50,165 bases of DNA from an uncultured Pelagibacteraceae bacterium (GCA_902569725.1 CACFVG010000006.1:1-50165), one strand, 5' to 3'. Positions 1 through 50,165 are shown, counted from the stretch's first letter. The notes: generated by a model not told the origin, from the letters alone. Program-made: numbers and translations.

Positions 1-97
1 TGAAAGTGGCACAGAAAGTAATTTAAAAATAAATAATAGAAGCTTACTAAAAATTTTAAGTGAACGAATACGAGAAAAAAATAAAGTAAAAAAATAA
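1..97 (+). CDS. C-terminal fragment of an unidentified protein
   Basis: The window opens inside an open frame. Read from base 2 it gives 31 codons and a TAA at 95-97. The encoded tail is polar and lysine/arginine-rich, ending in EKNKVKK, like the disordered end of many AT-rich-genome proteins. No motif is visible in so short a piece, so no function is offered. It converges with the symporter gene 16 bases downstream, with no clear terminator hairpin between them. An untranslated or chance frame cannot be excluded. Confidence 0.4.
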   Translation, partial: ESGTESNLKINNRSLLKILSERIREKNKVKK

Positions 98-113
98 ATT
101 AATAAAATTTAAA

Positions 114-1544
114 TCATTTTAATTTCCAAGCAAACATTGGTAAAAATGTTGCAACGATAAAAGAACTAAATAATAAAGATTGAGAAATAAATGCCGGTAC
201 AAAATCTACAGGTATAATTATTCCAACTAATAGTGACTTTGAAAAATCTGGACTAGGAAATAACAGAAGTCCCCCAGCCAATCCAATTATAATAGATACT
301 AATATATTTTTCTCATTAAGTGATTTTGTATAAAAACTGTAAAAAATACTTAAAACCGCAGCACAACAAAATAAATCAGCTAATAAGAATAAATATAAAA
401 TACTGAAGCCCATTGAAGAAACTAAAAATGTAATAAGAGATAAAAAGATTATAATTTGTTTAGAAAGTTTTAAATAATCCCCTTTAAAATTAATAATTTT
501 ATTTCCATCAACTACTATTAGACTTGATATAGCGTTTATTAATGTATCAATACTGCTTACAGTTAATGAAATTGCTAAAATTAATATAATTACTGATATA
601 ATAATTACTTCTTCTTTTAGTAATAGAGAGAAGAAAGCAAGATCAGGAATAATATTTTGGTTAGTTGAAACTGCAATCAAGCCAGAAAAACCCATAAAAA
701 AAACTATAGGAATGATTATTAAAAAAGAAAAAAATAAACTCTTCTTTAATACAGTATTATTTTTCGCTGCATATACTCTCTGCCAATTTCCCTGGTGAAA
801 AAGGTTAGTTGCTGCAACAGCTATAAAAAAAGTTAATCCTGCTGTAAAATTTGGTAAGTAATCTGAACTTAAAAGTATAGGTTTATTTGATTTAATAAAA
901 TCAATATTAAATTGCTCAGAATTGAAAGAAATCAGATGACTAAATGAAATTAATAATAATATTACAAGTATTATAAATTGAATATTGTCAGTAAAAATTG
1001 AAGCTCTTAATCCTCCATACAACGTATAAATCAATGATGATAAAATTACTATTGAAGCAGTAATCCATAAGCTTGTGCCTGATATGTAATTAATCAAAAT
1101 AGATACTGCTGTAACTTCGGCAATTAAAAAAATTAACATATAAAAAACTGATAAGAATAAAATTAATTTAAATAATTTTTTTCCAAATTTTATTCTTATA
1201 ACTTCGATTAAAGTTTTAGCTTTTGGAAATAATTTTCTAAATTTTTCACCTATAAAAATTAAAATAAATAATGGAAATGCGGCACCTAAAGAATACCCTA
1301 TGACAGCACCTATGCCTCCCCAAGTTGCTGCTGATGCTGGACCAAACAATATCCAAGTTCCTAATGCTGATGAAACTAAACTAGTTGTTAATGAAAATGT
1401 TCCAATGTTTCTATTAGCAACTAGATAATTATTTAAACCTTTATATTTTTTTGAATAATAAATTCCAATTACAACAAATATAGTACTTAAAATTAATATT
1501 AATAAAATCGCAGATGATTGACTTATTGTATTTAACGATCCCAT
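114..1544 (-). CDS. thiV: Sodium:solute symporter, probable ThiV-type thiamin-precursor (HMP) transporter
   Basis: A 476-aa integral membrane protein with about 13 hydrophobic segments and the sodium:solute symporter family pattern. An N-terminal helix is followed by GTWILFGPASAATWGGIGAVIG around residues 62-83, which is rich in small residues like the substrate/Na+ region of the family. The gene stands alone and is preceded directly by a TPP riboswitch, so thiamin status controls it. A TPP-riboswitch-controlled SSS transporter called thiV has been described in SAR11, which cannot make the thiamin pyrimidine and needs HMP. The ATG at 1542-1544 lies five bases after an AAAGGG that is also the 3' end of the aptamer. 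Family and regulation are clear; the substrate is inferred from the riboswitch and SAR11 physiology. Confidence 0.85.
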   Translation of the reverse strand: MGSLNTISQSSAILLILILSTIFVVIGIYYSKKYKGLNNYLVANRNIGTFSLTTSLVSSALGTWILFGPASAATWGGIGAVIGYSLGAAFPLFILIFIGEKFRKLFPKAKTLIEVIRIKFGKKLFKLILFLSVFYMLIFLIAEVTAVSILINYISGTSLWITASIVILSSLIYTLYGGLRASIFTDNIQFIILVILLLISFSHLISFNSEQFNIDFIKSNKPILLSSDYLPNFTAGLTFFIAVAATNLFHQGNWQRVYAAKNNTVLKKSLFFSFLIIIPIVFFMGFSGLIAVSTNQNIIPDLAFFSLLLKEEVIIISVIILILAISLTVSSIDTLINAISSLIVVDGNKIINFKGDYLKLSKQIIIFLSLITFLVSSMGFSILYLFLLADLFCCAAVLSIFYSFYTKSLNEKNILVSIIIGLAGGLLLFPSPDFSKSLLVGIIIPVDFVPAFISQSLLFSSFIVATFLPMFAWKLK

Positions 1545-1548
1545 TTTT

Positions 1549-1606
1549 CCCTTTCTGAATTACCGGACAGGTTCTTAGGGTTTAATCTCAGTCTTTCGAC
1601 ACCCCT
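1549..1606 (-). promoter_or_regulatory. TPP riboswitch (THI element)
   Basis: Read on the minus strand, the leader contains the core TPP-aptamer blocks in order. These are GGGGTG (around 1600-1605), a short GTC-GAAA-GAC hairpin, the invariant CTGAGA (1586-1591), ACCC closing the first helix, AACCTG (1568-1573), CCGGTAAT (1559-1566) and a closing CAG. The 3' end AAAGGG is the probable Shine-Dalgarno of the symporter, five bases before its ATG. Control is therefore most simply by hiding the ribosome site when TPP binds. The outer P1 helix is weak or absent by eye, making this a short version of the aptamer. Confidence 0.9.
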
Positions 1607-1610
1607 TTTT

Positions 1611-1698
1611 TAGTAATATTTAATTATATTTAATTAAATAAAATTATCCATAAATAATTTAAAAAAAATTTTATCAACATTCATTTAGTTTAGAATTA
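1611..1698 (-). promoter_or_regulatory. Probable promoter region of the riboswitch-symporter unit
   Basis: An AT-only stretch between the end of the iron-transporter ATPase gene and the aptamer. On the minus strand a perfect TATAAT lies at 1623-1628, which would place the transcript start about at the first base of the aptamer. No convincing -35 hexamer is seen 16-18 bases further upstream. No hairpin-plus-U-tract terminator for the preceding ABC operon is visible here. Confidence 0.35.
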
Positions 1699-2763
1699 TT
1701 AAAAACAAACTATATGATCAATGTAAATTGGTCTTTTGATACCAAATTTTTCATCTATTTGATGTTGATGAATGTGATGGGAGTGAACTAAAACAGGAAC
1801 TAAATGATTTGTTTTTGTTTTAAGAGTGTAGATAAAATTTGTTCCTCTAAACTTTCTATCAACAACCTCCAACTTTAAATTACTTTTATCATCATGTTCG
1901 AGATCTTCAGGCTGCAATAACAATTTCACAGATGAACCTTTTGGGTAATGTTTGATAAAGTTACCTTTTATAGTACCCAGATCTTCATTTTCTAAAGTAT
2001 TTTCTCCAGTTACTCTTGCAGGTATTAGTATTCCTCTATTTAAAAAATTTACTACCTCTACTGAATTTGGAAAATGGTAAACGTTATAAGGATCATCATA
2101 TTGTTTAAGTTGATCATTTAAAATTACTCCACATTTTGACCCCAGATAAAAAGCTTCATACGAATCATGGGTAACTACAATAGTTGTTATTTTTAAATCA
2201 TTTAAAAGTTTTTTTAGCTGAACTTGTATTTCTTCTTTAAAACTTTGATCAACGTTTGATAGTGGCTCATCTAACAACAAAAGATCAGGTTGTGTAACTA
2301 ATGATCTAGCAAGAGCTGCTCTTTGCGCTTCTCCTGCGCTTATTTGGTGAGGATATTTGCTTAATATTTTTTCTATATTTAATAATTTAATTATTTTTTT
2401 AGGATTTATTTTCTTTTTTCCATTTAGCTTTTTTGCTTCAGATCCTAAATATATATTTTTTTCAACAGTATAATGAGGAAACAAACTATTTTCTTGAAAT
2501 GATAGAGATATATTTCGATTTTCTGGTTCAATATGATCATTCGCAGAAGATAAAATATTATCTTTAAGTTTTATTGATCCAGATTTAATTTTTTCTAATC
2601 CTGCAATTGTTCTAAGGATTGTAGTTTTGCCAACGCCGGATGGTCCCAAAAGGCAAATTATATCTCCCTTATTTTCAATATTAAAAGAAACATTTTTTAC
2701 TTTAGTTTTTCCACCAGCTCTAAAACTAACATTTTTTATTTCTAAAAAATTTTTATTCATCAT
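1699..2763 (-). CDS. fbpC: Fe(III) ABC transporter ATP-binding protein
   Basis: A 354-aa ABC ATPase that would power ferric iron import at the inner membrane. Walker A GPSGVGKTT is at residues 40-48. The signature reads ISAGEAQRAALARSL from residue 141 (an ISAGE variant of LSGGQ). Walker B LLLLDEP follows at about 161-167, then the switch histidine in VVTHDSYEA. The C-terminal 120 residues fit the TOBE-type tail of the FbpC/PotA/CysA group. It overlaps the permease gene upstream by 11 bases, so the two are translationally coupled. Substrate assignment comes from the permease and the FbpA-type binding protein in the same operon. A sulfate or putrescine role is less likely for that reason. Confidence 0.85.
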   Translation of the reverse strand: MMNKNFLEIKNVSFRAGGKTKVKNVSFNIENKGDIICLLGPSGVGKTTILRTIAGLEKIKSGSIKLKDNILSSANDHIEPENRNISLSFQENSLFPHYTVEKNIYLGSEAKKLNGKKKINPKKIIKLLNIEKILSKYPHQISAGEAQRAALARSLVTQPDLLLLDEPLSNVDQSFKEEIQVQLKKLLNDLKITTIVVTHDSYEAFYLGSKCGVILNDQLKQYDDPYNVYHFPNSVEVVNFLNRGILIPARVTGENTLENEDLGTIKGNFIKHYPKGSSVKLLLQPEDLEHDDKSNLKLEVVDRKFRGTNFIYTLKTKTNHLVPVLVHSHHIHQHQIDEKFGIKRPIYIDHIVCF

Positions 2764-4372
2764 TATCTCTTAAAATATATTTAGACGTAAGTAAAATAAA
2801 GAAACTTGCAATAATTATCAAACATAACGAAGGAACTGCAGCAGCTTCCAATAAATCCTCAGATGCGGAAATATATGCTGTGGTTGCAAAAGTCTCAAAA
2901 TTAAAAGGTCTCAAAATTAATGTGATTGGTAATTCCCTTATTATTTCTAATGAAATTAATATGATAACAAATAAAAGTGAATTCCTTAAATAAGGAATGT
3001 GAATATTTAAAAAAGTTTTTGTTTTAGAGTATCCAAGAAGATAGGCACTCTCATCAACAGCAATGTTCATTTTTTCATATCCAGATTTTATTCCATTAAA
3101 GGCTAATGAATAAAATCTAACAAAATAAACTATCACTAAACCTAATATAGAACCAATAAATATTTTTTTTATTGATAAAAATCCTAATGACTTAATTAAA
3201 TTTTCATCAAACCATGCAACGAAAGTTATAAATGCAATGGCAAGTATTACTCCTGGTATAGCATAACCAGAAATTGAAAAAGTAGACAATGCATTTAAAA
3301 TTTTTTTATTTGAAACTCTATTTCCATAATTAGATATTAAAGCAAAAAATAATAAAACTAAGCTTGATAAAGACACTAAATATAAAGTATTTAATAAAAG
3401 ATCGGTTATTTGTATTCCGGTTAAATTTTCTGGGAATTTTATTGTCCAGTATAACATTTGGCTCAATGGAAATAAAAAACTTAAAAAAAACAAAGTGAAA
3501 CAAAAAATAAATGCAAAAAATGATTTCGCTCCACAAAGTTTAATTTTTTCCTTTTTCTTAAATCCACCTTTTGCTTCCAAATGATATCTGGCTTTTTTTC
3601 TGGATAAATTTTCTGTTAAAAATAAAATAAATATAAATAATAATAGAAAAAAAGATATTCTGTTTGCAAACGCCAAATCATCAAAAGTTATCCAGGCATT
3701 ATAAATACCGGTTGTTAAAGTGTTTACAGAAAAAAAATCTACTGCTCCGAACTCAGCCAATGTTTCCATTGCTACTAATGATAAACCGGCAACTATAGCT
3801 GGACGTGCAGCAGGTAATATTATTGAATAAAAAGATTTAAATTTTGAAAAACCAAGATTTTTACCTAGTTCTATTAGATTTTGCGATTGGTATAAAAATG
3901 ATGATCTAGCAAGTATATATACATATGCATAAAGTGAGAAAGAGATTGATAATATCAACCCAAACATGCCACTAAATTTTGGTATATGTTTATTATACTC
4001 TCCATCACCAAATAAATATTTTAAAATTGTAAAAGCAGTTCCATAATTTTCAAAAAAAGCGAATAAGGAATATGCATAGATATAAGGGGGAACAGCAAAG
4101 GACAGTATTAAAGCCCACTTAAAAAAATTAGCACCAGGAAACTGGTAAAAAGAAACCACATATGCTGAGCCTACTCCTAAAATAAATGTTAAAAATAGAA
4201 CTCCAATTAAAAGAGTTAAAGAATTAAATATATATTCAAAAAAAAAAGTTTGTTTGAGAATTTCAAAATAATTTGATGTATCCTGAAAAAAACTTGTAAA
4301 AACAGTTAATATTGGAACTGCAACGATCAGTGAGATGCTCAAAGAGCTTAAATACCAAAAATTAAATTTCAT
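2753..4372 (-). CDS. fbpB: Fe(III) ABC transporter permease, fused two-domain FbpB type
   Basis: A 539-aa membrane protein with about 12 hydrophobic helices arranged as two similar halves. Each half carries a binding-protein-dependent permease loop (around GKNLGFSKFKSFYSIILPAARPA near residue 175, and ESAYLLGYSKTKTFLNIHIPYL near residue 440). This fused architecture is typical of FbpB/SfuB ferric permeases. It overlaps the ATPase gene by 11 bases. It is separated from the binding-protein gene by a small Cys-ORF and a strong terminator-like hairpin, so transcript levels of transporter and binding protein probably differ. Confidence 0.87.
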   Translation of the reverse strand: MKFNFWYLSSLSISLIVAVPILTVFTSFFQDTSNYFEILKQTFFFEYIFNSLTLLIGVLFLTFILGVGSAYVVSFYQFPGANFFKWALILSFAVPPYIYAYSLFAFFENYGTAFTILKYLFGDGEYNKHIPKFSGMFGLILSISFSLYAYVYILARSSFLYQSQNLIELGKNLGFSKFKSFYSIILPAARPAIVAGLSLVAMETLAEFGAVDFFSVNTLTTGIYNAWITFDDLAFANRISFFLLLFIFILFLTENLSRKKARYHLEAKGGFKKKEKIKLCGAKSFFAFIFCFTLFFLSFLFPLSQMLYWTIKFPENLTGIQITDLLLNTLYLVSLSSLVLLFFALISNYGNRVSNKKILNALSTFSISGYAIPGVILAIAFITFVAWFDENLIKSLGFLSIKKIFIGSILGLVIVYFVRFYSLAFNGIKSGYEKMNIAVDESAYLLGYSKTKTFLNIHIPYLRNSLLFVIILISLEIIRELPITLILRPFNFETFATTAYISASEDLLEAAAVPSLCLIIIASFFILLTSKYILRDNDE

Positions 4373-4407
4373 ATTATAATCCGCCTTATAAAAGAAAAGT
4401 AATTTCC

Positions 4408-4466
4408 AAAAAAAATTTTAGTGTCCATGAGGAAGGAGATTTTGAGACCCAAAACATGGACACTAA
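4408..4466 (-). terminator. Intrinsic terminator/attenuator inside the iron-transport operon
   Basis: In the minus-strand direction a perfect 12-bp stem is formed by 4455-4466 (TTAGTGTCCATG complement) and 4418-4429. It has a 25-base loop containing a further small TTTTG/CAAAA stem. An AAAA-TTTTTTTT tract follows at once (U run at 4408-4415). It lies after the small Cys-ORF and before the permease start at 4372. It should terminate most transcripts after the binding protein while letting some read into fbpBC. Confidence 0.8.
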
Positions 4467-4475
4467 TTAAAGAAA

Positions 4476-4646
4476 TTATTTAAAATTAAATAACTTTAAG
4501 ATGTGCGGAACCTCCTTGTTATTAATTTCTGATAATTTTCTTTTATTTATTCTTTTATCAATTTTTTTACACTCCTCGATACATGCGGGACATGCCTTGG
4601 AAGATTTATTATAATTGACTTCAGAAATAAATTTTTTTATTTCCAT
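4476..4646 (-). CDS. Small Cys-containing protein of unknown function (56 aa)
   Basis: This short frame starts with an ATG directly after the TAA of the iron-binding-protein gene (stop at 4647-4649, ATG at 4644-4646). It runs 56 codons to a TAA at 4476-4478, just before the terminator hairpin. The protein is lysine-rich and has C19-P-A-C22 plus C26, a compact group of cysteines able to bind metal or form a disulfide. It has no signal peptide, so it would be cytoplasmic. Its position between fbpA and the terminator means it is made on the abundant fbpA message. I do not recognise a family; a role in iron handling is only a contextual guess. Confidence 0.6.
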   Translation of the reverse strand: MEIKKFISEVNYNKSSKACPACIEECKKIDKRINKRKLSEINNKEVPHILKLFNFK

Positions 4647-5675
4647 TTACTTCCATCCAGCAGCTGTCATTACTTCTAATGCAGCAGCTTGATTTTTTCC
4701 GTAAGTAGAAACTTTTGTTTTTAGATCTTGTTTAAAATCTAATCCCAAATTGTTTACTACTAATGGACTTGGTGAAACTCCAGCAATCATTGGAAACTCA
4801 AATGTATTGTTAGTAAAATGTTCTTGAGCTGAAGGTGACAATAAGTAGTCGACAAGTGCAATAGCATTTGCTTTGTTTGGAGCACCTTTAACTAGAGCAG
4901 CACAACTAATATTCATATGTGTTCCTCTACCGTCTTGATTTGGAAAAAATGCTTTAACTTTTTTAGCAGCTTCTTGTTGTTCTGCACCTTTGTTTCCAGA
5001 AAGCATAAGAGCTAAATAATATGTATTAGCTACAGCTATGTCTGCTTCTCCAGCAGCTACAGCCATAATTTGAGCTCTATCGTTTCCTTCAGAAGGTCTT
5101 GCCATGTTTGCAACAACTCCCTTTGCCCATTCTGCAGTTGCTTTTTTTCCATTATTAGCAATCAATGAAGCTACAAGAGATTTGTTATAAATGTTACTAG
5201 ATTTTCTTATTACTAATCTACCTTTCCATTTTGGATCGGCTAAACCTTCGTAAGACATTCCAGATAATTCTGCACCAGTAACTCTTTCTGGTGAGTAGTA
5301 AATTATTCTTGCTCTTTTAGCTACCCCAACCCAATGTGATGTTCTAAAGTTTTTTGGAACAGATGATTTAATTGTCGCTGAAGTTAATCCACTTTGCGTC
5401 ATACCTTTTGCTTGAAATGCACCACATCTTCCAGCGTCAGCTGTAATATAAAGGTCCGCTGCAGAGTCAGAACCTTCTTCGATCATTCTTTTTTCTAAAG
5501 CTCCTGATTTGCCGTTAATTAAATTTACCTTAATTCCAGTCGCTGCAGTAAACTTATCGTAAAGTTCTGCATCAGCTTTATAATGTCTTGCATTAAAAAT
5601 ATTTACCTCGTTTGCAATTGCAAATGTGGATACAATTAATGAAAGAATTAAACTTAGAATTGATATTTTTCTCAT
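4647..5675 (-). CDS. fbpA: Periplasmic Fe(III)-binding protein of ABC transporter
   Basis: A 342-aa secreted protein with a signal peptide (residues 1-21, cleavage near FAIA/NE). The mature part follows the FbpA/IdiA pattern. It has NIFNARHYKAD near the start, the loop NGKSGALEKRM, and a Tyr pair at 219-220 (ANTYYLALM), which in this family coordinates ferric iron. R200 in GNDRAQI lies just before it. The gene heads the operon, has an AAGGA ribosome site six bases before the ATG, and carries two Fur-like boxes in its promoter. Iron as substrate is well supported by family and regulation together. Confidence 0.92.
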   Translation of the reverse strand: MRKISILSLILSLIVSTFAIANEVNIFNARHYKADAELYDKFTAATGIKVNLINGKSGALEKRMIEEGSDSAADLYITADAGRCGAFQAKGMTQSGLTSATIKSSVPKNFRTSHWVGVAKRARIIYYSPERVTGAELSGMSYEGLADPKWKGRLVIRKSSNIYNKSLVASLIANNGKKATAEWAKGVVANMARPSEGNDRAQIMAVAAGEADIAVANTYYLALMLSGNKGAEQQEAAKKVKAFFPNQDGRGTHMNISCAALVKGAPNKANAIALVDYLLSPSAQEHFTNNTFEFPMIAGVSPSPLVVNNLGLDFKQDLKTKVSTYGKNQAAALEVMTAAGWK

Positions 5676-5696
5676 TTTTATCCTTTATTTTTATAT

Positions 5697-5725
5697 ATTT
5701 TATTGAAAATGAGAATTATTATCAA
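5697..5725 (-). promoter_or_regulatory. fbpA promoter
   Basis: On the minus strand, TTGATA (5720-5725) and TAAAAT (5697-5702) are separated by exactly 17 bases, a good sigma70-type promoter for a leader of roughly 15 bases. The -35 hexamer and spacer are covered by the Fur-like boxes, so a bound repressor would block RNA polymerase. Confidence 0.6.
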
Positions 5726-5740
5726 TGAGAATAGTTATCA
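5710..5740. promoter_or_regulatory. Two tandem Fur-like operator boxes
   Basis: The plus strand reads TGAGAATTATTATCA at 5710-5724 and TGAGAATAGTTATCA at 5726-5740, with one base between. Both match the 15-base Fur core TGATAATNATTATCA, with one and two mismatches respectively. Placement over the fbpA -35 and spacer is what iron-dependent repression requires. The motif is visible; which Fur-family protein binds it is not known from this window. Confidence 0.75.
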
Positions 5741-5765
5741 ATCGCACTCATTGTCGCAGGTTGTA

Positions 5766-6656
5766 TTAAAACTTCCACTCTGAGATTTTGCTATAAAGAA
5801 AGTTTCTAAATGCTTGGACTCTAGCCACATTCCTTAATGATTCAGGATAAACGAAATGGGCCTCTGTAATTGGTCCTTCTACCTTTGGTAATACTTTAAT
5901 TAAGTTTCTAGATTGAAATACTAGGTAATCCGGTAATGCCGCTAGCCCTACACCACTTTCAACAGCTAAAAGTAGTCCCATAACGCTATTTACTTTCATA
6001 ATAGGTTTTCTTTTGCTGTTATCTTTCATTCCAACTTTTAAGGCCCAATCTGGATTGTAGACTGGAGAAGGTGCTCCTTTGCCAAAAGATATAAATTTAT
6101 GTTTGCTTAAATCATTTAGTGTCTTTGGCATTCCATATTTTTCTAAATATTTGTTAGATCCATAAATATGATAATTAATATCAATCAATTTCCTTTGAAT
6201 ATAATTTAATTTTTTAGGTCTTCTCATAAAAATACCTATATCAGCTTGCCTAGTACTTAAATCTAGCTCTTTATCATCAAATATCAATTCAACTTCTATT
6301 TCAGGGTTTAATTGCATAAATTCTTGAATTCTTGGAGTAAGCCAATGTGTTCCAAAACTTCTAACTGTCGTAATTGTTATTTTTCCTGAGGGTTTATCCT
6401 TTTGATCTCCCAATGAAGTTTCTACCTCTTTAAGCTTACTTATCACCTCGTGAGCTGTTTTAAATACATATTCACCATTTTCAGTCAGAGTTAAACCTCT
6501 TGCGTGTCTCTCAAATAATTTAACTTTTAAATCATCTTCTAAAGATTGAATCTGTCTACTTATAGCAGATTGGCTTAAGTTAAGGTTTACTGTTGCGCTT
6601 GTAAAACTTCCAGCCTCGGCAACAGCATGAAATATTTTTAATTTATCCCAATCCAT
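5766..6656 (-). CDS. LysR-family transcriptional regulator
   Basis: A 296-aa protein of standard LysR length. The winged helix-turn-helix is at residues 1-60 (SFTSATVNLNLSQSAISRQIQSLEDDL region), followed by a periplasmic-binding-fold effector domain from about residue 90. Its start overlaps the acuI stop by one base (TAATG), so it is in one operon with acuI and folE. The effector is unknown; acrylate or another acuI substrate is a guess from position. It reads toward fbpA but stops 90 bases short of it. The iron genes have their own promoter there, so it need not control them. Confidence 0.85.
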   Translation of the reverse strand: MDWDKLKIFHAVAEAGSFTSATVNLNLSQSAISRQIQSLEDDLKVKLFERHARGLTLTENGEYVFKTAHEVISKLKEVETSLGDQKDKPSGKITITTVRSFGTHWLTPRIQEFMQLNPEIEVELIFDDKELDLSTRQADIGIFMRRPKKLNYIQRKLIDINYHIYGSNKYLEKYGMPKTLNDLSKHKFISFGKGAPSPVYNPDWALKVGMKDNSKRKPIMKVNSVMGLLLAVESGVGLAALPDYLVFQSRNLIKVLPKVEGPITEAHFVYPESLRNVARVQAFRNFLYSKISEWKF

Positions 6657-7660
6657 TATTTGTTTAAGTCTACTATATATCTACCAGATGTTTCACCTTT
6701 AAGCATCTTCGGGTAAACATCTAAAAGGTCTTCTAAACTAATTTCTTTAATTGATTGACTTAACAAATCAAAATTAATTAGTTTAGCTGACTCTTCCCAT
6801 AAAAATTCTCTTCTTTTTATAGAAGTGTTCACAGAGTTAATTCCCCAAAGCTTTACACCTCTAATAATAAAGGGCATTACAGTCGTATTTAACTTTATGT
6901 CCGCAGCATTTCCACATGCTGCAACAATTCCAGTTTCTTTAGTTTGAGCTAAAATATTTGCTAATACTTGTCCTCCTACTGTATCCACTGCGCCGTCCCA
7001 CAAACCTTTATCCAAAGGTCTAGCTTCCTTCATTAATTCGCTTGTATTTACTGTGTTTTTTGCACCTATTGATTTTAAATATTCTTTATTACTCTCTTTT
7101 CCAGTAACGGCAGTTACATTGCAACCTAATTTATTTAAAATCATAACTGCTATACTTCCAACTCCACCAGATGCACCAGTTACGATTACATTTTCAACTT
7201 TTTCCCCAAGTAGAAGTTCTTCTCTTGCAGTTTTAGTTGTGAAAGAACATGCTAAAGCTGTAAGTCCAGCAGTTCCCAAAATCATTGCTTGCTTTGAGGT
7301 TAATCCTTTTGGTTTTTTTACTAAAAAATCTCCATTAACTTTTGCATATTGAGAATAACCTCCATAAAAAATTTCTCCGACTCTCCATCCTGTCAGTATT
7401 ATTTCATCACCTGGTTTAAATTTGTCATTTTGACTTTCTTCAACTTTGCCTGAAAAATCTATTCCTGGTATATGTGGAAATTCTTTAACTAATCTTGCAC
7501 CATTTTTTAATATTAATGCGTCTTTAAAATTTAATCCTGAATATTCAACTTTAACTAAAACATCCCCATGTTTTAAAAAAGTTTTATTAATAGATTTTAT
7601 TTCTCTACTAAAATTTTCACCTTCTTGGTTGATAACCAAAGCCTTGAAACTGTCTGACAT
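6656..7660 (-). CDS. acuI: Acryloyl-CoA reductase (AcuI/YhdH family)
   Basis: A 334-aa zinc-independent medium-chain reductase. AcuI reduces acryloyl-CoA to propionyl-CoA with NADPH and so detoxifies acrylate released from DMSP. The YhdH/AcuI pattern is visible: YSGLNFKDALILKNG near residue 40, GIDFSGKV near 66, the nucleotide-binding GASGGVGSIAV near 160-170, and the final SGRYIVDLN. The gene lies 15 bases downstream of folE and overlaps lysR by one base. A DddP-like gene occurs about 14 kb away, giving a possible source of acrylate. A generic quinone-reductase activity cannot be excluded from sequence alone. Confidence 0.8.
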   Translation of the reverse strand: MSDSFKALVINQEGENFSREIKSINKTFLKHGDVLVKVEYSGLNFKDALILKNGARLVKEFPHIPGIDFSGKVEESQNDKFKPGDEIILTGWRVGEIFYGGYSQYAKVNGDFLVKKPKGLTSKQAMILGTAGLTALACSFTTKTAREELLLGEKVENVIVTGASGGVGSIAVMILNKLGCNVTAVTGKESNKEYLKSIGAKNTVNTSELMKEARPLDKGLWDGAVDTVGGQVLANILAQTKETGIVAACGNAADIKLNTTVMPFIIRGVKLWGINSVNTSIKRREFLWEESAKLINFDLLSQSIKEISLEDLLDVYPKMLKGETSGRYIVDLNK

Positions 7661-7675
7661 AAGTTAATATAAACT

Positions 7676-8278
7676 TTATTTTGCAATGAATCGCAAGTAT
7701 CTATTCTGATAGCTTAAATCTTCTTTAAATTTACCTAAATAATAATTAGTAACAGTCGTAGCTTGTTCTTTTTTAATTCCTCTCATAGTCATACACTGGT
7801 GAGTTGAATCTATACTTACTGCAACACCTTTTGCATCAAGCGAGTCCATTATTGTTTTTGCAATCTGCATTGTAAGTCTCTCTTGAGTTTGAAGTCTTTT
7901 AGAAAACACTTCAACAACTCTGGCTAATTTACTTAAACCAACAACTCTATCTTTTGGAATATATGCTACGTGGGCCACACCTATAATTGGTGCCATATGA
8001 TGTTCGCAGTGACTTTGTACAGAAATATTTTTTTGTACCACCATATCATCATAACCATTAACATCTCCAAAAGTCTTGTTTAAAATTTCTTTAGGATCTT
8101 CTTTGTAGCCTTTAAAATATTCTTTAAAAGCTTTTGTGACTCTTTTAGGCGTTTCTAATAATCCTTCTCTTGAAGGGTCTTCTCCTATCCATTTTAGAAT
8201 TTTTATAAACGCTTCTTCTGCTTCTTTATCAGATATAGTATCTATCTTCTTTTGATTTTCATTTTTAACTAATTTCAT
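7676..8278 (-). CDS. folE: GTP cyclohydrolase I
   Basis: A 200-aa enzyme converting GTP to 7,8-dihydroneopterin triphosphate, the first step of folate synthesis. Zinc ligands are visible as C91 and H94 in SHCEHHMAPI and C162 in STHQCMTMRG. GLSKLARVVEVFSKRLQTQERLT matches the substrate-site region. Length and ends fit bacterial FolE. It heads the folE-acuI-lysR operon. Tetrahydrofolate is the C1 acceptor for most pathways in this window. The start is an ATG at the edge of a 57-base divergent spacer shared with hisI. Confidence 0.95.
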   Translation of the reverse strand: MKLVKNENQKKIDTISDKEAEEAFIKILKWIGEDPSREGLLETPKRVTKAFKEYFKGYKEDPKEILNKTFGDVNGYDDMVVQKNISVQSHCEHHMAPIIGVAHVAYIPKDRVVGLSKLARVVEVFSKRLQTQERLTMQIAKTIMDSLDAKGVAVSIDSTHQCMTMRGIKKEQATTVTNYYLGKFKEDLSYQNRYLRFIAK

Positions 8279-8294
8279 GACGTGCTTTTATATA

Positions 8295-8300
8295 TATAAT
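8295..8300 (+). promoter_or_regulatory. Possible -10 element for hisI in the folE/hisI spacer
   Basis: The 57-base spacer 8279-8335 contains TATATATAAT; the last six bases are a perfect TATAAT on the plus strand, 36 bases before the hisI ATG. No good -35 partner is seen. The same AT-rich tract could serve folE on the other strand. Confidence 0.3.
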
Positions 8301-8335
8301 TCCTTAATTTTAAAATATTTAATATATTCTCTAAT

Positions 8336-8824
8336 ATGTTAGATAAACAATATTATATGTTTAAAAAGAGAGAAAATGTCGCTGATATTGAAGAAGGAAA
8401 TTTATTATCCCCTAAATTTGATAATGATGGTCTAATTCCAGTAATTACAACATGTTTTAAAACTAAAGAAATTCTAATGCACGGCTATATGAATGTCGAA
8501 GCTTTAAAACTAACAATAGAAACTAAAGAAGCTCATTATTGGAGTAGATCCAGAAAGCAAATATGGCACAAAGGAAAAACAAGCGGATTTATTCAAAAAG
8601 TAAAGGAAATAAGAATTGATGATGATCAAGATTCTGTATGGCTAACCGTTGATATTGGTGATGGCGCTAGTTGTCATGTAGGTTATCGTTCTTGCTTTTA
8701 TAGATCAGTGCCACTAGGAAAAATTGACAATGCAAGACAAATTGAAATGAAATTTGAAGAAAAAGGAAAAAAGTTTGATCCAGAAAAAATTTATAAAGGT
8801 CAAGCTAATCCAACTAAAATTTAA
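8336..8824 (+). CDS. hisI: Phosphoribosyl-AMP cyclohydrolase
   Basis: A 162-aa enzyme opening the adenine ring of PR-AMP in histidine synthesis. Family blocks are clear: MNVEAL, AHYWSRSRKQIWHKGKTSG, and GASCHVGYRSCFYR with two of the zinc cysteines. The usual D-C-D-x-D motif reads D-D-D-Q-D here, so the first cysteine ligand is replaced by Asp. I believe alphaproteobacterial HisI proteins often show this, but have not checked it. The N-terminus is about 25 residues longer than the shortest family members; an internal Met at codon 8 is an alternative start. Confidence 0.9.
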   Translation: MLDKQYYMFKKRENVADIEEGNLLSPKFDNDGLIPVITTCFKTKEILMHGYMNVEALKLTIETKEAHYWSRSRKQIWHKGKTSGFIQKVKEIRIDDDQDSVWLTVDIGDGASCHVGYRSCFYRSVPLGKIDNARQIEMKFEEKGKKFDPEKIYKGQANPTKI

Positions 8825-8829
8825 TTTAA

Positions 8830-9471
8830 ATGGATAGTTCTGATTTCAAAATAATAAAAAGATTTGGACCTTCTGTTTTAAAAGTCAAGATTCCAGAAAA
8901 CATAATAAATACTTTAAATGATCATTTTGATAAAATAATTTCAGATAAAGAAGAAAGTAAAAGACTAAATCATGGAGAGGATTTAGTTGGTGATGTTACA
9001 CAAGAATTAAAATTAGAAAAAGAAATAATGGAAAAATCAGGATGGATAAAGTTTTTAGGATCAAATATAGATAAATGGATGAAGGAAGAAGTAGGAAGAG
9101 GTATAACTAAATTTATTATGATTAATTCATGGATAGTTAGACAGTACAAAAATGAATATAATCCTACACATTGGCATAATGGACATATTTCAGGAGCAGG
9201 ATATTTAAAAGTTCCAAAAACTTTAGGTAAACATCTTCAAGATAAACAAAATAGAGATTACAGGGGTGGAAATTTACAATTAATTCATGGTTCAAGAATG
9301 TTTTTAAGTCAATCTACATTGAATATAGTTCCAGAAGTTGGTGATTTTTATTTTTTTCCAAATTATTTAATGCATACAGTTTTTCCATTTAAAGATACAG
9401 ATGAGGAAAGAAGATGTATTTCTTTTAATTGTAAGATAGATGATGAACTTTATAATGTCTATGGTGGATAA
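8830..9471 (+). CDS. Putative 2OG-Fe(II) oxygenase
   Basis: A 213-aa protein resembling the small 2-oxoglutarate/Fe(II) oxygenases often found in marine bacteria and their phages. The block NPTHWHNGHISGAGYLKVP (residues 111-129) supplies candidate iron-binding histidines H114/H116. GDFYFFPNYLMHTVFPF supplies H182, with arginines R194/R195 about 12 residues later for 2OG. The order and spacing fit a double-stranded beta-helix. The gene starts five bases after hisI and overlaps the next gene, so the three form an operon. The substrate is unknown; protein or small-molecule hydroxylation are both possible. Confidence 0.65.
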   Translation: MDSSDFKIIKRFGPSVLKVKIPENIINTLNDHFDKIISDKEESKRLNHGEDLVGDVTQELKLEKEIMEKSGWIKFLGSNIDKWMKEEVGRGITKFIMINSWIVRQYKNEYNPTHWHNGHISGAGYLKVPKTLGKHLQDKQNRDYRGGNLQLIHGSRMFLSQSTLNIVPEVGDFYFFPNYLMHTVFPFKDTDEERRCISFNCKIDDELYNVYGG

Positions 9472-9838
9472 AATTCAAAAAAATGTTTTGGGTGAAAATT
9501 TAGAAGAATGTTCTAAAGACCCATTGACAGGTTGGTTTAGAGATGGATGTTGTAATACTGATGAAAATGACCATGGTCTTCATACAGTCTGCGTTAAAGT
9601 CAATAATCAATTTTTAGAATGGTGCAAATCGGCTGGAAATGATTTGATTACACCTCATCCAGAGTTTGGATTTCCAGGATTGAAAGACGGAGATAATTGG
9701 TGTGTATGTGCTTCATGGGTTGCAAGAGCTATAGAAGCGGGAAATGGCTGTTCAATATATTTAAAAAAAACTCATGAAAACACTCTTAGACTTGTTCCAA
9801 TTGAAACTTTAAAAAAATTTGCAATAGATCTTTCTTAA
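9461..9838 (+). CDS. DUF2237 family protein
   Basis: A 125-aa protein from the chosen ATG (codon 8 of a longer frame beginning at 9440). This start puts KNVLGENLEECSKDPLTGWFRD at the N-terminus, where the family normally begins, and leaves an 11-base overlap with the preceding gene. The conserved DGCC, GLHTVC, GNDL-TPHPEFGFPGLKDGD and WCVCASW blocks are all present, with several invariant cysteines. The function of DUF2237 is not established. Clustered Cys residues suggest metal binding or redox chemistry, but that is inference. Confidence 0.8.
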   Translation: MVDKIQKNVLGENLEECSKDPLTGWFRDGCCNTDENDHGLHTVCVKVNNQFLEWCKSAGNDLITPHPEFGFPGLKDGDNWCVCASWVARAIEAGNGCSIYLKKTHENTLRLVPIETLKKFAIDLS

Positions 9839-9839
9839 T

Positions 9840-11459
9840 TTACATATTTCCATATTTAGGTCCACCACCACCCTCAGGTGTTACCCATGTTATGTTTTGA
9901 GATGGCTCTTTAATATCGCAAGTTTTACAGTGAATACAGTTTTGAGAATTTATAACAAATTTATTTATATTATTTTCAATTTGAACTTCATAAACACCCA
10001 CTGGACAATATCTTTGTGCAGGCTCATCATATTTATCAATCGTATATTCTATAGGTAAATTAGGGTTTTTTAGCTGTAAATGTACTGGTTGATTTTCAGT
10101 ATGATTTGTTCCAGTTAAATAAACAGAACTTGTTTTATCAAATGTAATAATATTATCAGGTTTTGGATATTCAATCTTTTTCATTTCGTTAGCAGGTCTT
10201 AAAGTTTCATGATCTGCATGTTTATGTTTTAAAGTAAAAGGTAACTTTCCTCTAAATAATATTTGATCGATACCTGTAAATATTATTCCTAAAATTAATC
10301 CCCAACTAAAACTTGGCTTAACGTTTCTTGCTTCATATAATTCCTTGTAAACCCAACTTTTTTTAAATTTTTCTTCATAAATAGATAAATTTTTATTTTC
10401 TTTTAAGTATTCATCAATAGTTTCTGCTGCAATCATTCCACTTTTCATTGCAGTATGAGATCCTTTAATTTTTGGCATATTTAATGTGCCTGCATCACAT
10501 CCAACCAGTAATGCTCCAGGCATATACATTTTGGGCAAACTCTGAATACCACCTTCTATTAATGCTCTAGCTCCATAAGCAATTCTTTTACCACCTTCTA
10601 AATATTTTTTGATTGAAGGATGTGTTTTAAATCTTTGAAACTCATCAAATGGAGATAGGTATGGGTTTTTATAATCTAATCCTATCACATAACCTAAGTA
10701 AATTTGCTTATTATCAGCATGATAAATAAAACTTCCACCATATGTATTATTGTCTAAAGGCCAGCCAGCCGTATGCATTACCAATCCTTCCTCGTGCTTG
10801 TTTGAATCTATTTCCCAAATTTCCTTAAATCCAATACCATATTGTTGAGGACTTTTTCCTTTATCTAATTCAAATTTTTTAATTAATTGTTTACCGAGGT
10901 GTCCTCTGCAACCTTCGGCAAATACTGTAACTTTTGCATGAAGCTCAATTCCTGGTTCGTGACTATCTTTTTTATTTCCATCTTTATCTAAACCCATATC
11001 CTGAGTGGCAATACCTTTAACAGAATTATCCTTATTATATAAAATTTCACTAGCTGAAAATCCTGGAAAAATCTCTATTCCTAAGTTTTCAGCTTGCTCG
11101 GCCAACCATCTACATAAATTAGCTAAACTTATAATATAATTATTATGATTATGTTGAACCTTTGGAAGCAACCATGTTGGCCAACTTATTGAATTTTTTT
11201 TACCTAAAAAAAGAAATTTTTCTTTTGTAACTTTGGTTTTTATAGGTGTGTTTAATTCTTTCCAATTTGGAAATAATTCATCCAAGGCTCTAGTTTCAAA
11301 AACATTACCTGACAAAATGTGTGCACCTATTTCAGATGCTTTTTCTAAAAGGCAGACATTAATATCTGGATTTAACTGCTTTAACTTTATAGCAGTTGAA
11401 AGTCCCGATGGTCCGCCTCCTACGATGACTACATCGTATTCCATCACTTCTCTGGACAT
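9840..11459 (-). CDS. etfD: Electron-transfer flavoprotein:ubiquinone oxidoreductase
   Basis: A 539-aa membrane-associated enzyme passing electrons from reduced ETF to ubiquinone. The N-terminal FAD site is VVIVGGGPSGLSTAIKL (residues 10-26). The C-terminal 4Fe-4S cluster ligands are C485, C508, C511 and C514 (RYCPVG and NCIHCKTCDIK), followed by the typical TPEGGGGPKYGNM end. It is the last gene of a run with etfA and etfB (24-base gap) and two DMGDH-type flavoproteins. This provides the whole route from methylated amines to the respiratory chain. Length and motifs are complete. Confidence 0.95.
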   Translation of the reverse strand: MSREVMEYDVVIVGGGPSGLSTAIKLKQLNPDINVCLLEKASEIGAHILSGNVFETRALDELFPNWKELNTPIKTKVTKEKFLFLGKKNSISWPTWLLPKVQHNHNNYIISLANLCRWLAEQAENLGIEIFPGFSASEILYNKDNSVKGIATQDMGLDKDGNKKDSHEPGIELHAKVTVFAEGCRGHLGKQLIKKFELDKGKSPQQYGIGFKEIWEIDSNKHEEGLVMHTAGWPLDNNTYGGSFIYHADNKQIYLGYVIGLDYKNPYLSPFDEFQRFKTHPSIKKYLEGGKRIAYGARALIEGGIQSLPKMYMPGALLVGCDAGTLNMPKIKGSHTAMKSGMIAAETIDEYLKENKNLSIYEEKFKKSWVYKELYEARNVKPSFSWGLILGIIFTGIDQILFRGKLPFTLKHKHADHETLRPANEMKKIEYPKPDNIITFDKTSSVYLTGTNHTENQPVHLQLKNPNLPIEYTIDKYDEPAQRYCPVGVYEVQIENNINKFVINSQNCIHCKTCDIKEPSQNITWVTPEGGGGPKYGNM

Positions 11460-11483
11460 AATATTATTTTTTTACAGTATTTG

Positions 11484-12437
11484 TTATTTTTGTATAGTAT
11501 TTAATTTATTTAATTCTTCTAAGAACTGTGGGAGGGCTTCAAATAAATCAGCTTCTAAACCATAATCTGCGACACTAAATATTGGCGCTTCACCATCTTT
11601 GTTAATTGCAACAATAATTTTACTCTCTTTCATTCCAGCTAAATGTTGAATAGCTCCTGAAATTCCGACTGCAATATATAAATCTGGTACAACAACTTTG
11701 CCTGTTTGCCCTACTTGATGATCATTTGTAATATATCCAGCATCAACAGCAGCTCTGGATGCTCCAATTGCCGCGTTTAATTTATCAGCAATTGCAGTAA
11801 TTAACTTGAAATTATCTCCACTTCCCATTCCTCTTCCTCCAGATATTACTACTCTAGCAGTACCTAATTCAGGTCTATCTGATTTAACCTCTTCTCTTTT
11901 TATAAACTTAGTTAAATTTGAAGCTTCACTTTTTTCAGCTTTTACAATTTCTGCAGAGCCACCACTTGTTGGCGCAGGATCAAAGGATGTAGGTCTAATA
12001 GTTATACATTTTTTTGCATCTGTGCTTTTTACTGTTGCAAATGCATTTCCAGCATAAATTGGTCTTAAAAATGTATCAGTTGAAGTTACTTTAATAATAT
12101 CACTTACTTGAGATGTATCTAATAGTGCAGCAACTCTTGGCATTAAATTTTTACCAAACGTATTAGCTGAGCAAACAATATGTGAATAGTTTTCTGAATT
12201 TTTTATTACTACTGGAGCAAAATTTTCAGGTAAAAAATTTTTGTAAATTTCGTCATCTACATGAATTACTTTTTTTACGTTAGGAACTTCAGAAACAGAC
12301 TTAGCTACTGTCTCACAAGAATGGCCTATTACTAAAACATGCAAATCTTGATCAATTTGTGATGCTGCTGTTATTGCGTTTAAGGTAAATGGTTTAACAT
12401 CTTTATTATTGTGTTCTGCTATTAAAAGTGCTGACAT
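11484..12437 (-). CDS. etfA: Electron-transfer flavoprotein alpha subunit
   Basis: A 317-aa FAD-binding subunit of soluble ETF. The C-terminal FAD signature spans GGRGMGSGDNF through GASRAAVDAGYITNDHQVGQTGKVV and ends with YIAVGISGAIQHLAGM, all canonical. The N-terminal half is the adenine-nucleotide alpha-hydrolase-like domain pairing with EtfB. It overlaps etfB by one base (TAATG). It should accept electrons from the two DMGDH-type enzymes encoded upstream. Confidence 0.95.
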   Translation of the reverse strand: MSALLIAEHNNKDVKPFTLNAITAASQIDQDLHVLVIGHSCETVAKSVSEVPNVKKVIHVDDEIYKNFLPENFAPVVIKNSENYSHIVCSANTFGKNLMPRVAALLDTSQVSDIIKVTSTDTFLRPIYAGNAFATVKSTDAKKCITIRPTSFDPAPTSGGSAEIVKAEKSEASNLTKFIKREEVKSDRPELGTARVVISGGRGMGSGDNFKLITAIADKLNAAIGASRAAVDAGYITNDHQVGQTGKVVVPDLYIAVGISGAIQHLAGMKESKIIVAINKDGEAPIFSVADYGLEADLFEALPQFLEELNKLNTIQK

Positions 12438-13185
12438 TATATTACTTTTGCCTCATTTTTTAATTTTTGCACTAGCTCTTCAACGCTAGCAACTTTGATT
12501 CCTGCTTTTCTCTTTGGTGGTTCTTCAACTTTAATTTGTTCTATTCTTGGTTTTGTATCAATTCCTAAATCTGAAGCATTAATTTGCTCTAAAGGTTTTT
12601 TTTTTGCTTTCATTATATTGGGTAATGAAGCATACCTTGGTTCGTTTAATCTTAAATCACATGTTACAATTGATGGAATATTTGTTTCAATAGTTTCCAA
12701 ACCTTCATCTACTTCTCTTGTTACTTCAAGAGATTTTTCTTTAACATCTATTTTTGATGCAAAAGTTGCTTGTGGCCAGTTAAGTAGTGCAGCTAGCATT
12801 TGACCAGTTTGATTACAATCATCATCAATCGCTTGTTTACCCATAAACACTAAATCTGGTTTTTCTTTTTCAACAATTTTTTGTAAAATTTTTGAAACTG
12901 CTAATGGTTCAATAATTCCATCGACTTTAACATGAATTCCTTTGTCAGCACCTACTGCTAAAGCCTTTCTAACTGTCTCTTGAGCTTTATCTTCACCAAT
13001 TGTAACTGCAACAACTTCTTTAGCTTTACCAGATTCTTTTATTTTTACAGCTTCTTCTATTGCATTATCATCAGGTGGGTTAGTTGACATTTTAACATTA
13101 TCAGTAACTACCCCAGTTCCATCTTCTTTAACCCTTACTTGCACGTTGTAATCAATAACTCTTTTAACTGCGACTAGTATTTTCA

Positions 13186-13186
<1 letters not shown>
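12437..13186 (-). CDS. etfB: Electron-transfer flavoprotein beta subunit
   Basis: A 249-aa protein starting [19 protein letters not shown], the standard EtfB opening. It contains the recognition-loop region [43 protein letters not shown] split across residues ~165-207, where EtfB contacts partner dehydrogenases. It overlaps both neighbours by one base, so its translation is tied to the DMGDH gene upstream and etfA downstream. AMP binding is expected from the family. Confidence 0.95.
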
Positions 13187-16158
<2,972 letters not shown>

Positions 16159-16162
<4 letters not shown>

Positions 16163-16728
16163 AGCTTCAATGCTGTACTTTTAACATCTTCTAAAAATTT
16201 TTTCCTTTTTTTTTCTGAGACAAATGGTACCGCAAAATATCTTCTATATATTACATTGGTTATTCCGCATATATTAAATACTCCTCTTCTTAATCTTTTT
16301 GTGGGCATATTTAAAAAAAAAGTCCTTATAGCAAATTGTGGAGAACCATAAGTACAAAAAACAACTGCTCTTTTTCCTTTTAAATTTCCTACTGGATATC
16401 CATAATTTCCAAATAACTTTTTAAATTTAAATGCCCAAGGTGGTGCTAAAACCTTATCTATCCAGCCTTCTACAATAGCTGGCATTCTAAAGTTCCATAT
16501 AGGTGCAATTAAAACAATTATATCTGATTTTTCTATTCTTTTTTGATGATCAATTACAACTTGATCTGGTTCTTCGCCAGAAAATACTGGGTTAAATTTT
16601 TCTTTATACAAATCAACACAATCTACTTCGTTTCCATTTTCATTTGCTGTTTTAATAAAAGTGTCTCTTATTGCTGCATTAAATGATTTATCATTATAAT
16701 GTCCGTATATTAAAAATATTTTTTTCAT
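16159..16728 (-). CDS. NAD(P)H dehydrogenase (quinone)-like flavoprotein
   Basis: A 189-aa flavodoxin-fold protein of the Flavodoxin_2/KefF-MdaB type. The FMN-binding start is IFLIYGHYNDKSFNAAI. The middle carries IVLIAPIWNFRMPAIVEGWIDKVLAPPWAF, the typical 'PlyWf.mPa.lK.wiDrv' block. It probably reduces quinones or similar by two electrons in the cytoplasm. It overlaps msrA and the DUF4864-like gene by four bases each, within a block of repair or redox genes. The substrate is unknown. Confidence 0.75.
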
Positions 16729-17303
16729 TTATTCCATATATTATTCAATTTTTTTTCTCTACCACAAGCTTTCTTATATCTAAGGTAATTTAAAAATTTA
16801 ACTTGATAATAGTCTTGATGTATTGCTTCTGCCTTAAAAAATTCATCAAACTTTCTAACGAAAGTTACAATTTTTTTATTAAATTTTTTTTCTAATTTCA
16901 TAATGCTATGTTCTATTAAGTTTTTTTGTTTTTCATTCAGATAAAAGGCTACAGACCTATAACTATATCCTTTATCGCAAAACTGACCATATTCATCAAA
17001 AGGGTCAATATTTATCCAAAAATGATCAAGTAGATCTTTATAATTTGTTTTATTTATATCATAAATAATTTCAATAACTTCAAAATGTCCTGTATTTCCA
17101 TATGTAACTTCTTCATATGTTGGATTTTTTGTATTACCACCTGAGTAGCCTGAAATCACTTCGATAACTCCTTCTTTTTTTTCAAATGATTCTTCCATAC
17201 ACCAAAAACAACCTCCAGCAAAATATGCTTTTCCCAAATCTTGGCCAAATACAGATGTTTGTAATAATAAAAATAAAAATATAGCCTTATATTTTAATAT
17301 CAT
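16725..17303 (-). CDS. msrA: Peptide-methionine (S)-S-oxide reductase, exported
   Basis: A 192-aa MsrA with an N-terminal signal peptide (ILKYKAIFLFLLLQTSVFG). The catalytic motif GGCFWCMEESFE puts the active Cys at residue 32. GYSGG, YEEVTYGNTGHFEVIEI and the resolving Cys near residue 180 (KKACGR) follow. I chose the ATG at 17301-17303. The longer frame begins with TTG at 17315 inside the SOUL gene and spoils the signal peptide only slightly, so it is possible but less likely. It repairs oxidised methionine, probably in the periplasm. Confidence 0.92.
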   Translation of the reverse strand: MILKYKAIFLFLLLQTSVFGQDLGKAYFAGGCFWCMEESFEKKEGVIEVISGYSGGNTKNPTYEEVTYGNTGHFEVIEIIYDINKTNYKDLLDHFWINIDPFDEYGQFCDKGYSYRSVAFYLNEKQKNLIEHSIMKLEKKFNKKIVTFVRKFDEFFKAEAIHQDYYQVKFLNYLRYKKACGREKKLNNIWNK

Positions 17304-17305
17304 TT

Positions 17306-17866
17306 TTATTTCCAATTAACTTCAAACATTGATTCATTTCTTCTAAGTGGAGGAAGTGTAAATGGGCTATTATAAGTTGCCCTTATAGCAAATCCTTTTA
17401 TTGAAATATTATCTTCTAGGAGTTTTTGTTTAAGAATCTTGTTATGTTTGTCAAAATTTTTATCAGAAGATCTTCCTGAAAATTTTATTACTGCAAAATA
17501 ACCTTCTGGTATTGTTGTAATTTCTAGATCAGGATTATTTGGTATAGGAGTAGTAACTTTATTGAATTTTGAGGGAAGGTAGAACTGCATAAACATTTGA
17601 TCGTCTTTTTTTGTTTGAGTAACTGGAACTGTCATTGCTATTTTTTCAGATGTTTTATTTTCTCCAGAAATATATTTAAAAAGTTTTCGAAAACTGTTGT
17701 TGTCGCCCTTATTTGCAACTTGAACTATCAATCGGTCTGAATAATAGCGAATTTCATAAATATCGTTTTTTTGTATTACTTTGTAAATTGCTTCTTCATT
17801 TGCCATAACATTAGAATATGAAAAAAAAATCATGCTGTAAAATATGAAAAGTATAATTTTTTTCAC
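17306..17866 (-). CDS. SOUL-family heme-binding protein, exported
   Basis: A 186-aa protein with a signal peptide (residues 1-22, ending NVMA). The SOUL pattern is clear: EIRYYSDRLIVQV, FRKLFKYISGENKTSEKIAMTVPVTQT, and the closing AIRATYNSPFTLPPLRRNE. Members bind heme or tetrapyrroles; the physiological role in bacteria is not settled. The start codon is GTG (17864-17866), overlapping the preceding stop as TAGTG. Its place beside msrA and a flavin reductase hints at oxidative stress or heme handling. Confidence 0.85.
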   Translation of the reverse strand: MKKIILFIFYSMIFFSYSNVMANEEAIYKVIQKNDIYEIRYYSDRLIVQVANKGDNNSFRKLFKYISGENKTSEKIAMTVPVTQTKKDDQMFMQFYLPSKFNKVTTPIPNNPDLEITTIPEGYFAVIKFSGRSSDKNFDKHNKILKQKLLEDNISIKGFAIRATYNSPFTLPPLRRNESMFEVNWK

Positions 17867-18333
17867 TATTTTTTTAGCACAGGAAATACAGGGTTAGATT
17901 TTTGAAATAATCTTTGATATTCCTGTTTGATGCATTTGTTCTCTATGTATTTTATATCTGCTTCTTCAGAAATCTTTTTAGCTTCATCATTTTGAATCCC
18001 ATACTGTAACCACAAAGTTTTAGCTCCAAGTTTAACAGCTTCTTTAGCAAAACCAGGTGTTTCTTTTGATGGTCGAAATATATCAACTATATCTATTTTT
18101 TCTTGAATATTCTTTAAATTTTCGACCACTGTCTCTCCGTTTATAACCTCTCCTGTAGCAAATGGATTTACTGGTATTACTTTATAACCAAAATCCTGCA
18201 TATATTTCATTACAACATTTGCAGGTTTTCTTTTTAGGTTTTTAGGATCTTCTCCTTTTTTTTCAGAGCTTACTCCAATCATTGCAATTGTTTTAGAATC
18301 TTTAAGAATTTCTTTTATTTGATCGTCACTCAT
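17866..18333 (-). CDS. CoA-binding domain protein (YccU/YneT type)
   Basis: A 155-aa stand-alone Rossmann CoA_binding protein. The opening TIAMIGVSSEKKGEDPKN, then VMKYMQDFGYKVIPVNP, VDIVDIFRPSKETPGFAKEA and TLWLQYGIQNDEA are the blocks seen in the YccU family. It binds CoA or acyl-CoA by family inference; a defined reaction is unknown. It overlaps the enoyl-CoA hydratase-like gene by four bases and the SOUL gene by one, which suggests a link to acyl-CoA chemistry. Confidence 0.85.
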   Translation of the reverse strand: MSDDQIKEILKDSKTIAMIGVSSEKKGEDPKNLKRKPANVVMKYMQDFGYKVIPVNPFATGEVINGETVVENLKNIQEKIDIVDIFRPSKETPGFAKEAVKLGAKTLWLQYGIQNDEAKKISEEADIKYIENKCIKQEYQRLFQKSNPVFPVLKK

Positions 18334-19103
18334 TTATTTTTCCATTTAGGTTTTCGTTTATTTAAAAATGCTGATATGCCCTCATGTGCATCTATGGACA
18401 TCATATTTAAAGTCATCATCTTACTTGTGTATGCATAAGCTTTTCTTAAAGGCATTTCTAGTTGTTTATAAAATGCTTGTTTTCCAATTTTAATTGTTAA
18501 ATTTGATTTAGAGGCAATTGTTTTTGCAACCTTTAAAACTTCTTTATTTAGATTTGATTTAGAAAAACAATCATTGATCAGTCCAATTTCCTTGGCATAT
18601 TTTGCGTTAATAGGCTCACCAGTTAAAAGCATTTTCATCATTCTTTTTCTGCTGATTTTTCTACTAACGGCAACCATTGGTGTGCTACAAAATAATCCAA
18701 TATTAACTCCAGGTGTTGCAAATGTTGCATCCTTGGTGCTGTAAGCTAAATCGCAACTTGTTGCAAGTTGACATCCAGCTGCATAAGCTGCTCCATGTAC
18801 TTTTGCTATAACTGGCTTTCTTCCTTCGACTATTTGAATCATTAACTTTGAGCAAAGATTAAATAGTTTAAGATATTTTGATCTTTTCTTTAAACCTTTA
18901 ACTTCTTTTAAATTATGACCAGCACTAAAACCTTTTCCAGCTCCTTCTAAAATTATTACTTTGGTAGTACTATCTTTATCAAGTTTTTTAAAAGTATTTA
19001 AAAGAGATTTTAAAGTTGCAAAAGATAATGAATTATAAGTTTTTGGATCATTGATTATTATATTTTTTACTCCATTACCTAAATTTTTGATCAAAATAAC
19101 CAT
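18330..19103 (-). CDS. Enoyl-CoA hydratase/isomerase family protein
   Basis: A 257-aa crotonase-fold enzyme. Oxyanion-hole segments FSAGHNLKEVKG (near residue 59) and HGAAYAAGCQLATSCDLAYS (near 103) are present, as are TPGVNIGLF and the final NKRKPKWK tail. The pattern is closest to the ECHDC3-like branch, where the hydratase acid residues are not always kept. The reaction is therefore left open. It lies 15 bases downstream of the carnitine-dehydrogenase-like gene and overlaps the CoA-binding gene, so a CoA-thioester step in the same pathway is likely. Confidence 0.85.
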   Translation of the reverse strand: MVILIKNLGNGVKNIIINDPKTYNSLSFATLKSLLNTFKKLDKDSTTKVIILEGAGKGFSAGHNLKEVKGLKKRSKYLKLFNLCSKLMIQIVEGRKPVIAKVHGAAYAAGCQLATSCDLAYSTKDATFATPGVNIGLFCSTPMVAVSRKISRKRMMKMLLTGEPINAKYAKEIGLINDCFSKSNLNKEVLKVAKTIASKSNLTIKIGKQAFYKQLEMPLRKAYAYTSKMMTLNMMSIDAHEGISAFLNKRKPKWKNK

Positions 19104-19118
19104 AATATTTTATTACTA

Positions 19119-20057
19119 TCATTTTCTTATTTTGTCTGCATATTTTTTTCTTAACTTCTGAAGATTAACTAAATATTCGTCTCTAATATTAGATATGCTT
19201 GAAACAGATTTGCCTTTTGATTGTTGTTTAGTGCCATTAATAACTCTTGTTGATAATTTTTTAGAAAGCTTTGGAGCTTTAAGTTTTGTCCAAGGTAATT
19301 TTAACGCAGGACCAAATTGTTTTAACATATGCTTCATTCCTGTCTTGCCTCCAGCTAAATGAAATGTCAAAAAAGTTCCCATTAATGACCATCTTAGTCC
19401 TGGCCCATCTTCTATTACTCTATCTAAATCTTTAGTGGTAGCATATCCATCATTAATTATATGTAAAGCTTCTCTCCACAAAGCTTCTTGTAATCTATCT
19501 GCTAAATATCCAGGAAGTTCTTTTTTAATAATAATTGGATTCATAGAAATTGATTTGTAAAATTTATTAGCCTTATTTAAAAAATTTTTCTTAGTTTTTT
19601 TTCCTGCAACAATCTCAACACCGGGGCATAGATAGACTGGATTAAATGGATGTCCTATAATTGCTCGAGCAGGATTTTTACATTTAGAATATATTCTGGT
19701 TGGAAGTAAACCTGATGAGCTTGATGAAATTATTACATTAGGTTTTGCTATTTCACTTATAGTATTCATTAAATTTGTCTTTATTTTATAATTTTCGGTA
19801 GTGCATTCTTGAATAAAATCAGCATCCTTCACAGCTTCTTTTATAGAGGTTACATATTTAAAATTTTTAAGATTAATTTTTTTTTTATTGAATAATTTTT
19901 TTACAAATGGCCAAGCACGTTTTATTTCAATGAGTATTTTTTTTTCTAATTTTAAATCTTTATCGAAAGCAATAACCTTTTTATTGTGTGCTAAGCACCT
20001 AATGATCCATCCTATACCTATAACTCCAGTTCCAATAACGGCAATTTTTTTAATCAT
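19119..20057 (-). CDS. 3-hydroxyacyl-CoA-dehydrogenase-fold protein, probably L-carnitine dehydrogenase-like
   Basis: A 312-aa NAD-dependent dehydrogenase. The Rossmann motif GTGVIGIG is at residues 9-16. The catalytic groups of the fold are S115 in SSSSSGL and H136 in GHPFNP, with CPGVEIV after it. The C-terminal domain has DGPGLRWSLMGTF, GGKTGMKHMLKQFGP and LKLPWTKL, which I associate with L-carnitine dehydrogenase rather than fatty-acid enzymes. Carnitine would give 3-dehydrocarnitine and then glycine betaine, feeding BHMT. No beta-keto acid cleavage enzyme is in view, so the substrate remains inferred. Confidence 0.72.
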   Translation of the reverse strand: MIKKIAVIGTGVIGIGWIIRCLAHNKKVIAFDKDLKLEKKILIEIKRAWPFVKKLFNKKKINLKNFKYVTSIKEAVKDADFIQECTTENYKIKTNLMNTISEIAKPNVIISSSSSGLLPTRIYSKCKNPARAIIGHPFNPVYLCPGVEIVAGKKTKKNFLNKANKFYKSISMNPIIIKKELPGYLADRLQEALWREALHIINDGYATTKDLDRVIEDGPGLRWSLMGTFLTFHLAGGKTGMKHMLKQFGPALKLPWTKLKAPKLSKKLSTRVINGTKQQSKGKSVSSISNIRDEYLVNLQKLRKKYADKIRK

Positions 20058-20909
20058 TTAATCCGCTAAGCCGTCTGATCTAGCAATGTTTCTTTCGATA
20101 TGAATTGGTAATACTTTTCCATATATTGCTTTTGAATGCTCTGGTGTATTTACTCTCCATGGGTCTAAAACATAAGCTGGAATACACATATATCTAGATT
20201 TTTGACCTTCAATTTCTGTAACTCTGTGTAAGGAAAATCTTCCTTTGAATATTTGTAGATCACCTGGTTCTAGTTTTAATTGTTTTACCCTTGTCCTATC
20301 GCCATTTAAAACTTTTTTAACTTCCTCAAAATTTTCATTGCCAGGCTCTCTTATGTTAGGACAGTATTCAAATATTCCACCCTTTTCGGGTTTTTGTATC
20401 ATTAAGCTTAAAGTAAATTCACAACTATCAAAGTGCCAAGGAAGTATTCCTTTAGGTTTCATAACATTATAAGCATGACATGCCAAGGGATCTGCCCATC
20501 TATAAATAGGAGAAACACCTAAACATGCTGATACAAATTTTAACAACTCATCTGTTTCATAAAGATATTTCATCTCAGAACTTTTAGAAAAACAATCAGA
20601 ATTTAAATAACCGTTATATCTATTCATAAAAGTTCTTTTTGGATGATCCTTGGGTAAATTTATATCGTCCTCAGCGTATAAATAAGGATTTATACTTTCT
20701 TTAGACATATAAACTTCATCCAATTGTTTTTCCAATTCTAAATTCATTACTTCTAAAGATTTGGGTAAGATAAAATTAGGAATTGTTGAACAACTGAATT
20801 TATCTAACTGTTCATTACATTTTTTAATTAAATTTTTAATTATTGGAGAATTTAAGTCGTAAATTGGATATTTTTCTAAATCTACAATAGACTTAAGCCT
20901 TTCGTTCAC
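20058..20909 (-). CDS. 2OG-Fe(II) oxygenase, ArpA/phytanoyl-dioxygenase-like
   Basis: A 283-aa protein with a full facial triad: H159-F-D161 in LPWHFDSCEFTLSL and H228 in GRFSLHRVTE. R239 eleven residues later is suited to bind 2-oxoglutarate. GDLQIFKGRFS precedes the distal His as in the family. The start codon is GTG (20907-20909), overlapping the nucleotidyltransferase by four bases. The stop touches the dehydrogenase ATG with no gap. A substrate with a carboxylate or quaternary amine is plausible from context but not shown by sequence. Confidence 0.75.
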   Translation of the reverse strand: MNERLKSIVDLEKYPIYDLNSPIIKNLIKKCNEQLDKFSCSTIPNFILPKSLEVMNLELEKQLDEVYMSKESINPYLYAEDDINLPKDHPKRTFMNRYNGYLNSDCFSKSSEMKYLYETDELLKFVSACLGVSPIYRWADPLACHAYNVMKPKGILPWHFDSCEFTLSLMIQKPEKGGIFEYCPNIREPGNENFEEVKKVLNGDRTRVKQLKLEPGDLQIFKGRFSLHRVTEIEGQKSRYMCIPAYVLDPWRVNTPEHSKAIYGKVLPIHIERNIARSDGLAD

Positions 20910-21280
20910 TTCAGGTCTCCATCCTCTCGCATTTTTGCTCTAATTTTTGTTGCTGAAATTTTTTGTATCTCTTCAGGCATTACTATTTCTTCTATTTTAT
21001 AACCAACTCCCCTTCCATAACAAATATTAGTTATATTAGGTACTAAGATAATTTTAAATCTACCTTCATATTTTGGAATTAATCTTTCTTCTATTTTTTT
21101 TTTAACTGTCTCAAAATCAAAAGGATTGTCATCTACTCCTTGAACGTCTCTAATCTGAATGCAAACTTGACCTGTCTTTTTTATTATTTCTTCAAATAAA
21201 GCATAGTGACCATCATGAAAGGGTTGCCATCTACCTAGCATTTGAGCAGTTGGTTTTTTGTTATCCCATTTATAAGGCAC
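20906..21280 (-). CDS. Cytidylyltransferase-like nucleotidyltransferase
   Basis: A 124-aa single-domain HIGH-superfamily nucleotidyltransferase. GRWQPFHDGHYALFEE carries H22-D-G-H25, and ISATKIRAKM (108-117) is the ISxTxIR motif that closes over the triphosphate. The length fits glycerol-3-phosphate cytidylyltransferase or NMN-adenylyltransferase relatives, but the substrate loop is not recognisable. It starts with GTG in a TAGTG overlap with the kinase gene and overlaps the oxygenase gene downstream. The three are very likely made together. Confidence 0.75.
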   Translation of the reverse strand: MPYKWDNKKPTAQMLGRWQPFHDGHYALFEEIIKKTGQVCIQIRDVQGVDDNPFDFETVKKKIEERLIPKYEGRFKIILVPNITNICYGRGVGYKIEEIVMPEEIQKISATKIRAKMREDGDLK

Positions 21281-21687
21281 TATTTTAAATCCTCCTTAAT
21301 TTTAGATGCCCACATTCTAGCATCTTGAGTTGTTACATGAAAATTAAATTTTTCAGGTTTTGTAAACATTTGGTTGGTATCTTCAAATCTTCCTTCTTTT
21401 ATAGTATCCACCCAGACGATATAGTCTGCTGGAAACAGATTTCTTGCTTCTGGTGTTGGACAAATAAAATCAGCAACAACATTATTTCCTTCACTTTTTA
21501 ATTTTAACGCTTCATCAGACATTCTTTTGGATTGTCTTGTTCTGCCTTCTTCTGAAAAATCCCAATCATTAGCAGCTTTTCTGATTTCGTCTGCGTTCAG
21601 TCTTTTACATTCAATTAACTTTGCGAGCTCGTTTGCTAAAGTAGTTTTTCCTGCACCAGGCAATCCCATAATTAAAATTATTTTCAT
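21280..21687 (-). CDS. Small P-loop kinase, adenylylsulfate-kinase-like
   Basis: A 135-aa kinase with Walker A GLPGAGKT at residues 8-15. The following NADEIRKAANDWDFSEEGRTRQSKRM resembles the APS-kinase lid and substrate region, and VVADFICPTPEARNLF is a shortened version of the family's later block. It is about 60 residues shorter than a typical APS kinase and has no ATP sulfurylase near it. Sulfate activation is therefore unlikely, and another hydroxyl-bearing substrate is more plausible. It overlaps its neighbours by four and one bases. Confidence 0.7.
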   Translation of the reverse strand: MKIILIMGLPGAGKTTLANELAKLIECKRLNADEIRKAANDWDFSEEGRTRQSKRMSDEALKLKSEGNNVVADFICPTPEARNLFPADYIVWVDTIKEGRFEDTNQMFTKPEKFNFHVTTQDARMWASKIKEDLK

Positions 21688-22922
21688 TTAATATCTTCTA
21701 AAGGATGATGGGACATCAATTCAAGATTATTTTCACCAACTAAGTACTGCTGTTCTAGTTTAACACCTTCTTTTCCGCCTACTTTACCAATATATGTCTC
21801 CACTGTTATGGTCATATTTTTCTCAAAAAAACCCTCTCTTTGCCCTCCGTCAGTTGGATATTTTATTTGCGGCCACTCATCACAGAGACCAATTCCATGA
21901 ACGACACATGAATATCTATTACCATAGTATTCTTCAGGAAGTTTCCATGATTTCTCGGTAAACTCTCTAAATGATACTCCATTTTTAATTAACCTAGCAT
22001 TATGATTAATATGATCTATGGCCATTTTATATAACTGTTTTTGTTCATTGCTAAATTTATGTCCTTCAACAAAAGTTCTCGATATATCAGCACAATATCC
22101 ATAGGGACCAACCATATCAGTATCGAATGCAACTATTTCTCCACTTTGAATAACTTTATTGCTACTTTCTTGCATCCATGGATTTGTTCTTTCACCTGAT
22201 GAAAGTATTCTACATTCTATCCATTCACCGCCATGCTCAATATTTGTTTTGTGTAAAATAGACCAAAGCTCATCTTCGGTCATACCTGCTTTTAATTCAT
22301 TGCGCATTTTAGCAACACCAATTTCAGCAACTTCAATTGCAGCCTTCATACATTTTAACTCTTCGACAGATTTTATAACTCTTGCCTGCTCAAGAATTAA
22401 TTTAGCATCTACAACTTCGATACCAATTTGATTTAAAGCAGTTACTGCTGGTCCATTTATAACATCAATCGCTATTTTTTTACTTTTAAAATAAGATTTT
22501 GATAAATCTTTGATTTCATTAATCCATTTTTTTAATTGTGAGCTTGATTGGTCTCCATTGCTAAAATAATCCCAAGTAATCGCAGGTCTTATTTCATCAA
22601 TTAAATTTAGGTCTTTGGATAATATTTCACAGTTAAAATACTCATAAAGAATTACTGGTCCATTTACTGGCACAAAACAATATCTTGTAAGATTATGCAT
22701 ATTATAAACACTCATATTAACGGTGTCTAAAGTATATCTAATATTTACAGGATCAAACAATATGCAGGCCTCTAAATTATTTTTTTCTAATTCTTTTTTA
22801 ACTCTGTCCAACCTATAAGATCTAAGTTTCTGAAAATTAATTTCATCCTCTCTTAATCTTTTTTTTGTTATGAAATTTTGTTTTTGTTTAATATTGGGAT
22901 TAATTTTTCTATTAAACTTCAT
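21684..22922 (-). CDS. M24-family metalloenzyme, DddP-like (candidate DMSP lyase)
   Basis: A 412-aa pita-bread-fold protein. Metal ligands are D267 and D269 (AFDTD), D279 (CADISRTF), H342 (VVHGIG), E375 and E390. The FDTD plus +12 Asp spacing, and Y337 and D348 placed -5 and +6 from H342, agree with the pattern I recall for DddP, which cleaves DMSP to DMS and acrylate. RTNPWMQESS before the metal site also fits. Alternatives are Xaa-Pro peptidase, creatinase or ectoine hydrolase relatives. An acuI gene elsewhere in the window could handle the acrylate. It overlaps the kinase by four bases. Confidence 0.7.
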   Translation of the reverse strand: MKFNRKINPNIKQKQNFITKKRLREDEINFQKLRSYRLDRVKKELEKNNLEACILFDPVNIRYTLDTVNMSVYNMHNLTRYCFVPVNGPVILYEYFNCEILSKDLNLIDEIRPAITWDYFSNGDQSSSQLKKWINEIKDLSKSYFKSKKIAIDVINGPAVTALNQIGIEVVDAKLILEQARVIKSVEELKCMKAAIEVAEIGVAKMRNELKAGMTEDELWSILHKTNIEHGGEWIECRILSSGERTNPWMQESSNKVIQSGEIVAFDTDMVGPYGYCADISRTFVEGHKFSNEQKQLYKMAIDHINHNARLIKNGVSFREFTEKSWKLPEEYYGNRYSCVVHGIGLCDEWPQIKYPTDGGQREGFFEKNMTITVETYIGKVGGKEGVKLEQQYLVGENNLELMSHHPLEDIK

Positions 22923-22926
22923 TCAA

Positions 22927-23367
22927 TTAAAGCATTTGTATGCCGACACCAGTTTTTGGGTATGTATATAAATTGTAATTAGCCGTAAGTTCTTCTCCAG
23001 CTTTTATATCTTTGACTGATACCATAAACATATATTTTGCATCAGGTTTTTCATTTAAATTGTAATACATATTTTCTCTATTAGTATCGTTCTCATCAAA
23101 TCTTTTTACTTTAGCTTTTGTATCAATTGGATCACCAAATTTTAATGAGGGCAACATATTTGAAACCATTCTCATCACTGTAGGATCATTTGAATGATTG
23201 TAAAAACCTCCTAAAGGCGTTCTTATATATTTGTTTTCAAACTGTTCATCTCTAATATGAGTAACTCCAATAAAAGTATTCGCTTTAATATCTTTATTAG
23301 TAAAAAGACCCAATCCTTCAATGGGTGAGTTTTTAATAGTTAATTCATTTGGTAAAGGTCTGTACAT
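22927..23367 (-). CDS. SET-domain protein
   Basis: A 146-aa protein that is essentially one SET domain. It has SPIEGLGLFTNKDIKANTFIG at residues 15-35, the pseudoknot-forming GGFYNHSNDPT near 54, and DIKAGEELTANYNLYTY near 120. SET domains usually methylate lysines of proteins using S-adenosylmethionine, and bacterial single-domain forms are poorly characterised. It lies four bases from each neighbour between the Rieske oxygenase and the M24 gene. Its target is unknown; ribosomal or operon-encoded enzymes are possibilities only. Confidence 0.8.
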   Translation of the reverse strand: MYRPLPNELTIKNSPIEGLGLFTNKDIKANTFIGVTHIRDEQFENKYIRTPLGGFYNHSNDPTVMRMVSNMLPSLKFGDPIDTKAKVKRFDENDTNRENMYYNLNEKPDAKYMFMVSVKDIKAGEELTANYNLYTYPKTGVGIQML

Positions 23368-23371
23368 AATT

Positions 23372-24547
23372 TTATATCAAGTTGTTAGCTACCCACTTGT
23401 GAAAATGGTGAGTAGGATTATCCATAACTGGAGAAAAATTTCCACCATTATAAACTGGAGAGTTTCTTCCAATCTGCATTCTTTGGATTATATCAACATC
23501 TTCTCTTTGTATATCCTCCCATAATTTATGATTTTGTTTTCTTAATGATCTAAATTTTTTTGAATTAGCTGCTTGTTCTCCAACGTAATATAATTCCATA
23601 TGTTCTATAGTATATTCATGATTAATTGGTTCTAACCAGTAAGCATAATAATGATCTTTGTGTATTCCTAGCATTACATTTGGAAATAATGCCACATACT
23701 CAGCTATATGTTCTTTATTCTTTGGCCAGTTAGGAAAACATGGAAGTTTATTTTTACCCTTAAGTCTTGGATTATAAACTACAGTGCCTTGTCCAGCAAA
23801 TCGATTAGGTAAACCTTGAATATGATAATGATCTTCTATCTTTGAATAAGAGTTTAGACCGGGATGAACCCATGGTAAGTGATAACTTTCACAATAATTT
23901 TCAATTGCAAATTTCCAATTGCATTTTGCTTCTAATTTGAAATATCCAAAATCATTTGAGTGTTTTATTAATTTTCTATCTTTTTTGGCCCAAAATTTTG
24001 ACCATCTATCATCTAGTGGTTTGATATATTTTTCAAAAGGTATCTCATTATTATTAATATTTATCATAATTAAATCTAGCCATACGTATGACCTAATTTC
24101 TTTCAAATTACTTTTAGAATTTTTAAACTCTGGGCTCTTATGTTTGTTCATACCTCCAATATGTGGAGTGGCTATTAGATCTCCATCTAAATTGTATGAC
24201 CATGAATGATAAGGACATCTTATAATATTTTTTCTTTTACATAATTCTGTAACAAGTTTAGATCCTCTATGACTACAAATATTGTGAAATACTTTAATTT
24301 GATCCTTTTTGTTTCTTACTAAGAACAAAGGAATTCCTAAAAGATCAAAAGGTTTAATGTCTCCAATATTAGGTATGGAACTTGCAACGCCTATCACAAC
24401 CCACTTGTCTTCAAAAAGTTTTTTTCTTTCGATTAATGTATAATCTTTACTTGTATAACATTCATTTGGAAGGCCATGTGCTTTGCTAATAGGTTTTTTT
24501 ACTACATCTAATTTTTTTTTATCAATAATATTATAAATTTCTGACAT
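23372..24547 (-). CDS. Rieske oxygenase alpha subunit, quaternary-ammonium oxygenase type
   Basis: A 391-aa protein from the ATG at 24545-24547, which overlaps the preceding stop as TAATG. A start 30 bases upstream is open but lacks a ribosome site. The Rieske cluster is C91-x-H93 and C111-x2-H114. The mononuclear iron site is E220-x2-H223-x4-H228 in ENYCESYHLPWVH. The bridging residue is Glu where ring-hydroxylating dioxygenases have Asp, a feature I recall from carnitine monooxygenase. Substrates such as carnitine, choline, betaine or stachydrine are plausible. No partner reductase is in the window. Confidence 0.78.
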   Translation of the reverse strand: MSEIYNIIDKKKLDVVKKPISKAHGLPNECYTSKDYTLIERKKLFEDKWVVIGVASSIPNIGDIKPFDLLGIPLFLVRNKKDQIKVFHNICSHRGSKLVTELCKRKNIIRCPYHSWSYNLDGDLIATPHIGGMNKHKSPEFKNSKSNLKEIRSYVWLDLIMININNNEIPFEKYIKPLDDRWSKFWAKKDRKLIKHSNDFGYFKLEAKCNWKFAIENYCESYHLPWVHPGLNSYSKIEDHYHIQGLPNRFAGQGTVVYNPRLKGKNKLPCFPNWPKNKEHIAEYVALFPNVMLGIHKDHYYAYWLEPINHEYTIEHMELYYVGEQAANSKKFRSLRKQNHKLWEDIQREDVDIIQRMQIGRNSPVYNGGNFSPVMDNPTHHFHKWVANNLI

Positions 24548-25176
24548 TATTTTACAACCTCGTAAAGACCTAACCATGCATTGACATCTTTGCTGGCAAT
24601 ATAGTTTGATTTAAAAAATTCTATTTCTTTCCATTTATTATCTTTATTAAGTTGATCTATTTTTTTATCAAAACCATACTCCTCATGAATTCCTTCATTA
24701 ATTGTAAAGCAAATGAATCCTTTGTTTTTGGTAATTCTAATAAATTCGTCCAATGCAGGCGGTTTTACATGTCCAAATGTAAATGTACCTACACACATTA
24801 CTGCATCATAAGAATTATCTTCTTCTTCAATAGTTTTGTTTAGGTCTACTTTATTTAATTTTTGATATAGGCCCATTGGTACTAAATCTAATAATTTTTG
24901 TGAAAGGTCTGCTCCATAAAAATTTGAAAATCCATATTTTTTTAATTCAACACCTACAAGTCCTGTTCCACAACCGGCATCATAAATTTTAGCATTTTTG
25001 TTTTTTTGATATTTAATAAAAACTTCTGATGTTTCTTTGGGTCCTGTATAATTCCAGTCAACCATATCCTGATCGTATTTATTTCCTTTACCCCATTCGT
25101 CATAGTATTTCATAACCTCATCGGTCTTTTTTAATTTATAGATTGGTACTTTGTTTCCTACGTCTTTTTGTGCCAT
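24547..25176 (-). CDS. Class-I SAM-dependent methyltransferase
   Basis: A 209-aa methyltransferase with motif I DAGCGTGLVGVELKKYG near residues 63-79, the acidic end of strand 2 in YGADLSQ, and AVMCVGTFTFGHV as the motif IV region. The N-terminal DEVMKYYDEWGKGNKYDQDM helix is typical of the WBSCR27-like group. The substrate is unknown. It overlaps both neighbours by one base. In an operon otherwise removing methyl groups, a methyl-adding enzyme is noteworthy. Confidence 0.82.
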   Translation of the reverse strand: MAQKDVGNKVPIYKLKKTDEVMKYYDEWGKGNKYDQDMVDWNYTGPKETSEVFIKYQKNKNAKIYDAGCGTGLVGVELKKYGFSNFYGADLSQKLLDLVPMGLYQKLNKVDLNKTIEEEDNSYDAVMCVGTFTFGHVKPPALDEFIRITKNKGFICFTINEGIHEEYGFDKKIDQLNKDNKWKEIEFFKSNYIASKDVNAWLGLYEVVK

Positions 25177-27581
25177 TAGCTCCTCATTTTTTGTCCAGTA
25201 GGGTCATAAAGTGGTTCTTTAACTATTGAACAGTTAAAAAAGTCGCCATTTATTTCGACTTGAATACCTTTGTCAGATTTTATTTCATTTTGATCAATGT
25301 AAGAAAAAGCAACACTTTTATTTACAAAGTGGGCAAAACCTCCAGAAGTTATATATCCAATGCTTTTATCACCTTTTAATACAGCTTCGTTGTAAGTCAC
25401 ATCAATGTCATTTGTTTCAACTATTAATGGGACTAATTTATTTTTACTTTCATCTTTTTGAGCACTATCTTTTCCAATAAAATCTTTATTCCAATTTATA
25501 AAAGCATCTAAACCAGTTTCTTTTGCTGTAAAATCAGGGCGATAATCTAATGTCCAAGCCCCCCAATTTTTTTCTAATCTCATAGACATTAATGCTCTTC
25601 CCCCAAAAGGCTTTATATTAAATTCTTTTCCAACATTTGTTAATTCTTCATACAATTTTAATTGAAAATGAGGAGCTACATAAATTTCGTATCCGAGCTC
25701 TCCTGTAAAAGATATTCTATTTACTATTGCAGGAACTCCAGCAACAAACATTTTTCTAGAGTCTCTAAACTTAAAACTATCATTAGAGACACTTTCTCTA
25801 ACAACTTTTTGCAAGAGTTCTCTAGATTTTGGTCCTGCAATGCCAAGACCGTGAAATTCATCAGACCTATTTTTGTATTGTAAATTAAATTTTTCTAAAT
25901 GACTCTCAAACCATCTTCTATGCATTTCTTGTGCTGCTCCTGATCCAAAAACCATAAATTCATTTTCGTCTAAACATGCAACAGTTAAGTCACCATAAAG
26001 TTTTCCTCTATATGTAAGCATAGGTGTTAAAGAAATTCTTCCAGGCTTAGGTAATTTACCAGCCATGATATGATCTAAAAATTTTCTAGAATCAGGACCT
26101 TTGAATTCATGTTTTGAAAAGTTGGCTACTTCAGTAATGCCTACATTTTCTCTTACATTTATTACTTCTTTTGAAACATAATTATGTGATCTTGACCTTT
26201 TAATTGTTGGTTCTTCATAAGCATCTTCTTTATTGTTAGCAAACCACAAAACATTTTCTAAACCAAAAGAATCTCCCATCACAGCTCCTTGTTCAACAAA
26301 ACGATCGTATAAAGCTGTTGTTTTTTGTTTTCTACCTTTTGGTAAAGTTTCGTTTGGAAAAGTCATTATAAATCTTCTTTCATAATTTTCTGAAGATTTA
26401 ATCGTTCCATATTGTGGTGATGCATAATCTCCAAATCTAGCAACATCCATTGCCCAAACATCTATTGATGGTTCGCCATCTATAATCCATTCGGCTATAC
26501 ATTTTCCAACTCCTCCTCCTTGGCAGAAACCAGCCATAACTCCAACAGCTACCCAATAATTTTTCATTCCAGGAACTGGGCCAATTAAAGGACTTCCATC
26601 AGGACCAAAAGTAAATGGGCCATTTACAATATTTTTTATTCCTGCTTTTTCTAAAGCGGGCATTCTCTCAAATCCAATAGCTAATCTGTCTTGAATATTA
26701 TCAAGCTTAGGCTCTAAAAGTTCGTGTCCAAAGTTCATAGGAGTTCCATCTACCTTCCATGGTGTAGATCTTTGTTCATAAGTTCCAAGCAACATACCTT
26801 TACCTTCTTGTCTAAAATAAATATTACCTTCAAAATCTGTTCCTATTGGTAGTCTTTGATCTCCTAGTGCTTCAATTTCTGGAATAGCTTCTGTAATTAA
26901 ATAGTGATGTTCCATAGGCTGAACGGGTAAATTTAATCCTGCTAAATTACCAACTTCTCTTGCCCATAATCCTCCAGCATTGATTACAATCTCTGCATTA
27001 ATATTTCCTTTATCTGTTACAACATTCCATAAGCCGTCTTCCTTTTGTTTAGTGTCTTTAACAACCGTATGAGTATAATATTTCCCTCCATTAACTTTTG
27101 CAGCTTTTGCAAAAGCATATGTAACACCCGATGGGTCAACCTCCCCATCTATTGGGTCCCATAATGCTAATAAATATCTAGATGGATCAATTAGTGGATT
27201 TTTCTTTTTTACTTCTTCAAGTGAAATAAATTCCTGATCTAGACCCATATATCTTGCTTTTGATCTTTCCCTTTTAAGATATTCAGCCCAAACATCATTT
27301 GAAGCTAAATAGAATCCTCCGCTTGGTTTAAATCCACAAGAATGTCCTGACTCTTTTTCTATTTCTTTGTAAAGACCTATCGTGTAGGCCATCATTCTTG
27401 AAATATTTGGATCATTAGAGATTACATGAACATTTCCAGCGGCATGCCATGAAGATCCTGATGTCAATTCATTCCTCTCTAAAAGAATACAATCTTTTAA
27501 ACCAAATTTAGAGAGGTGGTAGAGAATTGAACACCCCACTACACCACCTCCAATAATTACTACTTTAGCATTTTTTTCCAT
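25176..27581 (-). CDS. Dimethylglycine/sarcosine dehydrogenase-type FAD/THF enzyme (paralogue 2)
   Basis: An 801-aa enzyme with the same layout as the 810-aa paralogue 9.5 kb away. It has a FAD domain with VVIIGGGVVGCSILYHL (7-23), H46 in SGSSWHAAG as the probable covalent flavin site, and a C-terminal GcvT-like THF domain (GLGIAGPKSRELL, SFTGELGYEIY, MRLEKNWG). It follows bhmt with a one-base overlap. Dimethylglycine, the product of BHMT, is thus a likely substrate, with sarcosine the alternative. Electrons should go to the EtfAB encoded at the end of the same array. Confidence 0.87.
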   Translation of the reverse strand: MEKNAKVVIIGGGVVGCSILYHLSKFGLKDCILLERNELTSGSSWHAAGNVHVISNDPNISRMMAYTIGLYKEIEKESGHSCGFKPSGGFYLASNDVWAEYLKRERSKARYMGLDQEFISLEEVKKKNPLIDPSRYLLALWDPIDGEVDPSGVTYAFAKAAKVNGGKYYTHTVVKDTKQKEDGLWNVVTDKGNINAEIVINAGGLWAREVGNLAGLNLPVQPMEHHYLITEAIPEIEALGDQRLPIGTDFEGNIYFRQEGKGMLLGTYEQRSTPWKVDGTPMNFGHELLEPKLDNIQDRLAIGFERMPALEKAGIKNIVNGPFTFGPDGSPLIGPVPGMKNYWVAVGVMAGFCQGGGVGKCIAEWIIDGEPSIDVWAMDVARFGDYASPQYGTIKSSENYERRFIMTFPNETLPKGRKQKTTALYDRFVEQGAVMGDSFGLENVLWFANNKEDAYEEPTIKRSRSHNYVSKEVINVRENVGITEVANFSKHEFKGPDSRKFLDHIMAGKLPKPGRISLTPMLTYRGKLYGDLTVACLDENEFMVFGSGAAQEMHRRWFESHLEKFNLQYKNRSDEFHGLGIAGPKSRELLQKVVRESVSNDSFKFRDSRKMFVAGVPAIVNRISFTGELGYEIYVAPHFQLKLYEELTNVGKEFNIKPFGGRALMSMRLEKNWGAWTLDYRPDFTAKETGLDAFINWNKDFIGKDSAQKDESKNKLVPLIVETNDIDVTYNEAVLKGDKSIGYITSGGFAHFVNKSVAFSYIDQNEIKSDKGIQVEINGDFFNCSIVKEPLYDPTGQKMRS

Positions 27582-28627
27582 TAATATTTATTTTTCATAC
27601 TTGTGTTTATCTCTTTCAAAGATTTATCTGTCCCATGTAAAAAATGTCTACTCATATTTGGGTAGTATTTATATGCTATTGGTTTTCTACCTAATGCAAC
27701 TGACATTTCTCTAACATGATGAGGTTCTGCTCCACAACAAATTCCAATAAGATTAATATTTTGTTTTTGACAGTCCTTTGCAAACTCAGCCATTTCAAAT
27801 CTGTTACAATACAAATTATCTAATGCAACAGGGAATGCATTCCCTCCAGGTATACAATCGCACCCATAATCAGTTTGGTTTAAAAAACCTGGCTGTTCCT
27901 CTGTAGTTCTATATGGGACAGGTAAGGCTGCAACGTGACAAGAAACTTTTTCTCTTATTTCTGGTAAAAGTTTCATTGTCATCTTTGGACCTCTATAACA
28001 ATTTAATCCAACTACATCAGCTCCAAGATCTTCCATTATTTTGCAAGCATCACCAGGAGTATGTCCCTCTCTAGTTTTATCACCCTTCTTAATAGAAAAA
28101 TTTGTTACTGCAATCAAACCTTCATCCTTAATAGCTTTTAGAGCAATTTTCATTTCTTCAGTCCAATTTATTGTTTCAGCAACTATGAAATCTACACCAG
28201 CCTCTTTTGCCCAAGAAACTTGCTCTTCGTACATTTTTTGACACTGAGAATGACTTTTTTTGTCATTTGGGTCATAAATATTTGTATTTGCAACATCGCC
28301 ACAAACCAACAAATCAAGATCTTTAAATTCATCTCTTGCATCTTTTGCTATTTGAAGAGCATTTTTTTGTAAAGGCTCCAACAAATCTTCTTTGCCAATC
28401 AAACGTAATTTTTCTCTATGCCCATAGTAAGTAAATGCTTGAACAATATCAGATCCTGCTCTTATAAACTCTCTATGTAATTGAGACACTACCTCAGGAT
28501 GCTCTAGAACTACTTCTGGCACAAACGCTCCGGCTGATAAATATCCTCTTCTTTCCATTGCAAATAAATATCCTTCTGCAAAAAGAACAGGCCCTTCATT
28601 TAATCTTGTTATTAAATCTTTTGTCAT
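27581..28627 (-). CDS. bhmT: Betaine-homocysteine S-methyltransferase
   Basis: A 348-aa zinc methyltransferase moving a methyl from glycine betaine to homocysteine, giving dimethylglycine and methionine. Zinc ligands are C210 (GLNCYRGP) and C297/C298 (GICCGAEP). FAEGYLFAMERRGYL and TFYGH-like AFTYYGHREKLRL near residue 64 are the BHMT homocysteine and betaine regions. It is the first gene of a 20-gene minus-strand array, has an AGGAG ribosome site seven bases before the ATG, and is divergent from the betaine transporter genes. This ties uptake to use. Confidence 0.92.
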   Translation of the reverse strand: MTKDLITRLNEGPVLFAEGYLFAMERRGYLSAGAFVPEVVLEHPEVVSQLHREFIRAGSDIVQAFTYYGHREKLRLIGKEDLLEPLQKNALQIAKDARDEFKDLDLLVCGDVANTNIYDPNDKKSHSQCQKMYEEQVSWAKEAGVDFIVAETINWTEEMKIALKAIKDEGLIAVTNFSIKKGDKTREGHTPGDACKIMEDLGADVVGLNCYRGPKMTMKLLPEIREKVSCHVAALPVPYRTTEEQPGFLNQTDYGCDCIPGGNAFPVALDNLYCNRFEMAEFAKDCQKQNINLIGICCGAEPHHVREMSVALGRKPIAYKYYPNMSRHFLHGTDKSLKEINTSMKNKY

Positions 28628-28929
28628 AAATTCTCCTTTTATTTTTATTTTTTATATTTCTTTAAAAAAAAAATTTAATGACTCTGGAAAGAGTTTGAAT
28701 GAAGATGATAATAAAATCTATTTAAATAGATATGATCGAAACGGGAATATCCCATTACGATAAATTCTTTAATGAATTTATAGGCCCCTTTGGACATAGG
28801 TATTAGGTTACATTTTAATATTAATGTTTGCAAAAACATTTTGTCTACAACTGATAGTTGAAATACATTTGCATTTTTTTTTTCAATATGTTCTGATGTT
28901 ATTTTAATTAATTAAAAGGGAAATAAATA
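28628..28929. promoter_or_regulatory. Divergent bhmT/proX control region
   Basis: This 302-base gene-free stretch must hold both promoters. On the bhmT side (minus strand) three hairpins follow one another. The first is ATAAATTC/GAATTTAT with a six-base loop (28760-28781). The second is a near-continuous 10-step stem around GGGA-TAT-TCCC (28737-28759). The third is ACTCT-TTCC-AGAGT (28681-28694), with a U10 run starting seven bases later (28664-28673). On the proX side AATGTTT-GCAA-AAACATT and CAACT-GAT-AGTTG hairpins occur before an AAAAGGG ribosome site. No known riboswitch core was recognised. Confidence 0.5.
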
Positions 28930-29949
28930 ATGAAACTAAAAAATATAATTCTTTCAGCTCTTGTAGTTTTAGGCTTCACTTCGTTTAGTGGTGTTGCTAA
29001 TGCAGGATGTGGAAAGCTAGTTATTGCAGAGCAAAACTGGGCGTCAGCTGAACTAATGGCTAACGTAGACAAGATCATTTTAGAAAAAGGATATGGTTGT
29101 GAGGTTGAATTAGTGCCTGGTGCAACTATGCCAACTTTTACTTCAATGAATGATAAAGGAACACCAGATATGAACCCTGAACAATGGGCAAATGCTGTTT
29201 ACGAACCTTTAAAAGTTGCAGTAAGTGAAAAAAGAATATTTGTTGCGAATAAAGCACCAATCACTGGTCTTGGTGAAGGCTGGTGGATAACTCCTGGAAC
29301 TGTAAAGAAATATCCTCAGATAAAAGGAATGACGGCTCTTGAAATACTTGAGCATCCAGAATGGTTTCCAGATAAAGAAGACCCTTCTAGAGGAGCTTTT
29401 GTAGGTTGTCCTGCAGGTTGGGGATGTCAATTAGCAAATGCAAATTTATTTGTAGCTTACGAAATGGAGAAAAAAGGTTGGAATTTAATTGATCCAGGTT
29501 CTGCTGCAGGTCTTGATGGTACAATTTCTAAAGCATCAGACTCAGGTAAGCCTTGGTTTGGTTATTACTGGAACCCAACTTCAATGGTTGGAAAATATGG
29601 ATTAATTCCAGTTCCTTTTGGTGTAGATTTTGCTGGAAGAGATAACTGGGACAATTGCATTATGAAACCAGCTGGTGAGTGTGCAAATCCTAAACAGACT
29701 GCTTGGACAAAGTCAGAAGTAAATTCACTTATTACTAAAAGCTTCGTGGACAATGGTGGAAAAGAAGCTGTGGCATATGTTGAAAAGCGTACTTATCCTG
29801 GCGACATTATGAACGGAATGCTTGTATACATGGCAGACAATCAAGCAAAAGGTTCGGATGCAGCAGTTGAGTTTTTGAAAAAGCATGAAGACCTATGGGG
29901 TAAATGGGTATCTTCATCAGCTAAGAAAAAAATCAAAGCTGGTCTTTAA
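28930..29949 (+). CDS. proX: Glycine betaine/proline ABC transporter substrate-binding protein
   Basis: A 339-aa periplasmic protein of the OpuAC/ProX family. A 25-residue signal peptide (ending GVANA) is followed by CGKLVIAEQNWASAELMANVDKIILEKGYGC, and later GTPDMNPEQWAN, GLGEGWWITPG, GCPAGWGCQLAN and PWFGYYWNPTSM. Aromatic residues in these loops usually cage the quaternary ammonium head group. The ribosome site AAAAGGG is nine bases before the ATG. A strong terminator hairpin follows the stop, so this message should be more abundant than that of the permease. Confidence 0.92.
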   Translation: MKLKNIILSALVVLGFTSFSGVANAGCGKLVIAEQNWASAELMANVDKIILEKGYGCEVELVPGATMPTFTSMNDKGTPDMNPEQWANAVYEPLKVAVSEKRIFVANKAPITGLGEGWWITPGTVKKYPQIKGMTALEILEHPEWFPDKEDPSRGAFVGCPAGWGCQLANANLFVAYEMEKKGWNLIDPGSAAGLDGTISKASDSGKPWFGYYWNPTSMVGKYGLIPVPFGVDFAGRDNWDNCIMKPAGECANPKQTAWTKSEVNSLITKSFVDNGGKEAVAYVEKRTYPGDIMNGMLVYMADNQAKGSDAAVEFLKKHEDLWGKWVSSSAKKKIKAGL

Positions 29950-29961
29950 TATATAAATTAT

Positions 29962-29999
29962 TTAACGAGCCTATTAAAAAATAGGCTCGTTAATTTTTT
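29962..29999 (+). terminator. Intrinsic terminator between proX and proW
   Basis: A perfect 14-bp inverted repeat (29962-29975 with 29980-29993, arms starting TTAACGAGCC) encloses an AAAA loop and is followed by six T residues (29994-29999). The next gene starts only nine bases later with its own AGGA site. The hairpin therefore acts as a partial terminator within the transport operon and may also protect the proX message. Confidence 0.88.
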
Positions 30000-30008
30000 A
30001 GGAATTTA

Positions 30009-30893
30009 ATGGAATTTTTTACTAAGTTTCCTGTTATGGAGCGTTCGGCGCTTGCTGAATTTAGAAAAAGTATCGATTTCGCTTTTAGAGATTTTTCCAG
30101 AGCATATGGTGATGGTATAGAATCATTTTTTGATCCATTATTATATTTTTTAGTCTGGTTAGAAAAATTGATGATGAACTCTCCATGGCCAATAATCATA
30201 GGTATAATTTGTGGTTTGGCCTGGATGGCATCAAAAAGTTGGAAACTTGTTTTAGGTGCAGCAATATCTTTCTTTTTAATAGGTTACTTTGGAATGTGGA
30301 AAGATTGCATGGCTACAGTCGCAATCATAACTGTATGTGTAATCATATGTATGACTATAGGAATACCAATGGGTGTTATAATGGCTCGTTCTAATAGGGC
30401 TGAAAGAACAATATTACCTGTTTTAGATATGATGCAAACAATTCCAAGTTTTGTTTATTTAATTCCAATACTTATGTTACTTGGTATTGGTAAAGTTCCT
30501 GGTTTAATAGCTATTTGTATATATGCAGTTCCACCGATAATAAGGTTAACAAACTTAGGTATAAGAGAAGTAGATAAAGAAACAATAGAAGCAAGCGAAG
30601 CTTTTGGTGCAACAAAATTACAAAAATTAAGAACCGTACAAATACCTTTGGCTCTTCCAACTGTATTTGCAGGTGTTAATCAGACAATTATGATGGCTTT
30701 AGCAATGGTTGTTATTGCTTCTATGATCGGAGTAAAAGGTTTAGGAGTACCTATTTTAAGAGCAGTTTTAAACCAATATTTAGCTCTAGGATTGTTTAAC
30801 GGTTTAGCGATAGTAGCTTTAGCGATAATTTTTGATAGGGCTGCTCAAGAATATGGTCGAAGAATACAAAAGCACAGAGGAATAAAAAGATAA
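30009..30893 (+). CDS. proW: Glycine betaine/proline ABC transporter permease
   Basis: A 294-aa inner-membrane permease with about seven hydrophobic segments. The conserved permease loop EASEAFGATKLQKLRTVQIPLALPTVFAGVNQ near residues 195-225 is the ATPase-contact EAA motif. PSFVYLIPILMLLGIGKVPG also fits ProW/OpuAB. The start ATG has AGGA six bases upstream, just past the terminator. No ProV ATPase gene follows in this window, so the ATPase must be encoded elsewhere or shared with another transporter. Confidence 0.9.
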   Translation: MEFFTKFPVMERSALAEFRKSIDFAFRDFSRAYGDGIESFFDPLLYFLVWLEKLMMNSPWPIIIGIICGLAWMASKSWKLVLGAAISFFLIGYFGMWKDCMATVAIITVCVIICMTIGIPMGVIMARSNRAERTILPVLDMMQTIPSFVYLIPILMLLGIGKVPGLIAICIYAVPPIIRLTNLGIREVDKETIEASEAFGATKLQKLRTVQIPLALPTVFAGVNQTIMMALAMVVIASMIGVKGLGVPILRAVLNQYLALGLFNGLAIVALAIIFDRAAQEYGRRIQKHRGIKR

Positions 30894-30959
30894 GCTGCTG
30901 ACCAATTTGCCTCTTCGATTTTTATAGACAGTCTTTTTAAAATAAATAAATATCCGTGA

Positions 30960-31688
30960 ATGAATTTTTCTTTAGAAATTGGACCCAAAACTGATTTAGA
31001 TACTTTACCAAAATTAAAGGATGTATATGTAACTATGCTACCTGGTGGTGATTATAAAGAAACCTCAGAACAAGCTGCTAAATTAGTCAAAAAAGGCTTA
31101 AATCCAATACCCCATTTTCCTGCTAGATCTATTGAAAATGAAGCGCAACTAAAAGATTTTGTTAGTAGGTGTAAAAATGAGGGAGTAAAGCAAGCTTTGG
31201 TTATAGGGGGTAGTAGAGATCCTATTGGGAAATTCGACAGCTCAATTCAACTTTTAGAGACAGGATATTTTGAAAAGATGAAGATAGGAATCGCTGGACA
31301 TCCAGAGGGGAGTCCTGATATATCCGATTCAAAATTAGAAGAAGCTATGAAAGATAAAAAGCCTTATGCGGATTATATAGTCACTCAATGGTTATTAGAT
31401 CCTCAATTAATTGTAGACTTTATTTCTAAACAAACAGTACCAGTTCATGTTGGAATTACTGGACCACTAAAAATCACTAGCTTAATTAAGTTTGCTAATA
31501 TTGTAGGTGCAAAAAATTCCATAAATTTTCTTAAATCTAATTTTAGTAAGGCTTTAGATTTATTGAAACCTAAAGACCCAAATGACTTAATTGGAAAAGT
31601 TAAATCGCATACTGATTTCTTCCACATTTATACATTCGGCGGCTTGAAGGAAACTAACAAGTGGTTGATGGAGAACAAATATGTCTAA
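30960..31688 (+). CDS. Methylenetetrahydrofolate reductase-like protein (MetF family, short)
   Basis: A 242-aa TIM-barrel protein of the MetF family. FSLEIGPKTD, YVTMLPGGDYKETSEQAAKLVKKGLNPIPHFPAR, ALVIGGSRDP, GIAGHPEGSPD, and YIVTQWLLDPQLIVDFI are the MTHFR blocks in the right order. Canonical MetF is some 40-50 residues longer. It overlaps the DmdA-like gene by eight bases. The natural role is to oxidise or reduce the methyl-THF made by that enzyme, so the pair forms a demethylation unit. The ATG at 30960 has no clear ribosome site. Confidence 0.75.
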   Translation: MNFSLEIGPKTDLDTLPKLKDVYVTMLPGGDYKETSEQAAKLVKKGLNPIPHFPARSIENEAQLKDFVSRCKNEGVKQALVIGGSRDPIGKFDSSIQLLETGYFEKMKIGIAGHPEGSPDISDSKLEEAMKDKKPYADYIVTQWLLDPQLIVDFISKQTVPVHVGITGPLKITSLIKFANIVGAKNSINFLKSNFSKALDLLKPKDPNDLIGKVKSHTDFFHIYTFGGLKETNKWLMENKYV

Positions 31689-33039
31689 CGAATTTGACTA
31701 TACTAAACTAAAACATGTAACTTCAGTTGATCAATCTGATCGAGAAGTTCCATATAACTTAAGACAAAGTGGACCTACTAAAGTTGAGATGTTAATTTCA
31801 ACAAGAGTAAGAAAATCGCCTTATTGGCATTTATCAATGCAAGCTGGTTGTTGGAGAGCAACAGTTTATAATCGTATTTACCATCCTAGAGGATATGTAA
31901 AACCAGAAGATGGTGGTGCGATGGTAGAGTATGATGCAATTGTTAATCATGTAACAATGTGGAATGTTGCTGTTGAAAGGCAAATAAGAGTCAAAGGTCC
32001 AGATGCAGAAAAATTTACAGATTATGTTATTACTAGAGACGCAACAAAAATTTCTCCTATGAGAGCGAGATATGTAATCTTATGTAATGCTTATGGTGGA
32101 GTTTTAAATGATCCGATTCTCCTAAGAATTTCAAAAGATGAATTTTGGTTTTCATTATCAGACTCAGATATTGGTATGTATCTTCAGGGTGTTAATCATG
32201 ATGGAAGATTTAATTGTACAGTTGAAGAAATAGACGCTTGCCCTGTGCAAATTCAAGGTCCAAAATCAAAAGCTTTAATGAAAGATTTACTTGGTGATCA
32301 AGTAGATCTAGATAATATGCCTTTCTATGGTCTAGCAGAAGTTAAAGTTGCTGGAAGAAGTTGTGTTATTTCTCAATCTGGTTTCTCAGGAGAAGCGGGA
32401 TATGAAATATATTTAAGAAATGCAACATTATATGCTGACGATATGTGGAATGCAGTTCTTGAAGCTGGAAAAAAACATAATTTAATGGTTATTGCTCCAG
32501 CTCACCATAGAAGAATACAAGCAGGAATTCTATCGTGGGGACAAGATATGGATCAACAACATAATCCTTTTCAGTGTAATCTTGGTTATCAAGTTTCATT
32601 ATCAGGAAAAGGTGAATGGAATAAGAAGACTGATTATGTTGGTAAAGCAGCTTTAGAAAAAATGGGCGCTGAAATTAAAGCAGGAAAAAAACCTTATAAA
32701 CTACAATTAGTAGGGCTTGAATTAGGCGGCAAACCAATTGAAGAATATGCACCTGATTTTTGGTTAATTTCAAATGCTGATGGTGGAGACCCAGTAGGTT
32801 TTATTACATCACCTTGGTTTCATCCAGAAAAAAAACAAAACATTGCAATGGGATATGTTCCTTTTGATGGAACTTTAAATGCTAACGGCTTTCCTAAAGG
32901 TAAAGTTGGAACTAAATATAAAGTTCATTTACCTTCTAAATATTCGGATACACCAGGAACACCCGTTGATGCAGTTGTGGTTGACATACCATTTAAAGAA
33001 TCTTTTCACGCAAATACAAGAGAAGTGGTTAAAGGTTAG
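31681..33039 (+). CDS. DmdA/GcvT-family THF-dependent methyltransferase
   Basis: A 452-aa GcvT-fold protein. YDAIVNHVTMWNVAVERQIRVKGPDAEKFTDYVITRD (about 85-122), NDPILLRIS, PVQIQGPKSKALMKDLLG, and QSGFSGEAGYEIY are the aminomethyltransferase blocks. It lacks any flavin domain and is about 80 residues longer than DMSP demethylase DmdA. It follows a MetF-like gene (eight-base overlap) and the betaine transporter genes. A demethylase moving a methyl group from an imported osmolyte to THF is the best guess. DMSP, betaine or another compound cannot be separated by eye. Confidence 0.72.
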   Translation: MSNEFDYTKLKHVTSVDQSDREVPYNLRQSGPTKVEMLISTRVRKSPYWHLSMQAGCWRATVYNRIYHPRGYVKPEDGGAMVEYDAIVNHVTMWNVAVERQIRVKGPDAEKFTDYVITRDATKISPMRARYVILCNAYGGVLNDPILLRISKDEFWFSLSDSDIGMYLQGVNHDGRFNCTVEEIDACPVQIQGPKSKALMKDLLGDQVDLDNMPFYGLAEVKVAGRSCVISQSGFSGEAGYEIYLRNATLYADDMWNAVLEAGKKHNLMVIAPAHHRRIQAGILSWGQDMDQQHNPFQCNLGYQVSLSGKGEWNKKTDYVGKAALEKMGAEIKAGKKPYKLQLVGLELGGKPIEEYAPDFWLISNADGGDPVGFITSPWFHPEKKQNIAMGYVPFDGTLNANGFPKGKVGTKYKVHLPSKYSDTPGTPVDAVVVDIPFKESFHANTREVVKG

Positions 33040-33047
33040 TAATTTCT

Positions 33048-33077
33048 AATAGGGGAAATTAAATAATTCCCCTATTT
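33048..33077 (+). terminator. Likely terminator of the proXW-metF-like-dmdA-like unit
   Basis: A perfect 10-bp stem AATAGGGGAA / TTCCCCTATT (33048-33057 with 33067-33076) has a nine-base loop. It starts nine bases after the DmdA-like stop. Only a short T run follows, so termination may be incomplete, and the next gene starts 20 bases later. Confidence 0.55.
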
Positions 33078-33095
33078 GCCAGTTTAAATATTATT

Positions 33096-33641
33096 ATGTT
33101 TGCACAATTTTTAAATATTGTATTTAGCTCAATAAAGCTTGATAAAAATTTATATAACGATAATAAATTTTTTGGTGAAGCAGGAATATATTTTGCTGGA
33201 TTAATAATGATTTTAGATGGTGTTGCTGGTGCTGTAGCTGCAAACTCAATAGTTAAAACTTCCATAGGTATTTCTGGATTAACTGCAATTTTAACTTGGC
33301 TAGTTTGGGCAATTTTTATTTATGTTATTGGAGTTAAATTATTTTCTGATAAAGAAACAAAAGTAACATTTAGAAAAATACTAATAGGTGTTGGATATGC
33401 CCATTCTCCTGGATTGCTTAGATTTTTTGCTGTAACACCAGAATTTGTAATTCCTATTGTATTTTTGACTCAATTTTGGATTTTTGCATCTTTAATAATT
33501 TCTACCAAACAAATTCTAAATTTAAAATCTAGTTTTAAAGCTTTTGGAATTGTATTCTTATCATTTTTAATCATAGTATTTTTATCTATCTCATTTATTA
33601 TGAGTAGAATGGATGCCCTGCCTATTAGCAATATTAGCTAG
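33096..33641 (+). CDS. YIP1-like integral membrane protein
   Basis: A 181-aa protein with about five hydrophobic segments (roughly residues 28-50, 58-80, 95-112, 116-136 and 148-170). The order of helices and the short loop with RKILIGVGYAHSPGLLRF before the third helix fit bacterial YIP1-domain proteins, whose function is unknown. It converges with the double-CxxC ORF, sharing four bases with it. It follows the DmdA-like operon but is separated from it by a terminator-like hairpin. Confidence 0.65.
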   Translation: MFAQFLNIVFSSIKLDKNLYNDNKFFGEAGIYFAGLIMILDGVAGAVAANSIVKTSIGISGLTAILTWLVWAIFIYVIGVKLFSDKETKVTFRKILIGVGYAHSPGLLRFFAVTPEFVIPIVFLTQFWIFASLIISTKQILNLKSSFKAFGIVFLSFLIIVFLSISFIMSRMDALPISNIS

Positions 33642-33799
33642 AGCGGAAATAGAGTTTTTGATATTTTGCAAGATTTACAAATTTTGTATCCTGTAAGCAT
33701 TAAATTTTCAGTCACACTTTTTTCAATATTTTTACATTCTTCACAAATATCATTTAATTCGCTTTCAACTATTTTATTTTTATCTATATCTTCAATCAT
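33638..33799 (-). CDS. Small double-CxxC protein (53 aa), zinc-ribbon-like
   Basis: This short frame starts at ATG 33797-33799, inside the end of the DUF3726 gene (eight-base overlap), and ends with TAG at 33638-33640. The protein has C19-x2-C22 and C41-x2-C44, separated by 18 residues. This is the geometry of a small zinc ribbon or iron-binding knuckle. The N-terminus is acidic. The overlap with a gene of known family and the two paired Cys motifs make a chance frame unlikely. The function is unknown; a partner role for DUF3726 or the 552-aa protein is inference. Confidence 0.7.
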   Translation of the reverse strand: MIEDIDKNKIVESELNDICEECKNIEKSVTENLMLTGYKICKSCKISKTLFPL

Positions 33800-34403
33800 T
33801 ATCAGTTAGCCCAGCGCCAGCGCCTCCTATTTTCAATGACTCTGTTTCTTCAACAAATGTTTCTTCTGACAATTTATAAAGTTCATTCCATTCATTTTCA
33901 TTAAATAAATTATTATTTTCTAAAAAACTAATATTTATATTATTACAATTTTCTAAAGTTTCATTTTTTAAATAATTTGAATAAATAGACTGGTTTAAAT
34001 TAAGTAAAAATTCTTTTTCATCAATTTTTAAAAAAATTTTTTTTCCTACAATCTCAGATGCTCTACTCACAAAAGGTAAAAATAGTATTGGAAAAGCTAT
34101 ATTTGATATTTGAATATTATTTTTCTTTTCTAGCAAGTTTACCTGATCAATAAAATTAGCACCTAAAATAATTGGACAAAAAGGATGCTTGTTTGCTTCA
34201 TTTAATTCTGAGATTAAAGCTATTTTTTGGAACTGTTGATTTTTATAATCTTTTAAATATTTATTTAAATTTTTTATTCCTGCTAACCCAAATAATTCTA
34301 ACAATCTCATATTCTTTCCTACTTCCTCGGCAATTCCCCAGGAAAAACCAGCACTTCTTGTTGCTCTTTTTGAAGTTGTGTCTATTTCACTTAATGTTTT
34401 CAT
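33792..34403 (-). CDS. DUF3726 family protein
   Basis: A 203-aa protein. The N-terminal LSEIDTTSKRATRSAGFSWGIAEEVGKNMRLLELFGLAGI (residues 3-42) is the part I recognise as DUF3726, of unknown function. The middle is ordinary for an AT-rich genome. The C-terminus ends in GGAGAGLTDND, encoded by an unusually GC-rich run (33809-33827). It overlaps the 552-aa gene by one base and the small CxxC ORF by eight. The glycine-rich tail looks like a functional end, for example an interaction or processing site, but nothing proves this. Confidence 0.7.
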   Translation of the reverse strand: MKTLSEIDTTSKRATRSAGFSWGIAEEVGKNMRLLELFGLAGIKNLNKYLKDYKNQQFQKIALISELNEANKHPFCPIILGANFIDQVNLLEKKNNIQISNIAFPILFLPFVSRASEIVGKKIFLKIDEKEFLLNLNQSIYSNYLKNETLENCNNINISFLENNNLFNENEWNELYKLSEETFVEETESLKIGGAGAGLTDND

Positions 34404-36061
34404 TAGTTTAAAGAATTATATACCCAATAATCATTAAATTTTTTTAGTTCATTCGGTAATGGTGCACCTTGAAACATACTTATTCTTAACCATTTGTTTG
34501 ATTTAGGATCAAATTTTACTGCCCCAAAAAAAGATAATTTTAATCGCAACATATCTATAGGCATTAAATTAGATCCAATAGTATTATCTTGAATTTCTGA
34601 GTAAGGAAATTTTTCTGATATAAATGCTCTTCTTACAACATGTCTAAGATCATTATTTTCTATTAAAAATCTACCGATACTTAAACTATTTTTTTGATTT
34701 GATATTCTTTCATATAACTTTTTTATATCCCTTGCTATTGCCAAAGGTTGTTCTAAATCTGATCCTTGTTCTTTGTATCTATTTGCTATTCTTGGTTCCT
34801 CTTTATTTTTTGAAATAAACCAAAAATTTTCATTACTTTCTTTTTTATCAAAATCAATTTTTAAAATATCTGAATATTTTTTTTCTAGTATATTTCTTAA
34901 ATCAAGTACAGTTCTGTCTCCTGGTATATTAAAAAATTTTTCTTCTTCAGAACTCATTTCATGAATTAAAGGATCAACAATAGAATCGTATGGTTCTAGC
35001 ATCATAGAAACAATATACTCTGAACATTCTAAATCTAGATTTTCCTCAGTCCATAAATACAGCTTGTTAAAAGAAAATTTTTCTTCAAAACTGAAAGTGT
35101 CAATAAAAATTAGCAATTTATTTAGATCTTTTATTAATTGTTTTATTTTATTTTTTTGAAATTCACTTTCTGTATTCCAAGAAGTTATATTTTTTAGAGA
35201 TTTTTTTAAACATTCAACAAAAATATCAAAATCTTCTTTTTTAACATTTTTTACTTCTCTAACCTTTTTTAAAGCCTTTTCTCTTGCAAGTATCCAATTA
35301 TTTAAAAGTGTTGGATGATTTATAATAAAAGGTGCCATTCCAAGACCTGTAGAATTTCCAATTCCTAAATTTCTAGAAATTTCTTTATCTAACTCAACAA
35401 AATTTTTTGGATTTCTGTGACTTGCTATATGATTAACCTGGTCAAAAGTAAATTGTCTAACTAAATAAACTAACATCATCTCCAGTCTGAATGGCCCACA
35501 AATTTCTTCTCTATTTTTAATTCTAAATCTATCAGCTAGTCCAAATTTTCCTGATCCATATACAGCTGTAGTTCTATATAAGTATCCAACTTTTGATAAA
35601 AATTCCTTGTTGGGTTGTCTTCCATTTGAAAGGCTATCAATAACATGTTCAAAAGCTCTAACTGATTTATTTGCTCTTGAAAGTGTTAACTCTTTATATG
35701 AAAGTCTACCAACTTCTTGTTTTGGAACATTTAGTTCTAATCTCTCAATGTCATTTTTTGTAGGAATACCATCATGTAATACAAAAGCTGCATCCCATTT
35801 TGTTGCTATTACTCTATCTGATCTTTCTTTGTCGCTTATTTTATTTGCAAAGCAAATTAACGAGTAAGTTCTGTTTTTTTTTGAAAAAGAATAAACTGCT
35901 CGTCCATATCCATTTTGGTCTAAATCAAAAAGATTTCTATTATATTCCCAATCTTTAAATTCTTTTAAAAATGATCTTAAAAAAGATAATTTTGATTGAT
36001 GAAAAGATCCGAGTCTTGACAGTTTCATAATAAGTTTTGGATCTCTTAATTCTATCTGCAT
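34403..36061 (-). CDS. Large conserved-looking protein of unknown function (552 aa)
   Basis: A 552-aa soluble protein without signal peptide or membrane segments. I do not recognise a family. Visible features are a charged N-terminus with RLGSFHQSKLSFLRSFLKE, a basic central part, lysine-rich probable helices around residues 255-320, and an ordered C-terminal part with SIGRFLIENNDLRHVVRRAF and LRISMFQGAPLPNELKKFN. No nucleotide-binding loop, Cys cluster or His-Asp motif stands out. It sits one base after the M19 gene and overlaps DUF3726 by one base, so all are translated together. It is clearly a gene by length and codon use. Confidence 0.8.
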   Translation of the reverse strand: MQIELRDPKLIMKLSRLGSFHQSKLSFLRSFLKEFKDWEYNRNLFDLDQNGYGRAVYSFSKKNRTYSLICFANKISDKERSDRVIATKWDAAFVLHDGIPTKNDIERLELNVPKQEVGRLSYKELTLSRANKSVRAFEHVIDSLSNGRQPNKEFLSKVGYLYRTTAVYGSGKFGLADRFRIKNREEICGPFRLEMMLVYLVRQFTFDQVNHIASHRNPKNFVELDKEISRNLGIGNSTGLGMAPFIINHPTLLNNWILAREKALKKVREVKNVKKEDFDIFVECLKKSLKNITSWNTESEFQKNKIKQLIKDLNKLLIFIDTFSFEEKFSFNKLYLWTEENLDLECSEYIVSMMLEPYDSIVDPLIHEMSSEEEKFFNIPGDRTVLDLRNILEKKYSDILKIDFDKKESNENFWFISKNKEEPRIANRYKEQGSDLEQPLAIARDIKKLYERISNQKNSLSIGRFLIENNDLRHVVRRAFISEKFPYSEIQDNTIGSNLMPIDMLRLKLSFFGAVKFDPKSNKWLRISMFQGAPLPNELKKFNDYWVYNSLN

Positions 36062-36062
36062 T

Positions 36063-37028
36063 TTAAATATTTTTATAAAAATTATACCAATTATTTCCTA
36101 AAATTCCTTCTACCTCATCTTGATTAAATCCAATTTTTTTTAGGCCACTTTCCAAATTTTTAAATCCTCTTGCATCTTCAAACCAAACTGGTTGCTTTGG
36201 AAAACCAGGTTTATTTTTTGATCCTTCTCCATAACTTTTTGTTTTTGTCCAAGTGCCATTTCTCATCCATTCAACAACTTTATCAGGTTGTTTTAAACAC
36301 AAATCCGAACCTATACCTATATTTTTTACTCCTATCAATTCAGCCGTTTTTGCTGTCATTTCACAAAAATTTTCTAAATTACAATTCGTTCCGTCTTTAA
36401 GGTGGTGAGGATACAACGAAAGACCAATCATGCCACCACTTTGTGCTAAAGTTTTTAATAAATCATTTGATTTATTTCTAATTGCCTTGTGCCAAAATAA
36501 TGGATTAGCATGAGTTATTGCAATTGGTTTCTCACTTATTTGTATTGCATCAAATGTACTTTTTTCAGCAGAATGAGACATATCAATTACGATTCCAACT
36601 CTATTCATTTCTTTAATTACTTCTTTTCCAAAATTAGTAACTCCACTATCAATTTTTTCATAACATCCTGTGGCTAAAAGAGATTGATTGTTATAAGTAA
36701 GTTGCATAAATTTACATCCTAGTTGATGTACTTTTTCAATTAAGTTTATGTCATCTTCAATTGGAGAGCAGTTTTGAAAACCAAAAAATATTGCTGTTTT
36801 TTTTTGTTCTTTTGCTTTTTCTATATCTTTATAACTTTTGCCATGAAAAATTAAATCGGAATTATCTTTAAAATTTATATTCCATTCATCTACTCTTTTT
36901 AATAATTCATCATAATCTTCATGATAAACTATAGTAACATGAACAGCATCCAATTCTGCTTCCCTATTAATTTCAAAAATTTCTCTAGACCAATTACAAT
37001 ATTGTAAATTATCGATTTTATAATTCAT
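36063..37028 (-). CDS. M19 (renal dipeptidase) family protein with a degenerate metal site
   Basis: A 321-aa TIM-barrel amidohydrolase-type protein. Family blocks remain: GCKFMQLTYNNQS, GIVIDMSHSAEKS with H152, ITHANP with H173, RNKSNDLLKTLAQSGGMIGLSLYPHH, and GIGSDLCL. The N-terminal H-x-D zinc ligands are absent (LQYCNW at 8-13). The bridging E-G is Q85-N86, and the LTHN histidine is Tyr. Classical two-zinc dipeptidase activity is therefore doubtful. From memory, an M19-family gene lies next to the dimethylglycine genes of Pseudomonas, so a role in osmolyte catabolism is possible. Confidence 0.8.
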   Translation of the reverse strand: MNYKIDNLQYCNWSREIFEINREAELDAVHVTIVYHEDYDELLKRVDEWNINFKDNSDLIFHGKSYKDIEKAKEQKKTAIFFGFQNCSPIEDDINLIEKVHQLGCKFMQLTYNNQSLLATGCYEKIDSGVTNFGKEVIKEMNRVGIVIDMSHSAEKSTFDAIQISEKPIAITHANPLFWHKAIRNKSNDLLKTLAQSGGMIGLSLYPHHLKDGTNCNLENFCEMTAKTAELIGVKNIGIGSDLCLKQPDKVVEWMRNGTWTKTKSYGEGSKNKPGFPKQPVWFEDARGFKNLESGLKKIGFNQDEVEGILGNNWYNFYKNI

Positions 37029-37042
37029 TTTTAATTTTAAGA

Positions 37043-37429
37043 TTAGATACCTTTTTTTATAAGATTATATATATCTCTTTCATTATACAATCCTATCTCG
37101 CGAGCTAATTCTTTGTTATCCTTATAAACAACAATAGTTGTCCAATAATCAATATTTAATAGATCCGCAATGTCTTTATTTTTAGTTTGTTCAAAATTCA
37201 TAAAAATAACGTTTTCAAAGTCTTTTTTTGCTTTTTCCAGTATTGGTTTCTGTTTTGCGCATGTGCTACAAAATTTATTCCAGGAATGAATGACAACTAT
37301 TTTTCCATTATTTTGAGCAAATTTAAATTTTTCGATGTTAAAATTTGTCTCATACTCACCAGCAAAAGAACTTGTGGAAATTAACATTATAAAAAAAGCC
37401 AATATTTTCATTATAATTCTAAATAACAT
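37043..37429 (-). CDS. Exported thioredoxin-like protein
   Basis: A 128-aa thioredoxin-fold protein with a signal peptide (FFIMLISTSSFAG) and the redox motif C-S-T-C in HSWNKFCSTCAKQKP. The cis-proline position reads YWTTIVVY with Thr instead of Pro, which is unusual. ELAREIGLYNERDIYNLI fits the final helix. ATG codons at 37429 and 37411 are both possible; the second gives a cleaner signal peptide. It would act in the periplasm as a thiol reductant or oxidant. It is the first gene of the minus-strand module that continues with M19 after 13 bases. Confidence 0.75.
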   Translation of the reverse strand: MLFRIIMKILAFFIMLISTSSFAGEYETNFNIEKFKFAQNNGKIVVIHSWNKFCSTCAKQKPILEKAKKDFENVIFMNFEQTKNKDIADLLNIDYWTTIVVYKDNKELAREIGLYNERDIYNLIKKGI

Positions 37430-37521
37430 ATTTTTGTTTTATTTTCACTTACATTACTAATTTTATTGAAAAAGTTAATTTAATTTGAAATAAGTTAAAG
37501 ACTGTTCATTTATTAAGTCTT

Positions 37522-38013
37522 ATGCAATCAAAAAAAATACATAAAGTTTCTATTATTATGGGAAGTCAATCAGACTTTAAAACAATGAAGCTATGTCAAA
37601 AAGTGTTTAAAATTTTAAAAGTAAAATTTGAAACAAAAATTATTTCGGCCCACAGAACACCTAATCGTATGTATGATTACGCAAAAAAAGCAGAAAAAAA
37701 CAAGATTTCAGTAATTATAGCTGGTGCAGGAGGTTCCGCTCATTTGCCAGGAATGATTGCTTCACTTACCACATTACCAGTTATTGGCGTTCCAATTGAA
37801 AGTAAGAAGCTAAAAGGTTTGGATAGTTTATTGTCTATTGCACAAATGCCTAAAGGGATACCAGTTGCTACTGTAGCAATAGGTGAAGATGGAGCCATCA
37901 ATGCTGCATTATTAGCAGCATCTATAATTTCTTTGAGTGATGAAAAATTAAAAAAAAATCTAAATAAGTGGCGTATCAAACAAAGCTCTTTGGTAAAAAA
38001 AAAACCAAAATAA
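37522..38013 (+). CDS. purE: N5-carboxyaminoimidazole ribonucleotide mutase
   Basis: A 163-aa class-I PurE of purine synthesis. [14 protein letters not shown] at residues 10-23, then [15 protein letters not shown] with the catalytic His, [27 protein letters not shown], and [22 protein letters not shown] are all canonical. The lysine-rich tail is longer than needed. It heads a purE-purK pair with a five-base gap. The ATG has no evident Shine-Dalgarno, so it may be translated from a short or leaderless message. Confidence 0.95.
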
Positions 38014-38018
38014 ATTAA

Positions 38019-39065
38019 ATGTCAAAACCTACTATTGGAATAATTGGTGGTGGACAACTAGGAAGTATGCTTTCTACGGCTGCTAAAAATTTAAATGTAA
38101 AAACTGTAATTATTTCTGATGACGAATATTCGCCTGCACAGTTTTTTGCAGATGAGTTTATTTTTTGTAAATATAATGATGAACTAAAAATTGAAGAATT
38201 TTCTAATAAAATTGATTTTGTAACTTTTGAATTTGAAAATATTCCATATGAAACTTTGTGTAAAATAGATAATATAAAAAAAATAAATCCTAAGCCTTCT
38301 ATAAATAAAATTATTCAAAATAGACTCAGTGAGAAAGATTTTTTAAATAAAAATAACATTAACACTACTTCCTATATTTCTGTCAAAAATGAAAAAGAAC
38401 TAAAGTCCAGTCAAGATTTTATACCAGGTATACTTAAAACTTGTACACTAGGTTATGATGGAAAGGGTCAATATAAAATTAATAATGAAAAAGAATTAGA
38501 TAATTTAAAAGTTAATTTTGAAAATCATTACATATTAGAAAAATTAGTTAAACTTAAAAAAGAAATTTCAGTAATAATTACAAGATTTGGAAAACAAAAA
38601 TATGAAGTTTATGATCCAATAGAAAATGTTCATGAAGATCAAATATTAAAATATTCAAAAATACCAGCTGAGATTAGCGAAGACGTGTTTGATAAATCTA
38701 AAGAATGGGCAAAGTATATTGCAGAAGAACTTGATTATATCGGAACTATGTGCGTTGAGTACTTTATTGATAAAAATGAAAATTTATTTGTAAACGAAAT
38801 TGCACCAAGAGTTCATAATTCAGGACATCTTACAATAAATGCATATAACGTTAGTCAATTTGAAAATCATATAAGAGCAGTGTGTGGACTAGAAAAAGTT
38901 GAAACAAAAAAATTACATAATGCCAAAATGATTAATTTGATTGGTGAAGATATATTGGTTTATAGAAATAAAATTTTTAAAGATAATGAGTTTTTCTTCG
39001 ATTATCAGAAGAATATTGTGAAAAAAAAAAGAAAAATGGGCCATTTAACAATAATCGAAAAATAA
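38019..39065 (+). CDS. purK: N5-carboxyaminoimidazole ribonucleotide synthetase
   Basis: A 348-aa ATP-grasp enzyme making N5-CAIR from AIR, ATP and bicarbonate. TIGIIGGGQLGSMLSTAAKNL at the N-terminus, FEFENIPYETL, KTCTLGYDGKGQYKI, GTMCVEYFID and NEIAPRVHNSGHLTINAYNVSQFENH are the PurK blocks. It directly follows purE, as in most bacteria, and supplies its substrate. No irregularity is seen. Confidence 0.95.
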   Translation: MSKPTIGIIGGGQLGSMLSTAAKNLNVKTVIISDDEYSPAQFFADEFIFCKYNDELKIEEFSNKIDFVTFEFENIPYETLCKIDNIKKINPKPSINKIIQNRLSEKDFLNKNNINTTSYISVKNEKELKSSQDFIPGILKTCTLGYDGKGQYKINNEKELDNLKVNFENHYILEKLVKLKKEISVIITRFGKQKYEVYDPIENVHEDQILKYSKIPAEISEDVFDKSKEWAKYIAEELDYIGTMCVEYFIDKNENLFVNEIAPRVHNSGHLTINAYNVSQFENHIRAVCGLEKVETKKLHNAKMINLIGEDILVYRNKIFKDNEFFFDYQKNIVKKKRKMGHLTIIEK

Positions 39066-39077
39066 AATAATCTTGTT

Positions 39078-40133
39078 GTGTTTAAAATTTTAAGTTTTTT
39101 ATTAATTATTTTTGTTTATAACAATGTTTTATTAGCTATGGATAATAAACCCTATCATCATCTTCCTGATGGAACTTTTAGAAATCCTGAAGGCTCACCA
39201 GAAAGAAACGTTTCATTTAACTGGAGTTTTAAAGTTTTTAATCAGGAAAAAAGAAAACTTAAAATGGATATTCCCGATGATCATATTGTAATTAAAAAAG
39301 AGGTTTTAGAAAATTTAAGAAAAAATAAGAATAATGACTATATCGCGTGGATAGGTCATGCTACTTTTTTGATAAAACTTGGCAATACAACTGTTATTAC
39401 TGATCCAGTTTTTGAAAAAAATATGGGTCCTTTGATATTTGGTCCGAAAAGATATGTGGATCCTGCAATCGATCTTGAAGAATTACCAGAGATAAACTTA
39501 TTTTTGTTAACGCATAATCATTATGATCACCTAAGTACAAGAACTATACAAAGGTTTCCTTATAAAAAATCTAAAGTTTTAGCTCCACTTAAACTTGGAA
39601 AATATTTTTCGAAAAATGGATTTAGCGATGTTAATGAAATGGATTGGTATGAAGAAATAAAAGTAAATGATTTAAAAATAACTTTTTTACCTGCTGTTCA
39701 CTGGTCAAAAAGAAGTTTATGGGACACAAACAAAACATTATGGGGAAATTTTCTTATTGAATATAAAGATAAGAAAATATTCTTTGCTTGTGATACAGGT
39801 TATGGAAATATTTACAAAGAACTTGGAAATAAATATGGACCCATCGATTTAACATTAATTAACATAGGAGCATATAATTTTTATCCAATGTCTCCAATTA
39901 AAGATAAATCTGTTTATCATACAAATCCAGAAGAAGCATTAAATATTGGTCAGGATTTAAAAAGTAAAAAAATTTTAGGTATGCATTGGGGAACTGTAGT
40001 TTTGTCTCTGGAGCCAATATTTGAACCACCAAAACGTTTTAAAAATTATTCAAATAAATATGGTTATAATAATGATGACGCAATTATTTTTAAAATTGGA
40101 CAAGTAGAAGCGCTTGAAAATATATTAAAATGA
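39078..40133 (+). CDS. Exported metallo-beta-lactamase-fold hydrolase (NAPE-PLD/UlaG-like)
   Basis: A 351-aa protein starting at GTG (39078), with a hydrophobic signal segment (residues 3-19). The metal site is THNHYDHLS (H-x-H-x-D-H), with AVHWSKRS, FACDTGYG and LGMHWGT supplying the other ligands. WIGHATFLIKLGNTTVITDPVF is the typical opening of the NAPE-phospholipase-D-like branch. Substrates of bacterial members are mostly unknown; phospholipid or phosphate-ester cleavage in the periplasm is plausible. It overlaps the acetyltransferase gene by four bases. Confidence 0.82.
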   Translation: MFKILSFLLIIFVYNNVLLAMDNKPYHHLPDGTFRNPEGSPERNVSFNWSFKVFNQEKRKLKMDIPDDHIVIKKEVLENLRKNKNNDYIAWIGHATFLIKLGNTTVITDPVFEKNMGPLIFGPKRYVDPAIDLEELPEINLFLLTHNHYDHLSTRTIQRFPYKKSKVLAPLKLGKYFSKNGFSDVNEMDWYEEIKVNDLKITFLPAVHWSKRSLWDTNKTLWGNFLIEYKDKKIFFACDTGYGNIYKELGNKYGPIDLTLINIGAYNFYPMSPIKDKSVYHTNPEEALNIGQDLKSKKILGMHWGTVVLSLEPIFEPPKRFKNYSNKYGYNNDDAIIFKIGQVEALENILK

Positions 40134-40585
40134 AATCTATTGAAGGAAATTTTGATAATTCAGAAGTTAATAATTTGTTAAAAAAACATTTTATCGAGCT
40201 AAGATCTGTCTCGCCTGCAGGAAGTACTCACGTTCTTGATATTGATGGTTTAAAAGACTCAAGTATAAAATTTTGGAGTTTATGGGAAAATAATAAACTT
40301 ATTGGGTGTGGAGCATTAAAATTTTTAGAAAAAAACCATGGTGAATTTAAATCTATTAGAGTTGCTGATGAATTTAGAAAAAAAGGTGTTGGTGTAAGAA
40401 TAATCAATCATTTAGTTGAGGAAGCAAAAAAATTAAAAATTGAGAAATTAAGTATTGAAACAGGTGCAGGAAAATTTTTTTTGCCTGCTAGAAATTTATT
40501 TTCAAAATTTGGTTTTAAAACTTGCCCTCCTTTTGCTCATTACAAAGAGGACTCTAACTCTTGCTACTATACTTTAAACTTATAG
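40130..40585 (+). CDS. GNAT-family N-acetyltransferase
   Basis: A 151-aa GNAT domain. Acetyl-CoA binding motif A is RVADEFRKKGVGVRIINHLVEEAKK (about residues 81-105), and ARNLFSKFGFKTCPPFAHY at the end is the YncA/ElaA-like C-terminal part. The acceptor is unknown. Translation is coupled to the upstream hydrolase gene by a four-base ATGA overlap. It ends in a 26-base spacer convergent with a lipoprotein gene. Confidence 0.85.
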   Translation: MKSIEGNFDNSEVNNLLKKHFIELRSVSPAGSTHVLDIDGLKDSSIKFWSLWENNKLIGCGALKFLEKNHGEFKSIRVADEFRKKGVGVRIINHLVEEAKKLKIEKLSIETGAGKFFLPARNLFSKFGFKTCPPFAHYKEDSNSCYYTLNL

Positions 40586-40611
40586 TTATTTCAGAACCGA
40601 ATGTTTAATTT

Positions 40612-40929
40612 TTAATTAAAAATATTAGATTTATCTTCTAAAATTAGTTTTTCTCTAGTTTTTGCAAAATTAGTTTCTACTAAATTTTTAAATTCACGTT
40701 TTAGTTTAGTTCTAGAATTTTGCTGTTCAATTTTATTTGAAACATAAGAAACTGTATCCATTCCGGTTTCTTTTTCTATAGCTTTATTACCAAAAAAAGT
40801 TAATCCTGCTTGGGACATATTTCCAGATGAAGCTAAAGTAATAGCTGGACCAATCATTGCTGTTGACTGGGCACAACCTGACAAAATTATACCCACTAAA
40901 ATATAATTTAATATCTTTTTTATCCCCAT
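40612..40929 (-). CDS. Small lipoprotein of unknown function
   Basis: A 105-aa protein with a lipoprotein signal: IKKILNYILVGIILSGC, where LSGC is a lipobox and C19 the probable lipidated residue. After it, a glycine/alanine-rich stretch (AMIGPAITLASSGNMSQAGLTF) and a charged helical tail follow. No domain is recognised. It reads in the same direction as the sarcosine oxidase operon, 111 bases downstream of soxG. It may be transcribed separately. Confidence 0.7.
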   Translation of the reverse strand: MGIKKILNYILVGIILSGCAQSTAMIGPAITLASSGNMSQAGLTFFGNKAIEKETGMDTVSYVSNKIEQQNSRTKLKREFKNLVETNFAKTREKLILEDKSNIFN

Positions 40930-41040
40930 AACTTTTATTTAACCCTAGAAGTGAATATTAAAGGTATTTTTTATTCAACTCAAGAGAGTAAATAATAAAA
41001 CTATCCAAATTGGGTAATTTTCTAATAAATAAAGGATAAA

Positions 41041-41628
41041 TTAAATTGCTTGAAAACCAAATTCCAATGAAGAGTCTGTTATAGAATGGTAAAAAGATTC
41101 TCCAAAACTTCTCAAAGCAAATAACCTTATTTTATTAGGATGGTCATCTATCATGTCTACTGTAAATGCTATACCATTATAGGTTGAATTTATTGAATTG
41201 TTTTTTTCTAAAATATTAAAATTAAATGGACATCCCTTTTTTAAAACTTCTTTTACTTCTTTTCCTTCTATTTCAATTACTGCACGAGAGTGAGATAAAT
41301 CTGTTACGGCAAAATCTGTTTCTTTAAAAACTTCATAGATATTTTTAAGTAAATCTTTTTTTGTTGAAACTAAAAGCCAATTTTTTGGACCATTCCATAA
41401 TATTCTTGTATCAGAATTACTAACTACATTTAGTGGGTCATTTTTTAAATTTAAACTATCAATATCAATAGTTTCAAATGAAATAGTAGAATTTTTGTAC
41501 TGAACTATTTGTACTATAAGTAAATTTTTAACTTCTGAGACTTTTAATAAATTCTCTTTATCTTTCTTTTCATAATTTCCAAAAAGACCTGCTCTATGTA
41601 TATGATTTAATGCTGATACCGATGTCAT
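41041..41628 (-). CDS. soxG: Sarcosine oxidase gamma subunit
   Basis: A 195-aa subunit of heterotetrameric sarcosine oxidase, related to the GcvT N-terminal fold. Recognisable parts are RILWNGPKNWLLVST, FAVTDLSHSRAVIEIEG, EVLKKGCPFN and a final LRSFGESFYHSITDSSLEFG. It overlaps soxA by four bases and completes the soxBDAG order. The subunit helps form the THF-handling channel with SoxA by family knowledge. Confidence 0.88.
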   Translation of the reverse strand: MTSVSALNHIHRAGLFGNYEKKDKENLLKVSEVKNLLIVQIVQYKNSTISFETIDIDSLNLKNDPLNVVSNSDTRILWNGPKNWLLVSTKKDLLKNIYEVFKETDFAVTDLSHSRAVIEIEGKEVKEVLKKGCPFNFNILEKNNSINSTYNGIAFTVDMIDDHPNKIRLFALRSFGESFYHSITDSSLEFGFQAI

Positions 41629-44621
41629 GATCTTACTCTTTCTCCTTTAGGATCAACATAATGTGATGAAACTATTTCAACAGGTATTGTTTTATTTTTT
41701 AAAGGAGACATTGCAAAAAGTTTTTGACCAATCATATTTTTTCCATCTTTAATAATTGCAAGTGAAAATGGATTATCATATTCAACACTCCAACATGAAG
41801 CTGATACATGGCCTAATTTAGGATTTGGAAGTTTTGCTTTTGCATCTTTAACTATATAAGATCCTTCTGGGATGCTTGTTTTTTTATCTAGCGGAACAAC
41901 ACCAACTACTTTCTGCCTATCTTCTTCTAAATAAGCTGATTTGCTTAAAGATCTCTTACCAATAAAATCTTTTTTCTTGCTGACCAAACCTTCTAGGGAG
42001 TTATCATAAGGAATTGTACGTCCATCTAATTCAGATCCTGCAACGTGACCCATTTCTATTCTTAATGTAGATAGTGCTTCTGTTCCATATGGTTGAATAT
42101 TAAACTCTTTTCCAATATCCATTATTTTTTCCCACATAAAGTTACCATTATCAGACTCAACATTTATCTCATAAGCAAGTTCACCAGAAAAAGAAATTCT
42201 GAAAATTTTTGCATTAATTCCAAATAAATTGCCTTCTATATATCCCATAAATGGTAAGCCTTCGCTTGAAACATCTAGATCTGGAAATAATTTTTGCAAA
42301 ACTTCTCTAGATTTTGGTCCTGCTATTGCTGCGCCTGCCCACTGCTCAGTACTTGAAACTACATTTACATTCAACTCAGGCCACACTAATTGTAAATAAT
42401 ATTCTAGATGAGACAAAACATTTGCCGCTTGAGCGGTTGTAGTTGTCATATGATAATGGTTTTCTGATATTCTTGTTGTTGTTCCATCATCCATTACAAT
42501 CCCATCCTCTCTTAACATTACGCCATATCTTGCTTTACCAACTGGCAACTTAAGCCAAGCATTGGTGTAAACTCTATTTAATAATTCGGCTGCATCAGGC
42601 CCTTTAATATCAATTTTACCTAAAGTTGTTACATCACAAACTCCAACATTTTGTCTAACATTTTTTGCTTCTCTCTTTGAAGCTTCAAATAAATTTTCAT
42701 TTCCTTGTTTATAATACCTTGGACGCAACCAAACACCTGCATCGACAAACACTGCGTTGTTTTTTTCATGCCAATAGTGCATTGGTGATTTTCTTGTAGG
42801 TTTTGAATGTTTTCCAATTTCTCTTCCAACAATTGCTCCTATTGAAACAGGTGAATAAGGTGGTCTAAAAGTTGTATGACCCACTTGAGGGACAACTTTA
42901 TTTTCTATATCTGAGACTAACTGTAACCCGTTAAGATTACTTGTCCTACCTTGGTCTGTAGCCATTCCTAATGTTGTATATCTTTTAACATGTTCAATTG
43001 ATCTATAACCTTCCCTTAAAGCAAGCTGTATATCAGATACGGTAACATCGTTTTGAAAATCTAAAAATCTTTTATAATTTTTTCCTTCCGGTAATGGCAC
43101 ACACCAAAATTTATCATGATTAGAAGATTTTTTTTCTACTACGGTGGGAACTGAAACTTTATTTTCTTTATTTGTTATTTCCTTTGATAGCTCACTTCCT
43201 TTTTTAAAAGATGAATTTAAAGTTTCTTCTAATGTAAAAACTCCATTAGCTGCTCCAAGAGTTGTTTCTTTTTGTTTGGATTGACTAGGGATAAACGCAT
43301 CTATCTCTTCATTAAATTTAGTTTTATTACCAGATTGTGAAGCTAAATGAATTGTTGGCGTCCAAAATCCTGACACACAAATACAATCACATTTTATATT
43401 TTCAATATTAGTTATACTTTTTTTATCATCTGATATTTTTGCAATATTTGCAGAATTAACTTTTTTATAGCCTTTGGCTGCAGCAACAACATAAGAAAAT
43501 TTTATATTTATATTTAATTCTTTAGCTTCTTTAATAATTTCTGAATTAGCTTCTTTTCTTGTATCTAAAATGATTGGATCTACTCCATTTTTTTTGAATT
43601 CGATTGCAGTTTCGTATCCACTATCATTATTTGTAAATATAATTGGTTTTTTTCCGACTAAAACTCCATAAACTTTTAAATATTCCTTAGCTGCAGATGA
43701 AAGCATAACACCTGGAACATCATTGTTTCCAAATACCAGAGGTCTTTCTATTGATCCGGATGAAATAATAACTTGTTTTGCACGTATGTACCAAAGCCTT
43801 TGTTTAGGAATATATTTTTCAGTTCTAGGTAAGTGATCACTAACTCTCTCAGACATAACGAGCATGTTGTGATCGTAATAACCAAAAACTTGAGATCTAT
43901 TTTTAACAGTTACATTTGGCATTGATTTGAGTTCAGATATTATTTTCTCTGACCACTCTTTTCCGCTTTGATTTCCAATTGTAACTTCACTGGTTAAAAG
44001 GCTTCCACCAAATCTAGATTTGTCTTCAGCTAAAATTACTTTTGCACCATTTTGAGCTGCAGCATAAGCACTTGCTAGACCGGAAGGACCTGATCCTGCT
44101 ATTAAAAGATCACAATATTCATATTTATGTTCATATCGTTCTTTATCACGTTTAATGGATGCAGCTCCAAAACCTGCAGCTTTTCTAATAATTGGCTCAT
44201 AAAATTTGTACCAAAAACTTTTAGGCCACATAAAGGTTTTATAATAAAAACCTGCAGGAAAAAATTTGTTTAAAAAATTATTGATTGCACCAATATCAAA
44301 ATCTACATTTGGCCAACAATTCACACTTTTTGCTTCTAAACCTTCAAATAACTCTTGCTCTGTCGCTCTTACATTAGGATCGACTTCATTATTTCTGTTC
44401 ATTTGAACTATTGCATATGGTTCGTCTACACCTGCTCCAAAAAATCCTCTAGGTCTATGATATTTAAAACTTCTACCAACTAAATGAACTCCATTTGCAA
44501 TTAAAGCTGAAGCTAAAGTATCTCCCTCATAACCAAAGTATTTTTTTCCATTAAATTTAAATGAAATTTTTTTATTTCTATTTATTAATCCACCTTGTTT
44601 TAATCTAAAACTTTCAGACAT
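41625..44621 (-). CDS. soxA: Sarcosine oxidase alpha subunit
   Basis: A 998-aa multidomain subunit. Residues 1-100 form a ferredoxin-like domain (FEGDTLASALIANG-type YEGDTLASALIANG, YHRPRGFFG). About 170-480 is the NAD/FAD-type Rossmann region (LLIAGSGPSGLASAYAAAQNG). The C-terminal 380 residues are a GcvT-like THF domain (AAIAGPKSREVL, SFSGELAYEIN, RIEMGHVAG). The complex oxidises sarcosine to glycine and places the C1 unit on THF, making hydrogen peroxide. N-methylglutamate dehydrogenase has a related layout and is the main alternative. It starts one base after soxD. Confidence 0.9.
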   Translation of the reverse strand: MSESFRLKQGGLINRNKKISFKFNGKKYFGYEGDTLASALIANGVHLVGRSFKYHRPRGFFGAGVDEPYAIVQMNRNNEVDPNVRATEQELFEGLEAKSVNCWPNVDFDIGAINNFLNKFFPAGFYYKTFMWPKSFWYKFYEPIIRKAAGFGAASIKRDKERYEHKYEYCDLLIAGSGPSGLASAYAAAQNGAKVILAEDKSRFGGSLLTSEVTIGNQSGKEWSEKIISELKSMPNVTVKNRSQVFGYYDHNMLVMSERVSDHLPRTEKYIPKQRLWYIRAKQVIISSGSIERPLVFGNNDVPGVMLSSAAKEYLKVYGVLVGKKPIIFTNNDSGYETAIEFKKNGVDPIILDTRKEANSEIIKEAKELNINIKFSYVVAAAKGYKKVNSANIAKISDDKKSITNIENIKCDCICVSGFWTPTIHLASQSGNKTKFNEEIDAFIPSQSKQKETTLGAANGVFTLEETLNSSFKKGSELSKEITNKENKVSVPTVVEKKSSNHDKFWCVPLPEGKNYKRFLDFQNDVTVSDIQLALREGYRSIEHVKRYTTLGMATDQGRTSNLNGLQLVSDIENKVVPQVGHTTFRPPYSPVSIGAIVGREIGKHSKPTRKSPMHYWHEKNNAVFVDAGVWLRPRYYKQGNENLFEASKREAKNVRQNVGVCDVTTLGKIDIKGPDAAELLNRVYTNAWLKLPVGKARYGVMLREDGIVMDDGTTTRISENHYHMTTTTAQAANVLSHLEYYLQLVWPELNVNVVSSTEQWAGAAIAGPKSREVLQKLFPDLDVSSEGLPFMGYIEGNLFGINAKIFRISFSGELAYEINVESDNGNFMWEKIMDIGKEFNIQPYGTEALSTLRIEMGHVAGSELDGRTIPYDNSLEGLVSKKKDFIGKRSLSKSAYLEEDRQKVVGVVPLDKKTSIPEGSYIVKDAKAKLPNPKLGHVSASCWSVEYDNPFSLAIIKDGKNMIGQKLFAMSPLKNKTIPVEIVSSHYVDPKGERVRS

Positions 44622-44622
44622 A

Positions 44623-44889
44623 TTATAATTCTTCGTTACCCTTTAATGTTTTAAATATTTCGTGAGTTAATGTGTCTCTTTCAATTTTAATCCATTGTCT
44701 ACATCCTGAAATATGTTGCCACAATTCTAGATGCTTTCCTCTTGGACTTTTTCGTAAATAAACAAAATTATCCCATTCCTGGTTTGATATTTCTTTGTTT
44801 AATGCCGGTCTTTTAACTGTAGCATCACCACCATATGAAAATTCATTTTGAGACCTTAATCCACAGTGAGGGCATTTAATATGTAACAT
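44623..44889 (-). CDS. soxD: Sarcosine oxidase delta subunit
   Basis: An 88-aa zinc subunit. C6 and C9 (IKCPHCGLRSQNEFSYGG) with H59 and C63 (WQHISGCRQW) match the four zinc ligands known from SoxD structures. WDNFVYLRKSPRGKHLELW is the conserved centre. It abuts soxB with no gap and lies one base before soxA, fixing the operon order. All key residues are present. Confidence 0.95.
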   Translation of the reverse strand: MLHIKCPHCGLRSQNEFSYGGDATVKRPALNKEISNQEWDNFVYLRKSPRGKHLELWQHISGCRQWIKIERDTLTHEIFKTLKGNEEL

Positions 44890-46146
44890 TTAAGAAATCC
44901 AAGTTTTTGTTCCAAGACCTTTTTCGTCAATTAAATGTCCAGTGCTGAATCTATTTAGACTATAACCCTCATTTAATTTATGTGGTCTGTCTTGAGCAAT
45001 TGTATGGGCAAAAGTCCAGCCAGATGCAGGAGTTGCTTTAAATCCTCCATAACACCATCCACAGTTTAAATATAAACCCTCAATATGTGTTTTATCAATA
45101 ATAGGTGATCCATCCATAGACATATCCATAATTCCACCCCATGTTCTAAGCATTTTTAATTTACTTAAAAAAGGAAACATTGCTATTCCTTCGGTTAATA
45201 CGTGTTGTAATGTTGGAAGGTTTCCTCTTTGAGCGTAACTGTTATATCCATCAAGATCTCCGCCCATAACCATTTCACCTTTATCAGATTGACTACAATA
45301 AAAATGTCCTGCACCAAACGTAACTACGTTATCTAATATTGGCTTAATAGGTTCTGACACACATGCCTGTAAAAGATGTGTTTCTACAGGTAATGTCATA
45401 TTTAATTTCTCTGCTAAAACATTTGTACTTCCAGCAACACAAAGACCTATTTTTTTTGCTTTAATATCACCTTTTGAAGTTCTTATTCCTAAAATTTTAC
45501 CTTTAGAAACATCAAATCCTGTCACTTCACAATTTTGGATTATATCTACTCCCATTGAGTCTGCTTGACGTGCGTACCCCCAAGCAACTGCATCATGTCT
45601 GGCTGTTCCTGCGCTTGGTTGCATTAATCCTCCAAAAATTGGAAATCTTACATTTTCAGAAAAATCTGCCATAGGAATAATTTTTCTGACCTCTTCTCTA
45701 TTTAAAAGAACTGCATCAATTCCATTTAAGCGCATTGAATTACCTCTTCTAGAATAAGTATTCATTTGTGCATCAGAATGTGCAAGATTAATTATTCCTC
45801 TCGGAGAAAACATTACGTTAAAATTTAAATCCTGACTCATATTTCTCCACAAATCCATACCAAATTCACTAAACAATCCATTTTCGTCGTGCATATAATT
45901 TGATCTTATTATAGTAGTGTTTCTTCCAACGTTACCTCCGCCTATCCAACCTTTTTCAATAATAGCGACTTTTGTAATATTGTGTTCTTTAGCAAGGTAG
46001 TAAGCTGTAGCCAGGCCGTGACCTCCACCTCCTATAATTATAACGTCATATTCGGATTTAGGTGTCGGATCTTTCCAAGCGACTTCCCAATCTTTATGAC
46101 CCTTAAAAGCATTTTTTATAAGGCTGAAGACTGAATATTTTTGCAT
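44890..46146 (-). CDS. soxB: Sarcosine oxidase beta subunit
   Basis: A 418-aa flavoprotein subunit. YDVIIIGGGGHGLATAYYLAKEH at about residues 33-55 binds FAD. GWIGGGNVGRNTTIIRSNY, GGLMQPSAGTARHDAVAWGYAR, and LNCGWCYGGFKATPASGW are the SoxB blocks, the middle one near the covalent FMN histidine. It is the catalytic subunit oxidising sarcosine. It is the first gene of the operon, and its promoter must lie in the 137-base spacer shared with fhs. Confidence 0.95.
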   Translation of the reverse strand: MQKYSVFSLIKNAFKGHKDWEVAWKDPTPKSEYDVIIIGGGGHGLATAYYLAKEHNITKVAIIEKGWIGGGNVGRNTTIIRSNYMHDENGLFSEFGMDLWRNMSQDLNFNVMFSPRGIINLAHSDAQMNTYSRRGNSMRLNGIDAVLLNREEVRKIIPMADFSENVRFPIFGGLMQPSAGTARHDAVAWGYARQADSMGVDIIQNCEVTGFDVSKGKILGIRTSKGDIKAKKIGLCVAGSTNVLAEKLNMTLPVETHLLQACVSEPIKPILDNVVTFGAGHFYCSQSDKGEMVMGGDLDGYNSYAQRGNLPTLQHVLTEGIAMFPFLSKLKMLRTWGGIMDMSMDGSPIIDKTHIEGLYLNCGWCYGGFKATPASGWTFAHTIAQDRPHKLNEGYSLNRFSTGHLIDEKGLGTKTWIS

Positions 46147-46283
46147 AATTAAATTTTATAGTAATTAGTATAAATAGTCTTTATTTTTTTTATATATATT
46201 TTTTAGAACTTTAAAAAATCGATAAAAGAAGATATTAATCCAGCTTCAAATGAGTTTGAATATATAAAATAAAAAAAGCTAAA
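46147..46283. promoter_or_regulatory. Divergent soxB/fhs spacer with a small hairpin
   Basis: This 137-base AT-rich spacer holds the promoters of soxBDAG and fhs. Near fhs, TTCAAA-TGAG-TTTGAA (46245-46260) forms a six-bp hairpin. An alternative pairing of AGCTT (46242-46246) with AAGCT (46276-46280) would place a stem three bases before the fhs ATG. The two pairings share bases and exclude each other. fhs has no clear Shine-Dalgarno, so this fold could matter, but it may be chance. Confidence 0.35.
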
Positions 46284-47966
46284 ATGGGCAAAGTAAAATC
46301 GGATATTGAAATAGCTAGAGAAGCAAAAATGAAGCCTATTCAAGAAGTGCTTAATGGATTAAACGTACCCGATAAAGCTGAAGTTTATAGTCCAATTGGA
46401 AGGTATATTGCAAAAATCAAAACTGAGTATTTAGATACTTTAAAAAATAAAAAAGATGGAAAATTAATTTTAGTTACCGCAATTACACCAACTCCTGCTG
46501 GTGAAGGAAAAACAACAACATCAGTTGGTCTAAGTGATGGTTTAAATAAAATTGGAAAAAAATCAGTTGTTTGTCTAAGAGAACCTAGCTTAGGACCATC
46601 TTTTGGTATGAAAGGTGGGGCAGCTGGCGGAGGATATGCTCAAGTAGTTCCTATGGAACAAATAAATTTACATTTCACAGGTGACTTCCATTCAATAACA
46701 TCTGCTCACAATCTACTATCAGCATTAATAGATAATCATATTTATTGGGGAAATAAATTAGATATTGATGTTAGAAGAATTGTTTGGAAAAGAGTTATGG
46801 ATATGAATGATCGTTCATTAAGATCAATTGTTGTAGATCTTGGTGGAGTAGCTAATGGATATCCTAGACAAGACGGTTTTGATATAACAGTAGCTTCTGA
46901 AATAATGGCCATCTTTTGTTTATCAAATAATTTAAAAGACTTAGAAAATAGAATTGGAAATATTACAGTAGCTTATACTAGAGATAAAAAACCAATTTAT
47001 GCAAAAGACTTAAATGCTCACGGTCCAATGACTGTTTTATTAAAAGATGCAATTAGACCTAACGTGACACAAACTTTAGAAAACAACCCAGCAATAATAC
47101 ATGGAGGACCATTTGCAAATATTGCTCATGGATGTAATTCTGTTATTGCAACAAAAACAGGATTAAAATTAGCAGATTATGTTGTAACTGAGGCTGGTTT
47201 TGGTGCTGACTTAGGGGCTGAAAAATTTTTAGATATAAAATGTAGAAAATCAAATTTGAAACCTGATTGTGTAGTTATTGTTGCAACCATAAGAGCTTTA
47301 AAAATGCATGGTGGTGTAGATAAAGATGATCTTAAAAATGAGAATGTTAAAGCTTTAAATAAAGGATTAGTAAATCTTGAAAGACATATTAATAATGTTA
47401 AAAAATTTGGTTTACCAGTTGCGGTTGCTATTAACCACTTTATCACGGATACCGATAAAGAAGTTAGTGCTCTTATGGACTTTTGTAAAACACAAGGTGT
47501 AAAATCATCTATTTGTAAACACTGGTCAGATGGAGGAGAAGGTACAAAAGATTTAGCTAATATTGTTGTAGACATATGTAATAATAAAAATACTTTTAAA
47601 TTTTTGTATGAAGATAAAATACCTCTATTTAAAAAAATTGAAACAATCGCACAAGAAATTTACTATGCAAGTGAAGTAGTAGCCGACACAAAAATAAGAG
47701 ATCAGCTTAAAGATTTTGAATCTAAAGGGTATGGAAATCTTCCAATATGCATTGCTAAAACTCAATACAGTTTTTCAACTGACCCAAGTTTAAAAGGTGC
47801 TCCTTCAGGGCATGTGGTTCCAATAAGAGAAGTAAGATTATCTTCAGGAGCAGAATTTATTGTAGTTGTTTGTGGAGCAATAATGACTATGCCGGGTCTT
47901 CCAAGAGTTCCTGCTGCAGATTCAATTAAGTTAAATGATAAAGGTGAAATAGAAGGTTTATTTTAA
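46284..47966 (+). CDS. fhs: Formate-tetrahydrofolate ligase
   Basis: A 560-aa enzyme interconverting formate, THF and ATP with 10-formyl-THF. [18 protein letters not shown] at residues 65-82 is the ATP loop, and [37 protein letters not shown] follows as in the family. FAGIAHGCNS-like [15 protein letters not shown] and [13 protein letters not shown] near the end are also typical. The full length is present. Running toward formate it would gain ATP from C1 units released by the sarcosine and dimethylglycine enzymes. It is divergent from soxBDAG and ends at the very base before the amidotransferase gene. Confidence 0.96.
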
Positions 47967-48764
47967 TTAAGCCGCTTTTAGATAGTCTAACCAATTTTTT
48001 AACTCTAACATTCTATTATTTTTTTTTGATTTTTTTATTTCTTCTTCAATAAATTTAATATGATTTTGAATTTCTTCCTCATCCTTAAAACATTTTCTAA
48101 CATTTATAAGTTTTTCTTTTCTAAATTTAATTAATGTAATCATTTTATCATATGTAATTTCAGGATGGTACTGCAAACCCCATATATCACTTAAACCAGA
48201 TTTAAAATGAATACTTTGAACTTTATTAATTTTATTTGATGCTAAATGAGTAGCTTCATTTGGCAAAGTAACTACCTCATCAAAGTTAAAGGCTGGTGAA
48301 TTAAATTTTTTATTTTTATTTCTATATAAAGGATGTTTCAATCCATTTGCATTAATTTCAATATTTTTGGCTATACCAATATGAGCACCATTAGATGATT
48401 TTTTCACTTCACCTCCTGCTGCTGTTACAGCTACTTGCATACCCCAACATATCGCTAAAATATTTTTAATATTTTTAAAACATTCTTTCATAAATGAGAT
48501 TTGTCTACGGATTTCTATACAGTCGTTATAAATATTAAGACTACTTCCACCCCAAATTAATCCATCGTATTTTTTAATATTCGGTATGATTTTATCAAAA
48601 CTTTTTTCAGCACATGGATTAAAAACATCAATATTTAAATCTTTTGAATAATATGCGAGACTTTCTTTTAAACTTTCTGCGTGGGTTTTTATGCCTGAAT
48701 TTTTAAAACTTTGATTTTCATTAGGTAAGTTTCCTTCTACAACTAGTAAATTTAAATTTGGCAT
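47967..48764 (-). CDS. Class-I glutamine amidotransferase-like protein
   Basis: A 265-aa GATase-1 domain. The triad is C106 (ILAICWGMQVAVTAAGG), H200 and E202 (GLQYHPE). LIWGGSSLNIYND precedes it. It is a stand-alone domain with a lysine-rich C-terminal helix, so it is not GMP synthase. It overlaps the alcohol dehydrogenase gene by one base. From memory, related genes lie near gamma-glutamylmethylamide synthetase in other methylamine users, which suggests gamma-glutamyl amide chemistry. That is context, not proof. Confidence 0.8.
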   Translation of the reverse strand: MPNLNLLVVEGNLPNENQSFKNSGIKTHAESLKESLAYYSKDLNIDVFNPCAEKSFDKIIPNIKKYDGLIWGGSSLNIYNDCIEIRRQISFMKECFKNIKNILAICWGMQVAVTAAGGEVKKSSNGAHIGIAKNIEINANGLKHPLYRNKNKKFNSPAFNFDEVVTLPNEATHLASNKINKVQSIHFKSGLSDIWGLQYHPEITYDKMITLIKFRKEKLINVRKCFKDEEEIQNHIKFIEEEIKKSKKNNRMLELKNWLDYLKAA

Positions 48765-49921
48765 TAAAATAATTCTCCCGAAATACTATGTTCGTATAAA
48801 ATTTTCATATCGTCAATCGTCAATTTTTTTGGATTTGTAGCTGTTGAAGGGTCATCTAAAGCCATTTGAGATAATATTTTCAAATCAATTTTTTTTGTTT
48901 CTATTACTTCAGAAAGTTTATGAGGTATTTTTAGTTCTTTTCTAAAATCTAAAATCCAATTTAAAAAACTTTCAAAATTTTTATCTAAATATAAGTAATC
49001 ACAAATAGATACAATCTTTTTCTCAATTAAATTTCTATTAAAAGATAAAACATACGGCATAAATATAGCATTTGATAAACCATGGTGAATATTAAACTGA
49101 GCATTAACAGGATGGCTTAATGAATGAATTGCGCCAAGTCCTTTTTGAAAAGCTGTCGATCCCATACTGGCGGCAGCAAGTAAATCTGCTCTAGTATTTA
49201 AATCTTTTCCATTTTTAAAAGCGATTAAAAGAGATTTTTTTATTAATCTCATTCCTTCAATCGCTATCCCATCAGCCATAGGATGAAAACCAGGTGCACA
49301 AAATGCTTCAAGATTATGAGCAAGAGCATCCATTCCGGTTGCCGCTGTAAGTCTTGGTGAAAGATCTATGGTTAGTATTGGATCTAAAATAACAATAGAG
49401 GGTAAAAATTTTGGATGAAAGATTATTTTTTTTACTCCACTTGCTTTATTAATTATTGCAGATGCCCGTCCTGTTTCAGATCCAGTGCCTGCTGTGGTAG
49501 GAATTGCAATTATAGGAGCAATATTATTTTCATCTGCTCTTTTCCAATAATCCCCTATATCTTCAAAATCCCATATGGGTCTAGATTGTCCTGACATAAA
49601 TGCTATGGCTTTTCCAACATCAAGTCCACTTCCTCCACCAAAGGCTATAACTCCATCACAATTATTTTTTTTAAATTCTATAACTCCTTCTTCTACATTT
49701 TCTCCTATAGGATTTCCTGAAAAATTTGAATAAATAGGTAAATTATTAAATTTTTTTTTATTCTCTAAAATAATTTTTTTTGTCATATCAAGATTTACAA
49801 GATCTTTATCTGTTACAAATAGTGGACTGGAGATATTCAAATTTTTGCAAGCTTCTGCCAAATCTTTAATTCTATTTTCTCCTACCCATACAGAAGTAGG
49901 GTAATTCCAATTAATTTTCAT
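48764..49921 (-). CDS. Iron-containing alcohol dehydrogenase
   Basis: A 385-aa group-III alcohol dehydrogenase. GVIAFGGGSGLDVGKAIAF near residue 90 binds NAD, and IPTTAGTGSETGRASAI follows. Iron ligands are in TGMDALAHNLEAF and GAIHSLSHPVNAQFNIHHGLSNA. In SAR11 an Fe-ADH at this kind of locus has been linked to oxidation of methanol and short alcohols. The neighbours (fhs, sox, tmm) fit C1 use. The physiological substrate is not determined by sequence. It is followed by the amidotransferase with a one-base overlap. Confidence 0.88.
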   Translation of the reverse strand: MKINWNYPTSVWVGENRIKDLAEACKNLNISSPLFVTDKDLVNLDMTKKIILENKKKFNNLPIYSNFSGNPIGENVEEGVIEFKKNNCDGVIAFGGGSGLDVGKAIAFMSGQSRPIWDFEDIGDYWKRADENNIAPIIAIPTTAGTGSETGRASAIINKASGVKKIIFHPKFLPSIVILDPILTIDLSPRLTAATGMDALAHNLEAFCAPGFHPMADGIAIEGMRLIKKSLLIAFKNGKDLNTRADLLAAASMGSTAFQKGLGAIHSLSHPVNAQFNIHHGLSNAIFMPYVLSFNRNLIEKKIVSICDYLYLDKNFESFLNWILDFRKELKIPHKLSEVIETKKIDLKILSQMALDDPSTATNPKKLTIDDMKILYEHSISGELF

Positions 49922-49933
49922 AATAAAATATTA

Positions 49934-50165
<232 letters not shown>

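Follow-up and report, generated by a model that had tools for sequence, protein, structure and literature searches.

SAR11 bacteria are among the most abundant cells in the ocean, where zwitterionic algal osmolytes such as homarine (N-methylpyridinium-2-carboxylate) represent a sizeable flux of labile carbon and nitrogen. Opening of an N-methylpyridinium carboxylate ring is described for trigonelline (N-methylnicotinate), which the tgnABCDEF pathway of Acinetobacter degrades through N-formyl and semialdehyde intermediates, using a two-component flavin monooxygenase and yielding a C4 skeleton. For homarine itself, Ferrer-Gonzalez and colleagues reportedly described in 2026 an operon of five enzymes and a regulator, homABCDER, in Rhodobacterales, SAR11 and SAR116; our literature search returned no mention of homABCDER. 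A paper that cites this work (Nat Microbiol 11:1531) states that N-methylglutamate dehydrogenase (Mgd) takes part in homarine catabolism (PMC13390433), and homarine is drawn down rapidly by Ruegeria pomeroyi (PMC12817926). Methylamine oxidation in SAR11 proceeds through N-methylglutamate and gamma-glutamylmethylamide; SAR11 sox operons have been proposed to encode N-methylglutamate dehydrogenase or sarcosine oxidase, with Sun et al. proposing the former for one of two such operons and leaving undecided which one (PMC3160333). The type III glutamine synthetase group corresponds to the gamma-glutamylmethylamide synthetase family (PMC7948447; PMC3160333).

The locus described here lies in a 50,165-nucleotide stretch of DNA from an uncultured Pelagibacteraceae bacterium (GCA_902569725.1 CACFVG010000006.1:1-50165), hereafter the window. 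Five minus-strand open reading frames occupy positions 33638-37429, encoding in order a thioredoxin-like protein (37043..37429), an M19 protein of 321 aa (36063..37028), a 552-aa protein termed BIG (34403..36061), a DUF3726 protein of 203 aa (33792..34403) and a zinc-ribbon-like double-CxxC protein of 53 aa (33638..33799). The successive spacings of +14, +1, -1 and -8 bases agree with the tight packing (gaps or overlaps of at most 14 bases) reported in the initial annotation. A codon comparison with two close SAR11 loci gave dN/dS values of 0.07-0.21 for all five genes, indicating purifying selection and thus that all five are real. Family scans returned thioredoxin, peptidase M19 and DUF3726 for the first, second and fourth genes, respectively, and nothing for the other two. 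PurE and a 181-aa gene flank the cluster and are also conserved in SAR11 loci; the latter (33096-33641) encodes a membrane-like protein of no known family, is convergent with the CxxC gene and adjoins it in 71 of 76 SAR11 loci.

Conservation and genomic company of the core genes

We compared 80 SAR11 loci taken from genome contigs, the window included, with 51 loci of other Proteobacteria. M19 adjoined BIG in every SAR11 locus with enough upstream flank (79/79), and DUF3726 adjoined BIG in every one with enough downstream flank (76/76). Outside SAR11, M19 was close to BIG in 47 of the 51 loci, down to 25% identity, and a DUF3726-type gene lay beside BIG in essentially all of them; in Mesorhizobium (locus L022) BIG and DUF3726 are fused into one 814-aa protein. 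The triad is kept across Alpha-, Beta- and Gammaproteobacteria, soil and plant bacteria included, on plasmids as well as chromosomes and with differing flanks. It is retained even in a distant clade at ~25-28% identity (Sinorhizobium, Bosea, Variovorax, Rhizobium and two further genomes), together with an IclR-type regulator, other transporters and a DUF3726-like partner that is homologous to DUF3726 by profile comparison (probability 96%). The adjacency within and beyond SAR11, the Mesorhizobium fusion and the retention in the distant clade together argue that M19, BIG and DUF3726 almost certainly form a functional unit, their packing being far beyond chance. Judged by gene order, the triad is an ancient, inseparable enzyme set common to many marine and soil bacteria. 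The initial annotation had read conserved packing as a sign of a shared job and named scattering in relatives as the check; these three genes are not scattered, and for them the idea stands.

Within the SAR11 order, BIG was carried by 40 of the 61 genomes searched, and by 11 of the 18 high-quality ones, and is thus accessory. No relatives were found among viral contigs. In the BIG tree, the SAR11 sequences are nested inside the clade that carries the full operon, with Mesorhizobium nearest. A second group of BIG paralogues, 36-40% identical to the SAR11 protein, occurs in Rhodobacteraceae (L165, L168-L172, L175-L177) without a close aldehyde dehydrogenase (ALDH) or Ldh; it lies near a truA-like gene in several cases, and both paralogues occur together in some genomes.

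In Roseobacteraceae, Vibrio, Pseudomonas and Rhizobiales, the triad is often accompanied by LysR, RidA, an ALDH, an Ldh_2-family enzyme and a BCCT or glycine-betaine ABC transporter. A close ALDH of one type was near the triad in 27 of the 51 non-SAR11 loci, and a close Ldh_2 enzyme (at least 55% identical) in 12. For all four operon ALDHs tested, the best model was 2,5-dioxovalerate / alpha-ketoglutaric-semialdehyde dehydrogenase, which led by 64-99 bits at scores below the curated cut-offs. The operon Ldh_2 enzyme was nearest to 1wtj, a delta1-piperideine-2-carboxylate reductase; relatives of this reductase make N-methyl amino acids. The distant clade keeps the triad with neither ALDH nor Ldh, so possession of the triad is not enough to identify the substrate.

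A sister family within the SAR11 order shows related company. In most of its loci the triad runs convergently towards an ALDH; one genus has beside it an Ldh_2 enzyme 49-52% identical to that of Roseobacter, and the other has close to it a type III glutamine synthetase (gmaS; PDB 7cql, 6e-156, above the TIGR03105 cut-off). The sister-family ALDH scores best as a betaine-aldehyde dehydrogenase, so the inference of a product is weaker there. In one locus (L193) a soxBDAG operon directly adjoins the triad, and its SoxA is 70% identical to SoxA of the soxGADB operon in the window, against 47-48% to the second paralogue. The window operon (soxG-soxA-(soxD)-soxB, 41041..46146, minus strand) lies 4 kb from the triad, scores above cut-off for TIGR01372 and TIGR01373, and is a candidate N-methylglutamate dehydrogenase or sarcosine oxidase that could act downstream.

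All seven sister-family loci (L193:5012-5638 and L195:7832-8428, with orthologues in L192, L194, L196, L197 and L199), and no other locus examined, encode a protein of 199-209 aa that matches Asp_Arg_Hydrox, of the 2-oxoglutarate oxygenase type, next to the triad or to its ALDH. This protein was considered as a missing oxygenase; it stands beside the triad in the sister family only. Pot-type (spermidine/putrescine-like) ABC transporters are neighbours of the triad in the distant clade (L025, L030, L031, L173, L174) as well as in the sister family (L192-L199).

In the window, no LysR, ALDH, Ldh or transporter gene was found beside the triad, and the dehydrogenases and LysR are missing from nearly all Pelagibacteraceae loci. 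The closest ALDH and Ldh homologues in the genome of the window are 29-36% identical, among them an Ldh_2 homologue on another contig (35-36%) that is nearest to 1wtj. The triad alone is clustered in this SAR11, and genes at other sites in the genome would have to supply the dehydrogenases and the transporter.

Features of the three core proteins

BIG had been described as unrecognised, and family scans and a PDB profile search likewise gave no convincing match in Pfam, NCBIfam, PHROGs or the PDB. Homologues at 25-46% identity occur in Alpha-, Beta- and Gammaproteobacteria. An alignment of 61 sequences contains 57 near-universal positions, among them 15 arginines, one histidine and no cysteine. 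No oxygenase or flavin domain was recognised, and with a single universal histidine BIG is unlikely to be a two-His iron oxygenase. The predicted model, folded from an alignment of SAR11 sequences only (71-95% identity), was poor (pLDDT 61), and its fold searches yielded nothing above noise, with no match at 0.001 in Foldseek and a highest VIA Z of 4.4; we therefore claim no fold for BIG.

The M19 protein matches PF01244 over residues 17-318 (5.8e-70) and finds PDB 2i5g (an amidohydrolase) at 7.5e-57 and the renal dipeptidase 1itq at 4.4e-19. It shares with 1itq the M19 fold, two histidines, an aspartate and the substrate-binding arginine (His152, His173, Asp242 and Arg184), which are invariant in 53 of 53 relatives. 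In contrast to renal-type dipeptidases, the HxD motif and the bridging glutamate are missing from the same 53 relatives, all of which have Gln85, and 2i5g shows the same losses. The lack of zinc ligands noted in the initial annotation is thus confined to HxD and the glutamate. Because all 53 relatives lack these, we do not expect the protein to work as a dipeptidase with a binuclear zinc site, and the residue pattern indicates a variant that consistently has a single site, not a copy in decay.

The DUF3726 protein matches PF12525 (2.3e-21; 75.9 bits against a gathering cut-off of 22.1), and our literature search returned no mention of the family. Its AlphaFold2 model has a pLDDT of 89.9. All of the best 25 Foldseek rows belong to the Ldh_2 family, with E-values of only 3e-3, and in VIA the family reaches a Z-score of 10.7, where the runner-up fold has 3.8. 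Sequence profiles alone are only suggestive, giving a probability of 40% in one comparison and 3% in another, and two distant DUF3726-like proteins match PF02615 weakly (0.0054 and 0.1). We therefore predict, mainly on the strength of the model, that DUF3726 is a shortened Ldh_2 fold. The N-terminal motif aligns in register with that of Ldh_2 enzymes, but the protein is ~130 residues shorter (203 aa against about 335), has no full-length NAD(P)-binding architecture and does not conserve the catalytic histidine of the SHG motif, which is variable, though some members read SHG or SHD.

The glycine-rich end of DUF3726, earlier regarded as odd, is present and proves to be more strongly conserved across the family than any other segment. 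It comprises the final ten residues (GAGAGLTDND), within a pattern SRxxGAGAGxxDND found in most members, and sets DUF3726 apart from the Ldh_2 family. That this tail is modelled as disordered, yet is the most conserved part of the protein, suggests that it acts inside a partner, most likely BIG. The predicted Ldh_2 likeness of DUF3726 with its conserved disordered tail, the ligand pattern of M19 and the near-universal residue profile of BIG are new here. BIG-DUF3726 offers a tractable target, with an enzyme chemistry described by no family so far.

A candidate route for homarine degradation

The sequences show the inseparable triad, its operon company, the enzyme families and the residue losses, and from these we infer the substrate and every reaction step. 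The triad quite probably supplies the central enzymes for breaking down a cyclic amino acid that is N-methylated or of betaine type. This accords with the earlier suggestion of osmolyte catabolism, which the operon company makes a likely role. The transporters, a dehydrogenase for a five-carbon aldehyde, a cyclic-imine reductase and nearby genes for N-methylglutamate or methylamine use together fit homarine, which we propose as the most likely substrate, with N-methylglutamate or methylamine as the end of the route (probability about 0.6).

The assignment of steps to enzymes is tentative throughout. BIG, as a putative catalytic subunit, and DUF3726, as its partner subunit, would attack the C5-C6 edge of the pyridinium ring and open it there, so that ring carbon 6 stays bound to the nitrogen in an N-formyl group or its equivalent. 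As a single-metal hydrolase, M19 would then cleave the C-N bond of this group to release formate; by atom balance, conversion of homarine to N-methylglutamate requires the loss of ring carbon 6. The ALDH would oxidise the C5 aldehyde, and the Ldh_2-family imine reductase would yield N-methylglutamate, or imine hydrolysis would give 2-oxoglutarate and methylamine. Finally, N-methylglutamate would be handled by a dehydrogenase of the soxBDAG type, or methylamine by gmaS, to deliver glutamate and a C1 unit. The N-methylglutamate / gamma-glutamylmethylamide pathway of SAR11 methylamine oxidation (PMC3160333) would thus lie downstream of the triad and is distinct from it. A more specific version of this scheme, speculative and rather unlikely to hold in every part, is that BIG and DUF3726 open the ring of N-methylpyridinium carboxylates as a novel enzyme class, one with no relationship to either the flavin monooxygenases or the two-His iron oxygenases; in this version DUF3726 would be a decayed Ldh_2-fold imine reductase serving as substrate subunit, its tail completing the BIG active site, and the single-metal M19 would be a deformylase.

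Compared with the trigonelline pathway, no flavin monooxygenase recurs with the triad, and the type of ALDH suggests a C5 rather than a C4 skeleton. The full operon found outside SAR11, with five enzymes and LysR, resembles the reported homarine operon and points to N-methylglutamate, and the individual genes may correspond. The window differs from the full Roseobacter operon in having just the core together with a SAR11-only CxxC protein. The excerpted papers on Phaeobacter pPGA1_262 do not touch the triad genes. Several observations count against homarine: the ring-opening step is assigned to a protein in which no oxygenase or flavin domain was recognised, ALDH and Ldh are missing from the window cluster, the sister-family ALDH resembles betaine-aldehyde dehydrogenase, the sox operon could encode nothing more than a sarcosine oxidase, and a streamlined genome may place genes side by side incidentally. 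If the proposal is correct, M19-BIG-DUF3726 would serve as a compact marker with which homarine-type flux could be traced in genomes and transcriptomes.

Other substrates and the flanking thiol proteins

It is possible, if somewhat doubtful, that the triad degrades another cyclic or quaternary betaine with a C5 end (hydroxyproline betaine, proline betaine or pipecolate betaine) or another N-methylated amine, and that homarine is not the SAR11 substrate. A 2-oxoglutarate-semialdehyde-type ALDH would also serve hydroxyproline-type routes, and the presence of the triad in soil and plant bacteria is in keeping with such substrates, as are mandelate-racemase-family genes and a second BCCT near the Pseudomonas cluster, and a trimethylamine-methyltransferase-family gene and FAD oxidoreductase near the Mesorhizobium cluster. 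However, known demethylations of these betaines employ Rieske, corrinoid or flavin enzymes, none of which is a recurrent part of the operon. The position of gmaS and soxBDAG beside the triad speaks for a product that is either methylamine or an N-methyl imine.

The two outer genes of the cluster bear on a different possibility, that the triad is a protein-modification or maturation set (amidohydrolase fold, BIG enzyme and scaffold) whose thioredoxin and CxxC neighbours mark a thiol or metal-handling job. The thioredoxin-like protein is, as first described, apparently exported, with a signal-like N-terminus, a CSTC motif and a PF00085 match (4.2e-11; 43.2 bits against a cut-off of 23.5), and the 53-aa protein does contain two CxxC pairs. 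In the window the two are encoded on either side of the triad, and BIG is of no recognised fold. Yet the thioredoxin gene was present in only three of the 80 SAR11 loci (the window, L033 and L034); in 74 of 79, PurE lies 48-167 bases from M19, which leaves no space for it, and it was rejected as a module member. The double-CxxC protein was detected in 72 of 76 SAR11 loci (dN/dS about 0.2) and in none of the 51 loci of other lineages. Judging from this distribution, both are local SAR11 additions, the thioredoxin a sporadic neighbour. The proposed five-gene unit thus reduces to the triad, and the suggested thiol-centred job finds no counterpart in BIG, which has no universal cysteine. With LysR or IclR regulators, transporters and dehydrogenases recurring around the triad, a maturation role is very improbable. 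Neutral co-location stands as an explanation for the thioredoxin. Streamlined genomes do hold gene order for long, and the flanking PurE and 181-aa genes show conservation as well. For the triad, however, neutral co-location is refuted and hardly worth entertaining, as the three genes stay together across three proteobacterial classes, among different flanks, on plasmids and chromosomes, and fused in one lineage.

Further genes were observed in the window. A short MTHFR-like gene overlaps one for a 452-aa DmdA/GcvT-like aminomethyltransferase (30960-33039) that scores far under the DMSP demethylase cut-off. Two FAD-oxidase/GcvT fusions of the sarcosine or dimethylglycine dehydrogenase kind are encoded at 13186-15618 (810 aa) and 25176-27581 (801 aa), the latter adjoining a homocysteine-methyltransferase-family gene (27581-28627).
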